64,000 bases of DNA from Paenibacillus bovis (GTDB lineage: Bacteria > Bacillota > Bacilli > Paenibacillales > Paenibacillaceae): positions 1,667,501 through 1,731,500 of the forward strand of contig NZ_CP013023.1 in assembly GCF_001421015.2 (NCBI RefSeq), read 5' to 3'. Positions within the stretch are counted from its first letter, which is position 1; each line of letters starts with the position of its first letter. The notes beneath the pieces were generated by a model. It did not search any database. It was not told the origin of the DNA and worked only from the letters and a program-made list of their open reading frames with translations. Below, one piece after another: positions 1-64,000 of this stretch. The position numbers and the translations under genes were made by a program.

Positions 1-2
1 AG

Positions 3-1823
3 ACAGAGCCTTTTCGAGCCCATCTGTTAGGGCAATATATGCGCAAAACCATTCCAGAGCATATTAAGTCGCTTCAATTTATCTATAACTATTTCCAAGT
101 ACAAGGGTCAGTAGGACAAGGGAATTGGGCGAATGTGCCTTGGATTGCAATTATGCATCGTCAAGTAACGGATTCTACGCAAAAGGGACTCTATGTGACC
201 TATCTATTTGCTGAGGATATGAGGTCTGTATATCTGGTACTCCAGTACGGTGTAACTGATCTCAAGAATAAACTTGGAACGAAAAAGGCTTATGAGCATT
301 TTGAACAGAAAGCACGCGAGATTCGTGCAATGATGCCGAATACGCGTATGAATACCGAAGATCCCATCTATCTTGGTGAGAGCGGATATGCTAAAGACTA
401 TGCAGCCTCTACAATTGCTCACTTTCATTATGAAATTGAAGACATGCCTAATAACGAGCAGATGGTCGATGATCTGTGGGATGCGGTAGAGACCTATCTC
501 TCTTATGTACAACGTATGGGTGCAGCGCCAAGCAATGAATGGGCGAATAATTTTGAAGAAGTGGTAACTGAGTCGCCAGAAGAAGAACCTGATAGCGTAG
601 TATTTGTCCGCGATATTGAAGTTAAAGAGACGCTGCACAACATCCAGGAATATATTTCGCAGCGTGGGTTCTACTTCCCTGAGTCGTTAACCCATAACTT
701 CTACTTATCTATGAAAAGCCGCCCTTTTGTGATCTTAGCGGGTATCTCGGGTACAGGGAAGACGCGTCTTGTGCGTTTATTTGCTGAAGCAGTAGGGGCG
801 ACGATTGCTAATGGACAGTTTCATTTGATATCTGTACGTCCGGATTGGAGCGATCCAGCGGATCTGATTGGATACAAGGATTTGTCTGGCAACTTTAAAC
901 CAGGCCCATTAATGAATGTATTTGTAGAAGCCTCTAAAGAAGAAAACCGAAGAAAGCCTTATTTTGTATGTCTAGATGAAATGAACTTAGCGCGAGTAGA
1001 GCATTATTTTAGCGATATGATGAGCTTGTTAGAAACGCAAGCTTGGCAGGATAGTAGCAATGATACACAGCAGGCGGACAATACTATGCACCGCGGACGT
1101 ATTGTTACAGCGCCTTTATTTGCTACAGATACACTCAATACCGAAGAAGACCAATCCCGCTACGGCAACCTCGGCATCCCTGAGAATGTCTACATCGTCG
1201 GTACGGTCAACATGGACGAGACAACCTACCCATTCAGCAAACGGGTACTGGACCGGGCGAATACAATCGAGTTCAATGCGATCGACCTGATGCAGCTGCC
1301 GCGGATCGCTGAAGACAGCCAGCAGCTGGTGGAAGTGGTGCCAGTTGAGCAGTCGTTCCTCCGCAGCGACTATCTCCAGCTGATCGATGCACTCGGCGAT
1401 TACGAAGATCTCATTCGCCGCACGACCGAACAGCTGGTACAGGTGAATCATATTCTGGAAGACATCCATGCGCATGTAGGATTCCGGATTCGGGATGCAG
1501 TGTGCTTTTATCTGGTGTACAACGAGCGCTTTGGTCTCATGACCGAGGAAGCGGCCTTCGATCTGCAGCTGCTGCAGAAGATTCTGCCGCGCATCCAGGG
1601 CAGCCAGTCCGGTGTACGCCGTGTGCTGGTGGATCTGCTCAAGCTGTGTCTGACAGGCAATACACGCATCCCGTCACCGCTCGAAGACGATGACGCATTC
1701 TGGAGACAGTGGAGCCGGGGTGGTACTCCGCCAGCAGCACGCTATCCGGAGAGTGCGCGCAAGCTGGTGTATATGATCCGGCGGCTGGATGAAGACGGGT
1801 TCACCTCGTACTGGGTGTCCTAG
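3..1823 (+). CDS. McrB-like AAA+ GTPase, 5' end outside window
   Basis: Motor subunit of an McrBC-type (type IV-like) restriction system, expected to hydrolyse GTP and drive the nuclease made by the next gene. Seen: Walker A GISGTGKT about 245 codons in, Walker B-like FVCLDEMNL, and the NMDETTYPFS...VLDRA segment typical of McrB-type ATPases. The N-terminal half resembles the MrcB (DUF3578) recognition domain. The first ATG is at 39, but it has no ribosome binding site and the frame stays open to the window edge. The codons before it read PFRAHLLGQY, which fits the usual start of that domain, so the gene probably begins upstream. Base composition changes inside the gene: by hand 24/60 G+C at 601-660 and 33/60 at 1261-1320, with the switch near 1140. 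The family is clear; the target modification is unknown. Confidence 0.85.
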   Translation, partial: TEPFRAHLLGQYMRKTIPEHIKSLQFIYNYFQVQGSVGQGNWANVPWIAIMHRQVTDSTQKGLYVTYLFAEDMRSVYLVLQYGVTDLKNKLGTKKAYEHFEQKAREIRAMMPNTRMNTEDPIYLGESGYAKDYAASTIAHFHYEIEDMPNNEQMVDDLWDAVETYLSYVQRMGAAPSNEWANNFEEVVTESPEEEPDSVVFVRDIEVKETLHNIQEYISQRGFYFPESLTHNFYLSMKSRPFVILAGISGTGKTRLVRLFAEAVGATIANGQFHLISVRPDWSDPADLIGYKDLSGNFKPGPLMNVFVEASKEENRRKPYFVCLDEMNLARVEHYFSDMMSLLETQAWQDSSNDTQQADNTMHRGRIVTAPLFATDTLNTEEDQSRYGNLGIPENVYIVGTVNMDETTYPFSKRVLDRANTIEFNAIDLMQLPRIAEDSQQLVEVVPVEQSFLRSDYLQLIDALGDYEDLIRRTTEQLVQVNHILEDIHAHVGFRIRDAVCFYLVYNERFGLMTEEAAFDLQLLQKILPRIQGSQSGVRRVLVDLLKLCLTGNTRIPSPLEDDDAFWRQWSRGGTPPAARYPESARKLVYMIRRLDEDGFTSYWVS

Positions 1824-1834
1824 ATGATCTCTAC

Positions 1835-1840
1835 AGGAGG
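1835..1840 (+). promoter_or_regulatory. RBS that decides the start of the DUF2357 gene
   Basis: A perfect AGGAGG lies five bases before the ATG at 1846. The GTG at 1840 would extend the frame by two codons but overlaps this site, so 1846 is the better start. Confidence 0.7.
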
Positions 1841-1845
1841 TGCCC

Positions 1846-4497
1846 ATGAATCTGAATAAAAGTGTGAATCTATTGGAGATCCAGACGAGCATAGGGAGCA
1901 TCTATCTGCAGGGTAAGCCGTATCATCCGGCAGTAGAGACGCTGCAGCTGCACCGGGAAAAGGGACAGTGGGTCGATGCCCATCTCAAGTGTACGTCGCT
2001 GACATCGGATATTGAGGTGCAGTCGGTGCAGGTATTCTCTCCGGTAGAGGGGGAATTGGTAGCATGGAGCGCTGGCGCAGATGTACTACCCTGCTTTTAC
2101 GAGCAGCAGAATTATGAGTTTGTGTATGAACGGGCAGAGGATACGAGTCTGCCGGTCACCTTTTACCATGATAATCAGTATCTGCGGGAAGCGGTCACGC
2201 CCAAGGGCAAGCGGTTGCTATCCGGGATGCTTAACTTCCGTAATGAAGTGGGCTTTACCGAGCTGGAGCTACGGAGTAACGGGCAGCGTCTACTGTTGAT
2301 TGAGCTGGAGATTTTTCCGTCCAAGCTGGATTACAAGCAGGACTATGTAGCTCTACTGCATGAAGTGAACGAGCAGGTGTATAATCTATCGTTCGATTTT
2401 CTCAAGCGTACGTACCAGTCGGTCTCGCTAAGGGATAGTGAACACCAGAGCCTGAGCGAGTTTTTCTCGATTATTTCGCATCTATTTGGTCAAATGGAAA
2501 AGGCGATGGAGCGAATATCCATTCAGCCGCATCACCAGATGAACCGCGAGCAGGAACTGCGTAATGCCGCTCTGGTGAAAAAAGCCAGTCGGCGCAACAC
2601 TACCTATCTGGCTCGTCATCCGCAGCATCTGGAGAAATTGCAGCGTCCATCTCTGGAACGCGAAAATGGACAGGGGATAGGCAGCAGACATCTGAATGAA
2701 CAGTTGCAAGCCGATCCTTCCCGCCGTGGTGCGCTATCTATTAACGGAGAAGATTACCGTCCGCTTCGACTGCTCGATACGGTCAAGCATCTCTCGTATG
2801 ATACGGCAGAGAACCGGATGCTGCGCTGGATGCTGGAGCGTATTCTCTCCAGACTGCATCGTCTGCGTGACCAGTATGCCCAGCTAAACCGTCCGCAGAA
2901 TTACCGCAGCCGCACATATGACGAGCAGTTCGTGCGCCGGGTAGATGGAATGATCTCGCGGATGGAGCGGATGCTGTCTGCCAATTGGCTGCAGCAGCTG
3001 TCCCCGATGCGCAGCATGAGTCTCAGTCTGGTCATGCAGATGGCGCCGGGCTACCGGGAGATGTACCGATATTATCTGACCTTGCTCAAAGGACTATCGA
3101 TCCAGAGCGATCTGCTGCGCCTGTCGATGAAGGAAATCTCGGAGCTGTACGAATACTGGTGCTTCCTCAAGCTGAATGAACTGCTCAGCCGCAAATACCA
3201 GCTGGTTCGCCAGAATGTGATTCGGCTGAATCACTCCGGTCTATTCGTAACCCTGGATCGGGGGCAGCGCTCGCGGATGGAGTATGTGAATCCGCGCAGC
3301 GGCGAGACATTTGTGCTGTATTACAACAGTGCACCGGATAGACAGGGTACGCCGACACTGCCGCAGCGACCGGATAATGTACTTTCGTTGCGGAAAGTGG
3401 ACGCTGGACAGGAGAAGGAATACAGCTTTATTTTCGATGCCAAATACAAACTGAATGTAGCCGAAGAAGGATCTGCCTACCGGGCAAGCTATGGCCAGCC
3501 GGGACCGCAGGAAGAAGACATCAACACGATGCACCGCTACCGGGATGCGATTGTGCACGGAGTGAACGAGCAGGATTCTTCTGTATTTGATCCAGTGACA
3601 GCTATAGAACAAGGTGCAGCTGAAGAGGAGTCCAAGACTCCATTTTACAATAAAGATAAAGCAGAGCATGATCCTGGAGCTGCCACTGCCGATCTTGGAG
3701 AAGATACAATATCTCTCCGTATCCGCTATGAACGCAGCATGTACGGCGCATATGTACTGTTCCCGTATGGTAACGAGGAGGAGTACCGCCAGCACCACTT
3801 TTACAAAAGTGTACGACGGATCAATGTAGGCGCGCTGCCTTTCCTGCCCAATGCGACAACGCTGGTAGAGGAATTCCTGGATGAACTCATCCAGGATAGC
3901 CCGGAAAAGGCATACGAACGATCCACTACGCCGCGCGGTACAGAAGAGTACTATGCCAACAAGCTCGTCACCCGCAATATGATCGTCGGATCGGTACGCG
4001 GACCGGAGCAGGTAGAGCTGGCATTAACACATGGATTCTACCATGTGCCGCTCAAGAACTTTACCAATTCACAGGTCATTACCCAGCTCGAATATGTCGC
4101 CATGTACCAGTCCAAACGCAAGTTTGGTCCACTCGGTCAAGCCGGTATCCACTATTACGGACGCATCACCGGCTGGCAGATTATGCAGCGCCGGGACATT
4201 ACCGAGATTCCGTCAGACGAGCGACGAGATGACCAATTGTATGTAAAATTCACTGTAGAGCGCTGGCAGGAACGCAACGAGCCGATTACACTCGGCGGAC
4301 AGGGCATCTATACCCTGCTGTATACGAGCAAATATATTTTCGACCGCGCTCACGAACTCGCCGAACTGCGACTCGAATCCGAAGAAGACCTGAGACAATG
4401 GCGCGAGAAGCGCAGGCAAGGTCAGGTCAAAGTAGTGCTGGATAACGAGTATGTCGATCTGGCACAGCGTGTAATAGACGTATCCGTAGAAGAGTAG
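1846..4497 (+). CDS. DUF2357 / PD-(D/E)XK nuclease, McrC-like partner
   Basis: An 883-residue protein 22 bp downstream of the McrB-like gene, clearly the same operon. The N-terminal two thirds match the DUF2357 type of protein. Around residues 505-535 there is a nuclease core: PDNVL, then FIFDAKYKL, the D-x-K signature of a PD-(D/E)XK fold (PDDEXK_7-like), followed by MHRYRDAI, which is usual in this family. With the AAA+ partner it should form a modification-dependent or otherwise DNA-targeting nuclease. No methyltransferase or specificity gene follows, which agrees with a type IV-like mode. Cutting activity and target are inferred; the sequence gives only the fold and the pairing. Confidence 0.8.
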   Translation: MNLNKSVNLLEIQTSIGSIYLQGKPYHPAVETLQLHREKGQWVDAHLKCTSLTSDIEVQSVQVFSPVEGELVAWSAGADVLPCFYEQQNYEFVYERAEDTSLPVTFYHDNQYLREAVTPKGKRLLSGMLNFRNEVGFTELELRSNGQRLLLIELEIFPSKLDYKQDYVALLHEVNEQVYNLSFDFLKRTYQSVSLRDSEHQSLSEFFSIISHLFGQMEKAMERISIQPHHQMNREQELRNAALVKKASRRNTTYLARHPQHLEKLQRPSLERENGQGIGSRHLNEQLQADPSRRGALSINGEDYRPLRLLDTVKHLSYDTAENRMLRWMLERILSRLHRLRDQYAQLNRPQNYRSRTYDEQFVRRVDGMISRMERMLSANWLQQLSPMRSMSLSLVMQMAPGYREMYRYYLTLLKGLSIQSDLLRLSMKEISELYEYWCFLKLNELLSRKYQLVRQNVIRLNHSGLFVTLDRGQRSRMEYVNPRSGETFVLYYNSAPDRQGTPTLPQRPDNVLSLRKVDAGQEKEYSFIFDAKYKLNVAEEGSAYRASYGQPGPQEEDINTMHRYRDAIVHGVNEQDSSVFDPVTAIEQGAAEEESKTPFYNKDKAEHDPGAATADLGEDTISLRIRYERSMYGAYVLFPYGNEEEYRQHHFYKSVRRINVGALPFLPNATTLVEEFLDELIQDSPEKAYERSTTPRGTEEYYANKLVTRNMIVGSVRGPEQVELALTHGFYHVPLKNFTNSQVITQLEYVAMYQSKRKFGPLGQAGIHYYGRITGWQIMQRRDITEIPSDERRDDQLYVKFTVERWQERNEPITLGGQGIYTLLYTSKYIFDRAHELAELRLESEEDLRQWREKRRQGQVKVVLDNEYVDLAQRVIDVSVEE

Positions 4498-4574
4498 AAG
4501 TAGTAAGAGGGAAAAAATAGCCGTAATATGGATCATGCTATTGACATGGTAACGCCCATACAGCGGATAATCTT

Positions 4575-4772
4575 TGTAATGCTTGTAATGCTTGTAATGC
4601 TTGTAATGCTTGTAATGCTTGTAATGCTTGTAATGCTTGTAATGCTTGTAATGCTTGTAATGCTTGTAATGCTTGTAATGCTTGTAATGCTTGTAATGCT
4701 TGTAATGCTTGTAATGCTTGTAATGCTTGTAATGCTTGTAATGCTTGTAGTGCTTGTAGTGCTTGTAGTGCT
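4575..4772. repeat. 9-bp tandem array, 22 copies
   Basis: Nineteen perfect copies of TGTAATGCT are followed by three copies of TGTAGTGCT, with no interruption. The array lies about 80 bp after the DUF2357 stop, in a gap between convergent genes. Because the unit is 9 bp, two forward frames and all reverse frames stay open, giving spurious Met-Leu-Val or Ser-Ile-Thr repeat ORFs. Confidence 0.97.
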
Positions 4773-4988
4773 TGTAAGTGCTGTACTAATTAATACAGAA
4801 TACAATCCATTTCCGTATCAGAGCCTCATAATTAAATGTAGTAACATCAACTGCTGCTATTATTACTATTCTCTCTACAACCCTATACTTCACTACGATT
4901 AAACAAAGTCTACACAAAACCAACTGCTAACGATACATTCCAATGATCTGTATAAAAAAATAAATCCTGCAACAAGTACCATCCATGC

Positions 4989-5125
4989 ATAGAGCGGAGC
5001 AAAGGGAATAGAGGCAAAGGACGACATTTAAGCCTGGAGATCCTCATCTTCTCCTACCCATAAAGGATCTTCAGGCTTAACCGGAGGACGTGCCTCTATC
5101 CCTTTGCAAAGCGGATGGATGAAGC
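4989..5125 (+). repeat. structured intergenic element, copy A
   Basis: An imperfect palindrome. The outer arms GCAAAGGGAATAGAGGC and GCCTCTATCCCTTTGC pair with one bulged base. The inner arms TTAAGCCTGGAGATCC and GGATCTTCAGGCTTAA also pair. Between them lies the loop motif CGACAT on the left and ACCGGAGGACG on the right. A small hairpin-like segment around CTTTGCAAAG closes the right end. The same layout recurs at 11413, 13029, 13253, 34265 and 34550. Confidence 0.85.
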
Positions 5126-5332
5126 AGCACCAAACACTTTATACTTACCTAATTAATATATACCATGTCCCCAAGACTCCTGCATTTCGTAACAACCACA
5201 CCACACTACCCATATGTAAAACAACCAGCACCCAGCTCCACTAACTACTTCCTGTTACAACAAATCCATAACCTCTCTAGCTCCCCTACCTGCAAGCCAC
5301 CAATCCCACCGCTACCTGCCTTTTACCGCACA

Positions 5333-5566
5333 TTACAACTTCCAGATCAGCACTAACAACAGCGCCAGCACAATAAGCGCCATTACCGGATTCATAAACT
5401 TGGTCAGCCAGATCGCCATCGTCAATGTGGCAATAGCCAGATACCCCAGCCATTCCTGCTGACGGAACTTTTTACGATGATACAGCAGATGCGCATAACC
5501 AATAGGCGGCGTCACCAGACAGATGACCCAGAGAAATCCTGGGCGTAGATACCATTTCGTTTTCAT
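5333..5566 (-). CDS. small membrane protein, 77 aa
   Basis: Not recognised as a named family. Starting at the ATG at 5566, which follows GGAGGTAACTCAATT, it encodes 77 residues with a hydrophobic N-terminal segment (LWVICLVTPPIGYAHLLY), a basic stretch HRKKFRQQ, and two further hydrophobic stretches up to the C-terminus. It is therefore probably an integral membrane protein with two or three spans. The frame extends 16 codons further upstream, but the ribosome binding site favours the inner start. It stands alone between the structured element and the GH6 gene. Confidence 0.6.
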   Translation of the reverse strand: MKTKWYLRPGFLWVICLVTPPIGYAHLLYHRKKFRQQEWLGYLAIATLTMAIWLTKFMNPVMALIVLALLLVLIWKL

Positions 5567-5670
5567 AATTGAGTTACCTCCGGATGATATTTCGAAGTAG
5601 ATATCGATTGGCAAATGCTCTTCGTACGACTATCCCATCATAATATGGAAATAACACCCATATCAACTTT

Positions 5671-5709
5671 GCCCGGTTCGCAGATTTACATCCTGCAGCC
5701 GGGCTTTTT
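5671..5709 (+). terminator. terminator-like hairpin with no clear upstream gene
   Basis: GCCCGG and CCGGGC enclose about 22 bases that can themselves pair through CAG/CTG, followed by TTTTT. No forward gene ends nearby, so it may close a small transcript or be accidental. Confidence 0.5.
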
Positions 5710-6145
5710 AGTAGATGCAGGATAGTGTAATCAGGAAACTACTAAAGTTCGTAATATTCTATGATACTGTTCTGCGGGCATTATTCCATCTTATGCTTTA
5801 GTCTGTGAAAGTGTCTGGTGAACCATTCACTCTTGGTTTTTGTCTGTCCGACTGTGTCGTTTCGCCAAATTTCTTGCTTATAGGCACTTCTGATTGCATA
5901 AATGAGGATAATAAGATTCTTCGATATGGATATAAAAATACAGGCGAAATCAGGATACTCCACATCACTTTTGTTAATTATAATCCATATTTTACAATAT
6001 ACTCCACTCATTGATTGTCCTATAATCGACGCTGAGGAGGTGATTCGAAAGGGGAAGCAGTACAGAACATACCAAAATAGAAAACGCTTACCGGAAAGGT
6101 TGGGCTCGACTCCAAACAAATTTCAGAGAAAGAAAGGTGAATGGA
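5710..6145 (+). promoter_or_regulatory. upstream region of the GH6 cellulase
   Basis: About 440 bp with no strong gene. It contains TATAAT at about 6021 as a possible -10 box, and a strong GAGGAGGTGAT near 6035 not followed by a standard ATG. AGAAAACGCTTACC at 6079-6092 matches the reverse CcpA cre consensus with one mismatch. A weak frame of basic residues runs from the GTG after the SD-like site to 6156, overlapping the GH6 start. Confidence 0.4.
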
Positions 6146-8332
6146 TTGAAGTCTAAAAAAGGGTTCTGGCAAGGTTTTAAGTATACAATGGCGGCTTCAC
6201 TGCTAGTAGGGAGTCTACTGCCGGCAATGTATGGACCGACAGCATATGCAGAGGCTCATGTGGATAATCCGTTTGTCGGTGCGACCGGATATGTGAATCC
6301 GGATTACGCCAAAGAAGTTGACGGTTCGATCGCCAGAGTCAGTGATCCTGCGCTCAAGGGTAAAATGCAGACGGTCAAATCCTACCCAACCGCCGTATGG
6401 CTGGATCGGATCGACGCGATCCAGGGCGGCGCATCCAATGCCGGACGTCTCAGTCTGGAAGGGCATCTGGATGCCGCACTGGCTCAAAAGCAAGGCAATA
6501 CCCCGATAACAGCAAGCTTTGTTATCTATGATCTGCCAGGACGGGATTGCCATGCGCTGGCATCTAACGGTGAACTTCCTTTGACCCAGGAAGCTCTGCA
6601 GCGCTACAAAACGGAATATATTGATGTAATCGCCAAGACGTTTGCGAATCCCAAATACAAGGATATCCGCATAGTTAACGTGATTGAGCCGGATAGTCTG
6701 CCGAATCTGGTCACCAACCTGAGTGATGCCCGCTGTGCAGCAGCCAACTCCAGCGGTATCTATGTCGAAGGCGTGCAGTATGCGCTAAATAAGCTTCATG
6801 CCATCCCTAATACCTACAACTACCTGGATATCGGCCACTCGGGCTGGCTGGGTTGGGATAACAACCGGTCAGCGACAATTACATTGTTCACCAATGTGGT
6901 GCGCAATACCACAGCCGGACTATCCAGCATTGACGGCTTCATTACCAACACAGCGAATACCACACCGCTAAATGAGCCGAATCTGCCGAACCCGGATCTG
7001 AATATCGGGGGACAGCCGATCAAGTCATCCAAGTATTATGAGTGGAATCCGTACTTTGACGAATCGGACTTCACTGCGGCGCTATACTCCGAATTCGTTC
7101 GTGCCGGATTCCCGAGTAGCATCGGTATGCTGATCGATACCGGACGCAACGGCTGGGGCGGACCGAATCGTCCGGCGATGGCTTCGGGCAGTGACATCAA
7201 TACGTATGTCAATTCCGGCCGTGTCGACCGCCGTGCTCACCGGGGCAACTGGTGTAATAACAGCGGAGCCGGTCTGGGTACACCACCAACCGCTGCACCT
7301 GCCGCTCATCTGGATGCCTATGTATGGGTCAAGCCTCCGGGTGAATCCGATGGCTCCAGCTCCCTGATCCCGAATAATGAAGGCAAAGGCTTTGACCGTA
7401 TGTGTGATCCGACTTACACCACAGCAGATGGCGTACTGACTGGCGCGCTGCCAAATGCTCCGATCTCCGGTGCGTGGTTCCATGACCAGTTCGTGATGCT
7501 GATCAACAACGCTTATCCGGCACTGGGCACAACGACACCACCAGTAACGCCTCCGGTAACCGTACCGACAGTACCTACAGGTCTGAAAGCAGCAGCCGCT
7601 GATACACAGGTGAAGCTGAATTGGTCATCCGTGACCGGAGCCGATCACTATGTAGTCAAAAGAGCGACCAGCGAGAGCGGTCCTTTTACTACACTGGATA
7701 GCAAAGTCACAACTACACTTTATACCGACAAAGCAGTTACGAACGGCACCACGTATTATTACAAAGTGAGTGCCGTGAATAGTGCAGGCACCAGCTCCGA
7801 CTCTGCAGCCGTCAGTGCCAAACCGGTAGCCGTCGTCGTGGTACCGCCTGTTGATCCGGAACCCAATCCAAATCCTAACCCCAATCCGAATCCAACACCA
7901 ACAGGCAGCTTGAGTGTGCAATATCGTGCAGCAGATACGAATGTATCGGATATGCAGATGAAGCCATTTTTCAATATCAAGAATAATGGTACTACTCCGG
8001 TAAATCTGAGCGATCTGAAGCTGCGTTACTACTTTACCCCGGAAGGTTCCCAGGAGATGAGCTCCTGGATCGACTGGGCTAAGGTAGGACAGGATAATAT
8101 CACACGTACCTTTGGCAATGGATATGTCGAGCTGAGCTTTGGCAGCGCAGCAGGGACAATCCAGCCGGGCAGCGAGAGTGGAGAGATTCAGCTGCGCATG
8201 GCCAAGTCCGACTGGTCGGTGATGGACGAGAGCAATGATTATTCTTTTGACGCGTCCAAGGCAAGCTATACCGATTGGAACAAGGTCACTCTATATCAGG
8301 CAGGCAAATTGGTCTGGGGTATGGAGCCATAA
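6146..8332 (+). CDS. secreted GH6 cellulase with FN3 and CBM3 domains
   Basis: Hydrolyses cellulose outside the cell; family GH6 includes inverting endoglucanases and cellobiohydrolases. Seen: a signal peptide ending AYA-EA near residue 36, and the GH6 motifs VIYDLPGRDCHA (about 126), IEPDSLPN (about 180, containing the usual acid Asp), GHSGWLGW and VWVKPPGESDG. A fibronectin type III domain follows at about 475-560, then an (NP) repeat linker, then a family 3 cellulose-binding module to the end. The TTG at 6146 is preferred because AAAGGTGA lies six bases upstream; a GTG at 6137 would add three residues. A terminator follows at 8419. Endo or exo action cannot be decided from motifs alone. 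Confidence 0.93.
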   Translation: MKSKKGFWQGFKYTMAASLLVGSLLPAMYGPTAYAEAHVDNPFVGATGYVNPDYAKEVDGSIARVSDPALKGKMQTVKSYPTAVWLDRIDAIQGGASNAGRLSLEGHLDAALAQKQGNTPITASFVIYDLPGRDCHALASNGELPLTQEALQRYKTEYIDVIAKTFANPKYKDIRIVNVIEPDSLPNLVTNLSDARCAAANSSGIYVEGVQYALNKLHAIPNTYNYLDIGHSGWLGWDNNRSATITLFTNVVRNTTAGLSSIDGFITNTANTTPLNEPNLPNPDLNIGGQPIKSSKYYEWNPYFDESDFTAALYSEFVRAGFPSSIGMLIDTGRNGWGGPNRPAMASGSDINTYVNSGRVDRRAHRGNWCNNSGAGLGTPPTAAPAAHLDAYVWVKPPGESDGSSSLIPNNEGKGFDRMCDPTYTTADGVLTGALPNAPISGAWFHDQFVMLINNAYPALGTTTPPVTPPVTVPTVPTGLKAAAADTQVKLNWSSVTGADHYVVKRATSESGPFTTLDSKVTTTLYTDKAVTNGTTYYYKVSAVNSAGTSSDSAAVSAKPVAVVVVPPVDPEPNPNPNPNPNPTPTGSLSVQYRAADTNVSDMQMKPFFNIKNNGTTPVNLSDLKLRYYFTPEGSQEMSSWIDWAKVGQDNITRTFGNGYVELSFGSAAGTIQPGSESGEIQLRMAKSDWSVMDESNDYSFDASKASYTDWNKVTLYQAGKLVWGMEP

Positions 8333-8418
8333 GCTTCATGCAGTAGGGGATCACATAAATATCGGTTGAAATAGGGAAAGTAGGCAAAGCGCATAACTTG
8401 AATGGTAAATAAAGATCG

Positions 8419-8456
8419 GAGGCTTGAGATGATAGTGGATTTCAAGCCTCTTTTCG
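8419..8456 (+). terminator. terminator after GH6 gene
   Basis: GAGGCTTGA (8419-8427) pairs with TCAAGCCTC (8442-8450) and is followed by TTTTCG. It lies about 85 bp after the GH6 stop. Confidence 0.7.
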
Positions 8457-8584
8457 TACTTCCGAGCGACTGTGTTAAAATAGTAACCGAATATGGTCGG
8501 GTTGTCTGGCATTTGCCTGAGCAAAAGGCAGTGCGCAGAATACCACACCTATTCATTTACTATATACGAAAGGAGCATATATCA

Positions 8585-8695
8585 ATGGAATTTGTATATG
8601 CTGTCCTGCAGGGACTCGGCATGATCTTTATCGTGCTCGCTGTATTTGTAGTCGTGACTTTGTTTCGCCTTTGGCACAGGAAAAACAAATCCTGA
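8585..8695 (+). CDS. small membrane peptide, 36 aa
   Basis: A short ORF with a good site, GAAAGGAGC, eight bases before its ATG. It encodes a single hydrophobic helix (GMIFIVLAVFVVVTLF) followed by a basic tail RLWHRKNKS, the layout of a one-span membrane peptide with a cytoplasmic tail. The same frame is open back to an ATG at 8402, but that would run through the GH6 terminator and lacks a better site. Function unknown. Confidence 0.45.
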   Translation: MEFVYAVLQGLGMIFIVLAVFVVVTLFRLWHRKNKS

Positions 8696-9473
8696 TTCAT
8701 AAACAGCCAAAGGAAATCATAACATTCCTTTTCTGTGTTTATTCTGCTCGCTCAATCGTATGCAGCTATAAAAATCTTGCATACATTATAATAGAAGAAA
8801 CACATTCTATTCTTCCTACCATCCCCTGTAAAATCCGCCGCAAAGAGCCATTTAACCGAATGGTTCTTCTTATATTATGCCTGTATAAGGACGATATTAA
8901 AGTATCGGTTGCTCAGCTTCCTTCCACTTTTTTGCCTTTTTACAATCATCCAAATCTTTTATAGCCTCACAACTCGCTTTCTGTCTGTGCAACCTATGGA
9001 GCAGACGTTATCGTCAGGGACTTTTTTACCTGAGCCGATATCTAAAAGATCGCTGACTTGCCCGATTCTGCAAAAATGTTTTACCCATTTACCGAAATAA
9101 CACCCTTCGTTGTTCCCAAGTTACCGCTTGATAGGTTTGTTGAAAATAAAAAATTGTGCATAAAGAATAAATTTAAAGTATTTGAATCGGGACTATTCAG
9201 TCTGTAATTCGCTGAGTTAAGCTTTTTTGGATCAAGTTCACTTCCTCTGTCCCTTGTTATTCGTTGTTTATGACCAAAAAATACCATCTAACTCCTGCTT
9301 CACAACTCCCATGCTTCTAGATCTTTATATTCATTTATTGTCAGAAATATATTATTTTGGTTATAAGCTGTATATACTGACGTAGGCAACAAGGTCTGGC
9401 ATCTTATGTTCAAAATCAGTGTGCTTCCCATACTGAAATCCAAATGAGCATCACCAAAAGGAGACTTCGGAAT
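8696..9473. other. intergenic region before the GH5 gene
   Basis: No supported gene in about 780 bp. A hairpin AAGAGCCATT/AATGGTTCTT at 8843-8868, followed by CTTATATT, may be a weak terminator for the 36-codon ORF. The rest is AT-rich and presumably carries the GH5 promoter, which I could not place with confidence. Confidence 0.4.
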
Positions 9474-11093
9474 ATGTGGATGAAAACAGTCAAAAAATTC
9501 TCTTCCGGTGTACTGGCAGCGACGCTGACCGTAACACTGGCCGTATCAGCAGGAGGGACGTCTGCCGAAGCAGCGACGACTCCAGTACAACAGCATGGTC
9601 AGCTGTCGATCAAAAATGGACGTCTGGTCGATACGAAAGGAACACCCGTACAGCTGAAAGGGATCAGCTCGCACGGTATCCAATGGTTCGGCAACTATGT
9701 GAATAAAGACACGATGAAATGGCTGCGCGACGACTGGGGTATCTCGGTATTTCGGGTAGCGATGTATACAAACGAAGGCGGTTACATTTCCAATCCGTCT
9801 GTCGCCAATAAAGTCAAAGAAGCCGTAGCCGCAGCCAAAGACCTGGGCGTCTATGTGATCATCGACTGGCATATCCTGTCCGATGGCGATCCAAATACGT
9901 ACAAAACACAAGCGAAAAACTTTTTCAATGAAATGTCCGCTCAATACGGTACACTGCCTAACGTGATCTATGAAATTGCCAACGAGCCAAATGGCGGCGT
10001 AACATGGAATAACCAGATCCGTCCGTATGCAGTCGATGTAACCAAATCGATCCGTGCCAATGACCCGGATAACATCATCATCGTCGGTACAGGCACATGG
10101 AGTCAGGATGTGCAGGATGCAGCAGATAACCAGCTGCCGGATGCCAATACGATGTACGCAGTGCATTTCTATGCCGGTACCCATGGCCAATTCCTGCGCG
10201 ACCGTATCGACTACGCCCTGAGCAAAAAAGCACCTGTATTTGTAACCGAGTGGGGCACAAGCGATGCTTCCGGTAACGGTGGTCCTTTCCTGACCGAATC
10301 CAAAACATGGATCGATTTCCTCAATAGTCGCGGCGTAAGCTGGGTGAACTGGTCTCTGTCCGACAAGAGTGAAGCTTCGGCAGCACTGACACCAGGAGCA
10401 AGCTCGACTGGCGGATGGTCCCAGGCCAACCTGTCTACTTCTGGTAAATTCGTCAGAGAGCAGACACGTGCAGGTTCTACAACGGTAGGTGGAGGTACGA
10501 CAACTCCAACACCGACGCAGCCGACGACTCCTACAACACCAGGTAATGGTGGCGGTAACACAGGCGGCGGTACAACGTCTCCGACTCCGGGTACAGGTAG
10601 CGGAACTCCAGACACAGGCACAACCGCACCGGCTAACGGCGCACTTTCCCTGCAATTCCGCAGCGGCGACAATAACCCGTCCGATAACGCCATGCGTCCG
10701 GTATTTAATATCAAAAATAATGGCAGCACACCGGTTAAGCTGAGCGATCTGAAAGTACGCTATTATTTTAACAACGACGGCAAATCCGGTGACCAGACAT
10801 ATATCGACTGGGCTCAGGTAGGTGCAGCCAATATAACGACTACATCCAAAGCACTGTCCAGTAGTAAATCGACTGCCAACCGCTATGTAGAGTTCTCCTT
10901 TACCAGCGCAGCAGGCTCGATCCCGGCAGGCGGACAGAGCGGTGAAGTCCAGGCACGTATTCACCCATACGACTGGAGCAACTTTAACGAAACCAACGAC
11001 TATTCCTACAATAATGGCAGCACCACCTTCACCACTTACAACAAAGTAACCATCTATAACCAGGACAAACTGGTATGGGGCGTCACTCCGTAA
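9474..11093 (+). CDS. secreted GH5 endoglucanase with CBM3
   Basis: Retaining endo-beta-1,4-glucanase, close in layout to Bacillus EglS/Cel5 enzymes. Seen: a signal peptide ending SAEA, a GH5 barrel with the acid/base Glu in YEIANEPNG (about residue 170) and the nucleophile Glu in FVTEWGTS (about 259), a Thr/Pro/Gly-rich linker, and a family 3 cellulose-binding module from about residue 390. The module is a paralogue of the one on the GH6 enzyme (shared NIKNNG and LSDLK motifs). The ATG at 9474 follows AAAAGGAG by ten bases; an ATG at 9444 would place that site inside the gene. A strong terminator follows. Confidence 0.95.
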
Positions 11094-11182
11094 GTCTGGA
11101 TAAAGGTAAGCGCAAGGCATCGCATGGAAGACATTAATACACAACGAGCAATTAGGCGTATTCGTTAAGCCTAATGAAATGC

Positions 11183-11222
11183 AAAAAAGGACATGCATTG
11201 ATACACGTGCATGTCCTTTTTT
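11183..11222 (+). terminator. terminator after GH5 gene
   Basis: AAAAAAGGACATGCA pairs with TGCATGTCCTTTTTT across a ten-base loop, about 90 bp after the stop. Confidence 0.9.
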
Positions 11223-11260
11223 AATGTTGCGCGCTCAATCAAAAGCAGTCATACTTGCCG

Positions 11261-11323
11261 GCGTAATGCGTAATGCGTAATGCGTAATGCGTAATGCGTA
11301 ATGCGTAATGCGTAATGCGTAAT
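11261..11323. repeat. 7-bp tandem array, 9 copies
   Basis: Nine perfect copies of GCGTAAT, then a broken one (GTGTACA). It shares the core GTAATGC with the 9-bp array at 4575. It sits between the GH5 terminator and structured element copy B. Confidence 0.97.
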
Positions 11324-11412
11324 GTGTACAAAAGCAGTTGTTTCTTTATCGTTCGACAATCCGCTCCATTCTCCCAAATAACAATATAATGAAAATACAA
11401 ATGACGCACAAG

Positions 11413-11546
11413 CACATAACGCAGGAAAGGAAATAAGAGCAAAGGACGACATTTAAGCCTGGAGATCCTCATCTACTCCTACTCATAAAGGATCTCCAGG
11501 CTTAACCGGAGGACGTGCTCTTATTCCTTTCCGGAGTGGATGAAGC
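11413..11546 (+). repeat. structured intergenic element, copy B
   Basis: Outer arms GGAAAGGAAATAAGAGC and GCTCTTATTCCTTTCC pair with one extra A on the left. Inner arms TTAAGCCTGGAGATCC and GGATCTCCAGGCTTAA pair fully. The loop motifs CGACAT and ACCGGAGGACG are identical to copies A and C. Confidence 0.88.
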
Positions 11547-11640
11547 CAATCCACTCTCGCTCTCATTCCTTTCCAAAGGGAATGAAGCGAATCCCCCCAT
11601 CACTCATATTCGTTTCCAAAGTAAACGAATCGAGTACAAC
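11517..11640. repeat. degenerate 42-43 bp tandem tail of copy B
   Basis: The right arm of copy B (from GCTCTTATTCC, 11517) is repeated 42 bp later (GCTCTCATTCC, 11559) and again, more diverged, near 11602. Each unit carries a small palindrome of the type ATTCCTTTCCAAAGGGAAT. Confidence 0.65.
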
Positions 11641-11662
11641 AAGCAGAACACAACACTACCAC

Positions 11663-12820
11663 CTACAAGTTCTGCGCCGAACTCAACTTCCCATTCCAAA
11701 AGTAAAGATACTGATTATGATTGTAAATCCACTGTTCATACGTAATCGATCCCGATTGATACGTATGGGCATCTACAGGCAACCCCCACGACATAACCAC
11801 CTGCTCACGGGACATACCGGAAGTAACGCGGTTCTGACTAATCGCATTCCATACATTATTGCTCCATTTATAGACTGAACGCGGATTTTTGGTAAATAGA
11901 TATTCTAGCGCCATCTTGGTCGCATCCTGGTCAGCCGCCACATTGATTCCGAGCAGCTTGCCTTTGGCATTGCGCACAACAATACTAAAATTGTTATCGT
12001 CATCTACCTGAAAAGACACAAACGTCAGTTTCTCCAGATGCTTGATCCCCGAGCCGTTAAAGTTGCGGTTATCAAACCAGACGTTTTGTCCGCGCAGCCA
12101 ATTCTGTACGGTCAGCAGATCACTTTCCAATACAAAATCAAGTGCAGGCGCATTGGCATTGATCTGAATTTCTTCACCGCCGGAATTGATAGCAGTGTTA
12201 TCGTATACCGTGCTGCCCGGATCATAAGAAATATCCGTAATCCAGTAAGCACCCGAATACTCGAAAGGATAGATTTTCTGACCGATTTTTTTACCAACGC
12301 CTGCAGGAAGCTGACTGATATTGGTCAGAATCTTGCTGGATTCCGCTTTGCCTTTATCTCCATCCCAGATAAATAAAGCTAGTGCACTGGAAGCGAATTT
12401 GCTCTCCAGATCGCTGATTGCCAGCAATGATTTGAATTGTACATACGTGACTCCTGCATACTGAAAAGAGTTGGAGTTGTTGATAGTGACACTGCCTTTG
12501 CTGCCCGTCAGACTGAGCGGACTGCCATAATTGATAGTGATGCCTGGAATACGATCCATAATTTTGACCGGAATATAGAGCGTATTGCCATTTACCAGCT
12601 GCGAACGCTGTACTGTGATTTGCAGCTTGCCGTTAACATACAGGGCAACCTGCTGATAGGTACTGTTTTTGGCTGGAGCGGCTTGAACCGATGAAGCTGC
12701 CGGACCTGCGGCTGCGAACCAGAGAACGGCAACCAACAGCAGAAGCAGCATGCTTTTTAGGCCTTTCCCAAAGCGCTTGGCCGATTGCTGTGGCAGATGA
12801 TACGTTGAATGATGTTGCAT
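11663..12820 (-). CDS. secreted protein with stalk-like N-terminus and SmpA/BamE-like C-terminus
   Basis: A 385-residue exported protein. After a basic N-terminus, a hydrophobic segment (LLLLLVAVLWFAAAG) ends in VQA-AP, a plausible signal cleavage. Residues about 55-150 (LYVNGKLQITV, LYIPVKIM, TYVQFKSLL) resemble the copper-amine-oxidase-N or stalk domains common in Bacillales surface proteins. The C-terminal segment VTSGMSREQVVMSWGLP...YEQWIY resembles the small SmpA/OmlA (BamE-like) fold. No catalytic motif is visible. The ATG at 12820 follows AAAAGGGG. Role unknown, perhaps cell-envelope binding. Confidence 0.65.
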   Translation of the reverse strand: MQHHSTYHLPQQSAKRFGKGLKSMLLLLLVAVLWFAAAGPAASSVQAAPAKNSTYQQVALYVNGKLQITVQRSQLVNGNTLYIPVKIMDRIPGITINYGSPLSLTGSKGSVTINNSNSFQYAGVTYVQFKSLLAISDLESKFASSALALFIWDGDKGKAESSKILTNISQLPAGVGKKIGQKIYPFEYSGAYWITDISYDPGSTVYDNTAINSGGEEIQINANAPALDFVLESDLLTVQNWLRGQNVWFDNRNFNGSGIKHLEKLTFVSFQVDDDNNFSIVVRNAKGKLLGINVAADQDATKMALEYLFTKNPRSVYKWSNNVWNAISQNRVTSGMSREQVVMSWGLPVDAHTYQSGSITYEQWIYNHNQYLYFWNGKLSSAQNL

Positions 12821-13028
12821 ATGAAATACCCCTTTTCCCTAATCGATCATCCTGTAGATGTCTGGATGAATCTTCTCATCCATGGGAGCTGATCCATTCA
12901 GCTGTATGAGCGCATCGGCTCTATATGTATAGCATGCTGGCAGAACAGCCCCAGACTAATATCGGAAAATAAACCGAAAATCTGAAGCCATTCCAATACG
13001 CTCTAAAGGGCTTGGGATAGGGGAATTG

Positions 13029-13158
13029 CTTCATTCACTCCAGACAGGATAAGAACCTGTCCTCCAGTTAAGCCTGAAGATACTGAATTAGTATTAGAAA
13101 AGAAGATCTTCAAGCTGAAAGGTCATCCTGGTCCGTATTTCCTTTCTTCCGTTGCGTG
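13029..13158 (-). repeat. structured intergenic element, copy E (diverged)
   Basis: Read on the minus strand, it shows ACGCAACGGAAGAAAGGAAATA at the left, the loop GGATGACCTTT, inner arms AGCTTGAAGAT and ATCTTCAGGCT (with G-U), the right loop TTAACTGGAGGAC, and an end GGAGTGAATGAAGC. These line up with copies B and C, but the outer stem is degraded. Confidence 0.7.
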
Positions 13159-13252
13159 ATTAATCATTATTTAAGTCTGGTCATAAGAACTGGAAAGAAG
13201 TACATACTGACATAAAAGATCAACTGTTGAGAAGAAGAAAAGAAGCTACATG

Positions 13253-13386
13253 CACATAACGCAGGAAAGGAAATAAGAGCAAAGGACGACATTTAAGCCT
13301 GGAGATCCTCATTTACTCCAACCAATAAAGGATCTCCAGGCTTAACCGGAGGACGTGCTCTTATTCCTTTCCGAAGTGAATGAAGT
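13253..13386 (+). repeat. structured intergenic element, copy C
   Basis: Nearly identical to copy B over its stems and internal loop, with changes mainly in the apical loop (TTTACTCCAACC against CTACTCCTACTC). It continues directly into a 43-bp tandem repeat. Confidence 0.88.
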
Positions 13387-13528
13387 CAGCACACCAACCG
13401 CTCTTATTCCTTTCCGAAGGGAATGAAGTCGATACACTAACCGCTCTTATTCCTTTCCAAAGCAAATGAACTCAGCACTCTAATCGTTCTTATACCTTCT
13501 CGAAGTAAATAAAATCATTACAATGGAG
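13357..13528. repeat. 43-bp tandem repeat, about 3.8 copies
   Basis: Units begin with GCTCTTATTCCTTTCC at 13357, 13400 and 13443, and with GTTCTTATACCTT at 13486, a period of exactly 43 bp. The first unit is the right arm of structured element copy C. Each unit carries a small palindrome such as ATTCCTTTCCGAAGGGAAT. Confidence 0.85.
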
Positions 13529-13560
13529 CCTAAGCTATCATCAAACAGCAGCCATTAATC

Positions 13561-14409
13561 CTACAACGCCGCAGTACGAAGCGCCGTGCTTACCGCCGTC
13601 GGTACCACCGAACCGTGATTTTCACCTGCAAATTCACGGAATTGTACATCCAGCCCATACGCCTGCAGCGGAGCCAGCCGTTTAGCCAAGGCACAGGCAT
13701 TCTGCAGCATATGAAACGGAGCATCGCTCTCCAGTTCACCCGCTGCAATCAGCAGATGATGCTCGCGAGCTTCGGCCTGAAGCCGCATGGCAAACTGCTG
13801 CTCTTCTTCGGCAATTTGCGGCTGTCCCCAGTGCAATGAGGGACTGATAGAGACATAATTGCGAAAAGATTCCGGCGAGCTGAATAGCACATGCAGCGTA
13901 AATAATCCGCCAAAGGAATGCCCAAACAGCGTCTGATGATCCGTATTAACAGGCAGCAGACTTTCAACCTTGGGCTTCAGTACCTGATTAATAAAGCGCA
14001 AAAAGCGATCCGCTCCGCCATATTCCGGCCAGGGCAGTCCATCACGGGAAGGTGGCAGATTATCGACGGGTACAGGTAGAGTATAGTCGTAATGCCGCTC
14101 CGAGGAAGTGGGCAGTTCAGACGGATAGCCGATGCCGACGATAATAGAAGGAGTTACACGGGTCTTCTCCTTGCGGCGGCATTGGGCACGTTCGGCTTCC
14201 AGCAGGGTAGAGAAAATAGCATGGCCGTCCAAAGCATAGACGACTGGATGACCTTCTGTAGGGGCTTCCAGATCCGGAATAGACACCATGATCCGGTAAT
14301 CTCGGCCTTCAGCAGAGCGCAGATCGAACTGCATGGTTCCCCGCAGTCTGACTTCCGGATGTATAGGATGATTCGAAGAATGGATAGAGTAAGCAGGTTG
14401 TTCAGACAT
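13561..14409 (-). CDS. alpha/beta-hydrolase esterase, probable ferri-siderophore hydrolase
   Basis: Member of the esterase-D type alpha/beta hydrolases (PF00756-like), the group that holds BesA, Fes-related and IroE-like enzymes, which open trilactone siderophores to release iron in the cytoplasm. Seen: the nucleophile elbow GHSFGG near residue 165 and the closing His in ENHGSV near 268. No signal peptide, so cytosolic. It diverges from a Btr-like regulator and shares with it an intergenic Fur box, which is the main argument for an iron-release role; a general acyl esterase remains possible. No obvious terminator follows. Confidence 0.75.
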   Translation of the reverse strand: MSEQPAYSIHSSNHPIHPEVRLRGTMQFDLRSAEGRDYRIMVSIPDLEAPTEGHPVVYALDGHAIFSTLLEAERAQCRRKEKTRVTPSIIVGIGYPSELPTSSERHYDYTLPVPVDNLPPSRDGLPWPEYGGADRFLRFINQVLKPKVESLLPVNTDHQTLFGHSFGGLFTLHVLFSSPESFRNYVSISPSLHWGQPQIAEEEQQFAMRLQAEAREHHLLIAAGELESDAPFHMLQNACALAKRLAPLQAYGLDVQFREFAGENHGSVVPTAVSTALRTAAL

Positions 14410-14649
14410 TGAATAATAGTCCTCCTGTTCATAGGAATGGATGATTGCTGTATAACTTCAGCAGCCGCAGAATGGTCTGTATATTTTACCGGCAGTTATA
14501 TAGCGAAATAAGCATAGTCCCCAGTATAAAAGACCATTTCATCCTCTTCCATGAACAATATTCCGGCAGAACATGGATAATCATCACCTTGAGTTTCTGT
14601 ATCCATTGACGTGCCGGAGAGAAAAGGGTACATTGATCATATGCTTAAT

Positions 14650-14664
14650 TGAGAATTATTATCA
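14650..14664. promoter_or_regulatory. Fur box between esterase and btr-like gene
   Basis: TGAGAATTATTATCA fits the 7-1-7 Fur consensus (TGATAATNATTATCA) with one mismatch per half at most. It lies between divergent iron genes and could repress both. A nearly identical site precedes the binding-protein gene. Confidence 0.75.
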
Positions 14665-14827
14665 ATGGAGAATCGGATAAAGAACCGTTAAACAAGAACC
14701 CATCAAATAAGAGCCATTTTCGCCTGATCAACAGACATACCACATCTCTATAATATTGGGGATCCATAGAACCTTTACCATAAAAATAAAATGCCCTATC
14801 AATAAATACCAACCCAAGGAGGAATGT

Positions 14828-16519
14828 ATGATGAACCGTATGCTGGATACCCGTTTGGTTCCTTCATTAGAGAGAGATCAGCATATTTATCGTCCGTCTG
14901 TTCTCGCCAAGCTGGATGAGCTGTCATTTCGACTGCGAGACGTGGAGAAAATTCGCCGCAGCAGTGCATTTCATCTTCCTCAGCAGTATACAACTACCTA
15001 TATAATGATCGTGATCATGGAAGGAGAGGGAGTTCTCACCGATGAACAGGGCAAGCGTAAAGTGCAGGCACAGAGCGTACACTGGCTGGCTCCAGGAACC
15101 ACGCTCGGTCTACGTTCTTCAGGTTGCAAAGGGATCAGTCTGCTGCTGATCCGCTTTGACAGTTATATGGAACAGCAGGATGAGCTGCAGCGGCTGGACC
15201 GATCCGCCCAAGACGAAAAAAACGACAGCTACTTCGCCTGCAATGTATCCGGTTCATGGCTGCTGCCTCTGTGCGAATCCTTGCACGAACAATGGACAGA
15301 AGGCAAATCCGGCAGCCGGGCACGGGCAGGCAGTCTGTTCGTTCAGCTACTCTGTGATCTGCAGGAGCAGGAATCGGCTGCCGAAGGCGATATTCATATC
15401 CAGCTGCAGCGTACATACGCCTACATTGGACGGCATTACCGCGAACCCCTGACCCTGGATCAATTAGCTGATATGGCAGGGATCAGCCGCAATTACTACG
15501 TAAGCCTGTTCAAGAAATATTACGGGGAAAGTGTGATCCATTATATTACCCGGCTGCGGATGGAAGAGGCCCGTCGGTTAATGACCAATCCGGAGCTGCG
15601 ATTGCGGGATATTGCGCATCAGATTGGTTATAATGACGAGTTTTATTTTAGCCGCAAATTCAAGCAGGAGACAGGCGTTACGCCATCTGCCTACATACGC
15701 AATCATCAGCGCAAGATTGCTTCCTATGATCCGGTCGTTACCGGTTATCTGCTGGCGATGGGCATTGTTCCCTACGCCGCACCACTGCATCCCAAATGGA
15801 CAGGTCATGACAAGCGCCAGTATGCAGCAGACATTCCGGTACATCTAAAAGTACAGCGTGCCAATACACAATGGCGGGAAAATATCAGAATATTAACCAG
15901 CTGTCAGCCAGAGCTGATCATCGCACCGAATCATATCAGTTTGCAGGAGAAACAGCTGCTGGAAAATATCGCTCCTGTGCACTATATGGATGCCCGGGCG
16001 ACAGAATGGCAGGATCAGCTGCTGCAGTTGGCCAGGCTACTGGGAGAAGAGCAGCAGGCACAGCGCTGGCTGAATCGCTACCACGAGCAGAATGAACAGA
16101 TCCGGCGACAACTGGCTGAGCAGGGCTCACCGGGAACCGTATTATTTGTTCGTTACTGGAAAGGTCACTTCTATTCCTGCCGATTGACCGAAGCAGGACG
16201 TATGCTGCGCGAGGATCTGCAGCTAAATCTGCTTTCATTAACAGGGAATGATGAAGAAGAGCATGAAGATCTTCCTTTTACACTGGAACAGATTACCCGC
16301 GCCGACGCAGACCGGATACTGCTGCTGATCTGTCAGGAGAGCGAGACCCTGCTGCACTGGAAAGAACTGATCCAACAGCCGAGCTGGCAATCCATGCAGG
16401 CGGTAAGACAGGAACATGTTCATATCCTGAGCTCCGATCCATGGCGGGACTGCTCACCGGAAGCCTACAAACGGATGGCACAGCAGGCATTGGAGGTATT
16501 CACAGACAATCGTCCATGA
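14828..16519 (+). CDS. btr: Btr-like AraC regulator fused to a siderophore-binding domain
   Basis: Residues 1-180 are a cupin-like N-terminus. Residues about 200-295 hold two AraC helix-turn-helix motifs (LDQLADMAGISRNYYVSLFKKYYG; IAHQIGYNDEFYFSRKFK). The rest, from VVTGYLLAMGIVPYAAP, is a periplasmic-binding-protein-like domain of the FeuA class. This three-part plan is that of Bacillus Btr (YbbB), which senses ferric bacillibactin in the cytoplasm and activates feuABC. The ATG at 14828, or the adjacent one at 14831, follows AAGGAGG; the frame is open further upstream without a site. It sits between a Fur box and the uptake operon. The named ligand is inferred. Confidence 0.83.
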   Translation: MMNRMLDTRLVPSLERDQHIYRPSVLAKLDELSFRLRDVEKIRRSSAFHLPQQYTTTYIMIVIMEGEGVLTDEQGKRKVQAQSVHWLAPGTTLGLRSSGCKGISLLLIRFDSYMEQQDELQRLDRSAQDEKNDSYFACNVSGSWLLPLCESLHEQWTEGKSGSRARAGSLFVQLLCDLQEQESAAEGDIHIQLQRTYAYIGRHYREPLTLDQLADMAGISRNYYVSLFKKYYGESVIHYITRLRMEEARRLMTNPELRLRDIAHQIGYNDEFYFSRKFKQETGVTPSAYIRNHQRKIASYDPVVTGYLLAMGIVPYAAPLHPKWTGHDKRQYAADIPVHLKVQRANTQWRENIRILTSCQPELIIAPNHISLQEKQLLENIAPVHYMDARATEWQDQLLQLARLLGEEQQAQRWLNRYHEQNEQIRRQLAEQGSPGTVLFVRYWKGHFYSCRLTEAGRMLREDLQLNLLSLTGNDEEEHEDLPFTLEQITRADADRILLLICQESETLLHWKELIQQPSWQSMQAVRQEHVHILSSDPWRDCSPEAYKRMAQQALEVFTDNRP

Positions 16520-16573
16520 GTTTTGTGAATATTGTCCATGTTCCTGCCGGACAATCCATACTATGCTTCTTGT

Positions 16574-16588
16574 TGAGAATCATTATCA
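16574..16588. promoter_or_regulatory. Fur box before the siderophore uptake operon
   Basis: TGAGAATCATTATCA is an almost exact 7-1-7 Fur box, 40 bp before the binding-protein ATG. Confidence 0.85.
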
Positions 16589-16627
16589 TTGATTGATATC
16601 AACGTCCAAAAGGAGTGCATATACCCA

Positions 16628-17623
16628 ATGAATTCAAGTTCCTCTACACCTCGCAAGACGGGCAGATGGTCTGTCCTGATGATACTGCTACTCACTACTC
16701 TGCTCGTATCTGCCTGTGGCAGCAGCCAGTCAACCTCTACATCAGCTGCCGGCACAGCTACCAGCGAGAATAGTTCCGCAGAGCAGCGTACTATTACTTA
16801 TCTGGGCAAACAGTATACAGTTCCTGCAACGGCAGAACGTATTGTCATTACTGGCTCCATGGAAGCGATGGAAGATGCCTTGCTGCTGAATGTGCATCCG
16901 GTTGGTGCGATTACCTATAGCGGCAAGTTCCCGAAGAAATTCGCTTCGATCACCGACCAAGCGGAATCGATCGGGGAGAAGACCGAGCCAAACTTTGAGA
17001 CGATTCTGTCTCTCAAGCCCGATGTGATCCTCGGTACCACCAAATTCGACGCACCCGTTGTAGAGCAGCTGAACAAGATTGCCCCAACGATTCAGGTATC
17101 GCATATCTCCGATAACTGGCAGGATAATCTGAAGCTGATGGGTGAGCTGACCGGCAAGTCCAAAGAAGCCCAGACCGCGATCACTACTTATCAGCAGGAT
17201 GTAGCCACCGCCAAAGCCGAGTTGAAGGACAAAATGAAAGACAAAACCGTACTGGCTGTCCGTATCCGTCAGGGCTCGGTCTGTGTGTATCCATCCAATG
17301 TATTTGTAAATGCTGCGCTGTATGAAGATGTGGGTCTGAATGTACCGGATATTATCCAGCAGACCAAAGCCCAGCAGGAAATTTCAATCGAGCAGTTTGC
17401 TCAGATCAATCCGGACTATCTGTTTATCCAGTTCTCTACAGATGAGAACCCAGATACACCGGGAGCACTGGAAGATCTCAAGAAAAATCCAATCCTGAGC
17501 AAAACGAAAGCTTTCCAGGAAGGACATGTCTATGTCAATGTCATTGATCCGCTGTCCGAAGGCGGTCCGGCATGGAGCCGTGATCAATTCCTCCAAGCAG
17601 CTGTGAAGGAACTGAGTCAATAA
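16628..17623 (+). CDS. feuA: ferric-siderophore ABC transporter, binding lipoprotein
   Basis: Captures an iron-catecholate type siderophore at the outer face of the membrane and delivers it to the FecCD permease. Seen: a signal peptide ending in the lipobox LLVSACGSS, then the two-lobed periplasmic-binding fold of the iron-siderophore class, with ERIVITGSMEAMEDALLL and LKPDVILGTTKF as its typical segments. The ATG at 16628 is twelve bases after AAAAGGAG; a TTG at 16589 in the Fur box is unlikely. The stop overlaps the next start (TAATG), so translation is probably coupled. Neighbours and the Btr-like regulator point to FeuA. Confidence 0.88.
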   Translation: MNSSSSTPRKTGRWSVLMILLLTTLLVSACGSSQSTSTSAAGTATSENSSAEQRTITYLGKQYTVPATAERIVITGSMEAMEDALLLNVHPVGAITYSGKFPKKFASITDQAESIGEKTEPNFETILSLKPDVILGTTKFDAPVVEQLNKIAPTIQVSHISDNWQDNLKLMGELTGKSKEAQTAITTYQQDVATAKAELKDKMKDKTVLAVRIRQGSVCVYPSNVFVNAALYEDVGLNVPDIIQQTKAQQEISIEQFAQINPDYLFIQFSTDENPDTPGALEDLKKNPILSKTKAFQEGHVYVNVIDPLSEGGPAWSRDQFLQAAVKELSQ

Positions 17624-18636
17624 TGAGCGGCATCCGTAAATGGTATCCGCTGATCCTGATAGTGAGCGCTCCCCTTCTGGTGGCGCTCACTATTTCCATT
17701 TCTATCCTGTATGGTGCCAAGGATATGGATGCTCAGACGATTATCCAGGCATTATTCCATTTTGATCCGAATCAAATCGATCACCAGATCATTATGCAGT
17801 CCCGGCTGCCGCGTGCGATCGGTACGATACTGATCGGGGCGTTTCTGGCTGTCTCGGGCGCATTGATGCAAGGCATGACACGTAACTATCTGGCTTCGCC
17901 GTCGATTATGGGAGTCTCGGATGGCTCGGTATTGATGATTACGCTGTGTATGATTCTGCTGCCGGGTTCTTCTTCGCTGACGATGATCGTGTATTCGCTG
18001 ATCGGATCGGCGATAGGAGCCGGTATTGTATTCGGGCTGGCCTGGCTGCTGCCAAACGGCACATCACCGGTACGGATGGCGATACTAGGTACGATTATCG
18101 GTACATTTATGAGCGGAGTGGCGGAAGCGGCTGCAACGTATTTTCAGGTATCCCAATCGGTGAGCTTCTGGTACAATGCCCGGCTGGATCAGATCGATCC
18201 GGTAATGATTCGGATGATTATTCCATTTGCTATCGTAGGGCTGCTGCTGGCGTTGATATTGGCTCGTTCGATTACCGTGCTATCCATGGGTGACGAGATC
18301 GCGGCGGGGCTGGGTCAGCGAACCGGTCTGGTCAAAGGATTATCCATGCTCGCTGTGGTGCTGCTGACCGGCGTGTCTGTAGCATTGGCAGGCAAGATTG
18401 CTTTTGTCGGTCTGCTGGTGCCGCATATGACCCGTTATCTGGTCGGAACAGATTATCGCCGGGTCATCCCATGCTGTGCGCTGTTTGGAGGGATTTTCCT
18501 CGGTTGGTGCGATATTTTGAGCCGCTGGGTCAATGCTCCGTTCGAGACGCCGATTGGCGTGATTACCGCTTTGTTCGGTGTCCCATTCTTCCTTTACCTG
18601 ATTCGCCGGAAAGGAGGGAAAACCAATGAGAATTGA
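17623..18636 (+). CDS. feuB: ferric-siderophore ABC transporter permease 1 (FecCD)
   Basis: Integral membrane half of the uptake channel, about ten transmembrane helices, FecCD family. Characteristic segments: RLPRAIGTILIGAFLAVSGALMQGMTRN, and KIAFVGLLVPHMTRYLVG near the C-terminus, the region that contacts the ATPase. Length (337 residues) is normal. It starts within the stop of feuA and its end overlaps the next gene by 11 bp, giving a tightly coupled three-gene unit. Confidence 0.9.
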   Translation: MSGIRKWYPLILIVSAPLLVALTISISILYGAKDMDAQTIIQALFHFDPNQIDHQIIMQSRLPRAIGTILIGAFLAVSGALMQGMTRNYLASPSIMGVSDGSVLMITLCMILLPGSSSLTMIVYSLIGSAIGAGIVFGLAWLLPNGTSPVRMAILGTIIGTFMSGVAEAAATYFQVSQSVSFWYNARLDQIDPVMIRMIIPFAIVGLLLALILARSITVLSMGDEIAAGLGQRTGLVKGLSMLAVVLLTGVSVALAGKIAFVGLLVPHMTRYLVGTDYRRVIPCCALFGGIFLGWCDILSRWVNAPFETPIGVITALFGVPFFLYLIRRKGGKTNEN

Positions 18637-19648
18637 TTCTATACGGCGTCTGCTGCTGGTTGTATGCGGTCTGCTGCTGCTCATCCTGACGACATTTTAT
18701 ATCAGTCTGACCAATGGTACATTCGATTTGTCGGTCGGGGATATTGTAAAGACGCTGCTGCGTATCAATCCGGTAGCAGCACATGATCTGGTAATCTTTG
18801 ATTTCCGATTGCCCCGAATCGTGCTGGCGATATTGATCGGACTGGGGCTTGGCATTGCAGGAGCGGTTATTCAGGGCGTTACCCGTAACGGTCTGGCCGA
18901 TCCGGGAATGCTCGGTATCAATGCCGGAGCGAGTATGGCTGTGGTGCTGTTTATGCTGATCTTCAAGCATTCACTGGAGCTTACCGGCTGGCTCGCTTTT
19001 ATGGCGATGCCGCTGTTTGGATTATGCGGAGGAGTCGCGGCAGTGATCCTGATTTTCTGGTTTGCCCGGAGCAATGGACGTCTGGAGCCGCAGCAGCTGA
19101 TTCTGGTCGGTATAGCGGTAAGTTCGGGATTCTCGGCCATCACGTTATATCTGTCTCTGAAAATGAATCCGGATGATTTTGAAGCGGCAGCCGTCTGGTT
19201 GGCAGGGAGTCTGCATAGTGCCAACTGGCAGTATATTACTGCCATGCTGCCTTGGCTGCTGATTCTGATTCCGTATATCTGGCGCAAATCGTCACTGCTT
19301 GACGTGATGCAGCTGCACGACGAGACGGCGCTCAGTCTGGGCGTGCCATTAACTGCTCAGCGTCAGCGATTGATCCTCGCTGCAGTGGGGCTGGTCGCAG
19401 CCTGCGTATCTGTATCGGGAGGCATCGGCTTTGTCGGTCTGATCGCTCCGCATATTGCCAGACGGCTCGTCGGACTACACCATTCCCGGCTGCTGCCGAT
19501 TAGCGGACTGGTCGGCATGTTGATGGTCGTGCTCGGTGATCTGATTGGCAAGACGATCTTTGCGCCGGCTCAGCTGGCAGCAGGGATTGTAATCTCGATT
19601 ATTGGCGTGCCTTATTTTGTGTATTTGCTGTTCCGCAGCCGGACATAA
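18626..19648 (+). CDS. feuC: ferric-siderophore ABC transporter permease 2 (FecCD)
   Basis: Second FecCD permease of the heterodimer. It carries RLPRIVLAILIGLGLGIAGAVIQGVTRN and GFVGLIAPHIARRLVG, the same two signatures as its partner. No ATPase gene follows in the operon. In Bacillus subtilis FeuABC borrows the shared ATPase YusV (FpvC); the same arrangement is likely here. A terminator lies about 240 bp downstream. Confidence 0.9.
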   Translation: MRIDSIRRLLLVVCGLLLLILTTFYISLTNGTFDLSVGDIVKTLLRINPVAAHDLVIFDFRLPRIVLAILIGLGLGIAGAVIQGVTRNGLADPGMLGINAGASMAVVLFMLIFKHSLELTGWLAFMAMPLFGLCGGVAAVILIFWFARSNGRLEPQQLILVGIAVSSGFSAITLYLSLKMNPDDFEAAAVWLAGSLHSANWQYITAMLPWLLILIPYIWRKSSLLDVMQLHDETALSLGVPLTAQRQRLILAAVGLVAACVSVSGGIGFVGLIAPHIARRLVGLHHSRLLPISGLVGMLMVVLGDLIGKTIFAPAQLAAGIVISIIGVPYFVYLLFRSRT

Positions 19649-19743
19649 ATATCGATACATCATTTGTAAATAATATGGAAGCTGAGCTGGGATATGCTTT
19701 CTTTTTCAAAGAAATTGGACTTTCCTTGTGGAGGCCTATTGTT

Positions 19744-19869
19744 ATGACAGAAGCCCTCATTAACTCTCCGGAATTTCTTGCCGAAGTACTGCCGGAAAAT
19801 TGGGAAGATGAGAAGAGAAATTTATATTTTGCTACTGTTGCGGTTACCATACCTTCTTATTACGATTGA
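19744..19869 (+). CDS. possible 41-aa ORF
   Basis: Doubtful. An ATG ten bases after GGAGG opens 41 acidic codons (MTEALINSPEFLAEVLPENW...). The frame also extends back to 19675. No family recognised. It precedes the terminator at 19892 and could be the last ORF of the siderophore transcript. Confidence 0.25.
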   Translation: MTEALINSPEFLAEVLPENWEDEKRNLYFATVAVTIPSYYD

Positions 19870-19891
19870 TAATGCCAAACAGAAAATGAAG

Positions 19892-19940
19892 AAAAGCCAC
19901 CGGTTGCAGGGTTGATACCCCGATCCGGTGGCTTTTCGGT
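19892..19940. terminator. bidirectional terminator
   Basis: AAAAGCCACCGG pairs with CCGGTGGCTTTT across 21 bases. T runs exist on both strands, so it can end the siderophore operon and the convergent HAD gene. Confidence 0.85.
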
Positions 19941-20024
19941 ATAGAGATTACTTATAAATGATCTCCGCTTTGTCTGTCTCATTTGTCATTGCTGATTTGA
20001 GGTATAGAGAGTAGCCGTAATCCC

Positions 20025-20810
20025 TTAATCCAGCAGTCCAACCATTTGCAGACCATGCAGAATGCCATCTTCATCTACATTTTTGGTAACATGTCTGGCA
20101 GCTGCTTTGGCTTCCTCTTCACCGTTACCCATAGCAACGCTGTTGTAGATCTGCTTGAGCATTTCTACATCGTTCAGTCCATCGCCAAAAGCATACTGGC
20201 GTTCCTTCGGGAATCCCAGCTTGTCGGTGATTTTGGAAATGCCGTTGGCTTTGGAACCGCCGGCAGGCAGTACATCGACCGACATCGGATGCCAGCGGAT
20301 AAAGTCAAAGTCTTTGAAATCCGCTTCATACTGCTGCTCCGCACCTTCTAGGCAGAACAGCAGGCACTGGTAAATCTCCCGATTCTGGTAATACGCAGGG
20401 TCAAAGCTTGGGAATTTGCCAACCTGCAATGTTTTGATACTGGTCGTAATATATTCATGCTCTTCCGGTACATTGGAATGCATATCATCCGCGTCCATAT
20501 AGACGATCGGATTTTCTTTTTCGATCGCGCGTTCGGTCAGCGTCTTGAGTGCATCCGGGTTAAGCGGATTGGTGTAAATGACTTCACCGCGCAGCACCAC
20601 ATACTGTCCGTTATAGCTGACATAGGTGTCGATCTCCAGCTCTTTGCGAATATCTTCAAACATAAAAGGCGCGCGTCCGGTAGCAATTGCTACTTCGTGT
20701 CCACGTTCACGCAGATCGAAGATAGCCTTTTTGGTGGAAGCGGGAATTTCTTTGTTATGATCCAGCAGGGTTCCGTCAATATCGAAGAAAATAATGCTCT
20801 GTTCAGACAT
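20025..20810 (-). CDS. Cof-type HAD-IIB phosphatase
   Basis: Cytosolic sugar-phosphate-type phosphatase of the Cof/HAD-IIB subfamily. Seen: the nucleophile motif FFDIDGTLLD at residues 8-17, ATGRAPF (motif II region), the Cof cap, and GDGLNDVEML near residue 213 (motif IV with the metal-binding Asp pair). Length 261 is usual. AGGAGCTGCCC precedes the ATG. Substrate cannot be told from sequence. It is transcribed in the same direction as the purine permease upstream but separated by about 210 bp. Confidence 0.88.
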   Translation of the reverse strand: MSEQSIIFFDIDGTLLDHNKEIPASTKKAIFDLRERGHEVAIATGRAPFMFEDIRKELEIDTYVSYNGQYVVLRGEVIYTNPLNPDALKTLTERAIEKENPIVYMDADDMHSNVPEEHEYITTSIKTLQVGKFPSFDPAYYQNREIYQCLLFCLEGAEQQYEADFKDFDFIRWHPMSVDVLPAGGSKANGISKITDKLGFPKERQYAFGDGLNDVEMLKQIYNSVAMGNGEEEAKAAARHVTKNVDEDGILHGLQMVGLLD

Positions 20811-21019
20811 GGGCAGCTCCTATCCACTACTCTATATTTGTCATACGAAGAGGGTATTCCGCAGAATACCCACATATATTTCCATTATAACAAGTAGAGA
20901 GTATGCTTGTCCCGTTATTGCGCGAATTGATTCGGTGATTGATCCTAACACGCGGATAGAACGACTGGACAATCTACCTGGTCCCCTATCCGGCGTACCT
21001 CTAATAGCTCCATATCGGA

Positions 21020-22369
21020 TTAGCCGGATATCTGTTCCCGAATGACGGTTGTCTCTACCGGTTCGATGGTCTTTGCAGCAGTTGCCTGACGGCCACGACG
21101 GGAAGGTGCCTGTAAAAACAGATTCAGCAGTATCGCCGACAGACTGCCGGTAATCGTACCATCGCTGACAATAATGCGGAGCGCCGAAGGCAGACCAGCG
21201 AACAGCTCCGGCACAACCGTAGCGCCGATGCCCAGCGAAATCGAGCAGGCGACAATGAGTAGATTGCGCTGCTCCTGAAAATTTACTTCGGTGAGCATAC
21301 GGATACCGGAAGCGACGACCATACCGAACAGTACAACGGTAGCGCCACCAAGCACAGCCGCTGGGATGACCGTAGCCAGTGCTGCAATCTTGGGCACCAG
21401 ACCGAGTACCACCAGAATACCGGAAGCCATTACGATCACATTGCGCGTTTTGACCTGGGACAGCTCGACCAGACCTACATTCTGGGCAAATGTATTATAT
21501 GGAAAAGCGTTGAACAGTCCGCCCAGCACAATCGCAATACCTTCTGTACGATAGCCACGGGTCATGTCCTGTGGAGTGAGTTTCTGATCACAGACACGTC
21601 CGAGAGCGAGAAACACGCCGGTCGATTCAACGATAATGACCATACATACGATAATCATCGTCAGAATCGGAGCAATCCGGAACTCCGGCATGCCAAAGGC
21701 AAAAAACTGCGGCAGATGGAACCAGGACGCTTCGCTGACCGCTGCCAGGTTTACTTTGCCCATCAGGGCAGCGGCTATCGTACCGGCTACAATCCCGATC
21801 AATACCGACAGTGAGCGCATAAATCCGGTGAAGAATCGATTAATCACCAGAATAAGTGCCAGTACGCCAAAGGAAAGCAGCAGATTGTTCAGACTGCCGA
21901 ATTCGGGACTGGTCGCGCCGCCTGCCATATTTTTGATACCGGTAGGGATTAGAGAGAGACCGATAACTACAACGACTGTACCCGTCACGACCGGCGGGAA
22001 CAATTTGATCATTTTGCCAAACCATCCGGCAAAAACGGCTACAAACAGACCCGCTGCGATAATCGCACCGTAGATCGCGCCCAGACCATACTGGTTACCG
22101 ATACCAATCATCGGCGTAATAGCGACAAAGGAGCTGCCCAGCATCACAGGCAATCCGATCCCCAGATAACGGGTTTTCCATGCCTGCAGCAGCGTAGCGA
22201 TTCCGCAGGTGAGCAGATCGATAGCTACCAGATAGGACAGCTGCTCTCCCGTCAGATTAAGAGCTCGTCCAACGAGCAGCGGCACCAGAATTGCTCCGGC
22301 GTACATCGCCAGTACATGCTGCAGTCCCAATGAGAAAATTCTTCCTCCGTGCACCTTGTTCTCCATCAT
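21020..22369 (-). CDS. NCS2 purine (xanthine/uric acid) permease
   Basis: Proton-coupled purine uptake protein of the nucleobase-cation-symporter-2 family, with about 14 hydrophobic segments. Typical sites: LGLQHVLAMYAGAILVPL near the N-terminus, GLPVMLGSSFVAITPM, and the signature region VVIVESTGVFLALGRVCDQ followed by GLFNAFPYNTFAQNVG. These fit the xanthine/urate branch (PbuX, PucJ/K) rather than uracil. The ATG at 22369 follows AAGGGGCGG; a longer frame to 22402 is less likely. I found no purine riboswitch in the 250 bp upstream, so control is unknown. Confidence 0.87.
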   Translation of the reverse strand: MMENKVHGGRIFSLGLQHVLAMYAGAILVPLLVGRALNLTGEQLSYLVAIDLLTCGIATLLQAWKTRYLGIGLPVMLGSSFVAITPMIGIGNQYGLGAIYGAIIAAGLFVAVFAGWFGKMIKLFPPVVTGTVVVVIGLSLIPTGIKNMAGGATSPEFGSLNNLLLSFGVLALILVINRFFTGFMRSLSVLIGIVAGTIAAALMGKVNLAAVSEASWFHLPQFFAFGMPEFRIAPILTMIIVCMVIIVESTGVFLALGRVCDQKLTPQDMTRGYRTEGIAIVLGGLFNAFPYNTFAQNVGLVELSQVKTRNVIVMASGILVVLGLVPKIAALATVIPAAVLGGATVVLFGMVVASGIRMLTEVNFQEQRNLLIVACSISLGIGATVVPELFAGLPSALRIIVSDGTITGSLSAILLNLFLQAPSRRGRQATAAKTIEPVETTVIREQISG

Positions 22370-23033
22370 ATCCGCCCCTTTTTTGGATATTCTCACTATC
22401 ATGTCAGTAAGTCTAATCTGATTATTCTCTGATTTAACGTTATCTTAGAGGGTGAGGCAGGATTTGCAGAGATATTTTGAGATTGTTTGTAAATAAATAT
22501 AATTAAATCCGATTAAATCATGCATAAATATAACTTATATGTTAATTAATATTACATATTAGAGGACTAAGGGGTTTTTATACTCCCATCACTTTGACAG
22601 TTTGCAGAGTAATCAGGATAGCTGGTTAATAAAGGCTCTGTTATTTACACAGATAAACCGGATTTGTGAACAGCGTCTGTACCCGCACAATTTTATAATA
22701 GAAACAACCTGCAGGAATAAGCCAGAACACTTGCCTGACAGGACGCAGGTTCGTACGCAAGCGCAATCCACAAGCAAGGGAGGAGATCGCTCCGCAAACA
22801 AGCTCAAGTTCTCACAGGCAAACAAAATGCAGAGACATCACGTATCAGTAACAATCTCTACACATCGATTCAATACATGCGACCTATCAAAAGTGCATGA
22901 AAACATGTATGAGAACGGCATAAAAACTTGTAAGTAAAAAAGAATCCTATGCAGCAGCCGAGAACATTAATCACAGGAAAATTTGTAAGCGTTATCATAT
23001 CGGCCACTACTATTTTAGGAGAGTGAATAACGT
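22370..23033. other. intergenic region before the PL11 lyase
   Basis: About 660 bp. It is AT-rich near 22480-22560 with several TTAATTAAT-like stretches and holds the divergent promoters for the purine permease and the lyase, plus the cre site at 22984. I see no gene with a ribosome binding site. Confidence 0.4.
22984..22997. promoter_or_regulatory. CcpA cre site before the PL11 lyase
   Basis: TGTAAGCGTTATCA fits the cre consensus TGNAANCGNWNNCW at every position. It lies 37 bp before the start codon, so binding near or after the promoter would give catabolite repression. Confidence 0.75.
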
Positions 23034-25556
23034 ATGAGAGAACGGCAGCATTCATGGGCAGTGAAGACACTGGCAGTAGCACTTGGTATTGCACTGGTGC
23101 TTCCGACGGGTGGATTATCCGCCGCCGATCCGGTGAACGTGCAGGGTAGCAGTCATTCGCAGCGAGGAGTGCAACTGGAGAGTCTGGATCGTGGATTAGT
23201 CGCAGCCAAGACCGGCGATGGCATATTTATCAGCTGGCGTCTGCTCGGCAATGAAGTCAGTGGTTATTCCAAAACAGGACTGATCGGTACGGATTTTGCT
23301 TTGTATCGCAACGGCAAGTTCGTCACCGTTATAAAAGACAGTACCAATTATCTGGATCGCCAGGGTTCTGTCAAAGATAGCTATCGTGTGCTGCCTCTGT
23401 CTGCACGGGGTTCCGGCAGTAATAACAGTGCTTCGCTGACAACAGACGCTACCGCAGATCAGGTAAGTGATGATGTCTACCAGCAAGAAGCTTTGCAGCA
23501 GTCAAGTGCAGATCAGGGCGGAGATGCGGCTACATATCGTGCACAGACCGATGAAGACTCTGCCCTGCTGAAGCAGTATGCTGCCGACTATGGCATCAGT
23601 GCTGCGAGTCTGAGCCGACCGAATAAGCAAAAGTGGAGCCCACCGGCAACAGTATGGAATGATACCTATTATGATCTGCCTCTGCAGAAGCCGGCGGATG
23701 GCGTGACTCCGGCAGGCGAAGCTTACACGTATTCAGCCAACGATATGAGTGTGGGTGATGTAGATGGTGACGGAGAGTATGAATACTTCGTCAAATGGTA
23801 TCCGTCCAATGCCAAGGATGTTTCCCAAAAAGGATACACCGGCAATACGTACATTGATGCGTACCGACTCGATGGAACCCTGCTCTACCGGATAGATCTG
23901 GGCGTAAATATCCGCTCGGGAGCACATTACACCCAGTTCCTTGTATATGACTTTGACGGAAATGGCAAAGCCGAGCTGATGATGAAGACTGCTCCTGGAA
24001 CCAAGATCACCCGTTATGGCAAGCGCGGCAATGTCGTCTCCGAGCAGTACATTTCCCTTCCCAAGGAAGATCGTCAAGCCGGATACTCCAATAGTGATGA
24101 CTACCGGATGAGCAGTGCGGATTATTATGATCATGTGGTGCAGATGTTCCAGAACTGGAGCGAGCATCCCGAAGTGAAGAATGGTCATTGGCCGAAGACA
24201 CTGGAAGAATGCTTTAGTATCGCACCCAAGTATCAGTATCCATTGTCCCTCCAAGATGCCAAAGCGCTAACCGATTACTTTATGGATGTCTATGCTCCTG
24301 CCCGCAGTACGCGGAATAATCTGCGTGATTTTGAAGGCTTTATCGTGAAGGGTCCGGAATACATGACCGTATTCGAAGGACGCAGCGGCAAGGAAGAAGA
24401 TACGGTTCGTTACGAACCGGAGCGCACAGATGATGGACTGATGTGGGGCGATTATGCGATGGCCCGGATTGAGCCGGGCAACCGGGTAGACCGTTTCCTC
24501 GCGACCGTTGCTTATGTGAACGGCAAGACCCCGTCTGCTGTATTTGCACGCGGTTATTATACCCGTGCAGCACTTGTCTCTTATAACTGGGATGGCAAGA
24601 AAATTGGCAAGGACTGGACAGCCGATAGCGGCTGGGCAATTATGAGCAACCCGTTCAATGATGGACCGCATGGTCGTGACGGTACCGATCCGGATCTGGG
24701 ACCGCTGGCTGGACAGGGTGCTCACTCGTTGACCGCAGCGGACGTGGATGGTGACGGCAAAGATGAGATCGTTTATGGCTCCGGCACGGTAGACAATGAT
24801 GGCAGCCTGCTGTACAGCTCGACAGACGTGATGCCGGCAGGCAGTGCCATACCTGGACAGATCGCCAAGCTGGGTCATGGCGATGCACTGCATGTCTCCG
24901 ATCTGGACCCCTCGCATCCGGGCATGGAGATCTATATGGTTCATGAAGGCGGAACGTATGCACCATATGGTTATGCAATGCGTGATGCAGCGACCGGCAA
25001 AGTACTGTTCGGCGCTTATACCGGCAAGGATACCGGTCGCGGCATGGTCGGCGATATCGATCCAACCCGCCCGGGTCTCGAAGCATGGGCGACCGATCTG
25101 CGTACAGCCAGTGGTGAGCTGATTGGCCGCAGCGCACCGGGTACGAATATGAATATCAAATGGAGCGCCGATATGACGACCCAGGTCGTAGACGGTGCAC
25201 TGGAAGTAACGCCAAGTATCCAGAACTGGCAAAAGGGACCGGTACTCGTAGCTAATGGTACACTGACGAATAACGGTACCAAAGGCAATCCGTCGCTGGT
25301 CGCGGACATTTTCGGAGACTGGCGTGAAGAACTGCTACTGCGCACAGCAGACAGCTCGGCGATCCGCATCTATCTCAGTACAGAAGTGACCAACCACAAG
25401 CTGTACACCCTGATGCATGATACCCAGTACCGTACGGGAATCGCACGTCAGAACACGGCGTATAATCAGCCGAGCTATACGAGCTTCTATCTGGCTTCCG
25501 ATATGGACTGGTCGCGGGTACCTCAGCCGAACTTTTATACACCGGGTCGTAAATAA
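23034..25556 (+). CDS. secreted rhamnogalacturonan lyase, family PL11
   Basis: Cleaves the rhamnose-galacturonate backbone of pectin by beta-elimination, outside the cell. Seen: a signal peptide ending LSA-AD; the PL11 core with repeated acidic calcium-binding loops DVDGDGEYE, DFDGNGKAE and DVDGDGKDE; WNDTYYDLPLQKP near residue 210; and a conserved C-terminus (DIFGDWREELLLRTAD; SFYLASDMDWSRVPQPNFY). It is 840 residues, longer than Bacillus YesW. Residues about 125-205 form an Ala/Ser/Gln/Asp-rich insert inside the N-terminal part. AGGAGAG precedes the ATG and a cre site lies just upstream. Endo or exo mode is not decided. Confidence 0.92.
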   Translation: MRERQHSWAVKTLAVALGIALVLPTGGLSAADPVNVQGSSHSQRGVQLESLDRGLVAAKTGDGIFISWRLLGNEVSGYSKTGLIGTDFALYRNGKFVTVIKDSTNYLDRQGSVKDSYRVLPLSARGSGSNNSASLTTDATADQVSDDVYQQEALQQSSADQGGDAATYRAQTDEDSALLKQYAADYGISAASLSRPNKQKWSPPATVWNDTYYDLPLQKPADGVTPAGEAYTYSANDMSVGDVDGDGEYEYFVKWYPSNAKDVSQKGYTGNTYIDAYRLDGTLLYRIDLGVNIRSGAHYTQFLVYDFDGNGKAELMMKTAPGTKITRYGKRGNVVSEQYISLPKEDRQAGYSNSDDYRMSSADYYDHVVQMFQNWSEHPEVKNGHWPKTLEECFSIAPKYQYPLSLQDAKALTDYFMDVYAPARSTRNNLRDFEGFIVKGPEYMTVFEGRSGKEEDTVRYEPERTDDGLMWGDYAMARIEPGNRVDRFLATVAYVNGKTPSAVFARGYYTRAALVSYNWDGKKIGKDWTADSGWAIMSNPFNDGPHGRDGTDPDLGPLAGQGAHSLTAADVDGDGKDEIVYGSGTVDNDGSLLYSSTDVMPAGSAIPGQIAKLGHGDALHVSDLDPSHPGMEIYMVHEGGTYAPYGYAMRDAATGKVLFGAYTGKDTGRGMVGDIDPTRPGLEAWATDLRTASGELIGRSAPGTNMNIKWSADMTTQVVDGALEVTPSIQNWQKGPVLVANGTLTNNGTKGNPSLVADIFGDWREELLLRTADSSAIRIYLSTEVTNHKLYTLMHDTQYRTGIARQNTAYNQPSYTSFYLASDMDWSRVPQPNFYTPGRK

Positions 25557-25617
25557 AACGTGGTTAAAGCTTGATTAATGTAGAATGATGCGCTGCTGCT
25601 GAATAGATCGGAATAAT

Positions 25618-25669
25618 AAAAAGCCCTGCCGCCCGCGGAGAGATTCTGCAGGCGGCAAGGCTTTTGTTT
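25618..25669. terminator. bidirectional terminator between PL11 and GH64
   Basis: AAAAAGCCCTGCCGCC pairs with GGCGGCAAGGCTTTT with one mismatch and A/T runs on both sides. It serves both convergent genes. Confidence 0.88.
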
Positions 25670-25739
25670 TGGAATCAGGATGTTCTGATTTCACGAGCAG
25701 ATCAATTGTATCGAATCGTTGCTGAAAAGAATTCAGTGA

Positions 25740-26825
25740 TTACCAGCCTACCCGTACAATCAATCCTTTCGGATCACCTACTTCGAGGTAGGCAGCCTGT
25801 TGATTATAATCATCATAGGCGAATCCATAGGCAAGACGGCCGATACTGTGATCATGCCAGAACTTGGCATAATAGTTGGCAGGTGCAGCCTGGTAATAGG
25901 CAGATACATTATTCCAATTTGCCTGATTCTCATATACATGACGGTTGATTGCAGAACAGATACCCGGCGATTCCTGCAGTCTGCCGTTGCATAGCAGAAT
26001 CTCCTGCGTGTTATAGCCGCCGCCATAGCTGCCAAAGTAATTGGCATTTGCACCGCCAGCTTTGAACGAGCCATGGATCGGTGCTACGATTCGGTAGGGT
26101 GCCTGCACATCAGCCAATCCTTTGAAAGCTGCAGGTACTTCACTGCGATATTTGCTAAATATACTCGCCCGTGTCTCGGACTCCAGTTCACCCACCGTAC
26201 GGTCATAATTGCCGGCACGGTTGACCAGACGATGCTGCAGCGGGAATCCGAATCCATCAACACGGGTCGTATTGCCATGGTAACCGGTGTTATCTACTGT
26301 AAATTCCACAAAGTCAAAATAAACATCCAGATTCGGATCGGTCGGATTATTGATATCCGGTCCGGCGAATCCATCATTGAACGTTTTGATGTAGCATGGC
26401 GAGCCCACACAGATAAACATGCGTCCGGAATCCATCTTCGGCAAGCTTACCCATTCGGCTTGGCTGATCGTGCTGTAGATATTGGCATAATTCACGCCGT
26501 TCTTGGTCAGATGCCCTGGAGCATCATTCAGTGCTGCGGAGATCGGCTGTAGCTGACCCGTGCTGGTCAGGTAACTCCACTGCTTGGTCTCCGGATTAAT
26601 GCCCAGGATGCCCCAGTAGACGCGATTATCCGGATAGGCTCCATTGGTGGCATTCATAACTTTGAACGTCATCACGCCCTTGCCGGAAGGCGCAGGGATA
26701 GAGGAAGCCGGTATGGAACCGACCGAAGGTGCAGCAGCAGAGACAGAGGATGTGGACAGGGGCGATAACCCGCACACCATAATTAGAACAGCGAGCAATA
26801 CATACTTGAAGACTGAATTCTTCAT
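25740..26825 (-). CDS. secreted GH64 beta-1,3-glucanase
   Basis: Probable laminaripentaose-producing beta-1,3-glucanase that attacks fungal and plant beta-1,3-glucans. Seen: a signal peptide ending VSA-AA, a thaumatin-like beta-rich domain with RVYWGILG, RMFICVGSPCYI and DVYFDFVEFTVDN (the acidic segment expected in GH64), and YAKFWHDHSIGRLAYGFAYDDYN near the end. The length of 361 residues suits a single catalytic domain with no carbohydrate-binding module. AAGGAGG precedes the ATG at 26825. A perfect cre site lies about 20 bp upstream. It converges on the PL11 gene. Confidence 0.88.
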   Translation of the reverse strand: MKNSVFKYVLLAVLIMVCGLSPLSTSSVSAAAPSVGSIPASSIPAPSGKGVMTFKVMNATNGAYPDNRVYWGILGINPETKQWSYLTSTGQLQPISAALNDAPGHLTKNGVNYANIYSTISQAEWVSLPKMDSGRMFICVGSPCYIKTFNDGFAGPDINNPTDPNLDVYFDFVEFTVDNTGYHGNTTRVDGFGFPLQHRLVNRAGNYDRTVGELESETRASIFSKYRSEVPAAFKGLADVQAPYRIVAPIHGSFKAGGANANYFGSYGGGYNTQEILLCNGRLQESPGICSAINRHVYENQANWNNVSAYYQAAPANYYAKFWHDHSIGRLAYGFAYDDYNQQAAYLEVGDPKGLIVRVGW

Positions 26826-26843
26826 AAACAACCTCCTTATTTT

Positions 26844-26857
26844 TGTATACGCTTTCA
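26844..26857. promoter_or_regulatory. CcpA cre site before GH64
   Basis: On the minus strand TGAAAGCGTATACA fits TGNAANCGNWNNCW completely. It lies about 20 bp before the GH64 start codon. Confidence 0.75.
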
Positions 26858-27068
26858 GTTTCGTTATTAATTATTACAATATATGGAATTGAATTCAATC
26901 GAAAAGCATGTGTATTTCTCAGGAAAGCATGTGCATTTTTCAGTTGGATAGGGTTCTCTTCAAATCGTCCGGACTTCCAATGCGGTTGTTGCTGCAGAAA
27001 GAGAAAGTTATACTTGAGAATCAAGATCTATCATGAAATGAGATTTCCCAAAAAAGGAGGAGCAATTG

Positions 27069-27680
27069 ATGAAACGTTTTGTCGATCCTTTGTTTGAGCC
27101 GTACTCTGTTCCTTATGTACTGGCCCGAAAGGGCAGTATCGTGGTGAAGTGTCCCAAATGTCAAAGTGCTGCTTATATCGGAGCCGATTCCAATAAAGAG
27201 AATATCGAGCTTTTTTGTCATTCCTGCTTTTACCGGAAGCCGATGGAGCCGGATTATACGTATTCTGCTGCAGCGATCTGCACGGCCTGCGAATGCTGGT
27301 TCAACGAATCGGTCAAAGATGAACGTCAATTTACCCAAAAACATGTACATATTATTTGTCCGGCATGCCATACGGATAATATCGTAGAGCTCCACAAACG
27401 AGAAAGTTCCGTCTGGAATGGATCGGACATACGTAATGGACGCGATCCCTTTTTTGATCAGGAATTGTATTTCCTTGATTATTATCGCGGCAAGATGGTC
27501 TGGGCGGTTAACCGCGAGCATCTTACCTATCTAATCGACTATATTTCGGCAAATTTACGCGAAAGGCCGAATTCCAGCCATGTACGCACAGCTTCCTACC
27601 GGCTGCCCAAGTATATGAAAGAGGCCAAAAATCGCAATGACTTGATTCGTCTGCTGCAGCGTATGCAGCGAAAAAAATGA
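27069..27680 (+). CDS. zinc-ribbon protein, function unknown
   Basis: A 203-residue soluble protein with three Cys pairs: VKCPKCQSAAYI with ELFCHSCFYRKP, then ICTACECWF, then IICPACHTDN, consistent with two zinc ribbons in the first half. The C-terminal half is charged and includes RTASYRLPKYMKEAKNRNDLIRLLQRMQ, which looks helical. Similar hypothetical proteins occur in Bacillales, but I do not recognise a named function. The ATG at 27069 follows AAAGGAGG; a TTG directly before it is in frame. It is divergent from the GH64 gene. Confidence 0.7.
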   Translation: MKRFVDPLFEPYSVPYVLARKGSIVVKCPKCQSAAYIGADSNKENIELFCHSCFYRKPMEPDYTYSAAAICTACECWFNESVKDERQFTQKHVHIICPACHTDNIVELHKRESSVWNGSDIRNGRDPFFDQELYFLDYYRGKMVWAVNREHLTYLIDYISANLRERPNSSHVRTASYRLPKYMKEAKNRNDLIRLLQRMQRKK

Positions 27681-27891
27681 GTGTCTCTGACCAACGGACA
27701 GACTGCCTTCCAGGATAAACCGCTATCATGGAGCGCTACAAATGACAGGTCAAAAAAATCTATATTTTTATATAAGTTTCATTTGCTTTTTCATGTTGAA
27801 AGCAGTAAAATTTTAAACTTGAGTGTCTATCGTGATGACTGTCTAACTTCATTTCATAATCTGGAAATGATAGTAAAGATGGTTTGAAAAA

Positions 27892-27911
27892 ACACACTAG
27901 ATATAGTGTGT
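27892..27911. promoter_or_regulatory. NrdR box 1
   Basis: ACACACTAGATATAGTGTGT is a nearly perfect palindrome fitting the NrdR consensus (acaCwAtATaTwgtgt). Confidence 0.75.
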
Positions 27912-28049
27912 CAAGTGAATTATTTTTTTGAATAGTTTTCACCAGATAGGTAGCGTTCAAATAAGCCGGAATACATGGAGATTTTACTTGTTATCTGCTT
28001 TTTACGGCTATTTTGGATGCTGCTTTCTCGCTGGTTGGTCCTATTGACA

Positions 28050-28065
28050 ACACTATATATAGCGT
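28050..28065. promoter_or_regulatory. NrdR box 2 next to a -35 box
   Basis: ACACTATATATAGCGT matches the NrdR box well and directly follows TTGACA, so binding would cover the promoter. Confidence 0.7.
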
Positions 28066-28198
28066 TTAAAGTTTAGAACAGCTCCTACATATTGCGTTAC
28101 GGAATGTTTTAACGTGCGGTATATGGGTAATGCTTGTTAAGAGAAATTAAGCTGGAGCAGCAAGGCTTTTCAGTGCTTTGTTGCTTCGGAAACGCGTA

Positions 28199-28240
28199 TG
28201 TCGATGACAGTTCTTTATTTATAAAGAACTGTCATCGACA
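28199..28240. repeat. perfect 20-bp inverted repeat before nrdI
   Basis: TGTCGATGACAGTTCTTTAT (28199-28218) is exactly mirrored at 28221-28240, with only two bases between. It has no T run after it, so it is not a simple terminator. Its right end overlaps NrdR box 3. Confidence 0.95.
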
Positions 28241-28253
28241 CTATATATTGAGT
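28238..28253. promoter_or_regulatory. NrdR-box-like sequence 3
   Basis: ACACTATATATTGAGT matches the left half and centre of the NrdR box; the right half is weaker. It lies immediately before the nrdI ribosome binding site. Confidence 0.5.
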
Positions 28254-28274
28254 GAGAAGGAGATGTCATCCCAC

Positions 28275-28643
28275 ATGCTGATTGCATATGATTCCAAGAC
28301 AGGCAATGTCAAACGGTTTATCGGAAAATTGAAAAATGCATCGGTGCAGGCCGTACAGATTGAAGAGGCGCTGCAGCTGAATGAACCATTCGTATTAGTC
28401 ACCTACACAACCGGCTTCGGTCAGGTTCCTGAGAAGGTGACTCATTTTCTGGAAAAAAACCATGGCCGTCTGCTTGGCGTAGCAGCCAGCGGCAACCGTA
28501 ACTGGGGCGAGAACTTCGGCAAGAGTGCAGATTTGATATCGGAGCGCTATGGCGTTCCGGTCGTATATAAATTTGAACTATCCGGCACTACAGGAGACGC
28601 ACAACGATTCGTACAGGAGGTAGAGAAAATTGCGGCATATTGA
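28275..28643 (+). CDS. nrdI: NrdI flavodoxin-like protein
   Basis: Supplies the oxidant used to build the dimanganese-tyrosyl radical cofactor of class Ib ribonucleotide reductase. Seen: the FMN-binding start MLIAYDSKTGNVKRF, VTYTTGFGQVP, and GVAASGNRNWGENF, all typical of NrdI. Starting at 28275 gives 122 residues, the normal size. AGAAGGAG lies twelve bases upstream. The frame is open to 28134, but those codons run through the inverted repeat and are probably not translated. It overlaps nrdE by 14 bp. Confidence 0.93.
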   Translation: MLIAYDSKTGNVKRFIGKLKNASVQAVQIEEALQLNEPFVLVTYTTGFGQVPEKVTHFLEKNHGRLLGVAASGNRNWGENFGKSADLISERYGVPVVYKFELSGTTGDAQRFVQEVEKIAAY

Positions 28644-30714
28644 ATTGAACAACCTATTGATGCAGCGTGATGATAACGGATTTTTCCGTTTGGATAAAGA
28701 TAAAGAAGCAGTACAGGAATACATGAAGGAAGTGGATGAGAAGAGTATCCATTTCGCGGACACATCGTCCAAAGTACGTTATATGATCGACAATGATTAC
28801 TATGAGGACATGTACCAGCATTACACTGCACAGGATGTGGAGGAAGTATATGCGATTACACATAGCTATAACTTCCAGTTCCCTTCCTATATGGCAGCTT
28901 CCAAGTTCTACAAGGACTACGCGGTAAAAACAAATGACCGTGCGAAGTACCTGGAGCACTATCCGGATCGTGTAGCCGTTGTAGCACTGCATCTCGGACG
29001 CGGTAATGCCGACAATGCCAAGACGCTGGCACGTTCCATGATGGAACAGCGTCTGCAGCCGGCTACACCGACATTCCTGAATGCCGGCAAGAGTCGCCGT
29101 GGAGAGATGGTATCCTGTTTCCTGCTGGAAATGGATGATTCCCTGAACTCAATCAACTATGTACTGAATACCTGCATGCAGCTGTCCAAAATCGGCGGCG
29201 GTGTAGCGGTTAACCTGTCCAAGCTTCGTGGACGCGGCGAGCCAATCAAAGGCGTCGAAGGCGCAGCCAAAGGCATCATGCCTGTTCTGAAACTGATGGA
29301 GGATGCTTTCTCCTATGCCGACCAAATGGGTCAACGTAAAGGCTCCGGCGCAGCATACTACAACATCTTCGGCTGGGATATCCTGGAGTTCCTGGACAGC
29401 AAGAAAATCAATGCGGACGAGCGTACTCGCCTGAAAACACTGTCGATCGGTCTGATCGTGCCGAACCGCTTCTACAAGCTGGCAGCGGATAACGAGCTGC
29501 TGCATGTATTTGCTCCATACAGCGTATACAAAGCATACGGCAAGCACCTCGACGATATGAACATCGACGAAATGTACGATACGCTGATGGCAGACGACCG
29601 TGTCAAGAAAAAAGCAATCATGAGCGCACGCGATATGCTGACCAAGATTGCCAGCACTCAGCTGGAATCCGGCTATCCTTATATTATGAACAAAAGTAAC
29701 GCCAACAAATTCCATGCCCTGAACGGCATCGGATCGGTGAAAATGTCCAACCTGTGCACAGAGATCTTCCAACTGCAGGAAACGACTGAAATTATGGACT
29801 ACGGTGTAGATGATATTATCCGCCGCGATATCAGCTGTAACCTCGGTTCCCTGAATATCGTAAACGTTATGGAACTGGGCAAAATCCGCGAATCCGTGCA
29901 TGAAGGCATCATGGGTCTGACTTCTGTCAGCGATATGACCAATATCGCCAATGCACCGGGTGTAGCCAAAGCCAACCGCGAGATGCATTCTGTAGGTCTG
30001 GGCGTTATGAACCTGCACGGCTATCTGTCCAAAAACAAAATCGCCTACGAGAGCGAAGATGCAATCGACTTCGTACGTACGTTCTTTATGATGATGAACT
30101 TCTACTCCCTGGAGAAGAGCATGGAGATCGCCCGCGAGACTGGCAAAACATTTATGGACTTTGATAAATCCGACTATGCAAGTGGTGTGTACTTTGACCG
30201 TTATCTGGCGACCGACTACCGTCCGTCCAAGCCACGTGTACAAGAACTGTTTGGCAGCATGTACATCCCGACGCCGGCAGACTGGCAGAACCTCAAAGCC
30301 GATGTAATGAAAAATGGTCTGTACCATGCCTACCGTCTGGCGATTGCGCCGACAGCAAGCATTTCCTATATCCAGAATGCTACATCCAGCGTAATGCCGA
30401 TTGTAGAACAGATCGAGACACGTACGTATGCGAACTCGACCACATACTATCCAATGCCGTACATGCAGCAGGATAACTATTTCTACTACAAATCCGCTTA
30501 TACTATGGATCAATTCAAAGTACTGGATCTGATCGCCGAGATTCAGCAGCACGTCGATCAAGGGATCTCTACGGTCCTGCACGTAAGCAGTGACGTTACG
30601 ACTCGTCAGCTGGCTCGTTACTATCTGTATGCAGCACACAAAGGTCTGAAATCCCTGTATTACACTCGTACCAAGCGTCTGACAGTCGAAGAGTGCATCA
30701 GCTGCTCCGTATAA
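28630..30714 (+). CDS. nrdE: class Ib ribonucleotide reductase alpha chain
   Basis: Catalytic subunit that reduces ribonucleoside diphosphates to deoxy forms. Complete at 694 residues. It has PATPTFLNAGKSRRGEMVSCFLLE, NLCTEIFQ, SCNLGSLNI, GVMNLHGYLSK and the C-terminal redox pair ECISCSV. The start is TTG, nine bases after AGGAGG at 28615, inside the end of nrdI. No other start gives the usual N-terminus. The partner nrdF lies two positions downstream, separated by a VOC gene. Confidence 0.97.
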   Translation: MRHIELNNLLMQRDDNGFFRLDKDKEAVQEYMKEVDEKSIHFADTSSKVRYMIDNDYYEDMYQHYTAQDVEEVYAITHSYNFQFPSYMAASKFYKDYAVKTNDRAKYLEHYPDRVAVVALHLGRGNADNAKTLARSMMEQRLQPATPTFLNAGKSRRGEMVSCFLLEMDDSLNSINYVLNTCMQLSKIGGGVAVNLSKLRGRGEPIKGVEGAAKGIMPVLKLMEDAFSYADQMGQRKGSGAAYYNIFGWDILEFLDSKKINADERTRLKTLSIGLIVPNRFYKLAADNELLHVFAPYSVYKAYGKHLDDMNIDEMYDTLMADDRVKKKAIMSARDMLTKIASTQLESGYPYIMNKSNANKFHALNGIGSVKMSNLCTEIFQLQETTEIMDYGVDDIIRRDISCNLGSLNIVNVMELGKIRESVHEGIMGLTSVSDMTNIANAPGVAKANREMHSVGLGVMNLHGYLSKNKIAYESEDAIDFVRTFFMMMNFYSLEKSMEIARETGKTFMDFDKSDYASGVYFDRYLATDYRPSKPRVQELFGSMYIPTPADWQNLKADVMKNGLYHAYRLAIAPTASISYIQNATSSVMPIVEQIETRTYANSTTYYPMPYMQQDNYFYYKSAYTMDQFKVLDLIAEIQQHVDQGISTVLHVSSDVTTRQLARYYLYAAHKGLKSLYYTRTKRLTVEECISCSV

Positions 30715-30791
30715 TAGCTATTTTATATACGATTTGATCTGCTTGATTCATAAAGCTATCCGCCGCTTGAACAAAGTAAAGGATGAACGCA

Positions 30792-31256
30792 ATGATTAAA
30801 GGCATTTTCGAAACGCATATTAATGTAAGTGATGTCGAGCGGTCGGCTGCTTTTTATGAGCGTCTGCCCGGCATTACACTCCTGCATGAAGACACGGCTC
30901 GCAAAAGCCGATTTTACTGGGTCGGCGCACCCGGCGTGAGTATGCTGGGAATTCGCGAGAATTATCCGACTCCACTTGTACAGCGTCAGCATTTTGCTTT
31001 TCGTGTAGAACTGGATGATTTGAGATCTGCCCGTGAAGAACTGTCTCGTCTGGGAATACCGACAGAGAACTTTCATGGTGAAGATGCAGCGCAGCTAATG
31101 GTATTTCCATTTATGCCTGCCGTCTCGATTTACTTTGACGATCCGGATGGACATTCTATTGAATATCTGGCGATGCTGGACGATGAGCCAAGACCCGATC
31201 TGCCGATTATGTCTTGGCAGGAATGGGATCATCTGCACGGACGTACGGAATCGTAA
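30792..31256 (+). CDS. VOC-family (glyoxalase-like) protein
   Basis: A 154-residue vicinal-oxygen-chelate fold protein with two beta-alpha-beta-beta-beta modules: FETHINVSDVERSAAFYERLPG (first metal-ligand His) and YFDDPDGHSIEYLAM (second set, with His and Glu), the pattern of glyoxalases and fosfomycin/bleomycin-type proteins. The ATG at 30792 sits eight bases after AAAGGA. It is inserted between nrdE and nrdF in the same direction, 70-200 bp from each. Substrate unknown; a link with nucleotide reduction is only suggested by position. Confidence 0.82.
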   Translation: MIKGIFETHINVSDVERSAAFYERLPGITLLHEDTARKSRFYWVGAPGVSMLGIRENYPTPLVQRQHFAFRVELDDLRSAREELSRLGIPTENFHGEDAAQLMVFPFMPAVSIYFDDPDGHSIEYLAMLDDEPRPDLPIMSWQEWDHLHGRTES

Positions 31257-31340
31257 TTTCAAAAGGGTACCACTTGTAAAATGACATAAATATTATCTAA
31301 TCCGCCACTGGCATAAATATAAATATTGGATTTTTACCTT

Positions 31341-31384
31341 GCAGTATGCAACAGAAGCGTATCACCCTTCTTCTTGCATACTGT
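31341..31384. promoter_or_regulatory. hairpin upstream of nrdF
   Basis: CAGTATGCAA (31342-31351) pairs exactly with TTGCATACTG (31374-31383). There is no T run. It lies 70 bp before nrdF and may be an operator or RNA processing site. Confidence 0.45.
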
Positions 31385-31453
31385 AGTCTTGTTATGATAA
31401 AAACAGCTACTGTTTCACTACATAACGACAGGTAAGAGAAAGGGGCACAACAC

Positions 31454-32422
31454 ATGAGTGAGCCAATCAAAGCAGTCAACTGGAACCGTCCGGATGACGA
31501 TTTTTCCCTGATGTTCTGGAACCAGAACATTATGCAATTCTGGACCGATGACGAGATTCCACTGTCCGATGACAAAATGTCCTGGATTCAGCTGAGCGAT
31601 CTGGAACGTCAAACCTATATGAAAGTCCTCGGCGGACTGACCCTGCTGGATACCATCCAGGGTGGCGTCGGTATGCCACAAATTCTGGAGCATGTAGACG
31701 GCTTGCAGCGCAAAGCGGTACTGGGCTTTATGGCAATGATGGAGCAGATTCATGCCAAGTCTTACAGCAGCATCTTCACGACGCTGTCTTCAACGGAAGA
31801 GATCGACGAGATCTTCAAATGGGTCGAAGAGCATCCGCGTCTGCAGACCAAAGCGGAGACGATCCGTCAGTACTACACCAACATCAATTCTCCGAAAGAA
31901 CTGTTCCTGGCAATGGCTGCTTCCGTACTGCTGGAGAGCTATCTGTTCTATAGCGGCTTCTTCTATCCGCTGTATCTGGCGGGCCAAGGCAAAATGACTT
32001 GCAGCGGCGAGATCATTGACCTGATCCTGCGTGACGAGAGTATCCATGGTGTATACGTGGGTGTACTGGCACAGGAGATCTACAACGAGCTGGACGAATA
32101 CGAGCAAAAAGACGCGTACGAGACACTGGAAGGCCTGTTCCGTTATCTGCATGAGAACGAAGAAGGCTATACAGCCGAGATCTACGACGCGATCGGCCTG
32201 ACAGACGAAGTGAATGTGTTCCTGCGCTACAATGCGAATAAAGCATTCATGAACCTGGGCTTTGATCCGCTGTTCCCGGAAGAAGAAGTGAACCCGATTG
32301 TCTTCAACGGTATTAGCACGCATACCAAGCAGCATGACTTTTTCTCCAAAAAAGGAAACGGTTATGTACGCGCAATGAATGTAGAGCGTCTGACTGATGA
32401 GGACTTCAAATTCGATTTTTAA
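31454..32422 (+). CDS. nrdF: class Ib ribonucleotide reductase beta chain
   Basis: Small subunit carrying the metal-tyrosyl radical. It is 322 residues, with the usual ligands in LTLLDTIQGGVG, MMEQIHAKSYS (Glu and His), LESYLFYSGF and ILRDESIHGVYVG (Glu and His). The start ATG lies after AGAAAGGGG. It is separated from nrdE by the VOC gene and about 200 bp of non-coding DNA with a hairpin, so it may have its own promoter as well. A terminator lies 200 bp downstream beyond a tandem array. Confidence 0.96.
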   Translation: MSEPIKAVNWNRPDDDFSLMFWNQNIMQFWTDDEIPLSDDKMSWIQLSDLERQTYMKVLGGLTLLDTIQGGVGMPQILEHVDGLQRKAVLGFMAMMEQIHAKSYSSIFTTLSSTEEIDEIFKWVEEHPRLQTKAETIRQYYTNINSPKELFLAMAASVLLESYLFYSGFFYPLYLAGQGKMTCSGEIIDLILRDESIHGVYVGVLAQEIYNELDEYEQKDAYETLEGLFRYLHENEEGYTAEIYDAIGLTDEVNVFLRYNANKAFMNLGFDPLFPEEEVNPIVFNGISTHTKQHDFFSKKGNGYVRAMNVERLTDEDFKFDF

Positions 32423-32464
32423 TCTAAAATAGAGACGATATACAAAAAACTGGCTTATATTTTA

Positions 32465-32506
32465 TACAGATACAGATACAGATACAGATACAGATACAGA
32501 TACAGA
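32465..32506. repeat. 6-bp tandem array, 7 copies
   Basis: Seven perfect copies of TACAGA, about 40 bp after the nrdF stop and before its terminator, so it should lie in the nrdF transcript. Confidence 0.97.
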
Positions 32507-32628
32507 TAGACCTGTAGAGATTAAAAGGTTAGCTATAGAGAAAAGATAAAAATTGCCGAGCATACCATACAGATAGAGAGAGATAAAATAACGGATGTGA
32601 AGCATCGTAAGTGTTCAAAAGGGGATAA

Positions 32629-32676
32629 GAGAAGGCTGTCTTGCTGCGTAATTTGCAGACAAGGCAGCCTTCTTAC
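32629..32676 (+). terminator. terminator after nrdF
   Basis: GAAGGCTGTCTTG pairs with CAAGGCAGCCTTC (one mismatch), with CTGC/GCAG pairing further in, followed by TTAC. The T run is short. Confidence 0.65.
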
Positions 32677-32894
32677 GTATGAAATATAACGCATACACAT
32701 ACACATGAAGTATGATCTATTTAGAAGAATGATGCACACAGAAATTTATAAATTGTTATCACACAAATTTCCGTGTGAATAGCATGTAAATAATAACTAT
32801 ACATGCATATACATATAAATTATCTTCGTTTTGTAATCGCTCTCAGAAGCGTATAAAATAGGGACAATACTATTATTTAGAGGAGGCAATAAGC

Positions 32895-33374
32895 ATGGGA
32901 ATGACAGGAATCTATTATGTAGAAAAAGATAATTTGCAGACTGTTCTGGCTGGGGACCCCAGTCGGCCCGACCTGGATATCGATAAAACATGGAGTCTGA
33001 TCGCGGATATGTTTCCGGATATTCCATTTGTGCCGGTACAGGATCAGTATAAGATCGACAGCCAATTGACCGAATTTGGTACTTTCTATCTGCCGCCGCA
33101 TCAGGTCGCCCAGATGGCTGAATCGATTCCGGTCGTACGTCAGCGGGAAGCGCTGGAGCAGCGTATCGATTTTGACCGCTGGAAAGCCAGTACTCAGCAA
33201 AGCCCGGACGATGTGGAAGACAATGCGATGATGATCTTTTTCTTTGCGATCAATGAAAATGATACGTACGAGGAGATCGTGGAAGACTATCTGATGCCGT
33301 ATCTAAATCAGGTCTTTGATCTGTATCTGGATGCAGCCAGCAAAGGTCAAGGCATCGTGTTTGCTATTTTCTAG
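32895..33374 (+). CDS. DUF1877 (YfbM-like) protein
   Basis: A 159-residue soluble protein of the DUF1877/YfbM family: it begins MGMTGIYYVEKDNLQTVL, has a DIDKTWSLI segment, and ends in a helix with DLYLDAASKGQGIVFAIF. Function of the family is unknown. GAGGAGG precedes the ATG. It is followed by a thioredoxin-like gene 28 bp later, probably on the same transcript. Confidence 0.75.
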   Translation: MGMTGIYYVEKDNLQTVLAGDPSRPDLDIDKTWSLIADMFPDIPFVPVQDQYKIDSQLTEFGTFYLPPHQVAQMAESIPVVRQREALEQRIDFDRWKASTQQSPDDVEDNAMMIFFFAINENDTYEEIVEDYLMPYLNQVFDLYLDAASKGQGIVFAIF

Positions 33375-33402
33375 GGCAGTTTGGAAAGGGGATCGACAAG
33401 CA

Positions 33403-33729
33403 ATGAAATCGTTAAACAGCGTAGAGCAGGTGAGAGAAGAGATTCAAAGCAAACGCCTGCAGCTGCTTTTGCTTAAAATGCATAACTGTAGTGTCTGTGA
33501 AGCTGTCCAGCCCCAGACTGCACGACTGTTGGAAGATTACCCACAGATTGCTGGTGCCTACATCTATGTAGAAGATGCACCAGAGCTGGCTTCCGAGTAT
33601 CTAATCTTTACTTCACCGGTACTCATACTGTTCTATGAAGGCAAGGAAGTATACAGGGCAGCACGATTTATCCGTTTTGCCGAGCTGGAGCAGCAGCTGG
33701 AAGGCTATGCTTCACTGCTGGAATCATGA
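33403..33729 (+). CDS. thioredoxin-like protein
   Basis: A 108-residue thioredoxin-fold protein without signal peptide. The redox site is HNCSVCEAVQP (CxxC at residues about 26-29), and the cis-Pro loop appears in LIFTSPVLILFYEG. A role in cytosolic disulfide reduction is likely; B. subtilis has similar short proteins. The ATG at 33403 follows GGAAAGGGG. Its last 25 bases overlap the end of the convergent acetyltransferase gene. Confidence 0.8.
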   Translation: MKSLNSVEQVREEIQSKRLQLLLLKMHNCSVCEAVQPQTARLLEDYPQIAGAYIYVEDAPELASEYLIFTSPVLILFYEGKEVYRAARFIRFAELEQQLEGYASLLES

Positions 33730-34154
33730 TGTGAAGTGCTGGAAGAAGCGGCATAGACGCGTTCCATAATCACATAGCTTTTGCCGCCGCGAACAAAAGA
33801 ATCGCCGGTAGGAAGAAGACCGAATTTGCTATAGAATCCGGTCTTTTCTGTGCGCGCATTACAATAAATCCGCTGTACACCGGCTTGCTTGGCCTGCTGT
33901 ATGGTATACGAGAGCAGCTGACTGCCATAACCCTGTCCCTGCTGTCCAGCAAGTGTAGCAAATTTACGGAATTGAGCTTCATTGTTCTCGATAAATAGAG
34001 AAATAACAGATACCAGCTGGTCACTGACAAACAAACCATAATGCTGGCCCATCTCGTCATCTTTTAATTTTATATAATCCAGTTCCCGATCTGGCCACAT
34101 GACTTCATGGCGGAGTTTCCAGGCTTGTTCTTTGGTGATCATTTGAATGGACAT
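33705..34154 (-). CDS. GNAT-family N-acetyltransferase
   Basis: A 149-residue acetyl-CoA-dependent transferase. Motif A is seen in LAGQQGQGYGSQLLSYTIQQA (the Q/R-x-x-G-x-G/A pattern), followed by RIYCNARTEKTGFYSKFGLLPTGD, the usual C-terminal part in which a residue meets the acceptor. The start follows AGGAGAATACATC. The acceptor is unknown. It converges on, and overlaps by 25 bp, the thioredoxin-like gene. Confidence 0.82.
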   Translation of the reverse strand: MSIQMITKEQAWKLRHEVMWPDRELDYIKLKDDEMGQHYGLFVSDQLVSVISLFIENNEAQFRKFATLAGQQGQGYGSQLLSYTIQQAKQAGVQRIYCNARTEKTGFYSKFGLLPTGDSFVRGGKSYVIMERVYAASSSTSHHDSSSEA

Positions 34155-34212
34155 GATGTATTCTCCTTTGTTTGCACATGAAAATAGTAAATTTGGCAGG
34201 TGGGTACGTAGG

Positions 34213-34248
34213 TAGATATAGATATAGATATAGATATAGATATAGATG
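34213..34248. repeat. 6-bp tandem array, 6 copies
   Basis: Five copies of TAGATA followed by TAGATG, about 60 bp upstream of the acetyltransferase start, so possibly within its promoter region. Confidence 0.95.
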
Positions 34249-34264
34249 TGGATCGCATTCGGGT

Positions 34265-34406
34265 TGGGGTGCGTACAGCGCTACGGGAAGGAATTCTACC
34301 GGCGACCTCCGGTTAAGAATGGATATTTGGAATGACCGCTTGCAGCGGACAATATCCATTCTTAAATGTCGGTCTATGGCAGAAGTTCCTTCCCTTCGCT
34401 ATGTGC
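34265..34406 (-). repeat. structured intergenic element, copy F
   Basis: On the minus strand: left end CACATAGCGAAGG, outer arms GGGAAGGAACTTCTGCC and GGTAGAATTCCTTCCC (one bulged base), left loop ACCGACAT, inner arms TTAAGAATGGATATT and AATATCCATTCTTAA, and right loop CCGGAGGTCG. The stems differ completely from those of copies A-C yet pair perfectly, while the loop motifs are kept. Confidence 0.88.
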
Positions 34407-34549
34407 TGTTGCATCATGGTAGTGACATTTCAAAGGAAATCTGAAGAGCGATAAATGGATAGACTGTTCTTTTTGATAAGTTATCTGGTATTTCGTAACT
34501 AATTTCTCGTATTTTGTATTTCTGTATCCCCGATCATATTTCCTTCAAA

Positions 34550-34682
34550 CACAGAGCGGAGAAAAGAGAATTCTGCCAGCGCCCGACATTTAAGAAGGGA
34601 GATCGACCGATAACATCGGTCATTCAGGATCTCCTTTCTTAACCGGAGGAAGCGGTAGAATCTCTTTGCGTAGCGGATTGAC
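34550..34682 (+). repeat. structured intergenic element, copy D
   Basis: Outer arms AAAGAGAATTCTGCC and GGTAGAATCTCTTT (one bulged A), left loop CCCGACAT, inner arms TTAAGAAGGGAGATC and GATCTCCTTTCTTAA, right loop CCGGAGGAAG, and right end CGTAGCGGATTGA. Its apical part holds its own small hairpin ACCGATAACATCGGT. Confidence 0.88.
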
Positions 34683-34814
34683 CTTCAAACCACCTCTTAA
34701 TCTTTTCAAAAATAAAGTCACTCCACACATCCAATTTCTCTACAAATCCAGCTTTCTCTTGCTATATAGCTCATCTCATTTCATCCCATTCCAATAAAAA
34801 TCAAATCCCAGTCA

Positions 34815-34864
34815 TTGACAATTACACTAAACTGTATTAATAATAGTAGTACAGTTAATACAGT
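34815..34864. promoter_or_regulatory. promoter and operator of the GntR/ABC operon
   Basis: TTGACA at 34815-34820 serves as the -35. A palindrome ACTGTATTAA (34831-34840) and TTAATACAGT (34855-34864) covers the -10 area and reaches to just before the ribosome binding site. This is the position and shape expected of a YtrA-type self-operator. Confidence 0.7.
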
Positions 34865-34879
34865 GAAGGGAGGAACCAC

Positions 34880-35269
34880 ATGTTTGAACTGGATGTACGC
34901 AGTCGCAAGCCCATTTATGAGCAGCTGATGGACAAAATTAAGGAAATGATTCTGTATGGCATTCTCAAGCCGGATGAGCAGCTACCTTCGGTACGCACAT
35001 TGTCGGCACAGTTGACCGTCAATCCCAATACCATCCAGAAAGCGTACCGGGAGCTGGAAAGAGAAGGGTATATTTACTCCCAGGCGGGTAAGGGAAGCTT
35101 TGTCGCTCCATCTCAGCAGCAGCCGGGTGCGGCGCAGCTGGCAGAGATGAAGGAACGGCTGCTCAAGCTGTTTGCCGAAGCGATCTATCTCGGCTTTACC
35201 AAATCAGACATTGAAAAGCTGTATCAACAGACCATGGAAGAACAAGAGAGGGGGAAGAGCAGTGATTGA
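34880..35269 (+). CDS. GntR-family regulator, YtrA type
   Basis: A 129-residue one-domain regulator: winged helix with SRKPIYEQLMDKIKEMILYGILKPDEQLPSVRTLSAQL and NPNTIQKAYRELEREGYIYSQAGKGSF, then a short helical tail for dimers. YtrA-type members control linked ABC transporters, often under envelope stress or peptide antibiotics. A palindromic operator lies directly upstream. It overlaps the ATPase gene by 8 bp. Confidence 0.9.
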   Translation: MFELDVRSRKPIYEQLMDKIKEMILYGILKPDEQLPSVRTLSAQLTVNPNTIQKAYRELEREGYIYSQAGKGSFVAPSQQQPGAAQLAEMKERLLKLFAEAIYLGFTKSDIEKLYQQTMEEQERGKSSD

Positions 35270-36167
35270 GATTAAGCAGCTGACCAAGATTTTTGAAGGC
35301 GAACGGGCAGTGGACGATGTATCACTAACCGTACATAAAGGCTCCATCTTCGGATTGCTCGGCTCCAATGGTGCCGGCAAGACGACACTGCTCAAGACGG
35401 TAGCAGGTATTTACCGGGCAGATCGAGGACAGGTACTGCTGGAAGGACAGCCGATCTATGAGCATCCCGGGAGCAAGCAGCGAATGATTTTTCTGGCAGA
35501 TCAGCCTTACTTTTTTGCACAGACATCGATTAAGCAGATGGCTGTATTTTATCGTGCGATGTATCCCAACTGGGATGAGCAGCGTTTCCAGCAGCTCGCG
35601 CAGGCATTCAAAACAATTCCGCTCAAGCGCAAGCTGCATCGTCTGTCCAAAGGCATGCAGCGGCAAGCATCGTTATGGCTGGCACTCAGCTGCAAGCCCG
35701 ATGTACTTATTCTGGATGAGCCGATCGACGGGCTTGATCCGGTCATGCGCAGACAGGTCAAAAATTTGCTGTTCCAGGAAGTAGCAGACCGCGAATTGAC
35801 CGTTATCATCTCTTCACATAACCTGCGTGAAATCGAAGATATGTGTGACCATGTAGGAATTATGCATCAGGGACGTCTATTGATCGAAAAAGAACTCGAC
35901 GATCTGAAAGCCGCCAGCCATAAAATCCAGATCGCTTTCCGCGATCCAAGGCATGAACAGGCAATCTCCGGACTGCTGGAGATTCTGCACAAGGAAGAAC
36001 GAGGCAGCGTAGGGACCTATATTATCAAAGGTACGGTCGAACGGATTACCGAGGTGATTCAGGCGTACCAACCCTATGTATTCGACGTATTGCCAATGAC
36101 ACTGGAAGAGATATTTATATACGAAATGGGGGATGCCGGTTATGACGTTCAACCACTACTTCTTTAA
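35262..36167 (+). CDS. ABC transporter ATPase
   Basis: A 301-residue nucleotide-binding subunit. Walker A GSNGAGKTT near residue 38, Q-loop region FLADQPYFF, signature LSKGMQRQASL (LSGGQ variant), Walker B VLILDEPIDGLD, and switch His in ISSHNL. The C-terminal extension suits the YtrB/BcrA-like exporters. The start is GTG at 35262, preceded by GAGAGGGGGAAG and inside the regulator's last codons. It forms a transporter with the permease encoded next. Confidence 0.9.
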   Translation: MIEIKQLTKIFEGERAVDDVSLTVHKGSIFGLLGSNGAGKTTLLKTVAGIYRADRGQVLLEGQPIYEHPGSKQRMIFLADQPYFFAQTSIKQMAVFYRAMYPNWDEQRFQQLAQAFKTIPLKRKLHRLSKGMQRQASLWLALSCKPDVLILDEPIDGLDPVMRRQVKNLLFQEVADRELTVIISSHNLREIEDMCDHVGIMHQGRLLIEKELDDLKAASHKIQIAFRDPRHEQAISGLLEILHKEERGSVGTYIIKGTVERITEVIQAYQPYVFDVLPMTLEEIFIYEMGDAGYDVQPLLL

Positions 36168-38163
36168 CCGGGGATTATGGATGCATGCCTGGCGCCAGAG
36201 CGGATGGATCGGAATTATTTATTTGCTGGCGATGATCTTCTCCGGACCAATGCTGCTGCTGTCCACAAATTCGACTTATGAATATCGGAGAGATGCTCGT
36301 GTACTGGATTATATGTTTCAAGAAGATGGAGAAATCGCTATTCTGTTTACTTTTTCCATGTCCATATTAATAGCCATTTTCTTGATGAGATACATACAGT
36401 CAAAACGAGCAGTCGAAATGTTCCATAGTCTGCCTGTACGCCGCGAACATCTGCTGACTGTACCACTGGTAGCCGGGCTTGCCATGCTCATTGTACCGAT
36501 ATGGATTGCCGCGCTTATTAGTGGGTCGATGGCTGGAAATCTAGACTATGTTGTTTTTACGGGTGATCAAGTAATCGACTGGGCAGTATCTTTGACAGTC
36601 ATAAGTTTATTCTTCTTTACTTTTACAATGTTTGTGGGAATGTGTATCGGCCAGTCCATTTTACAAATCATCGTTACTTTTATATTGCTGTTGCTTCCTT
36701 CAGGCTTGTCCTTTCTGTACAGTAAATATTTTGAAAGATATTTATACGGGTACTGGAAGGATGATGCATTTAATACCTATATGACGAGCTGGTCTCCCTT
36801 GGAAAGAGTAATGAGTGTAAGTATAGAAGGGTTTAGTCAGTTGGAAGGCTGGATTTACTTAGGAATCTCTGTCCTGCTTATTGCTCTTAGTTATCTGCTA
36901 TATAAGCTGCGTCCAACGGAGAAAGCAACTCAATCGATTGTATTTCGCTACTTTAATCCATTGTTCCGTTTGGGCATCATGTTATGCAGTGCGTTAACAG
37001 TCGGAATATATTTTGTTATTTTCTTTGAAAAGTGGGATATTGCAGGCTACATTGTTGGTGGATTGCTTGGCTATCTTGCAGCAGAAATGATACTGCGCAA
37101 AACCTGGTATATTTTTGAAAACAGATTGTGGACTAGACTATTAATCTATGGTTTTATAACTTTGTTACTATTGTATATTCCAGTCTCCCCTCTTAATGGT
37201 TATGAAAAAAGAGTACCAGCGCCTAATGAAGTGGAATTTGTATATGCTGGTGGAAGCATTTCAAATGTTCTGCCTGTATACAATGAGAACGGGAAAACAT
37301 ATAAAGAACTGAACCAAGATATGCTTGCTTCTAATCCTGATTACATCCGCAGTATTATTAATTTACATTCTCAAATAGCGGTTAATAAGCCTGAAAGTGG
37401 CGGCAAGCATGATAATGATTACTATAAGAATAATGAAATGATAGAAATAGGTTATATTCTAAAAAACGGAAATACATTATTCCGATCGTATGCAGTACCT
37501 CGTACTTCAGAATATAATCCATATTTGCAGGCTGTCTATCAATCCAAGGATTATAAAATATCATTTTATAATTTAAAAGGATTGGAAAAGTCTAATACCG
37601 AATTTAAAATTACCAATCCAGACAAGCAAAAGCGAACAGTGACCGTTACTGACTCTACTGAAATTGAGCAACTGAAGCGACTAATCATACAAGAAAAGCT
37701 TGCCGTAAAAAATCCAAATAATAATCCCATTCGGGGAAATACATTAGTAATCCAAACGTATATTATGCCTTTATCTAATTATGGTAACAGCTATCATTAC
37801 AACTGGAACCCTGCATTTAAGCCAACCGAAAAATGGCTGAAGCAAAAAGGATACTGGGATCTCTTGGTTACTAAGGTGGAAGATCTTTCTGCCGTCGTTA
37901 TTGTACCGTACAACGATGATGAAAGAGAACAAATGATAAATGGCTATGCTGGATTGTTCAAGAAGTATCGCGGAACTCCAAAGCAAGTTATTATCAACGA
38001 TAAAGACCAGATTGATAAATTGCTGAATCAAAGCGAAACCGAAGGCAGAATGGAGAAACAGAGTTATTTGCTTAAGCTTAGATTCAAAGATGGTACTGGA
38101 GCATACCGCGTTTTGCACAAAGACAGCATTACTCCCGATCTCTACAAGATTCTTCCCAAGTAA
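36142..38163 (+). CDS. ABC transporter permease with large extracytoplasmic C-terminal domain
   Basis: A 673-residue protein. The first 350 residues hold about eight to ten hydrophobic spans of an ABC-2-type permease (WIGIIYLLAMIFSGPM; ILIAIFLMRY; LLTVPLVAGLAMLIVPIWIAAL). The rest is soluble and probably outside (NYGNSYHYNWNPAFKPTEKW; IVPYNDDEREQMI), similar to DUF6449-type tails. The start is ATG 36142 after GGGGG; it overlaps the ATPase gene by 26 bp. From about 36300 the gene turns AT-rich (20/60 G+C at 37321-37380 by hand) against a GC-rich ATPase gene, which suggests different history or relaxed constraint. Substrate unknown. Confidence 0.8.
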   Translation: MTFNHYFFNRGLWMHAWRQSGWIGIIYLLAMIFSGPMLLLSTNSTYEYRRDARVLDYMFQEDGEIAILFTFSMSILIAIFLMRYIQSKRAVEMFHSLPVRREHLLTVPLVAGLAMLIVPIWIAALISGSMAGNLDYVVFTGDQVIDWAVSLTVISLFFFTFTMFVGMCIGQSILQIIVTFILLLLPSGLSFLYSKYFERYLYGYWKDDAFNTYMTSWSPLERVMSVSIEGFSQLEGWIYLGISVLLIALSYLLYKLRPTEKATQSIVFRYFNPLFRLGIMLCSALTVGIYFVIFFEKWDIAGYIVGGLLGYLAAEMILRKTWYIFENRLWTRLLIYGFITLLLLYIPVSPLNGYEKRVPAPNEVEFVYAGGSISNVLPVYNENGKTYKELNQDMLASNPDYIRSIINLHSQIAVNKPESGGKHDNDYYKNNEMIEIGYILKNGNTLFRSYAVPRTSEYNPYLQAVYQSKDYKISFYNLKGLEKSNTEFKITNPDKQKRTVTVTDSTEIEQLKRLIIQEKLAVKNPNNNPIRGNTLVIQTYIMPLSNYGNSYHYNWNPAFKPTEKWLKQKGYWDLLVTKVEDLSAVVIVPYNDDEREQMINGYAGLFKKYRGTPKQVIINDKDQIDKLLNQSETEGRMEKQSYLLKLRFKDGTGAYRVLHKDSITPDLYKILPK

Positions 38164-38265
38164 CATGTACTATTAAATATATATACATTCCAGCAAACAT
38201 GTACGTTATGAACTACATGCTGCTTGATAACCTTGTCAATTCAAAAGAATACAGCATAATATAGT

Positions 38266-38310
38266 AAAAGAAGAGGATGGCATTTACAGCCAGCCTCTTC
38301 TTTTTTTTTA
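38266..38310 (+). terminator. terminator after ABC permease
   Basis: AAAGAAGAGGATGGC pairs with GCCAGCCTCTTCTTT (two mismatches), followed by a run of nine T. Confidence 0.9.
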
Positions 38311-38432
38311 CCGACCATATAATCATAACCCTCATAAACATGCGGAAATACCATCTACGTTCCCTCTGATAATTGCACAAACAGCACGGTTTATTACATA
38401 TCCGGTCTGAAACGTAATGATTATCATATTAA

Positions 38433-38446
38433 TGTAAGCGCTTTTA
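38433..38446. promoter_or_regulatory. cre-like site before first GDSL esterase
   Basis: TGTAAGCGCTTTTA matches the cre consensus TGNAANCGNWNNCW except for T in place of the conserved C near the end. It lies 24-37 bp before the start codon. Confidence 0.55.
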
Positions 38447-38469
38447 TAAAATGAGAAAGAGGGATGCAA

Positions 38470-39351
38470 TTGAGAAACAAAGCAACTATCCAGCGTCGAA
38501 TGCCTTTTATGCTGCTTAGTATCATCACTTGTCTGGGAACGTTATTTGGTTATGGAGGAGCTTCAGCTGCGCCATCGACGACGATCGTGCAGGATGCTAC
38601 CCATGGCGTAACCAACAATTTTACTACCCCAGCCGTTACCCAGGATGTCTATACTCATCTACCGACCATCTATCTGGCAGGCGATTCGACGGTACAGACT
38701 TACCGCGAAGCGCAGCGTCCGCAGGCAGGGTGGGGACAGATGATCGGTCAGTATCTGGATGACTCTATTGCTGTCAGCAATCAGGCGATCGGTGGCAGAA
38801 GCTCCCGTTCTTTTATCGAGCAGGGACGACTGGATACGATTATCAGTCAGATTCAGCCTGGAGACTATCTAATGATCCAGTTCGGTCATAATGATGCCGA
38901 CCGCAAGCCGGAACGATATACGCCTGTACAGGATTATCACAATTACCTCAAAGTCTACATCCATGGCGCCCGCAGCAAAGGCGCAACTCCAATTCTGGTC
39001 ACTCCGGTATCGAGAAGAGACTATAATGCTAGCGGTCAATTCAATGTCAGTTTCCCTGAATATGTAGCAGCGATGAAGCAGGTCGCTGCCGAGACGCAGA
39101 CGCCGCTGCTGGATCTTAGTGCCCGCAGTGTGGCCTACTACAATTCGGTTGGCATAGAAGGAACTACTTCTATTTTCTTGCATGTACAACCAGGTCTGTA
39201 TCCGTATTTTCCGAATGGAGTTGTAGATAATACACACTTCCAGGAATACGGAGCAATGCAGATTGCCGGGCTGGTAGCTGAAGGCATCCGGGATCTGGGG
39301 CTGCCGCTGTCCGAGCATGTGCTAAATCCTGCTTCCAGCGCAGTTCAGTAA
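38470..39351 (+). CDS. secreted GDSL (SGNH) rhamnogalacturonan acetylesterase 1
   Basis: Removes acetyl groups from rhamnogalacturonan-I (RhgT/YesT-like). Block I IYLAGDSTVQTY carries the nucleophile Ser, GGRSS and FGHNDAD give the Gly and Asn of the oxyanion hole, and VDNTHFQEYG gives the Asp-x-x-His pair. The signal peptide ends in SAAPS. I prefer the TTG at 38470: AGAGGG lies six bases before it, and the downstream paralogue shows the same GAAAGAGGGA-5-TTG layout. An ATG at 38464 is in frame but only one base from that site. It complements the PL11 lyase by deacetylating its substrate. Confidence 0.88.
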   Translation: MRNKATIQRRMPFMLLSIITCLGTLFGYGGASAAPSTTIVQDATHGVTNNFTTPAVTQDVYTHLPTIYLAGDSTVQTYREAQRPQAGWGQMIGQYLDDSIAVSNQAIGGRSSRSFIEQGRLDTIISQIQPGDYLMIQFGHNDADRKPERYTPVQDYHNYLKVYIHGARSKGATPILVTPVSRRDYNASGQFNVSFPEYVAAMKQVAAETQTPLLDLSARSVAYYNSVGIEGTTSIFLHVQPGLYPYFPNGVVDNTHFQEYGAMQIAGLVAEGIRDLGLPLSEHVLNPASSAVQ

Positions 39352-39920
39352 AAGTAAACGATTACTCCACTCTTCCTGTCGTAGCATCAGTCAGCTGCTC
39401 TACTTGGTTACAGGCAGGATATATATAGCAAAAAGGGCAGACCTGTGGGTACTGTTCTTTTTGCTGCTGTCATTCTATTTAAATACATGTACATACCGGT
39501 AGCAGAAGGTCTGATTTTTATTCGGTAAAGCTATACAACATCGGTTCTTTTATTCTCCTATTCCATTTACGGCTATCTGTTGTAGAGGTATGATTTGCAA
39601 ATAAATGAATTGTCAGTGCAGGAGAGTATACGTTAAAATACATTTAAAACCACGATATTCATCATTATTCCTGATGACACGTTGTATAGGCTGCCTTTTG
39701 CCAATTATCTCCTGATAGTGTCGTTATGCTCCATCTCTCTATTTATATGAACCTTATTCTGCGCTTCTGTAGTTCCATTCTCCAATTCTACTGTCGGGTC
39801 ACTGCTACTTTACTTACTTACAACAACGTATAGATGTTCTCGTTATTTTATGGACGCTGTCTGTTTGATCTTCCAACTGTTGGTCTATCCATTATATTCA
39901 TTTATGAAAGAGGGAAGCCC
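39352..39920. other. intergenic region between the GDSL paralogues
   Basis: About 570 bp, including 87 bp of open frame before the probable TTG start. Apart from a possible terminator near 39425 I see only AT-rich DNA. No clear cre site of the quality seen before the other pectin gene. Confidence 0.4.
39425..39470 (+). terminator. possible terminator after first GDSL esterase
   Basis: AGCAAAAAGGGCAG can pair with CTGTTCTTTTTGCT around an 11-base loop. The stem is imperfect. Confidence 0.45.
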
Positions 39921-40787
39921 TTGCGTAATAGGTCCTGGAATTCTGTTGACCGTCAGAAACCTGTTAACCGTCGAAAAGCTGTGGACTATCGGAAAGCTAT
40001 TAACCGCTGGAGTGCGGTTAACCGTCGATTGGGACCTGTTGTACTGCTCGGTATTATGATTGCGAGTCTATGGTTTGCAGTAGGTGCTTCTACCGGTACG
40101 AGTGCAGGACAGGGTCAGCCAGTGATTTATATAGCGGGTGATTCTACAGTACAGACCTATACGGATGCCCAGCGTCCACAGGCAGGTTGGGGGCAGATGA
40201 TTGGTCGTTACTTTGACCAGGGAGTTACTTTTCGCAATCATGCGATCAGCGGTCGCAGTACAAGAACATTTATAGAACAAGGGAGACTGGACGCGATTTG
40301 GCGGGAGATTCAGCCGGGGGATTATCTGCTGATTCAGTTCGGACATAATGACGCCAATCAGGCGAAGCCGGATCGTTATACACCGGTAGCAGATTACAAG
40401 CGCTATCTGCATCAATATATTCAGGGAGCGCGCGATCATGGAGCCACGCCCATACTGATTACCCCGATGGGGACGCGTACTCCGGATGCAGACGGACACT
40501 TTCAGATCAGCTTCCCCGAGTATGTAGCTGCAATGAAACAGGTAGCTTCAGATACAGCTACACCGCTGCTGGACCTGAGTGCGAGCAGTGTCGCTTATTA
40601 TAATTCGATTGGAGCAGAAGCAACCAAGCAGCTGTTTTTGTATACGGCTCCCGGACAATATCCTGCTTTTATAGCAGGCTCGGCAGATGATATTCATTTT
40701 CAGGAGTACGGAGCTGATCGGATAGCCCGTCTGGTAGCCGATGGTATCCGGGCACTGTCTTTACCGATATCTACCCATGTACAATAA
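39921..40787 (+). CDS. secreted GDSL (SGNH) rhamnogalacturonan acetylesterase 2
   Basis: Paralogue of the preceding esterase with the same core: IYIAGDSTVQTY, FGHNDANQ, and DDIHFQEYG. TTG at 39921 is preferred, since GAAAGAGGGA precedes it exactly as in the first copy; an ATG at 39834 lacks a site. The N-terminus is odd: before the hydrophobic signal core (VVLLGIMIASLWFAVGAS) there are about 40 mostly basic residues made of a repeating V/I-N-R-R-K-A-V-like unit, the product of a short in-gene tandem duplication. Export should still work, but cleavage is uncertain. Confidence 0.85.
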   Translation: MRNRSWNSVDRQKPVNRRKAVDYRKAINRWSAVNRRLGPVVLLGIMIASLWFAVGASTGTSAGQGQPVIYIAGDSTVQTYTDAQRPQAGWGQMIGRYFDQGVTFRNHAISGRSTRTFIEQGRLDAIWREIQPGDYLLIQFGHNDANQAKPDRYTPVADYKRYLHQYIQGARDHGATPILITPMGTRTPDADGHFQISFPEYVAAMKQVASDTATPLLDLSASSVAYYNSIGAEATKQLFLYTAPGQYPAFIAGSADDIHFQEYGADRIARLVADGIRALSLPISTHVQ

Positions 40788-40915
40788 ATGTCTGCATACC
40801 GCATGGATACGGATAATTATAACCATCAGCCTATAGTTCAATTGTCCTTAGTACAAGAAAATTGTGTTCTCTTATCGTAATTATTTATATACGATCTAAT
40901 TATATTGTTTATGAT

Positions 40916-40953
40916 GCTGCCAGCCGATCCGGTTGGCGGCTTTTCTTTTTTTG
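40916..40953 (+). terminator. terminator after second GDSL esterase
   Basis: GCTGCCAGCCG pairs with CGGTTGGCGGC (with G-U pairs), followed by TTTTCTTTTTTT. Confidence 0.85.
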
Positions 40954-41281
40954 TGACACAAACTTCGTCTAACTACGGTTATTTATTCATTCAGGCTTAT
41001 TTTCATCATAAGATATTTTGCTGAATCGCTATATTTTGATATTCCTGAAAATATACATAAAAAAATAGGTCATTTTACCGATAATAGTACATATCAATGA
41101 GATGAAGCGATAGGGAGTGCAAAAGTGCGGATGATTAGTAAAGGCCTGACTAATATCAGCAGCAGCCTATCGCCGGTTTGTTATGTATGTTACTCCAAGC
41201 CAGTTTGCAAGGCAGATGGCGTACCTGTTCCTAGCCGCACATCAACTCTTATATCAGTCAATATGCCGGGAGGATTTAATA
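40954..41281. other. upstream region of the chemoreceptor
   Basis: About 330 bp with no supported gene. A forward frame at 41125 lacks a convincing ribosome binding site and overlaps the receptor start. No known riboswitch consensus recognised. Confidence 0.35.
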
Positions 41282-43030
41282 GTGAAAATGTTCAAAATCA
41301 ACAATTGGAGTCTTAGCACCAAAATGTTGTTACCAGCAGCAATCCTTGTTATTGCGTTGGTCGTCTTATCGGTGCTGGCGATCCGCAATATCGATAAAAT
41401 GGGAGATAAGTTAATTACCTCTCTCTATACCGAAGCCTATCAGATTAATTATCTGGTACTGAATGCCGACCGTGATTATTATCAGGCAAAAATTGCTGAA
41501 TTTATGCTAACTACGCTTCAGAATCCTAATGAAATTAAAGTTCAACAAGATGATTACAACGAAAATGTAAAGCAGACGTATGACCGTGTACAGCAGGCCA
41601 AAGTGATCATGGAGAATAACCGTGCTGTCTTCGAGAAATATACAGATCCCGAAACCAAAAAAGATGTATTTCAGCTAATTGAAGATTTCGATACCAATTA
41701 CAACGCATGGAAAGGCCAATTCAACTACGAAGAACGCCGTTATGTGAGTTCGACCGAATCCGGAGTGAAGTTTGCAGCGTCGCGTCAGAATCTGGATCAA
41801 ATTGAGAATATTATGGATCAGTACAGCAAGGACGCGATTGAAGAGAGCGCTGCTCTAAGCGGACAGATGCGTCTAATTACGATTATCGAACTGGCAGCAA
41901 TCCTCGTTATTGCTGCGCTGCTGATTTTCTTCATCGTACGCAATGTACGCAATCGTACCAAGGATACACTGACCATGATCCACAAAACTGCGAACTTTGA
42001 TCTGGTGTATGACGATAGCTTTACCCGTTATCTGTCCGAAAAAGATGAGTTTGCCGTAATTATTCAGGCACTCGGCGAAGCAAGAAAAGAATTCAGAACG
42101 ACCTTTAGCCGTGTGATTCAGGAAAGCCGCAATCTGCAGGATACGATCCAGATCGTGGATGAGGAAATAAACAAGCTGGAAGGCGGCGTACAGGATATCT
42201 CGGCCACAACCGAGCAGCTGTCTGCCGGTATGGAAGAGACCGCAGCTTCTACGCAGGAGATGAATGCTACATCGACCGAGATTGAATCCGCTGTAAACTC
42301 TGTAGCAAACAAAGCCCAGGAAGGTGCACGTGCAGCCGAAGGATTGACCGCTCGTGCAGCCGATCTGAGCAAACAGTTCAAGCACTCGTACAGCACCAGC
42401 ACAGCGACGTATAATCAGGTGCGTGACAGTCTGGTACAGGCGCTGGAAGAATCCAAGTCCGTACAACAAATTAACAGTCTGGTTTCTTCCATTATTGATA
42501 TTGCATCACAGACCAATCTGTTGTCCCTGAATGCGAGTATCGAAGCGGCACGCGCCGGAGATGCAGGACGCGGCTTCGCAGTCGTAGCCAGCGAGATCAG
42601 CAAGCTGGCCGAAGATTCCAAAAAGGCTGCCGATCAGATCAACGAGATTACTCAGGTAGTCGTTGGCTCGGTAAGCAATCTGTCATCCAACTCCAACGAC
42701 CTGCTGAATCTGTTCAGTACCAATGTTCGTACCGACTATGAGATGATGCTGTCTTCAGCCGATCAGTATGCTTCGAGTGCACAGGAAATCGATGATATTG
42801 CCAATGACCTGAGCGCCACTTCCGAAGAACTGCTGGCCTCGATCGAGAATGTCGTCAAAGCGATCCAGGAAATCTCGGTTGCAGCCAATGAAGGCGCCGA
42901 AGGTACCAGCATGATTGCCGAAAAAACAGACGATATCGTACAGCAGACTTCCCGCGTGGCTGAGCAAATGAAACAGTCCAAGCAGGGTGTCAATGAGCTG
43001 GCAGAGTCTGTAGCCAAATTCAAACTGTAA
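41282..43030 (+). CDS. methyl-accepting chemotaxis protein
   Basis: Membrane chemoreceptor, 582 residues. One span near the N-terminus ([20 protein letters not shown]), an external four-helix-type sensor domain of about 180 residues, a second span ([22 protein letters not shown]), a linker, and the cytoplasmic signalling domain with the conserved hairpin tip [36 protein letters not shown]. The start is GTG at 41282, seven bases after GGGAGG; the frame continues upstream without a site. The ligand is unknown; position after pectin esterases suggests but does not prove a sugar or plant signal. A strong terminator follows. Confidence 0.93.
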
Positions 43031-43163
43031 TAGCATACTTGATAGTGGCTATCATTCAGCCGTGCCTAGATAGGGCAGGCGAGAAGTAACAGTACAAATA
43101 CGTTCTCTACTCCGGTAAGCCTGCAGCAGAGCCGATATTTGAACGATATATCGAATAATTAAC

Positions 43164-43205
43164 AAGAAGAAGGATGCTCCTATCGCAGGAGCATCCTTCT
43201 TTTCT
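43164..43205 (+). terminator. terminator after chemoreceptor
   Basis: AAGAAGGATGCTCCT and AGGAGCATCCTTCTT pair perfectly around ATCGC, followed by TTCTC. Confidence 0.92.
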
Positions 43206-43264
43206 CAATCTTTTCTCAACAAATATTGAAAATCTACTTGATAATAATAATCATTGTTGATAGA

Positions 43265-43303
43265 ATATAAAAAGAAAGAAGGAACTCGGCAAAGTCCCTT
43301 CTC
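43265..43303 (-). terminator. terminator of the DUF1540 gene
   Basis: On the minus strand GAAGGGACT pairs with AGTTCCTTC (one G-U), followed by TTTCTTTTTAT. Confidence 0.7.
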
Positions 43304-43325
43304 GTGTAATACAAAATAGTAAGTA

Positions 43326-43484
43326 TTATTTCTTTTCAAAAGTTTGGCAATCTGTTTCTTGAACTTCAGCAGTTTGTTCTTTTGCAGCAGCGTGACTAAC
43401 TACAAAAATAGTGTCAGCGGTACATTTGTTTTGTTCCGCCCAGTGAGTGCATGCACTTACTTCACACAATACGTCTTGAGCCAT
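43326..43484 (-). CDS. DUF1540 small Cys-rich protein, 52 aa
   Basis: A complete small gene below usual ORF length limits. AGGAGGTGA lies seven bases before the ATG. The product has the DUF1540 pattern: VLCEVSACTHWAEQNKCTADTIFV with four spaced Cys, and a further Cys in ETDCQTF near the end, suggesting metal binding. In Bacillales such proteins are common and often sporulation-linked, but their role is not established. It has its own terminator. Confidence 0.85.
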   Translation of the reverse strand: MAQDVLCEVSACTHWAEQNKCTADTIFVVSHAAAKEQTAEVQETDCQTFEKK

Positions 43485-43674
43485 GATGATTCACCTCCTG
43501 TGCTCATAATATACAGCATTTGACAGTCTCTTCGGCAAAAGAGGCTGTTTGTCGTTGCTACTTTTTGTAGTAACAATCCCAGTATACAGGACGCATGCGG
43601 GATTTGGCAAATGCTTTTGTTTCTTTATTCCCCGATAAATGGGCTTATGACACAAATAAAGTGCATATTTAGCA

Positions 43675-43722
43675 TAAAATCCCCTGTTTCTCCATGATGG
43701 AGAGCAGGGGATTTTATTTTGC
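43675..43722. terminator. terminator downstream of mqnD
   Basis: AAAATCCCCTG and CAGGGGATTTT pair, with CTCC/GGAG inside and T runs on both strands. It ends the mqnB-mqnD transcript. Confidence 0.85.
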
Positions 43723-43759
43723 TTCATTATTCGCAGTTTTTATCGGCGTTTGGTAATCG

Positions 43760-44599
43760 TTATTTGCGCAGCAGGCCGAGATCGAACTCGGGCACCAGAC
43801 CTTCGCGGGCAGCGCGGCCGAGCAGTGCTTCGATCGCACCATAGCCGTCTTCGCCTAGATTACGGGTAAATTCATTAACATATAGATTGATGTGGGAATC
43901 GGCTACGCTGGCATCCATCTCCTGTGCATGCTCCATCACATAATCACGGGAAGCTTCCGGATGTTCCCAGGCATATTCGACCGAGGAACGTGCCCATTCG
44001 GTAATTTTGGCAATATCCAGTGAACGACGGGCGATAATCGCACCCAGTGGAATCGGCAATCCGGTATCTTCTTCCCACCAGCTGCCCATATCCTGCAGCA
44101 GGGTAAGACCATAATTCTGATACGTAAAGCGAGCCTCATGGATAACCAGACCAGCGTCGATCTGTCCGTCACGTACAGCAGGCATGATCTGGTCAAATGG
44201 CATAACGACCACTTCACCGATACCGCCGGGTACATTCTGAGTTGCCCATAGGCGGAACAGCAGATAAGCGGTGGAACGTTCACTCGGTACAGCTACCTTT
44301 TTGCCAGCGAGTGCAGACGCATCGGTCGCTTCCGGATTGGCAGTCAGCACGAGTGGACCGCAGCCGCGTCCGAGTGCACCGCCGCAAGGGATCAGCGCGT
44401 AATCTTCCAGTACCCAAGGCAGGGCGGCATAGGAGATTTTGAGTACTTCGGGGCCTTTGCCTTCGGCAGCCCAGTTGTTGGTAATATCGATATCCGCATA
44501 GGTGACTTCCAGTTCGGGTGCGCCTGGAATCAGGCCATGCACCCAGGCATGGAACACGAATGTATCATTGGGACAAGGGGAAAAAGCTATATTCATCAT
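43760..44599 (-). CDS. mqnD: 1,4-dihydroxy-6-naphthoate synthase
   Basis: Acts in the futalosine route to menaquinone, turning cyclic de-hypoxanthine futalosine into 1,4-dihydroxy-6-naphthoate. Seen: the start IAFSPCPNDTFVFHAWVHG, LKISYAALPWVL, the binding-protein-like fold with ALGRGCGPLV, and IHEARFTYQNYGL with the catalytic His region. Length 279 is normal. Its ATG overlaps the mqnB stop by one base; an adjacent ATG at 44596 is possible. Together they show that this organism does not rely only on the classical men pathway. Confidence 0.94.
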   Translation of the reverse strand: MMNIAFSPCPNDTFVFHAWVHGLIPGAPELEVTYADIDITNNWAAEGKGPEVLKISYAALPWVLEDYALIPCGGALGRGCGPLVLTANPEATDASALAGKKVAVPSERSTAYLLFRLWATQNVPGGIGEVVVMPFDQIMPAVRDGQIDAGLVIHEARFTYQNYGLTLLQDMGSWWEEDTGLPIPLGAIIARRSLDIAKITEWARSSVEYAWEHPEASRDYVMEHAQEMDASVADSHINLYVNEFTRNLGEDGYGAIEALLGRAAREGLVPEFDLGLLRK

Positions 44600-45279
44600 C
44601 AGAGCACCTCCGGTAATAGGGAACTTGCCAGTGTCAAAGCTTTCAGAGCTTCGGGAATACGCCAGCTATCGCGATCGCGTGGTCCGACCTTGTTGGAAAT
44701 CGCCCGGATCTCCAGCACAGGTACATCCATCAGTCGCGCCGCTTCGGCTACACCGAATCCTTCCATGCCTTCTGCCGAAGCATCAGGAATACGCTGGATC
44801 AGTGCAGCTGTCGTCTCTGCCGATCCTGTCGTCGTGGATACAGTGAGTACAGGTCCGGTATGTACCGTGAGTCCTGCATCGCGCATTACAGATGTCAGGC
44901 GATCCAGATACGCGGTGTCCGGCAAAATAATAGATGAACCAAATCCCAGTTCATCTACAGAAATAAATCCATGCTCCGGTGTACCCGAACCGAGATCGGC
45001 AGCGATAATCCGATCAGACAGCACAATAGAGCCCGGAGCAGCATGAGGCTCGAACCCGCCGCCGATACCGGCGCTGATGACCAGATCGTAAGATCCCCGT
45101 GCCAATAGCAGCGCTGTACGTGCTGCCGCTGAGGCAGGTCCCACACCGGCGAGCTGGACGTCAAACCGCTGACCAGCCGTATCGCCCAATCCTCTTTGTA
45201 CCGCTTCGCGCTCGGCTTCAACCGCAGTCATGATCAGTATTCGGTTGGATAATGTATTGTTAAGGCTTGAAGCCTCCAT
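44599..45279 (-). CDS. mqnB: futalosine hydrolase
   Basis: Removes hypoxanthine from futalosine to give de-hypoxanthine futalosine. A nucleoside-phosphorylase-fold protein: ILIMTAVEAEREAVQRGL, LVISAGIGGGFEP, SAEGMEGFGVAEAARLMDVPVLEIRAISN with the ribose-binding Glu-Met-Glu type region. AAGGAGGT lies eight bases before the ATG. First gene of a two-gene operon; mqnA and mqnC are not in the window. Confidence 0.93.
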   Translation of the reverse strand: MEASSLNNTLSNRILIMTAVEAEREAVQRGLGDTAGQRFDVQLAGVGPASAAARTALLLARGSYDLVISAGIGGGFEPHAAPGSIVLSDRIIAADLGSGTPEHGFISVDELGFGSSIILPDTAYLDRLTSVMRDAGLTVHTGPVLTVSTTTGSAETTAALIQRIPDASAEGMEGFGVAEAARLMDVPVLEIRAISNKVGPRDRDSWRIPEALKALTLASSLLPEVL

Positions 45280-45613
45280 ATCAGCGTACCTCCTTCAACC
45301 ATGCAAGCTTTCTTATGCAAGCTTATCTTCTAACGTTACTCCTGTTACAGAAGATTGTAAAGAAAATGAAGCTAACAGAATGCTGGCGCGAAAAGAAATA
45401 AGCAGGATCGTTCCAGCCGTATGACAGAAGTTCCTACTGCTAATTAATATGTATTTTCTTATATAATATACTCAATAATTACATATATGTGACGGCTTCA
45501 TGGAATAAAGCTCCGAAATAAGCAGTAAGGCATGAACAGGCTGCATACTTTTACTATAAACGGGTAATAGGTTTCAAAATATCCAATTACTCAGACAGAG
45601 GTGAAGTGGCATC
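45280..45613. promoter_or_regulatory. divergent promoter region, mqnB / formate dehydrogenase
   Basis: About 330 bp between divergent genes. TATAAT at about 45463 in an AT-rich stretch is a fair -10 box for the forward gene. I see no clear Fnr- or Rex-type palindrome. Confidence 0.45.
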
Positions 45614-48598
45614 ATGAAGATGGATGATCAGCAGAATATTGTGATTCATGTCGATGGACAGTCGGTTGTTGCGCAGCCGGGTATGACGATTGTTCAGGCG
45701 GTTAACACAGCGCCCGATCTGTATATTCCGCAGATCTGCTATAACGAGCAGCTCGGTCCGATCAATACCTGTGATACCTGTATGGTCGAGGTAGATGGAG
45801 AGCTGATACGCTCCTGCAGTACCGTCATTACACCGGGAATGCACATATCGACCCAGAGTCCGCTTGTCAAAGATGCACAGCAGGAATCCATGTCCCGAAT
45901 TCTCCGTAATCATGAACTCTACTGCACGGTCTGCGATAACAATAACGGTAATTGCGTGGTACATAACACCACGGAAAAGCTGGGTATTGAGCATCAGACC
46001 TATCCTTTCCGGAACAAACCCTATGAGATCGACAACACCAATCCGTTTTATCGCTATGATCCGGACCAATGCATTCTGTGCGGCCGCTGTGTAGAAGCCT
46101 GCCAGGATCTGCAGGTCAATGAGACGCTGTCTATTGACTGGAGCCGGGAACAGCCGCGCGTCGTCTGGGATGATGATGTACCGATCGACCAATCCTCCTG
46201 TGTCTCCTGTGGGCACTGTGTAACGGTCTGTCCATGTAATGCGCTGATGGAATCTTCCATGCTGGGAGAAGCCGGATTCATGACCAATATTGATAACAAA
46301 CTGATGGAGCCGCTGATCGATCTGACCAAAGCGGTGGAACCCGGTTATTCGGGCATTTTCCAGATTTCCGAGATTGAGGCATCCATGCGCAATTCGCGCA
46401 TCGAGAAGACCAAGACCGTATGTACGTACTGCGGTGTAGGCTGCAGCTTTGAAGTATGGACCAAGGACCGTCATATTCTCAAAATCGAGCCTTCTATCGA
46501 TGCACCGGTCAATGGCGTCTCTACCTGCATCAAGGGCAAATGGGGCTGGGATTTCGTCAATAGTGAAGAGCGTCTGACTCGTCCATTGATTCGTCAGGGA
46601 GACCGGTTCGTGGAATCGACATGGGATGAAGCGCTGGCACTGATTGCCGAGAAACTGGGCGGTATTAAAGCACAGCATGGCTCCGACTCAATCGCCTATA
46701 TTGCGTCTTCCAAATGTTCGAATGAAGAGAATTACATTTTCCAGAAATTTGCCCGTTCGATCATGGGCACCAATAATGTCGACAACTGCTCCCGTTATTG
46801 TCAGTCGCCTGCCACCTCCGGTCTGATGCGTACAGTAGGTATGGGCGGAGACAGCGGTACGATGGTCGATATCCAGCAATCGGAGCTGGTTATTATCGTC
46901 GGTGCCAATCCGGCGGAATCCCATCCGGTGCTGGCGACTCGTGTGAAGCGTGCCCACAAGCTGCATGGACAGAAGCTGATCGTATCGGATATTCGTAAAA
47001 ATGAAATGGCAGAACGCGCTGATCTACATCTGCATCCAAAGCCGGGTTCAGATCTGGTCTGGCTGTCAGCTGTTACCAAGTACATTATCGATCAGGGCTG
47101 GGAAGCAGTAGATTTCCTGAACAACCGTGTCGAAGGGTATGAGGAATATCGTGAGTCGCTCGCCCCTTATACGCTGGATTATGCAGAACAGGTATCCGGT
47201 CTGACCCGTGAGCAGCTGATCCGTACAGCAGAAATGATCCACGAGTCCGGTTCTGTATGTATCCTCTGGGCGATGGGTGTCACACAGCATCGTGGTGGTA
47301 CTGATACATCGACAGCGATCTGCAACCTGCTGCTTGCTACCGGCAACTTTGGCCGTCCGGGTACAGGTGCTTATCCGCTGCGTGGGCATAACAATGTGCA
47401 GGGAGCCTGTGATTTTGGTACGATGCCAAGCTATTTCCCCGGATATGAGAAAGTGACTGACGATGCGGTACGTTCCCGTTATGAACAAGCCTGGGGCGTG
47501 GAACTGCCAGCAGAGCCGGGACTGGATAATCATGAAATGGTCGATGCGATTGAAGAAGGTACACTCAAAGCGATGTATCTGTTTGGCGAGGAAATGGCAT
47601 TTGTCGATTCCAACTCCAACTTTGTGGAAGAAATGTTCGGCAAGCTGGAATTTTTCGTCGTACAGGATATATTCTTTTCCCGGACAGCACAGTTTGCGGA
47701 TGTGGTCCTGCCAGCTTCGCCAAGTCTGGAAAAGGACGGTACATTCACCAATACCGAACGTCGTATCCAGCGTTTCCATCAGGTGTTTGAACCGATGGGC
47801 GAATCCAGACCCGATTGGAGAATTATCCAGGATGTAGCCAACGCTATGGGAGCTGGCTGGAATTATACCCATCCCGGTGAAATTATGGCAGAAGCAGCCA
47901 GTCTGGCTCCACTATTCGCTGGTGTTAGCTACGATCGTCTGGAAGGATGGAACAGTCAGGTGTGGCCGGTAGAGCCGGATGGCAGCAGTACAGAGCTGCT
48001 GTATACCAAAGAGTTTGCTTTCCCAAGTGGCAAAGCACGTCTGTTCCCGGTCAGCTGGACACTGCCATACGAGCCGGAAGCGGAATACGATCTGCATCTG
48101 AACAATGGCCGACTGCTGGAGCATTTCCATGAAGGCAATATGACGTATCAATCCCAAAATATCCGCCATAAAGTACCATCTACCTGGCTGGAAGTCTCGC
48201 CGGAGCTGGCTGCCGAGCGCGGTATCGAGACAGGCGCCAAAGTGCGGCTCGTATCTCCATATGGTCAGGCCAAGTTATCGGTAGTGGTGACCGATCGTGT
48301 CAAAGGCAAAGAATTGTATCTGCCGATGAATACCCAGAATGCAAGTGAAGCGATCAACCGACTCACCAGTAGCCATACAGACAAGATTACCCATACCCCA
48401 AGCTACAAGGAGATCAGTGTACGGATGGAAGTACTCGAAGATCGCGGTGTATCCCCATTGCCGCAGGTCAACCACCGATTTGCCAAACGTCATCCGCAGA
48501 TCAGTGTACGGGTAGAGGACAAGTGGAAGCGCCAGGATTATGAGCCGATTGCAGACACTATTCGGAAGGAGCGTGCCCAGTATGGCCAGAGCCATTAA
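45614..48598 (+). CDS. molybdopterin formate dehydrogenase alpha subunit
   Basis: Oxidises formate to CO2 in the cytoplasm. Domains in order: 2Fe-2S ferredoxin (ICYNEQLGPINTCDTCMVEVDG), the His-Cys 4Fe-4S segment (ELYCTVCDNNNGNC), two 4Fe-4S motifs (CILCGRCVEACQ; CVSCGHCVTVCPC), then the molybdenum part with its own cluster motif CTYCGVGCSFEVW near residue 275 and NVDNCSRYCQSPATSGL, whose Cys sits at the place of the metal-ligand selenocysteine or cysteine. It matches Bacillus YjgC/YrhE in plan and in the DUF1641 partner that follows. No in-frame TGA, so a Cys enzyme. The 994-residue length is normal. Confidence 0.94.
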   Translation: MKMDDQQNIVIHVDGQSVVAQPGMTIVQAVNTAPDLYIPQICYNEQLGPINTCDTCMVEVDGELIRSCSTVITPGMHISTQSPLVKDAQQESMSRILRNHELYCTVCDNNNGNCVVHNTTEKLGIEHQTYPFRNKPYEIDNTNPFYRYDPDQCILCGRCVEACQDLQVNETLSIDWSREQPRVVWDDDVPIDQSSCVSCGHCVTVCPCNALMESSMLGEAGFMTNIDNKLMEPLIDLTKAVEPGYSGIFQISEIEASMRNSRIEKTKTVCTYCGVGCSFEVWTKDRHILKIEPSIDAPVNGVSTCIKGKWGWDFVNSEERLTRPLIRQGDRFVESTWDEALALIAEKLGGIKAQHGSDSIAYIASSKCSNEENYIFQKFARSIMGTNNVDNCSRYCQSPATSGLMRTVGMGGDSGTMVDIQQSELVIIVGANPAESHPVLATRVKRAHKLHGQKLIVSDIRKNEMAERADLHLHPKPGSDLVWLSAVTKYIIDQGWEAVDFLNNRVEGYEEYRESLAPYTLDYAEQVSGLTREQLIRTAEMIHESGSVCILWAMGVTQHRGGTDTSTAICNLLLATGNFGRPGTGAYPLRGHNNVQGACDFGTMPSYFPGYEKVTDDAVRSRYEQAWGVELPAEPGLDNHEMVDAIEEGTLKAMYLFGEEMAFVDSNSNFVEEMFGKLEFFVVQDIFFSRTAQFADVVLPASPSLEKDGTFTNTERRIQRFHQVFEPMGESRPDWRIIQDVANAMGAGWNYTHPGEIMAEAASLAPLFAGVSYDRLEGWNSQVWPVEPDGSSTELLYTKEFAFPSGKARLFPVSWTLPYEPEAEYDLHLNNGRLLEHFHEGNMTYQSQNIRHKVPSTWLEVSPELAAERGIETGAKVRLVSPYGQAKLSVVVTDRVKGKELYLPMNTQNASEAINRLTSSHTDKITHTPSYKEISVRMEVLEDRGVSPLPQVNHRFAKRHPQISVRVEDKWKRQDYEPIADTIRKERAQYGQSH

Positions 48599-49157
48599 CC
48601 GAATTGAACGCCACGAACCGACAGAAGCGGAAATACAGGCCGAATCGCTCACCCAGATTATCAAAGCACTCAGTGACAACAAGGAAGCGATTCTCAAAAC
48701 GCTGGATATTATCAAAGAACTGGATAATGCTGGAATGCTCGATATCGCTGGTGCGCTGCTCAAAAACCGGACCGAAGTGGGAGTGCACGGGGTCAATCTG
48801 ATCAACTCCCTGAATATTCCGCCGCTGATCCGCAATGCCTTTACCCTGAGCCAGATGGTCGGCAAAATCGATCCACAGGAAATGGACCGGCTGCTGAACG
48901 CACTCGGTAATGGATTAAGTCATCTCGGCGAAATGGAACCTGCTCATCACAAACACGGGGATCAACGGGATCATGAACCACCGGGTATGCTGCATCTGCT
49001 GAAGACTATGCGTGATCCGGATGTACGGACGACGTTGGCCTTTGGACTGCAGTTTCTCAAATCGATGGGCGGCGAGCTCAATAAGCCAAAGCCCGATCCA
49101 TCGGACTCTTTTGCCAATCCCCAGCGCAAAGAAAGCGAGACGCACAAAGAAGTATAA
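48582..49157 (+). CDS. DUF1641 formate dehydrogenase partner
   Basis: A 191-residue helical protein of the DUF1641 family (YjgD/YrhD in Bacillus), which always stands beside this formate dehydrogenase type. Seen: the motif LDIAGALLKNRTEVGVHGVNLINS in the centre, a His/Asp-rich loop HHKHGDQRDHEPP, and PDVRTTLAFGLQFLKSMGGEL. The start ATG 48582 follows GAAGGAG and lies inside the end of the dehydrogenase gene, so translation is coupled. Its biochemical role is unproven; it may help assemble the enzyme or link it to an electron acceptor. Confidence 0.88.
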   Translation: MARAINRIERHEPTEAEIQAESLTQIIKALSDNKEAILKTLDIIKELDNAGMLDIAGALLKNRTEVGVHGVNLINSLNIPPLIRNAFTLSQMVGKIDPQEMDRLLNALGNGLSHLGEMEPAHHKHGDQRDHEPPGMLHLLKTMRDPDVRTTLAFGLQFLKSMGGELNKPKPDPSDSFANPQRKESETHKEV

Positions 49158-49235
49158 CGCGATATAGGTAAAAGCAAGCCAGGATAAAGGAAATACAAGC
49201 CAATATAGAAGGAACAATAGAAAAAGATAGATATC

Positions 49236-49273
49236 AAATGCAGCTCACCGGTGATAGGGAGAGCTGCATTTTG
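49236..49273 (+). terminator. terminator after formate dehydrogenase operon
   Basis: AAATGCAGCTC and GAGCTGCATTT pair perfectly across a 14-base loop; the T run after it is short. Confidence 0.7.
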
Positions 49274-49672
49274 GTATGCTCCAAGGGGCGAGCGAATCTT
49301 CAAAAAACAAAACGGAGATCATAGCTTAACGGACAATGGATAGGAGGATGTGCAGATAATATATTGAATTTTGAATCCGAATATCTATTCGGCTGGCTTC
49401 TCCTATGCCTAATTCATGATGCATCCAAGCATAAATCAAGCAGGGACAAAGAATGAATTCGAATAAAAGCGCAATATTTCAAACACCCGATCATGATATA
49501 ACAGAAGCATGAACAACAGAAGCAAGAACAACAGACGCAAGATATAACAAACGCAGAAGATCATCCCACACCCCCTTAGACACGTAACAAACAGTACCAG
49601 GAGATAGGAGTAGATCGCGAAAACTGCACCAAATAGAAATCTGCGTAAATCGATAAACAGGAGGCGATTGAT
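49274..49672. other. intergenic region before the alkyltransferase
   Basis: About 400 bp. It contains a loose repetition of AACAACAGAAGCAAG and ACAGACGCAAG-like segments near 49500-49560, degenerate and short. No gene seen. Confidence 0.35.
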
Positions 49673-50260
49673 ATGTCAGCAGGCCAGCCTATTTTGTATT
49701 ACACCTGGTTAAATGAAAAGCAGTGGCATCTGTATATTGCTGCAACTGCAGATGGATTATGCTATGTCAGTTCACCCGATCAGCCGCTGGAAGATCTGGT
49801 ATTGTGGGCGAATAGCCGTTTTCCGGGATACGCCCTGGTAGAGGATCGAGAGCAAATGCTGGCGTATACGGTGGCAATTACTCAATATCTGGATGGAGCA
49901 GTAGATACTCTGGATAAAATAAAGCATGAGTTGCGGGGAACCCCTTTTCAGCTGGCAGTATGGGAAGCATTATGCCGTATACCATATGGTCAGACCGTAT
50001 CCTACTCGGCAGTTGCCGAAATGGCCGGCAGACCGGATGCAGTGAGAGCGGTAGGAGCGGCGATCGGTGCCAATCCTGTTCTAATCACTATTCCCTGCCA
50101 TCGTGTTATCGGCAAAAATGGCAGTCTGACAGGATACCGGGGAGGCATGGCTATGAAGCAGCAACTGCTGCAGCTGGAGCAGTCCGCTAATCACTCGAAC
50201 GACAAAAAAGAAGCAGAACAAAAAACTGTTGAGGTAAACGGCAATGCTGCCTTTGTATAA
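49673..50260 (+). CDS. ogt: methylated-DNA-protein cysteine methyltransferase
   Basis: Suicide repair of O6-alkylguanine. Seen: FQLAVWEALCRIPYGQTVSYSAVAEMAGRP (DNA-binding helix region) and the alkyl-acceptor site IPCHRVIGKNGSLTGYRGG. It is 195 residues; the last 35 (HSNDKKEAEQKTVEVNGNAAFV) form a charged tail not needed for the fold. AGGAGGCG precedes the ATG. It lacks an Ada-type regulatory domain, so the constitutive Ogt type is most likely. Confidence 0.93.
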   Translation: MSAGQPILYYTWLNEKQWHLYIAATADGLCYVSSPDQPLEDLVLWANSRFPGYALVEDREQMLAYTVAITQYLDGAVDTLDKIKHELRGTPFQLAVWEALCRIPYGQTVSYSAVAEMAGRPDAVRAVGAAIGANPVLITIPCHRVIGKNGSLTGYRGGMAMKQQLLQLEQSANHSNDKKEAEQKTVEVNGNAAFV

Positions 50261-50410
50261 GAAAAGGATCGGTATAGTAGTTACCGCATATGGATAATGC
50301 TTATCCAACGTGTAGGTGTAGACGTCCGATTTGTATACAGGTTTGCGAACACAAAGAACAGACATAATACAAAGAATCACCAAGAGTACAAAGCGCACTA
50401 AGCTCACCGA

Positions 50411-50473
50411 GAGCACAAAGAGTACAAAGAGTACAAAGATTACAAAGAGTACAAAGAGTACAAAGAGTACAAA
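50411..50473. repeat. 9-bp tandem array, 7 copies plus degenerate flank
   Basis: Seven copies of GAGTACAAA (first GAGCACAAA, fourth GATTACAAA), with degenerate forerunners back to about 50350. It runs straight into the terminator at 50471. Confidence 0.93.
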
Positions 50474-50507
50474 AAAACCTTTGCTATCCATCAGCAAAGG
50501 TTTTTTA
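50471..50507. terminator. bidirectional terminator
   Basis: AAAAAACCTTTGCT and AGCAAAGGTTTTTT pair perfectly around ATCCATC. It closes the convergent alkyltransferase and transglutaminase genes. Confidence 0.92.
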
Positions 50508-50649
50508 GAGTTCATCAATATGATGTTAAATGAAGATTACTTATTATTTATTAAATCAGATCAACTTGTGAGCATTATAAACAAGGTTTAAATGAGTTGT
50601 AAATGACGCTTGCAGCATCTGTTAGCCGGTCTGATCTACAACAATAGAA

Positions 50650-51453
50650 TTAATATACTTTGGCTGCTTGGTACTGTGAAGCATCTTTGGCAAATGGAAT
50701 GTTTTTGCCTTTTTGTTGAAGCGATGCATCTACAGTAGCGTCTACAGTGACCCATTTACCATTCAGGTAAACTTCGTTCCATGCGTGGTATTCTTTGACA
50801 GCTGATGTCGTACCCATTACCAGCTTGGCAGGGATACCCTGGCTGCGCAGCATCGCGGCATTCAGGGAAGCATAGTCGTAGCAGATTCCTTTGCGGGAAG
50901 ACAATGTCTGCTGCGGATCGGGTACATAGACAGTTGGCAGTGCAGAAGCGAGTTGGTAATCATATTTGATGTTGCTTGTAATATAATTGTAGATCGCTTG
51001 CGCTTTTTGTTGATCAGTGGCAGCATCTTGGGTTAATTTGTTCGCGAGTGAAGTAACTGCCGGGCTGTTTTTCCAATCGATATTTTGAGTAGAAGCCAGA
51101 TACACACTGTTCTCATTATTTAATTGCACCTGTAATGAATCGGAATATACTTTTTTGTAATTGTTACCAGCCGTATTTTCAAGGACACTTACCTGGTACG
51201 TACCGCTGCCCAGCTGCAAAGGCAGTGCAGTGTCGGAACGGGAAGAAGAAAGGTTATACGTATAGCTGGTATCGTTTTTGGTAATCATAACTTTGGTACG
51301 TGTATTGGAAGGTGCTTCATAATGAACAGCGACATAACCCTGTGCTGCATTGGACGTATCCAGCCAGCTGGAATCCTCGGCTGCGAATACGGATATAGGA
51401 GCTGCGGCGAGCAGTGTAATAGTTGTCAAGCAAGTTAGCAAAAGTTTCTTCAT
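50650..51453 (-). CDS. secreted transglutaminase-like protein
   Basis: A 267-residue exported protein. The signal peptide ends VFA-AE. The N-terminal half is a beta-rich domain; the C-terminal half is a transglutaminase-like (papain-like) fold with the triad in SRKGICYDYASLNAAMLRSQG (Cys), EYHAWNEVYL (His) and WVTVDATVD (Asp). Such proteins cross-link or cleave proteins or peptidoglycan at the wall. A c-di-GMP-I type riboswitch lies about 130 bp upstream in the same direction, so output probably follows the motile-to-sessile signal. A sortase gene stands just upstream. Substrate unknown. Confidence 0.87.
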   Translation of the reverse strand: MKKLLLTCLTTITLLAAAPISVFAAEDSSWLDTSNAAQGYVAVHYEAPSNTRTKVMITKNDTSYTYNLSSSRSDTALPLQLGSGTYQVSVLENTAGNNYKKVYSDSLQVQLNNENSVYLASTQNIDWKNSPAVTSLANKLTQDAATDQQKAQAIYNYITSNIKYDYQLASALPTVYVPDPQQTLSSRKGICYDYASLNAAMLRSQGIPAKLVMGTTSAVKEYHAWNEVYLNGKWVTVDATVDASLQQKGKNIPFAKDASQYQAAKVY

Positions 51454-51575
51454 AACGACAAATCCTTTCAGAGGCGATTAGCCAATCCGAACATCGGTTA
51501 CTTTAACACGATGTTATCCGTCGTTTGACTAAACCATTATATTCTATAAAGTGTAATATTTTACAATTAGTTAAT

Positions 51576-51686
51576 ACAAAAAGAGCTTTTCCGTTCGGTA
51601 GCTGGCTGCCAACCCCTGCGGGTAAGGCCCTTTAGCTTTGCGTCCCTGTCTTTAGACAGGTTTGCCGTTATCGTGTAAAAGCTCTT
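51576..51686 (-). ncRNA. cyclic di-GMP-I riboswitch (GEMM-I)
   Basis: On the minus strand it carries the GEMM-I core in order: GGCAAACC, a short hairpin TGTC-TAAA-GACA, GGGACGCAAAGCTAAAGGGCC, then GGTTGGCAGCCAGCTACCG. It lines up segment by segment with the Vibrio Vc2 aptamer as I recall it. The closing helix AAGAGCTTTT/AAAAGCTCTT is directly followed by TTTTTG, so ligand-stabilised P1 may itself act as a terminator. It precedes the transglutaminase gene. Specificity for c-di-GMP rather than cGAMP is inferred. Confidence 0.9.
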
Positions 51687-51845
51687 AATCAAGCAAGTTA
51701 CATAGTAACAATATTTAAAGTGCAAATAATGGTGTATTTTATGGGTAAACCAAAACTTACTGATTGGTTATAATCACATAGTACCACAGCGATAATTCGA
51801 CTAAAAGCGTCAAACGCTAATGTACGCGAAATGAATAAAGTGACA

Positions 51846-52496
51846 TTAATTTGTATGATTGTAGACGCGTATCGCATGTACTATAAGTCGATGAGTAGGG
51901 TTGATAAGTGGGTCGCAAGTCACCAGTGTTAGTTCCTCGGACTGATGATCGCTATCCAGAACAGATACTTCGGTCGGTTCCACAATTCGGATGCGATCGA
52001 CCTGGTAGTTATACTGCTGACCGGACGATTCAATCTGGATCGAGTCGCCGACTTTTACTTCTCCCAACCGATTAAATAAACGACCGGTTTTGTGAGCGCG
52101 GTGGGCAGCAACAGCAAAGTTTCCTTTTTGTCCCAGTTGATCGGTCTCGGAAATGTGAACAGCGGCACTACGCATATTTTCACGAGTGGCACCTTCTATA
52201 ATTGGAAGTTCGACATTGATCACAGGGATGCGTATGACTCCCAGAATTTCACCATTTACTAGTGCTTCCGTCTTACTATTTATATTATCGGCAGAAGACC
52301 CCTCATTTAGTAGAGCATTTACCTCTGAATAGCTATTTTTTAATTTTTTTGTCGTATTCTGATGAGAAATGGCAGCTGCTTGCTCTGCCTGATTCAAAAG
52401 ACGCTCTTGCTGCCAGTCGTCATACCACTCATTTGCCTGAGGATAGATCATCACCAGGATACCTGCAATGATCAGCATATACGCCCACTTTTTCAT
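51846..52496 (-). CDS. class D-type sortase
   Basis: Membrane transpeptidase that anchors proteins to peptidoglycan. A single N-terminal span (MLIIAGILVMIYPQ), then a sortase beta barrel with the catalytic residues in AAHRAHKTG (His), ELTLVTCDP (TLxTC Cys) and NPTHRLIVHA (Arg). The VIRIPVINVELPIIEG opening is typical of class D/E-like enzymes of Bacillales. The ATG at 52496 is twelve bases after AGGAGG; a nearer ATG at 52508 abuts that site. No LPxTG-type substrate gene was seen in the window. It stands upstream of the riboswitch. Confidence 0.88.
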   Translation of the reverse strand: MKKWAYMLIIAGILVMIYPQANEWYDDWQQERLLNQAEQAAAISHQNTTKKLKNSYSEVNALLNEGSSADNINSKTEALVNGEILGVIRIPVINVELPIIEGATRENMRSAAVHISETDQLGQKGNFAVAAHRAHKTGRLFNRLGEVKVGDSIQIESSGQQYNYQVDRIRIVEPTEVSVLDSDHQSEELTLVTCDPLINPTHRLIVHAIRVYNHTN

Positions 52497-52910
52497 AACT
52501 GTATTCATCCTCCTGCCATTCAATTTGTCGAAAAGACAAAGCTAATTTCAAGAATAACACACTATAGGCAGGATATAAAAAGGATAAATATCGTATACAT
52601 ATTAATACCCATATACTGTAATTAAATATACAATTTATGGAATTTTAATCTGAACGATTTAAGAATTTATGCTATCTTGAGAATTTGAAAATTGATTTGT
52701 AAAATTCAATATTCTGGCTCGGTAGGCATAATAATAATGATACAATGTAGATAGATAATAACATTATGATGTTTGATCGGATTGGGCTTGTGAACAATAA
52801 AAAAGGCCATCATGCAGAATAAGCCACAATAAGAAAATGTACATACATATATTCAGTCAGCGTAGATACAAAACCAATCTAAATCGTATAAGTGAAATGG
52901 AGATGGGTGT
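52497..52910. other. divergent region between sortase and fucosidase
   Basis: About 410 bp, AT-rich, with possible -10 boxes (TATACATATTAAT, GATACAATG). No gene, terminator or recognised operator. Confidence 0.35.
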
Positions 52911-54275
52911 ATGAATACGGGACATGATAATAACAGCAGGCACGATAGATCGGCGTCTGCAAAATGGTTCACGGATAGCCGATATGGATTGTTTATTCAT
53001 TTTGGACCTTATGCACAGTATGGCCGCGGGGAACAGGTGCTGTTCCGAGAACATCTGGATCATCAGGAATATGCCCAGCAGGCGTGTAGCTGGAATCCGG
53101 AGCATTTCAATGCCACGTTATGGGCACAGACAGCCCGCAAAGCAGGAATGAAATACGCCTGTCTGACAACGCGCCACCATGATGGATTCTGTCTATGGGA
53201 TTCACAGTACACGGACTATTCTACAGCTGCTCAGGCATGCGGGCGTGATCTGGTACGTGAATTTGTCGAGGCATTCCGGGCAGAGGGACTGTATGTTGGA
53301 CTATATTATTCGTGGATGGACTGGCGGATTCCAGCCTTTTTTGACGGACCGGAGAAAGATCCGGACGGTTGGCAGGCGATGAAAGAATATATGCATAATC
53401 AAGTCGAGGAACTGCTGACCCGGTATGGACAGATTGATCATTTTTTCTTCGATGGGGTATGGCCGCGAACAGCAGAGGAGCTGGGCAGTATAGAGCTGGT
53501 ACGCCGAATGAAAGAGCTTCAGCCGGGTATACTGGTGAATAATCGCCTGGGTCCGTCGGAAGGAACACGTACTTACGCAGATGGTGGCGCCGGCGCTGGC
53601 GATTCGGAAGTGCTGGGTGATTTTGGTACGCCGGAACATCAGATTGTGCCTGATCCGAACCGGTTATGGGAGTCCAACCAGGTCACTACTTGGCGTCTAT
53701 GGGGATATGCTGCCGGAGAACGCTGGCGGTCTGCAGATATGTTGCTGGATATGCTATGCGAATGTGCAGAGAAAGGCGGTAACCTGCTGCTCAATGTCGG
53801 CCCCCAGCCGGACGGCCAGCTGCCGCCGGAATTTGTACAGCGAGCGCTAGAGATTGGAGCATGGCTGGAAGTACATGGTGAAGCAATATATGGAGCGGAT
53901 GGTGGCGATCTGATCGAGTTTGTTACACGGGGAAGACAGACCACCAGTGGGAACCATCTGTATTTGATTATTCGCTTCTGGGATGGGAAGCCGGTGCTGC
54001 GCCTTGCCGACCTGATATCGCGAGTAACACGGGTGACACTGCTCACGACCGGGCAGGAGCTGGAATTTGAGCAGCAGGATCAGGTACTATGGATCAAAGG
54101 ACTGCCAAAAGAGCGTCCGACAGCTCTTTTCCCTGTTATATGGGTGGAGTGTGATGGTGTGCCGAAGAGTAATATATGGGGGCAGCAGCGATTGTGGCAA
54201 GGCGATCCATCGCGAATTGCGGACTGGGCGAGAACAAGAGGATCATCGGTGTATGCGGATGGAGAGAAAAGATAG
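52911..54275 (+). CDS. alpha-L-fucosidase, GH29
   Basis: Releases L-fucose from glycans; no signal peptide, so probably cytosolic and acting on imported oligosaccharides. Seen: WFTDSRYGLFIHFGPYAQYGRGEQ at the start, CLTTRHHDGFCLWDS, and HFFFDGVWP, whose Asp is at the place of the GH29 nucleophile, with KGGNLLLNVGPQPDGQLP near residue 285. Length 454 covers the catalytic barrel and a small C-terminal beta domain. It is followed by a LysE-type exporter but not evidently co-functional with it. Confidence 0.93.
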   Translation: MNTGHDNNSRHDRSASAKWFTDSRYGLFIHFGPYAQYGRGEQVLFREHLDHQEYAQQACSWNPEHFNATLWAQTARKAGMKYACLTTRHHDGFCLWDSQYTDYSTAAQACGRDLVREFVEAFRAEGLYVGLYYSWMDWRIPAFFDGPEKDPDGWQAMKEYMHNQVEELLTRYGQIDHFFFDGVWPRTAEELGSIELVRRMKELQPGILVNNRLGPSEGTRTYADGGAGAGDSEVLGDFGTPEHQIVPDPNRLWESNQVTTWRLWGYAAGERWRSADMLLDMLCECAEKGGNLLLNVGPQPDGQLPPEFVQRALEIGAWLEVHGEAIYGADGGDLIEFVTRGRQTTSGNHLYLIIRFWDGKPVLRLADLISRVTRVTLLTTGQELEFEQQDQVLWIKGLPKERPTALFPVIWVECDGVPKSNIWGQQRLWQGDPSRIADWARTRGSSVYADGEKR

Positions 54276-54393
54276 GCATGAGCAAAGGAAGATTCATTTT
54301 ACAAGGTACTAAAAAGTAAAAGAAACACTATTGCAGTATGCAGTCTGTTGATCCCACGCTACACTGGTATTTGTGAACAAGGGGGAGATACAA

Positions 54394-55035
54394 ATGGCTG
54401 GTGTTATACTGCATGCTTTTATATTGGCACTGGGATTGATTCTGCCGCTGGGTGTACAGAATGTGTTTATTTTTCAGCAGGGAATGGTACAGCGTAGATG
54501 GTGGAAAGTGTTGCCCGTAGTAATCACCGCTGGATTATGTGATACGCTGCTGATCAGTCTGGCTATCGGCGGAGTATCAGTTCTGGTGCTGGGACTACCA
54601 TGGGTTAAGACGGCACTGATGCTGGCCGGAGTGCTGTTTCTGCTGTACATGGGGTATGTGACGTGGAAAAGTGCCGACACTGTCCAGACAGCTACGGCAG
54701 CAGATAGAGAAGAGCAGCCAAACAAAACGGCAGCTCTGCCCGCGCGCAAACAGATACTATTCGCGCTGTCGGTATCGCTGCTTAATCCGCATGCCATCTT
54801 GGATACGATCGGCGTTATCGGAACGAGTTCGCTTCAGTATGAAGGTCAGCAAAAGCTGGCGTTTATGTGGACCTGTATTATCGTTTCCTGGCTCTGGTTT
54901 GCCGTATTGGCTGCGGCAGGAATGGCAGTAGGGGTATTTGACCGCAGCGGACGCTGGTTCTACTGGCTAAACCGTTGTTCGGCGCTGATGATCGGGGTGA
55001 TCGCTCTTTATTTGTTAATATCGTTAGGAAGATAG
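54394..55035 (+). CDS. LysE/ArgO-family amino-acid exporter
   Basis: A 213-residue membrane protein with about six spans. The LysE signature LGLILPLGVQNVFIFQQG stands near the N-terminus and SLLNPHAILDTIGVIG in the middle. The family exports basic amino acids such as lysine and arginine. A hydrophilic loop (DTVQTATAADREEQPNK) separates two halves. The ATG at 54394 follows GGGGGAG. It has no linked LysR regulator, unlike the Corynebacterium case. Confidence 0.88.
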   Translation: MAGVILHAFILALGLILPLGVQNVFIFQQGMVQRRWWKVLPVVITAGLCDTLLISLAIGGVSVLVLGLPWVKTALMLAGVLFLLYMGYVTWKSADTVQTATAADREEQPNKTAALPARKQILFALSVSLLNPHAILDTIGVIGTSSLQYEGQQKLAFMWTCIIVSWLWFAVLAAAGMAVGVFDRSGRWFYWLNRCSALMIGVIALYLLISLGR

Positions 55036-55062
55036 AGTACCGATCAAGGCGATCGTTAACTC

Positions 55063-55112
55063 AAAAAGCTGATTTCATCGCTGTCAGACAGTGGATGAAA
55101 TCAGCTTTTTTT
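55063..55112. terminator. bidirectional terminator after LysE gene
   Basis: AAAAAGCTGATTTCATC and GATGAAATCAGCTTTTT pair perfectly around a loop holding CTGTC/GACAG. Confidence 0.92.
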
Positions 55113-55203
55113 GTATATGGATAAATAATGATCTGGCTATAACCAGCCTGCATATTTAACATAGCTTTCATTATACGCATATAGGAAAAGCTGTGACAAT
55201 TAG

Positions 55204-55293
55204 TAGCAGTAGCAGTAGCAGTAGCAGTAGCAGTAGCAGTAGCAGTAGCAGTAGCAGTAGCAGTAGCAGTAGCAGTAGCAGTAGCAGTAGCAG
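55204..55293. repeat. 6-bp tandem array, 15 copies
   Basis: Fifteen perfect copies of TAGCAG, with degenerate GTGACAGTGG-like units after it. It lies between the terminator and the end of the convergent isomerase gene; the forward serine-repeat ORF over it is an artefact. Confidence 0.97.
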
Positions 55294-55390
55294 TGACAGG
55301 AATAGGAACAGTGACAGTGGTAGCAGGTATCTGGATTATCACGCTACATGCCGTGTCTACTCATTATGCTGCCTTTTAAGCTCTACCATT

Positions 55391-56263
55391 TTATACTTTG
55401 GCTTTGAATCCCTGGATAAACTCAACGGCCTGCCGAATATCCTGCTCCGGTTGTTGACCAACTTCACGTTCAATCGTCAGGTAGCCAGTATAGCCAATAT
55501 CCTGCAGCGCTGCGAAGTAGGCTTTGAAATCGACCTGTCCTTCACCAAGTGCTACTTCCTGGAAGCCGATACTGCCATCCTCGAACGCTGCGACCTGTTC
55601 ATGGCTCAGATTGCCGTATACATCATGCGGATTGACCTCGCGGTTACGAATGCCGTCTTTGACATGGGTATGCACGATGTAATCCTTAAGCGTGTATACA
55701 CCCTGTACGGGATCGTCTCCGGTAACCATGACCATATTGGCCGGGTCAAAGTTTACGGCTACGCCTTTGCTGTCCAGGGAATCGAGGAACTGCTTGAGCC
55801 GAGCTGCCGGTTCCGGACCTGTCTCAATTGCAAAGTAACCGCCCATCGAAGAAGCGAATTCAGCTAGCTCATTACAGGCTTTTTGCATAATAGTATATTC
55901 GGGCGCATTGGTATCTTCCGGTACAATGCCGATATGAGTCGTTACAATTGGAGTGCCCAGTTCCAGAGCGAGTGTGAGTATTTTTTTGGATTTTTCGATT
56001 TTCCAGATATTGTCCTGCTCATTCTGGAAGCCGTTGCCGCCAAAGTCCGCACATAGCGCCGATACTTCCAGCCCCAGTCCATCCAGATACTCTTTGAGAT
56101 CCAGGCGGCGGTCGATGCCCAGATTATCCGGGTCCATCACGCCTTCGGTAGCCCAGATTTGTACACCGTCTGCGCCGACTTCTTTGGCTTTGAGCAGATT
56201 CTCGCGAAGCTGCAGTTTGAATGCGTCTGCGATGACGCCGATTTTGCCAAGTTCTGTTGTCAT
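55391..56263 (-). CDS. sugar phosphate isomerase/epimerase-like TIM barrel (1)
   Basis: A 290-residue xylose-isomerase-like TIM barrel (AP-endonuclease 2 superfamily). Metal-ligand positions appear in TTHIGIVPED (His), FAIETGPEP (Glu), AVNFDPANMVM (Asp), HTHVKDG (His) and LTIEREVG (Glu). It probably isomerises or epimerises a sugar or polyol. It is in the same direction as a second barrel and an oxidoreductase upstream, about 100 bp after the second barrel. GAAGGAAGTG precedes the ATG. Confidence 0.87.
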   Translation of the reverse strand: MTTELGKIGVIADAFKLQLRENLLKAKEVGADGVQIWATEGVMDPDNLGIDRRLDLKEYLDGLGLEVSALCADFGGNGFQNEQDNIWKIEKSKKILTLALELGTPIVTTHIGIVPEDTNAPEYTIMQKACNELAEFASSMGGYFAIETGPEPAARLKQFLDSLDSKGVAVNFDPANMVMVTGDDPVQGVYTLKDYIVHTHVKDGIRNREVNPHDVYGNLSHEQVAAFEDGSIGFQEVALGEGQVDFKAYFAALQDIGYTGYLTIEREVGQQPEQDIRQAVEFIQGFKAKV

Positions 56264-56367
56264 GGAATCACTTCCTTCACAGTTTTAGTAAAAGAAATAC
56301 AGGGCTGTCGGTCGGCAGGGACAAAACGTATATTGTCCGGAACAGAGCGATAGCTGCTTGACGCAGA

Positions 56368-57225
56368 CTAGACCTCGTCCCAGATCCGTTGTACATTTTC
56401 CATGCCAATCCGGGCGCCGGTCATGCCATCTTCCATACCTTCGAATTCAACCGAGATATACCCGTCGTATCCGGAAGCCTTGATCGTGTGCAGAATCTTC
56501 CACATATCCAGATCGCCCTGCCCGATAATGGCACCGCGCAGATAGACACCGCTCGTACTGGTGAACCAGCCTGCTCCCGGATTGCGATGAGAAGGACGCA
56601 GATAAAAGTCCTTGATATGCACCATGGACGCAAACGGCAGATTTTTCTGCACGGCAGCTACCGGATTTTCGTCTGCACATACAAAATTACCCACATCCAG
56701 GGTTGTTTTATAGTTAGGGCGATCTACAGCCTGAATAAGAGCCTGTACCCGATCGGCATGCTGGATCAGAAAGCCATGATTCTCCACACTGGTGGTTATC
56801 CCGTAATTGGCAGCATGATCGGCGACCCGGCGGCAGGCATCCGCCAGCCGACCTAGATGGCGGTTAAAATTGGCAATCGACACATCCGGCGAGGATGCTA
56901 CATCATGACGCATCAGCTTCACGCCGAGTCGTGCAGCAATATCGACTTCACTGATTACCCGTTCAATCTCCCTTTCATAGGCATCGGGATCATCGGTCAG
57001 AAAATTGGCGCCGATAGCATAATTGGACAGCTCAATCCCCTGCTGACGGGCACGTTCCACAATCTGCAGAGTCAATTCCGGATTGTCGGACAGACTGTAG
57101 CTGAGCGGCACAATCTCGACATGCTGACCGCCCAGCTCTGCCGTATAATCGATCACATCCAGCACGGTCATCGCACCGGAGCTGAGTGAGCCGTGAAGGC
57201 TGTACGTACTGAGTCCCAGCTTCAC
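56368..57225 (-). CDS. sugar phosphate isomerase/epimerase-like TIM barrel (2)
   Basis: A 285-residue protein of the same superfamily, only distantly like its neighbour: LGLSTYSLHGSL, MRHDVASSPD, SVENHGFLI (Glu), TLDVGNFVCAD (Asp), VHIKDFYLRP (His), SVEFEGME (Glu). The start is GTG, preceded by GGGAGGTGG, and overlaps the oxidoreductase stop by four bases, so the two are translated together. It likely acts on the oxidoreductase product or substrate. Confidence 0.87.
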   Translation of the reverse strand: MKLGLSTYSLHGSLSSGAMTVLDVIDYTAELGGQHVEIVPLSYSLSDNPELTLQIVERARQQGIELSNYAIGANFLTDDPDAYEREIERVISEVDIAARLGVKLMRHDVASSPDVSIANFNRHLGRLADACRRVADHAANYGITTSVENHGFLIQHADRVQALIQAVDRPNYKTTLDVGNFVCADENPVAAVQKNLPFASMVHIKDFYLRPSHRNPGAGWFTSTSGVYLRGAIIGQGDLDMWKILHTIKASGYDGYISVEFEGMEDGMTGARIGMENVQRIWDEV

Positions 57226-58283
57226 AGGACCACCTCCCGGCGCAGACGAGCCGATTCATAAATGGCAGTCAGCATCCGCATCATCTGGACGCCATCTTCG
57301 ACCGGACTGATCGGCTGGCTGCCGGTACGTACACATTCGATAAAGTGGCCAATCTCATTTGCAAAAGCCCCTTCAAAATGGAAGCCTGGATGATCGGTCT
57401 GCGGCTGGATATTCAGCACGGTGTTGTATTTCTCGGTCGTAATGGATACTGCAGGATCGACCTCAAATCCGCCTTTGCTGCCATACATGCGGATCATGCC
57501 TTCATTTTCCTTGGCATGAAGACTGAAGCTGACGTCTACCATGAGTGAAGCGCCATTTTTGAAACGGATCATGACATTCGCCATATCTTCCACATCATTC
57601 TTGGTGGCGTCATAATCGGAAGCCTTGTAATGGGACAGATGCTGAATATGAGCACGATTGCCCAGCTCATAATACGTATTGCCACTGACCGAAAAGGGTT
57701 CGGGACGTCCCATCAAATACCAGCACAGATCAATAACGTGTACACCGATATCGATTACCGGTCCGCCGCCGGAACGTTCAATATCGCTGAACCAGCCGCC
57801 AGGATTGCCGAAGCGGCGGATATATGAAGCTTTGGCATAATAAATATCTCCAAAATCTCCCTGATCGCTGAAATGCTTGAGCATCTGGGCATTATCATCA
57901 TAACGGCGGACAAATCCAACCATGAGCAGCTTGCCCGATTCACGGACAGCGGCCTCGATCTGATGAGCTTCTTCCATCGTGCGGCAAAGCGGTTTCTCGA
58001 CGAGTACATGCTTGCCAGCGCGCAGAGCGGCGATGCTAATCTCGGCATGGGTGTTGTTCCAGGTACAGATGCTGACGGCATCAATCTCCGGATCGGCGAG
58101 CAGTTCATTGTAATCGCTATATGCGCGTGCACCTTCATATTTGGCAGCGACGGTTTTGGCACGTTCTTCATTTTTGTCGCAGATGCCCAGAATGCTGACG
58201 CCCTCATGCTTGGCATAAGGCTTCAGATGATACTCCGAGATGTTGCCGGTTCCAATGACTCCAATACCAATCGTTGTTTTCAT
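57222..58283 (-). CDS. Gfo/Idh/MocA-family oxidoreductase
   Basis: A 353-residue NAD(P)-dependent sugar or polyol dehydrogenase. Rossmann start IGIGVIGTGNISEYHLKPY, then VLVEKPLCRTMEEA (the E-K-P motif, Lys being catalytic), GGGPVIDIGVHVIDLCWYL (Asp and His of the active site) in the middle. The ATG at 58283 follows GGGAGAG. First gene of a three-gene operon with two TIM-barrel isomerases, and divergent from an AraC regulator, which suggests an inducible pathway for a sugar, inositol-type or sugar-acid substrate. The substrate is not determinable here. Confidence 0.9.
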   Translation of the reverse strand: MKTTIGIGVIGTGNISEYHLKPYAKHEGVSILGICDKNEERAKTVAAKYEGARAYSDYNELLADPEIDAVSICTWNNTHAEISIAALRAGKHVLVEKPLCRTMEEAHQIEAAVRESGKLLMVGFVRRYDDNAQMLKHFSDQGDFGDIYYAKASYIRRFGNPGGWFSDIERSGGGPVIDIGVHVIDLCWYLMGRPEPFSVSGNTYYELGNRAHIQHLSHYKASDYDATKNDVEDMANVMIRFKNGASLMVDVSFSLHAKENEGMIRMYGSKGGFEVDPAVSITTEKYNTVLNIQPQTDHPGFHFEGAFANEIGHFIECVRTGSQPISPVEDGVQMMRMLTAIYESARLRREVVL

Positions 58284-58531
58284 ATGCAGATTCTCTCCCA
58301 TTCAGCGGAATATGTAGATTGAACCGATTATATAATCGGACTGCAGGCAGGGTCATGAATGGATTTGCGGTTTATTTGCACAATTGTGCTATCCCTGATT
58401 TTTACGTTATAGTTAATGGTGAAAAGAAAACCTACATATGTTGTAATTCCAGCGGAAATCATTGGATGACGTTCGGTAAGCCATGCCTTGTGGAGAGGGC
58501 GGTATCGAACGTGATCAGAGGAGGATGGTCC

Positions 58532-59404
58532 ATGAACTGGCCGGTTGATTTGCAGGAACCGATGAGTATGCCTGACCCTTATTTTCCAATCAAGCTGAAT
58601 TTCTGCAAGTCGTATGAATATGGCCAGGTGATGTTCCCGCATCACTGGCACCGTCATATGGAGTTTCTGTATTTTGAGAGCGGCGAAGCGATCATTGAAT
58701 GCAACGCCGAGCCAGTACATGTACGGGCCGGTGATCTGATTGTGCTGAACAGCAATGATCTGCATCAGGGGACCAGTCTGTCCAATCATCTGATCTATTA
58801 TGCATTGATTGCCGATCTGAATTCGCTGCAGAGTCCTTCGCAGGATGCGGTGGAGACAAGATTTATTACACCGATGACCCAGAGCAGACTGCTGTTCCAA
58901 AGTCATATTAGTGGAGATCAGCGGCTGCAGCGCTGTATGTCAGAGATCGTCGAGGAATTCCGCAGCCGGGAGATTGGACATGAATTATCGGTCAAATCGT
59001 ATATGTACCAGCTGTTATCCCTGCTGGTGCGCGGTTATGTTGCCAATGTCTCAGACTGGAAGCATACCGAGCACCGGATGAAGAATCTGGAACGTTTTAC
59101 GCCTATTTTGCAGTATATTGAAGAGCATTATGCCGAAGAGATTACGATCGATCGGCTTGCCGGATTGGCAGGACTCAGCCGGTTTCATTTTAGCCGGTTG
59201 TTCCATGAGTTGACCAACCGTACAGTAACCGAATATATTAACCGGGTACGAATCAACCGGGCAGAGTATCTGCTGCTGAATACGAGCATGACTGTATCGG
59301 AAGTAGCCATGGCTGCCGGATATAACGATATTTCATATTTCAGTCGTACATTCAAAAAATACCGCAATTTTGCGCCTTCCGAGACGCGGATGCTGCTGTC
59401 ATAA
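58532..59404 (+). CDS. AraC-family regulator of the sugar module
   Basis: A 290-residue regulator. The N-terminal cupin (PHHWHRHMEFLYFESGEAIIECNAEPVHVRAGDLIVLNSNDLH) binds a ligand. The C-terminal two helix-turn-helix motifs are ITIDRLAGLAGLSRFHFSRLFHELT and MTVSEVAMAAGYNDISYFSRTFKKY. The ATG at 58532 follows AGAGGAGG; a longer frame to 58274 runs through the divergent promoter region. It probably controls the opposing dehydrogenase/isomerase operon. Confidence 0.9.
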   Translation: MNWPVDLQEPMSMPDPYFPIKLNFCKSYEYGQVMFPHHWHRHMEFLYFESGEAIIECNAEPVHVRAGDLIVLNSNDLHQGTSLSNHLIYYALIADLNSLQSPSQDAVETRFITPMTQSRLLFQSHISGDQRLQRCMSEIVEEFRSREIGHELSVKSYMYQLLSLLVRGYVANVSDWKHTEHRMKNLERFTPILQYIEEHYAEEITIDRLAGLAGLSRFHFSRLFHELTNRTVTEYINRVRINRAEYLLLNTSMTVSEVAMAAGYNDISYFSRTFKKYRNFAPSETRMLLS

Positions 59405-59503
59405 GATTGATTCTGTGCCGCAGGATGACCGATACGGTTTGCGTGGAGAAAATAACTTGAAGAATTGTGCTAATTTACAGATGGATCAGGGGGAGAAAAA
59501 AGA

Positions 59504-59728
59504 ATGAGTGTGTTAAGTACGTTGTTATGGGGCGGCATGATTTTCCTCGTGCTGTCTGTACTGCTGAGCAGTCAGATACTCGGCGGTGGATATGCCCGAT
59601 GGAATATGGATGAACAGGCGGCAGAAGTCTATCAGCAACGCAAAAAAGTACGTATGCGCTGGGCACTTCGCTGCGTATTGGTGGCCCTGATTCTGTTCAC
59701 TGCCGCACTGCTCGTATACAATCTGTAA
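59504..59728 (+). CDS. small two-span membrane protein, 74 aa
   Basis: Not a named family. Two hydrophobic segments (LLWGGMIFLVLSVLLSSQIL; CVLVALILFTAALLVY) flank a hydrophilic loop containing WNMDEQAAEVYQQRKKVRMR. The RBS-like AGGGGGAG lies before the ATG. Its place is between the AraC gene and a 52-codon ORF. Confidence 0.6.
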   Translation: MSVLSTLLWGGMIFLVLSVLLSSQILGGGYARWNMDEQAAEVYQQRKKVRMRWALRCVLVALILFTAALLVYNL

Positions 59729-59739
59729 ACGAACCGACG

Positions 59740-59769
59740 TTGACAGAATCTGGATAGCCGTATTATGAT
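59740..59769 (+). promoter_or_regulatory. promoter upstream of the 52-codon ORF and RNA-repair genes
   Basis: TTGACA (59740-59745) and TATGAT (59764-59769) with an 18-base spacer. This is the only sigma-A-like promoter I can place before hen1. Confidence 0.55.
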
Positions 59770-59849
59770 GTTGACAATTCAAAGGCAGTCCATGCTATTC
59801 ATGGCAGCCTGCTATACCCAAATACCAATGAACAGGAGGTCGTGAGAAG

Positions 59850-60008
59850 ATGATGCATAATCCCGTATTGCCCACAGAGATGACACAATTGGAACAGCCA
59901 AGTTATGAATTGCAGCAGAATAGTCTATATTCCAAGTATGAGCGATTCACTCATGGACAATTACGGCAACGACAAATCATCCTCACCGGACCTCCAGAGA
60001 TCGGGTAG
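59850..60008 (+). CDS. 52-aa ORF upstream of hen1
   Basis: A short complete ORF with AGGAGG nine bases before its ATG (a second ATG follows at once). The product, MMHNPVLPTEMTQLEQPSY to GPPEIG, is hydrophilic, with many Gln and Tyr and no membrane segment. I recognise no family. It stands 134 bp before the terminator at 60142, in front of the Hen1-Pnkp genes. It may be a small protein, or a leader ORF. Confidence 0.55.
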   Translation: MMHNPVLPTEMTQLEQPSYELQQNSLYSKYERFTHGQLRQRQIILTGPPEIG

Positions 60009-60141
60009 CATTACCACTGTATGCTTAGATGTATACTGCACCCGTGTAGAAATTCTGGAATTACATATGTGAACGATCCTTTGCCTGAGGATATACGTGC
60101 AGTCAGCGTGTACCCAGGCAGGATATGCTGAGCAGATACCG

Positions 60142-60173
60142 GCCGTGGACTGAGGAGTCCACGGCTTTTTTTT
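60142..60173 (+). terminator. strong terminator between the 52-codon ORF and hen1
   Basis: GCCGTGGACT pairs perfectly with AGTCCACGGC around GAGG, followed by eight T. It lies only 22 bp before the hen1 ribosome binding site, leaving no room for a separate promoter after it. Confidence 0.93.
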
Positions 60174-60214
60174 GCGCAGTTGGAGAAGCAAGAGCAGGAG
60201 AGGAGCAATATACG

Positions 60215-61714
60215 ATGTATTTAACTGTAAAAGCAGCAGGTCCCCATGCCGGGATGATTTCGCATCTGCTGGCCAAAAATCCGCATAACCGATATGAGCG
60301 CAATGAAAAAGGTGCCAGAGTGCGACTAATTTATTCGGCATTTGCTGAAGACAAGATCGAATTTACTATTTTTGCTACTCCCGATCCAATCGATCTGGTC
60401 AAAGGAAGCCCGGACAGCTACGATATTACCCAGTACATCAACGACCGTGAGTTTGTTGTGAGCAGTCTGTTTTGCTCGTATATCCGCCCTGCACTGGGCA
60501 CCGCATTGAACGGCAAACCCAAAGCGGATTATGCGGATTGGGTAGATTACGCTTTTCCGCTGGAAGTAACATTTGGTCCGGTGGCCTCGAATCTGCCGGA
60601 TGCTGTCGTAGAATCGCTGTTCACCGCTCTCGGTTATGAGGTGGATATTGAGCGGGGCGCTGCTGAATATACCTTTGACCTGAAAAGCCGCAGCAGTGTC
60701 CGGAATATACGCGTGACCGGACAGGCGACACTGCAGCAGATGCTGAGACAGCTGTTTATCCTGATGCCGGTACTGGACGATTACAAGCATTATTATATCG
60801 GTGCAGAGGAAATCGATAAGCTGCATCGCTATGGGGAAGGCTGGCTGCAGCATCATCCGCAGCAGGAATTGATTATCAAAAGAGCGCTGCGATTCGCGCC
60901 GCTGATTACCGATTATCGCAAGTTGGCAGGAGAGAAAGCGGCAGCTGTGGATATGCTTGGTACAGGTACAAATACAGATATCACCGCTGTACAGTATCCG
61001 AGACACGAACAAGCGATATCAGAGATCAATGCCTTACAGTCGAATATAGCAGATACAGCGGCATCTGCTGTAGATAATCAAAAGCAGACTGAACCGCCTG
61101 TACGCCTGAATGAACTGCGTTATCAGGCTATCGTAGAACAGGTGGCCGGTCTGCTGCACCGTCGCAGTGTAGTGGACTTTGGAGCAGGCGAAGGCAAGTT
61201 ATCTGTACGTCTGGCCGGGATTGCGGGAGTGGAGCAGGTCTGGGCTGTCGAGCCTTCGGCCTATACCGGTCTGAGAGCACTGGAACGCTTTGGCAAGCTG
61301 GAGCAGGAAAATTCTTCAGTCGTTCCAAGGCTGGTGACCGGTTCACTCTTTTACCGGGATGATCAATGGGCGGGACAGGACGTAATCATTTTGTGTGAAG
61401 TGATCGAGCATATCAATGAACATCGTCTCCCCCAGGTCATGACTACATTGCTGGATGAGTACCATCCTGAGACGCTCATTATAACTACACCGAATCGTGA
61501 ATATAATGCCGTCTATGACATGCAAGAGCAGGAGATTCGTCATACCGATCACCGGTTTGAGTGGACGCGTGCAGAACTGGCAGATCACTGCCGGGAATGG
61601 GTATCCGGACGACCTTATGAAGTCAGTCTGCATGGTATCGGAGAAATCTCGGACATACACGGACAACCGACCCAAATGGCGATATTCCGCCGGAAAGGAG
61701 AATCATCCCAATGA
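60215..61714 (+). CDS. hen1: bacterial Hen1 RNA 3'-terminal 2'-O-methyltransferase
   Basis: Marks the broken 3' end of RNA with a 2'-O-methyl group before sealing by Pnkp, which protects repaired RNA from a second cut at the same site. Residues 1-240 match the Hen1 N-terminal ligase-activating domain. Residues about 300-490 are the methyltransferase: VVDFGAGEGKLSVRL (SAM site), CEVIEHINEHRL (the E-x-x-E-H manganese site), ITTPNREYN, and RHTDHRFEWTRAEL. AGGAGAGGAG precedes the ATG. Its stop overlaps the pnkp start (ATGA), giving a coupled pair. A terminator lies just upstream. Confidence 0.95.
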   Translation: MYLTVKAAGPHAGMISHLLAKNPHNRYERNEKGARVRLIYSAFAEDKIEFTIFATPDPIDLVKGSPDSYDITQYINDREFVVSSLFCSYIRPALGTALNGKPKADYADWVDYAFPLEVTFGPVASNLPDAVVESLFTALGYEVDIERGAAEYTFDLKSRSSVRNIRVTGQATLQQMLRQLFILMPVLDDYKHYYIGAEEIDKLHRYGEGWLQHHPQQELIIKRALRFAPLITDYRKLAGEKAAAVDMLGTGTNTDITAVQYPRHEQAISEINALQSNIADTAASAVDNQKQTEPPVRLNELRYQAIVEQVAGLLHRRSVVDFGAGEGKLSVRLAGIAGVEQVWAVEPSAYTGLRALERFGKLEQENSSVVPRLVTGSLFYRDDQWAGQDVIILCEVIEHINEHRLPQVMTTLLDEYHPETLIITTPNREYNAVYDMQEQEIRHTDHRFEWTRAELADHCREWVSGRPYEVSLHGIGEISDIHGQPTQMAIFRRKGESSQ

Positions 61715-64000
61715 ATCAGCAATCCCCAAACAAACATATCCAGCTGCCCCATGCAGGCATTATTCTGCTGATGGGAGCTTCCAACAGTGGCAAAAGTACC
61801 TGGATTCGTTCCCTGATGGAGCAGGGAGTGATCGGTCCGAATGAAGCGGTATCTTCCGATCAGTTCCGCGCTGTCGTCGGCGATACGGAGCATATTGATT
61901 GGCGGCGGTCGTCCCGCGATGAAAGTGAAGTGTTGTACCAGCAGTATCGCCTGATCTCGGACAAAGCTTTTCGTGTTATGGAAGAGATTATCCGTTCACG
62001 CTGTCGGCTCAATCTGACTACATGGGTCGATGCGACGCATCTGCATCCGGAAGATCGTGCTGTCTATATTGAAATAGGGCGCAGATATCATGTGCCTGTT
62101 ACGATTATTGCATTGGATATTCCCGAGAAAACGCTGCTGGAACGGGATCGCGAACGTGAACATGCTCGCGGCCGGCAGCGGGTTAAGCAGCATTATCAGG
62201 TATTCCGCAAAAATATATTCACTCTGAAAAGTGAAGGCTTTCGGGCTGTCCATATTCTAAAACCTCAGGATATGGCATCCGTTACTTTTGAACGAAAAGC
62301 CAATCCGCTGATTCACGATCTCGATCACGGTATAGATATCATTGGCGATATCCATGGATGCTATGAGGAGATGATAGAACTTATCCAGCAGCTGGGCTAT
62401 GAGCCGGATAAAGACGAAGTATATCGTCATCCCGATGGCCGTCAACTGGTATCGGTCGGTGATATTATGAGCCGCGGACCTCGCTCCATGGACACCATGC
62501 TGTTCTGGCAGCGCCAGATTGCGGCTGGTCAGGGACTTATGGTTGACAGTAATCACGGCTGGAAAGTAGCGCGTTATCTGGAGGGTCGCAAGGTTACGAT
62601 GAATCATGGTGACGAGAAATTCGCTGCCGAGCTGGAGGCTTATGGAGCCGAGCATGGAGCGGAAGCGATGAAGCTTCTGCAAAACTCGCTAAAAGATATG
62701 CTTATGTCTGCTCCGTCGCATCTGGTCTTCCAGCGTAACGGTATTCGCTGTCTGGTTGTGGCCCATGCCGGAATACAGGACCGCTTTATCGGCAAACAAT
62801 CACGGCGTATCGACGACTATTGCCGCTATGGCGATGTATCTGAGACGGGTGAAGATGGCCGTCCTGTTCGCAAAGACTGGTTTACCGACCATACCTCGGG
62901 TGAGATTATTGTATGGGGGCATGATCCGCGTCCACAGCCTACCGTTGTGAACCGGACCATTAATATAGATCAGGGAGCTGTATTTGGCGGCAGATTGACA
63001 GCGTATCGTTATCCGGAACAGAGGTTTGTAAGTGTGGAAGCGAAAGAAGATTATGCCCAGGACCCGGACAGTCCGCTCATCCGGTGGCAGAAGCGCCGCT
63101 TTGCTGCACCGAATCTGCGCCAGTTTATCGATGGATATACGGTACTGACAGACAGCTATGGAGAGATTGGCGTTCGCAGTGAATTTGTCAAATCGGCACT
63201 GGATTCGACTTCCCATTACACAATACCGCTGGAAGAACTGGTCTATATCCCGCCGACCATGACACCACCTCCTGTTCCGGCGGAAGCAGAAGGCTATCTG
63301 GAGCACCCGGCAGAAGCGGTAGCCTATTACCGTTCTCGCAATGTTACCCGGCTGGTAGCGGAGAAAAAGCATATGGGCAGCCGGGCCATTGTACTTCTGT
63401 TCCGCGATGAACATGCAGCGGTGCCTTATGTGGGTCGTCCGCTGGCAGGTACTATTTATACCCGTACCGGCAGAGCCTTTTTTCAGACAGAACTGGAACA
63501 GATGGTTATCGGACAGCTTCGGGACGATCTGGTCCGGGCAGGCTATTTTGACCGTTATGCTACCGACTGGGTGCTGCTGGATACCGAGATTGTGCCATGG
63601 AATCTCAAAGCACGTGAATTGATTGCTTCCCAGTATGCCCATGTATCCGAAGCGGCTGATATGGACCGCAGCTATATACTGAAACGTCTGCATACCGCTC
63701 GGGCCGAAGGACGTGAAGTGGATGACTGGATCACAGAATGCACAGCCCGCCAGACCAATGCGGATATTTTCCGCGAGACGTTCCAGAAATACTGCTGGGA
63801 TACTGAAGGAACAGAAGGGCTGCGTATTGCACCATTTCATATTCTCGCTCACAGCAGCGGTTCCCTCATGGATCGTTCACATGAATGGCATATGCAGCAT
63901 GCGGCAGAACTGGCAGCATATTCGTCTCTGTTTATGCCGACCGAATACCGGGTCATGGATATTGACAATGATCCGGACAGTGAACAGGAACTGATCCGCT
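61711..64000 (+). CDS. pnkp: Pnkp polynucleotide kinase-phosphatase-ligase, 3' end outside window
   Basis: RNA end-healing and sealing enzyme. Kinase: P-loop GASNSGKST near residue 22. Phosphatase: DIIGDIHGCYEEM, VGDIMSRGP (the usual Asp before Arg is Ser here, but the metal-binding Asp and the Arg are kept), SNHGWK, VAHAG, VWGHDPR and NIDQGAVFGG. Ligase domain: AEKKHMGSRAI with the adenylated Lys, reached near residue 550. The frame is open for 763 codons to the window edge. AAAGGAG lies ten bases before the ATG at 61711. It works as a heterotetramer with Hen1. The last part of the ligase domain is missing from view. Confidence 0.95.
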   Translation, partial: MNQQSPNKHIQLPHAGIILLMGASNSGKSTWIRSLMEQGVIGPNEAVSSDQFRAVVGDTEHIDWRRSSRDESEVLYQQYRLISDKAFRVMEEIIRSRCRLNLTTWVDATHLHPEDRAVYIEIGRRYHVPVTIIALDIPEKTLLERDREREHARGRQRVKQHYQVFRKNIFTLKSEGFRAVHILKPQDMASVTFERKANPLIHDLDHGIDIIGDIHGCYEEMIELIQQLGYEPDKDEVYRHPDGRQLVSVGDIMSRGPRSMDTMLFWQRQIAAGQGLMVDSNHGWKVARYLEGRKVTMNHGDEKFAAELEAYGAEHGAEAMKLLQNSLKDMLMSAPSHLVFQRNGIRCLVVAHAGIQDRFIGKQSRRIDDYCRYGDVSETGEDGRPVRKDWFTDHTSGEIIVWGHDPRPQPTVVNRTINIDQGAVFGGRLTAYRYPEQRFVSVEAKEDYAQDPDSPLIRWQKRRFAAPNLRQFIDGYTVLTDSYGEIGVRSEFVKSALDSTSHYTIPLEELVYIPPTMTPPPVPAEAEGYLEHPAEAVAYYRSRNVTRLVAEKKHMGSRAIVLLFRDEHAAVPYVGRPLAGTIYTRTGRAFFQTELEQMVIGQLRDDLVRAGYFDRYATDWVLLDTEIVPWNLKARELIASQYAHVSEAADMDRSYILKRLHTARAEGREVDDWITECTARQTNADIFRETFQKYCWDTEGTEGLRIAPFHILAHSSGSLMDRSHEWHMQHAAELAAYSSLFMPTEYRVMDIDNDPDSEQELIR

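Follow-up and report, generated by a model that had tools for sequence, protein, structure and literature searches.

Small palindromic repeats in bacterial genomes are usually classed as dead MITEs. A stretch of 64,000 nucleotides from the Paenibacillus bovis chromosome (the window) holds six copies of an intergenic hairpin whose stems differ between copies while the internal loop stays the same, and this raises the question of whether such an element is the debris of transposition or something that the genome keeps for its folded shape. On balance, we favor a multicopy hairpin of MITE-like origin in which the conserved unit is the single-stranded fold formed on one strand.

An earlier note on this locus had described the six copies, each with an outer stem, an internal loop, an inner stem, and an apical loop, and, in copies A, B, D, and F, a one-base bulge on the left arm of the outer stem. 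A covariance model search recovered all six copies where they had been reported (Table 1), and the architecture proved real, five of them folding with z scores of -6.5 to -9.7 and 0 of 200 dinucleotide shuffles folding as well. The remaining one, copy C, is degraded (z of -1.15, with 28 of 200 dinucleotide shuffles as good) and still receives 99 bits from the covariance model. The bulge is likewise genuine: it is an A in 85 of the 89 aligned genome copies, and both flanking pairs are intact in 79 of the 89. With letters assigned in order of position, the further claim that the stems of D and F are unrelated to those of A to C was correct for the copy at 34550 and wrong for the copy at 13253, which is 94% identical to the copy at 11413; the window copies with stems unlike the remaining four are those at 34265 (E) and 34550 (F). 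Copies B and D are in fact the closest pair in the genome, at 94.8% identity. From the outside in, the hairpin consists of a basal GNA/GNA loop, the outer stem with its bulged A, a core loop of CGAC opposite GGAG, the inner stem, and a variable apical loop. Judging from base order, CGAC would face GGAG as C-G, G.A, A.G, and C-G.

Table 1. Copies of the hairpin in the window and parts of copy B (positions in the window; R1, covariance model; z, folding score)
Feature	Position	Strand	Evidence or remark
Copy A	4988..5121	+	R1 144.9 bits; fold z -7.1
Copy B (focus copy of the earlier note)	11413..11546	+	R1 157.6 bits; fold z -8.9
Copy B basal loop, left GNA	11421..11423	+	G and A on both strands in 80/89 copies
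Copy B outer stem, left arm, conserved bulged A at 11433	11424..11440	+	R1 structure
Copy B core internal loop, left strand CGAC	11447..11450	+	CGAC and GGAG both exact in 56/89 copies
Copy B inner stem, left arm	11453..11467	+	R1 structure
Copy B inner stem, right arm	11491..11505	+	R1 structure
Copy B core internal loop, right strand GGAG	11508..11511	+	Opposite CGAC
Copy B outer stem, right arm	11517..11532	+	R1 structure
Copy B basal loop, right GNA	11533..11535	+	G and A on both strands in 80/89 copies
Copy B 3' tail, first 40 nt, C-rich/G-poor class	11547..11586	+	Composition over 93 copies
Copy C, partly degraded; left partner of divergent pair with D	13028..13158	-	R1 99.3 bits; fold z -1.15
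Copy D; right partner of divergent pair with C, spacer 94 bp	13253..13386	+	R1 158.2 bits; fold z -9.7
Copy E; left partner of divergent pair with F, second stem subfamily	34271..34405	-	R1 108.2 bits; fold z -9.1
Copy F; right partner of divergent pair with E, spacer 144 bp	34550..34683	+	R1 107.9 bits; fold z -6.5

The window has other features as well. Two cellulases, one of family GH6 and one of GH5, both carrying a CBM3 domain, are encoded near copies A and B (window 6137-8332 and 9444-11093). Downstream of copies B and D lie tandem partial repeats (about 43 nt) of the right arm and tail (11559-11638 and 13357-13522), an arrangement that a motif scan found after 2 of the 93 copies in the genome. 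Minisatellites (short tandem repeats) occur in the window at 4504-4813, 11261-11335, 50379-50477, and 55178-55333, and repeats of a similar kind occupy a number of the spacers between paired copies in other parts of the chromosome. The sole Rfam match in the window at the gathering threshold is a c-di-GMP-I-GGC riboswitch on the minus strand at 51593-51675; no window element has one. In 19 loci scanned at E values up to 1 (L001 overlaps the window), the only overlap with an element was MIR1858 at L058, at 28 of 137 bits and far below the cutoff. Within these scans, the view that the hairpin is not a recognized named RNA stands.

Model R1 was built from alignment A2 of 30 copies of the own genome, from which three of 30 BLAST loci (L025, L026, and L028) were left out and to which three window copies were added. 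Together with BLAST, it places 93 distinct copies in the 5.35-Mb chromosome; many raw matches were the weaker reverse reading of the same near-palindrome and were not counted. Given 93 copies in one genome, the weakest scoring 31.5 bits, the matches are not chance. None of the 93 is identical to another, and the median pair shares 63% identity; one copy is truncated with an odd insertion/deletion pattern, and one is a fused palindrome.

The copies are arranged in a characteristic way. Fifty-three are single and 40 form 20 close pairs. All 20 pairs closer than 700 bp are divergent (minus then plus, with the 5' ends facing), with spacers of 90 to 561 bp, and the only other neighbors within 1.5 kb in this genome are plus-minus and 1,482 bp apart. 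The minus-plus order also holds for 20 of 21 neighbors within 1.5 kb at loci from P. dauci, P. wulumuqiensis, and P. hunanensis, many of them orthologous to the same pairs. Pair counts in the genomes G004 (P. dauci) and G011 (P. wulumuqiensis) drew on the 59 matches listed out of 106 and out of 117, respectively. The distant genome G006 follows the same rule in 6 of 6 neighbors within 700 bp among the 139 copies entered of 150 matches (the listed ones left out are eight of 71 to 75 bits, one of which overlaps a same-strand copy at 5669598-5669825), and other orders appear there between 700 bp and 3 kb. The rule has a few exceptions in other genomes; the clear one among the matches listed is G239:C10:17697-18182, with two minus-strand matches to a second model, R2, 239 bp apart. 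Two causes of the divergent rule were considered and rejected: terminators, which only 3 of the 20 spacers contain, and a single transposon with a conserved middle, the spacers having no matches to each other at an E value of 0.01. At L092:3079-3209 (chromosome position 2338578), a fused copy combines two half-elements, left by a deletion between the members of a divergent pair; in P. dauci (L160) both members of this pair still stand apart. Gene positions used in this study are longest-ORF calls and not annotation.

The diversity of the copies made it possible to examine how the stems change. The alignment of paralogues comprises 89 of the 93 copies (99 rows less 10 reverse-strand readings, from 54 of 57 source loci, with L092, L101, and L109 left out and one L091 copy below threshold). 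Double-sided changes were present at 35 of the 37 modeled base pairs, 94.4% of cells were canonical, and double-change cells numbered 686, compared to 74 to 121 with slid columns; these controls, slid columns and independence, take only partial account of relatedness among copies. All four Watson-Crick pairs are used at single stem positions (one pair is C-G in 45 copies, G-C in 33, A-T in 5, and T-A in 4), and a single genome holds several stem subfamilies. One-sided changes favored G-U over A-C (67 versus 26), four poor pairs of the 37 being excluded from this count, from the bulge count, and from the sister comparison.

Copies were also compared at corresponding positions in P. dauci (G004) and P. 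wulumuqiensis (G011), with the same orientation required, giving 46 own-to-sister comparisons. In the 42 whose elements were at least 0.8 identical, the element averaged 0.92, compared to 0.69 and 0.66 for its 80-nt flanks and 0.51 for random pairs; in the 45 with identity of at least 0.6, the values were 0.91 against 0.68 and 0.66. Both flanks fell below 0.66 while the element stayed at or above 0.85 in 16 of the 42. Compensatory changes were analyzed in 41 of the 46 comparisons, those dropped having identity below 0.8 or no row in alignment A3. Over 1,349 stem cells there were 15 double changes against 1.6 expected, 14 of them from Watson-Crick to Watson-Crick, and the one-sided changes comprised 38 G-U, 8 A-C, and 16 other mismatches. 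Substitution rates were 0.034 in stems, 0.029 in the core loop, 0.028 in the basal loop, and 0.147 in the apical loop. The p values of the sister comparison are optimistic, since some own copies enter it twice, once for each sister species. An exact-pattern scan supplied the sister loci from a collection of 84,980 species genomes (63 stretches, all from three Paenibacillus species, with own-genome records possibly excluded), so that the sample favors conserved copies. Pair members that do not match the pattern are also conserved, and some copies have been lost or deleted. A direct search with one own region found that P. dauci had kept 3 of 3 copies and P. wulumuqiensis 1 of 3; in G001, the single copy of the region was absent. 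The scan for a clean empty site gave none, the candidates being deletions or poorly alignable gaps. In distant G006, one-sided changes were 17 G-U and 9 A-C, a difference that is not significant (p = 0.17).

Because the hairpin outlasts its flanks, changes come in pairs, and G-U exceeds A-C, the fold seems to be preserved where it stands and to be read from a single strand. Covariation above background, as expected of a functional structured RNA, is present among paralogues and at orthologous sites, and together with the persistence of the hairpin while its flanks turn over, it supports the proposal of the earlier note that selection acts on structure. These comparisons show a fold kept across paralogues with free exchange of stems, and one that compensatory change preserves at the compared orthologous sites, where the plus strand tolerates G-U more readily than A-C. 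That asymmetry would be given equally by an RNA or by a DNA hairpin folded from the plus strand.

The family extends well beyond P. bovis. Of the 16 genomes of the genus, counting the own genome, 10 have R1 matches; the 43 other relatives sampled have none. The second model, R2, was built from divergent copies of G006, G014, and G015 and finds matches in 16 of 16 genomes of the genus, in 123 of 295 genomes and 11 of 19 genera of the family, and in 72 of 198 sampled genomes and 15 of 43 genera of the order. The R2 survey scored at most 11 or 17 candidates per genome with rough E values, and weak single hits are for that reason not to be relied on. In 32 wider copies taken from the better matches, the left arm always carries CGCCTTT, with ACAGCG or AGAGCG opposite (by eye). 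With 93 copies in P. bovis, at least 139 in G006, and matches in 72 of the 198 order genomes, the hairpin is a common feature that lacks an Rfam model in the loci scanned.

Relatives reveal where such copies may have come from. In G002, G003, G008, G009, and G012, the hairpin is the center of an element of about 200 bp. Among 20 loci of these genomes, TGTCGAGAAAGTC inverted ends are both exact in 12 and carry at most two mismatches per end in 6 more, and in all 20 the two outer flanks have the look of intrinsic-terminator hairpins and are more alike than in any of 20 shuffles. On a plain reading of these elements (L243-L262), intrinsic terminators appear to be their insertion sites, the terminator hairpin being duplicated at insertion. 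The combination that defines a MITE, terminal inverted repeats with a target duplication, is therefore found in these relatives, and ten G002 copies are 97 to 100% identical. The own copies have only a weak GATGCA-like end and edge direct repeats of 4.25 nt, compared to 4.28 nt with mismatched flanks, and show no target duplication. No autonomous element bounded by TGTCGAGAAAGTC was seen among the end sites listed in four genomes, and the 15 stretches examined contained no second such end at transposon distance. A hairpin lies within 100 nt on the 5' side of 21 of 46 copies in G006 (17 with a T or A run), compared to 3 of 47 on the 3' side. The own copies have no such 5' terminator link by the stricter detector, which places a terminator within 100 nt of two copies among the 53 singles and two among the 40 in pairs; it disagrees with a looser detector, which within 300 nt of the 93 copies found 16 on the 5' side and 11 on the 3' side. 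A group II intron match at L240:965-1108 lies a few hundred bases from a terminator and element copy.

The near-identical copies, inverted ends, and duplicated flanking hairpin of G002 and its relatives are what a purely selfish MITE would leave, with the hairpin serving as a transposase signal in single-stranded or cruciform DNA and the stems drifting as subfamilies burst and die, without host function. Own single copies also occur in tandem, convergent, and divergent gaps alike (25 + 7, 13, and 8 of 53), and 40 of the 53 run along the direction of replication, as expected if the plus strand folds on the lagging-strand template. A lagging-strand DNA hairpin stays alive as a rival because of this bias, which G006 lacks, no strand switch being visible there; in gene-neutral gaps of the own genome the bias is 15 of 21 (p = 0.08). 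We nevertheless regard the selfish MITE as unlikely, since, in the clade of the window, sister species carry copies at matching positions that continue to compensate, and the 93 own copies include no identical pair, 94.8% being the highest identity.

Downstream of the hairpin is a second constant feature. Over the 93 copies, the first 40 nt on the 3' side contain C at 0.32, G at 0.117, and T at 0.246, a skew of -0.47, and C exceeds G in 83 of 93; in control sequence (mid-intergenic, following terminators, or following stop codons) the skew lies between +0.02 and +0.05. The skew is -0.44 in 91 copies of three sister species, -0.52 in 20 distant copies, and -0.36 in 47 G006 copies, and it is weaker, at -0.31, in 32 copies from the family and order at large, with -0.25 for the 17 of these that lie outside the family. 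The tails fold weakly. The hairpin and T run of an intrinsic terminator are not what is found here, the tail being C-rich with the T content given above. By the alignments and compositions examined, fixed internal loops, the bulge, and the C-rich tail are shown to accompany the fold, and the relatives carry marks of recent mobility.

A hairpin followed by a C-rich tract is linked to Rho-dependent ends, and the tail makes an explanation of this kind attractive: the hairpin and the unstructured C-rich, G-poor tract would load Rho, and the divergent pairs would block read-through both ways as a transcription-end or insulator module. The low folding energy of the tails agrees with this, as do the divergent pairs and the position of 38 of the 53 singles after a co-oriented gene (p = 0.002). 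The explanation failed one indirect test, intrinsic terminators being not significantly rarer at gene ends that adjoin elements (20 of 81 versus 35 of 102; p = 0.19), so that own copies as replacement terminators were rejected, and copies lying antisense to both neighbors have tails of similar C richness. We consider it quite doubtful. Two further roles were set aside. Sigma-A sites reading into the element are not enriched (18 of 93 above threshold, compared to 21% of shuffles), which argues against a promoter for each hairpin; sites resembling promoters that point away from the 5' side were more frequent, at 35 of 93, a count without a matched control. A role in the untranslated regions of neighboring genes fits poorly, since sense and antisense copies do not differ in covariance score.

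The paired changes themselves might arise without selection if template switching between palindrome arms kept repairing the stems, since correction of one arm by the other would presumably also yield double changes. Repair of this kind should remove the asymmetric internal loops and the bulge, yet both persist, and it leaves the difference between the stem and apical loop rates unexplained; we hold it to be very improbable.

We return to hairpins of mobile origin that are retained as single-strand structures, probably RNA. In this model, the hairpin would have spread by transposition and then been retained at its sites, and the strand that folds would be RNA and not single-stranded DNA. Some partner, probably but not necessarily a protein, would recognize the G.A-type loops and the bulge, with the stems acting as spacers, and the copies may now serve the host at many of their sites. 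A broader version, which we offer tentatively, describes order-wide multicopy RNA modules (a loop-coded hairpin with a C-rich tail, often as outward twins) with a dedicated putative partner, kept at many sites per genome as a transposon-spread RNA regulon of Paenibacillales. One family can here be traced from recently mobile-looking copies in G002 to copies that are seemingly held by shape selection in the clade of the window. Because it spans both states, the question of whether and how a mobile hairpin turns into a working part of a genome becomes directly testable.

No paper on this hairpin family was recognized in the literature searched, and the word Paenibacillus is reportedly absent from two surveys of bacterial structured RNA, of 26 and 50 genomes. 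In integron attC sites and the ends of IS200/IS605 elements, a folded single strand is recognized via loops and extrahelical bases while the stems are free. The Paenibacillus hairpin differs from these in that the own genome has no Y1 transposase (PF01797) at an E value of 0.001 and no cassette arrays were noticed. PF01797 is present in 5 of 14 control genomes and in 1 of 16 genomes of the genus, and the linked RAYT suggested by the earlier note was accordingly absent from the genome at that threshold. Closest in behavior are REPIN/REP elements, which are small multicopy intergenic inverted-repeat hairpins in which compensatory changes are common according to their discoverers (PMC3116915). 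That likeness is the argument for a REPIN moved by a RAYT (Y1) transposase, an origin that the lack of PF01797 makes most improbable for this genome, unless a highly divergent Y1 enzyme went undetected by the profile. A hairpin with compensatory changes is present as in REPINs, and its halves are at most putative REPs; the Paenibacillus element is a single 134-nt hairpin with fixed loops and a bulge, for which no RAYT was found, and its paired hairpins point outward, 42 to 561 bp apart. ERIC, a 127-bp intergenic element of enterobacteria and Vibrio, is predicted to fold as a single long stem-loop (PMC2267715); the terms "covaria" and "compensatory" are absent from the text of that source, so that a pattern of fixed loops and free stems is not described there. 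Among the intergenic structured repeats of Bacillales, bcr1 to bcr18 of Bacillus cereus include the MITE-like bcr1 to bcr3 and the predicted functional RNAs bcr10 and bcr18, with 40 to 51% of repeat copies within mRNA (PMC3446304); the reference list of that paper carries a title calling bcr1 specific to the B. cereus group. Compared by description, the Paenibacillus family stands apart from the bcr repeats as one spread over Paenibacillales.
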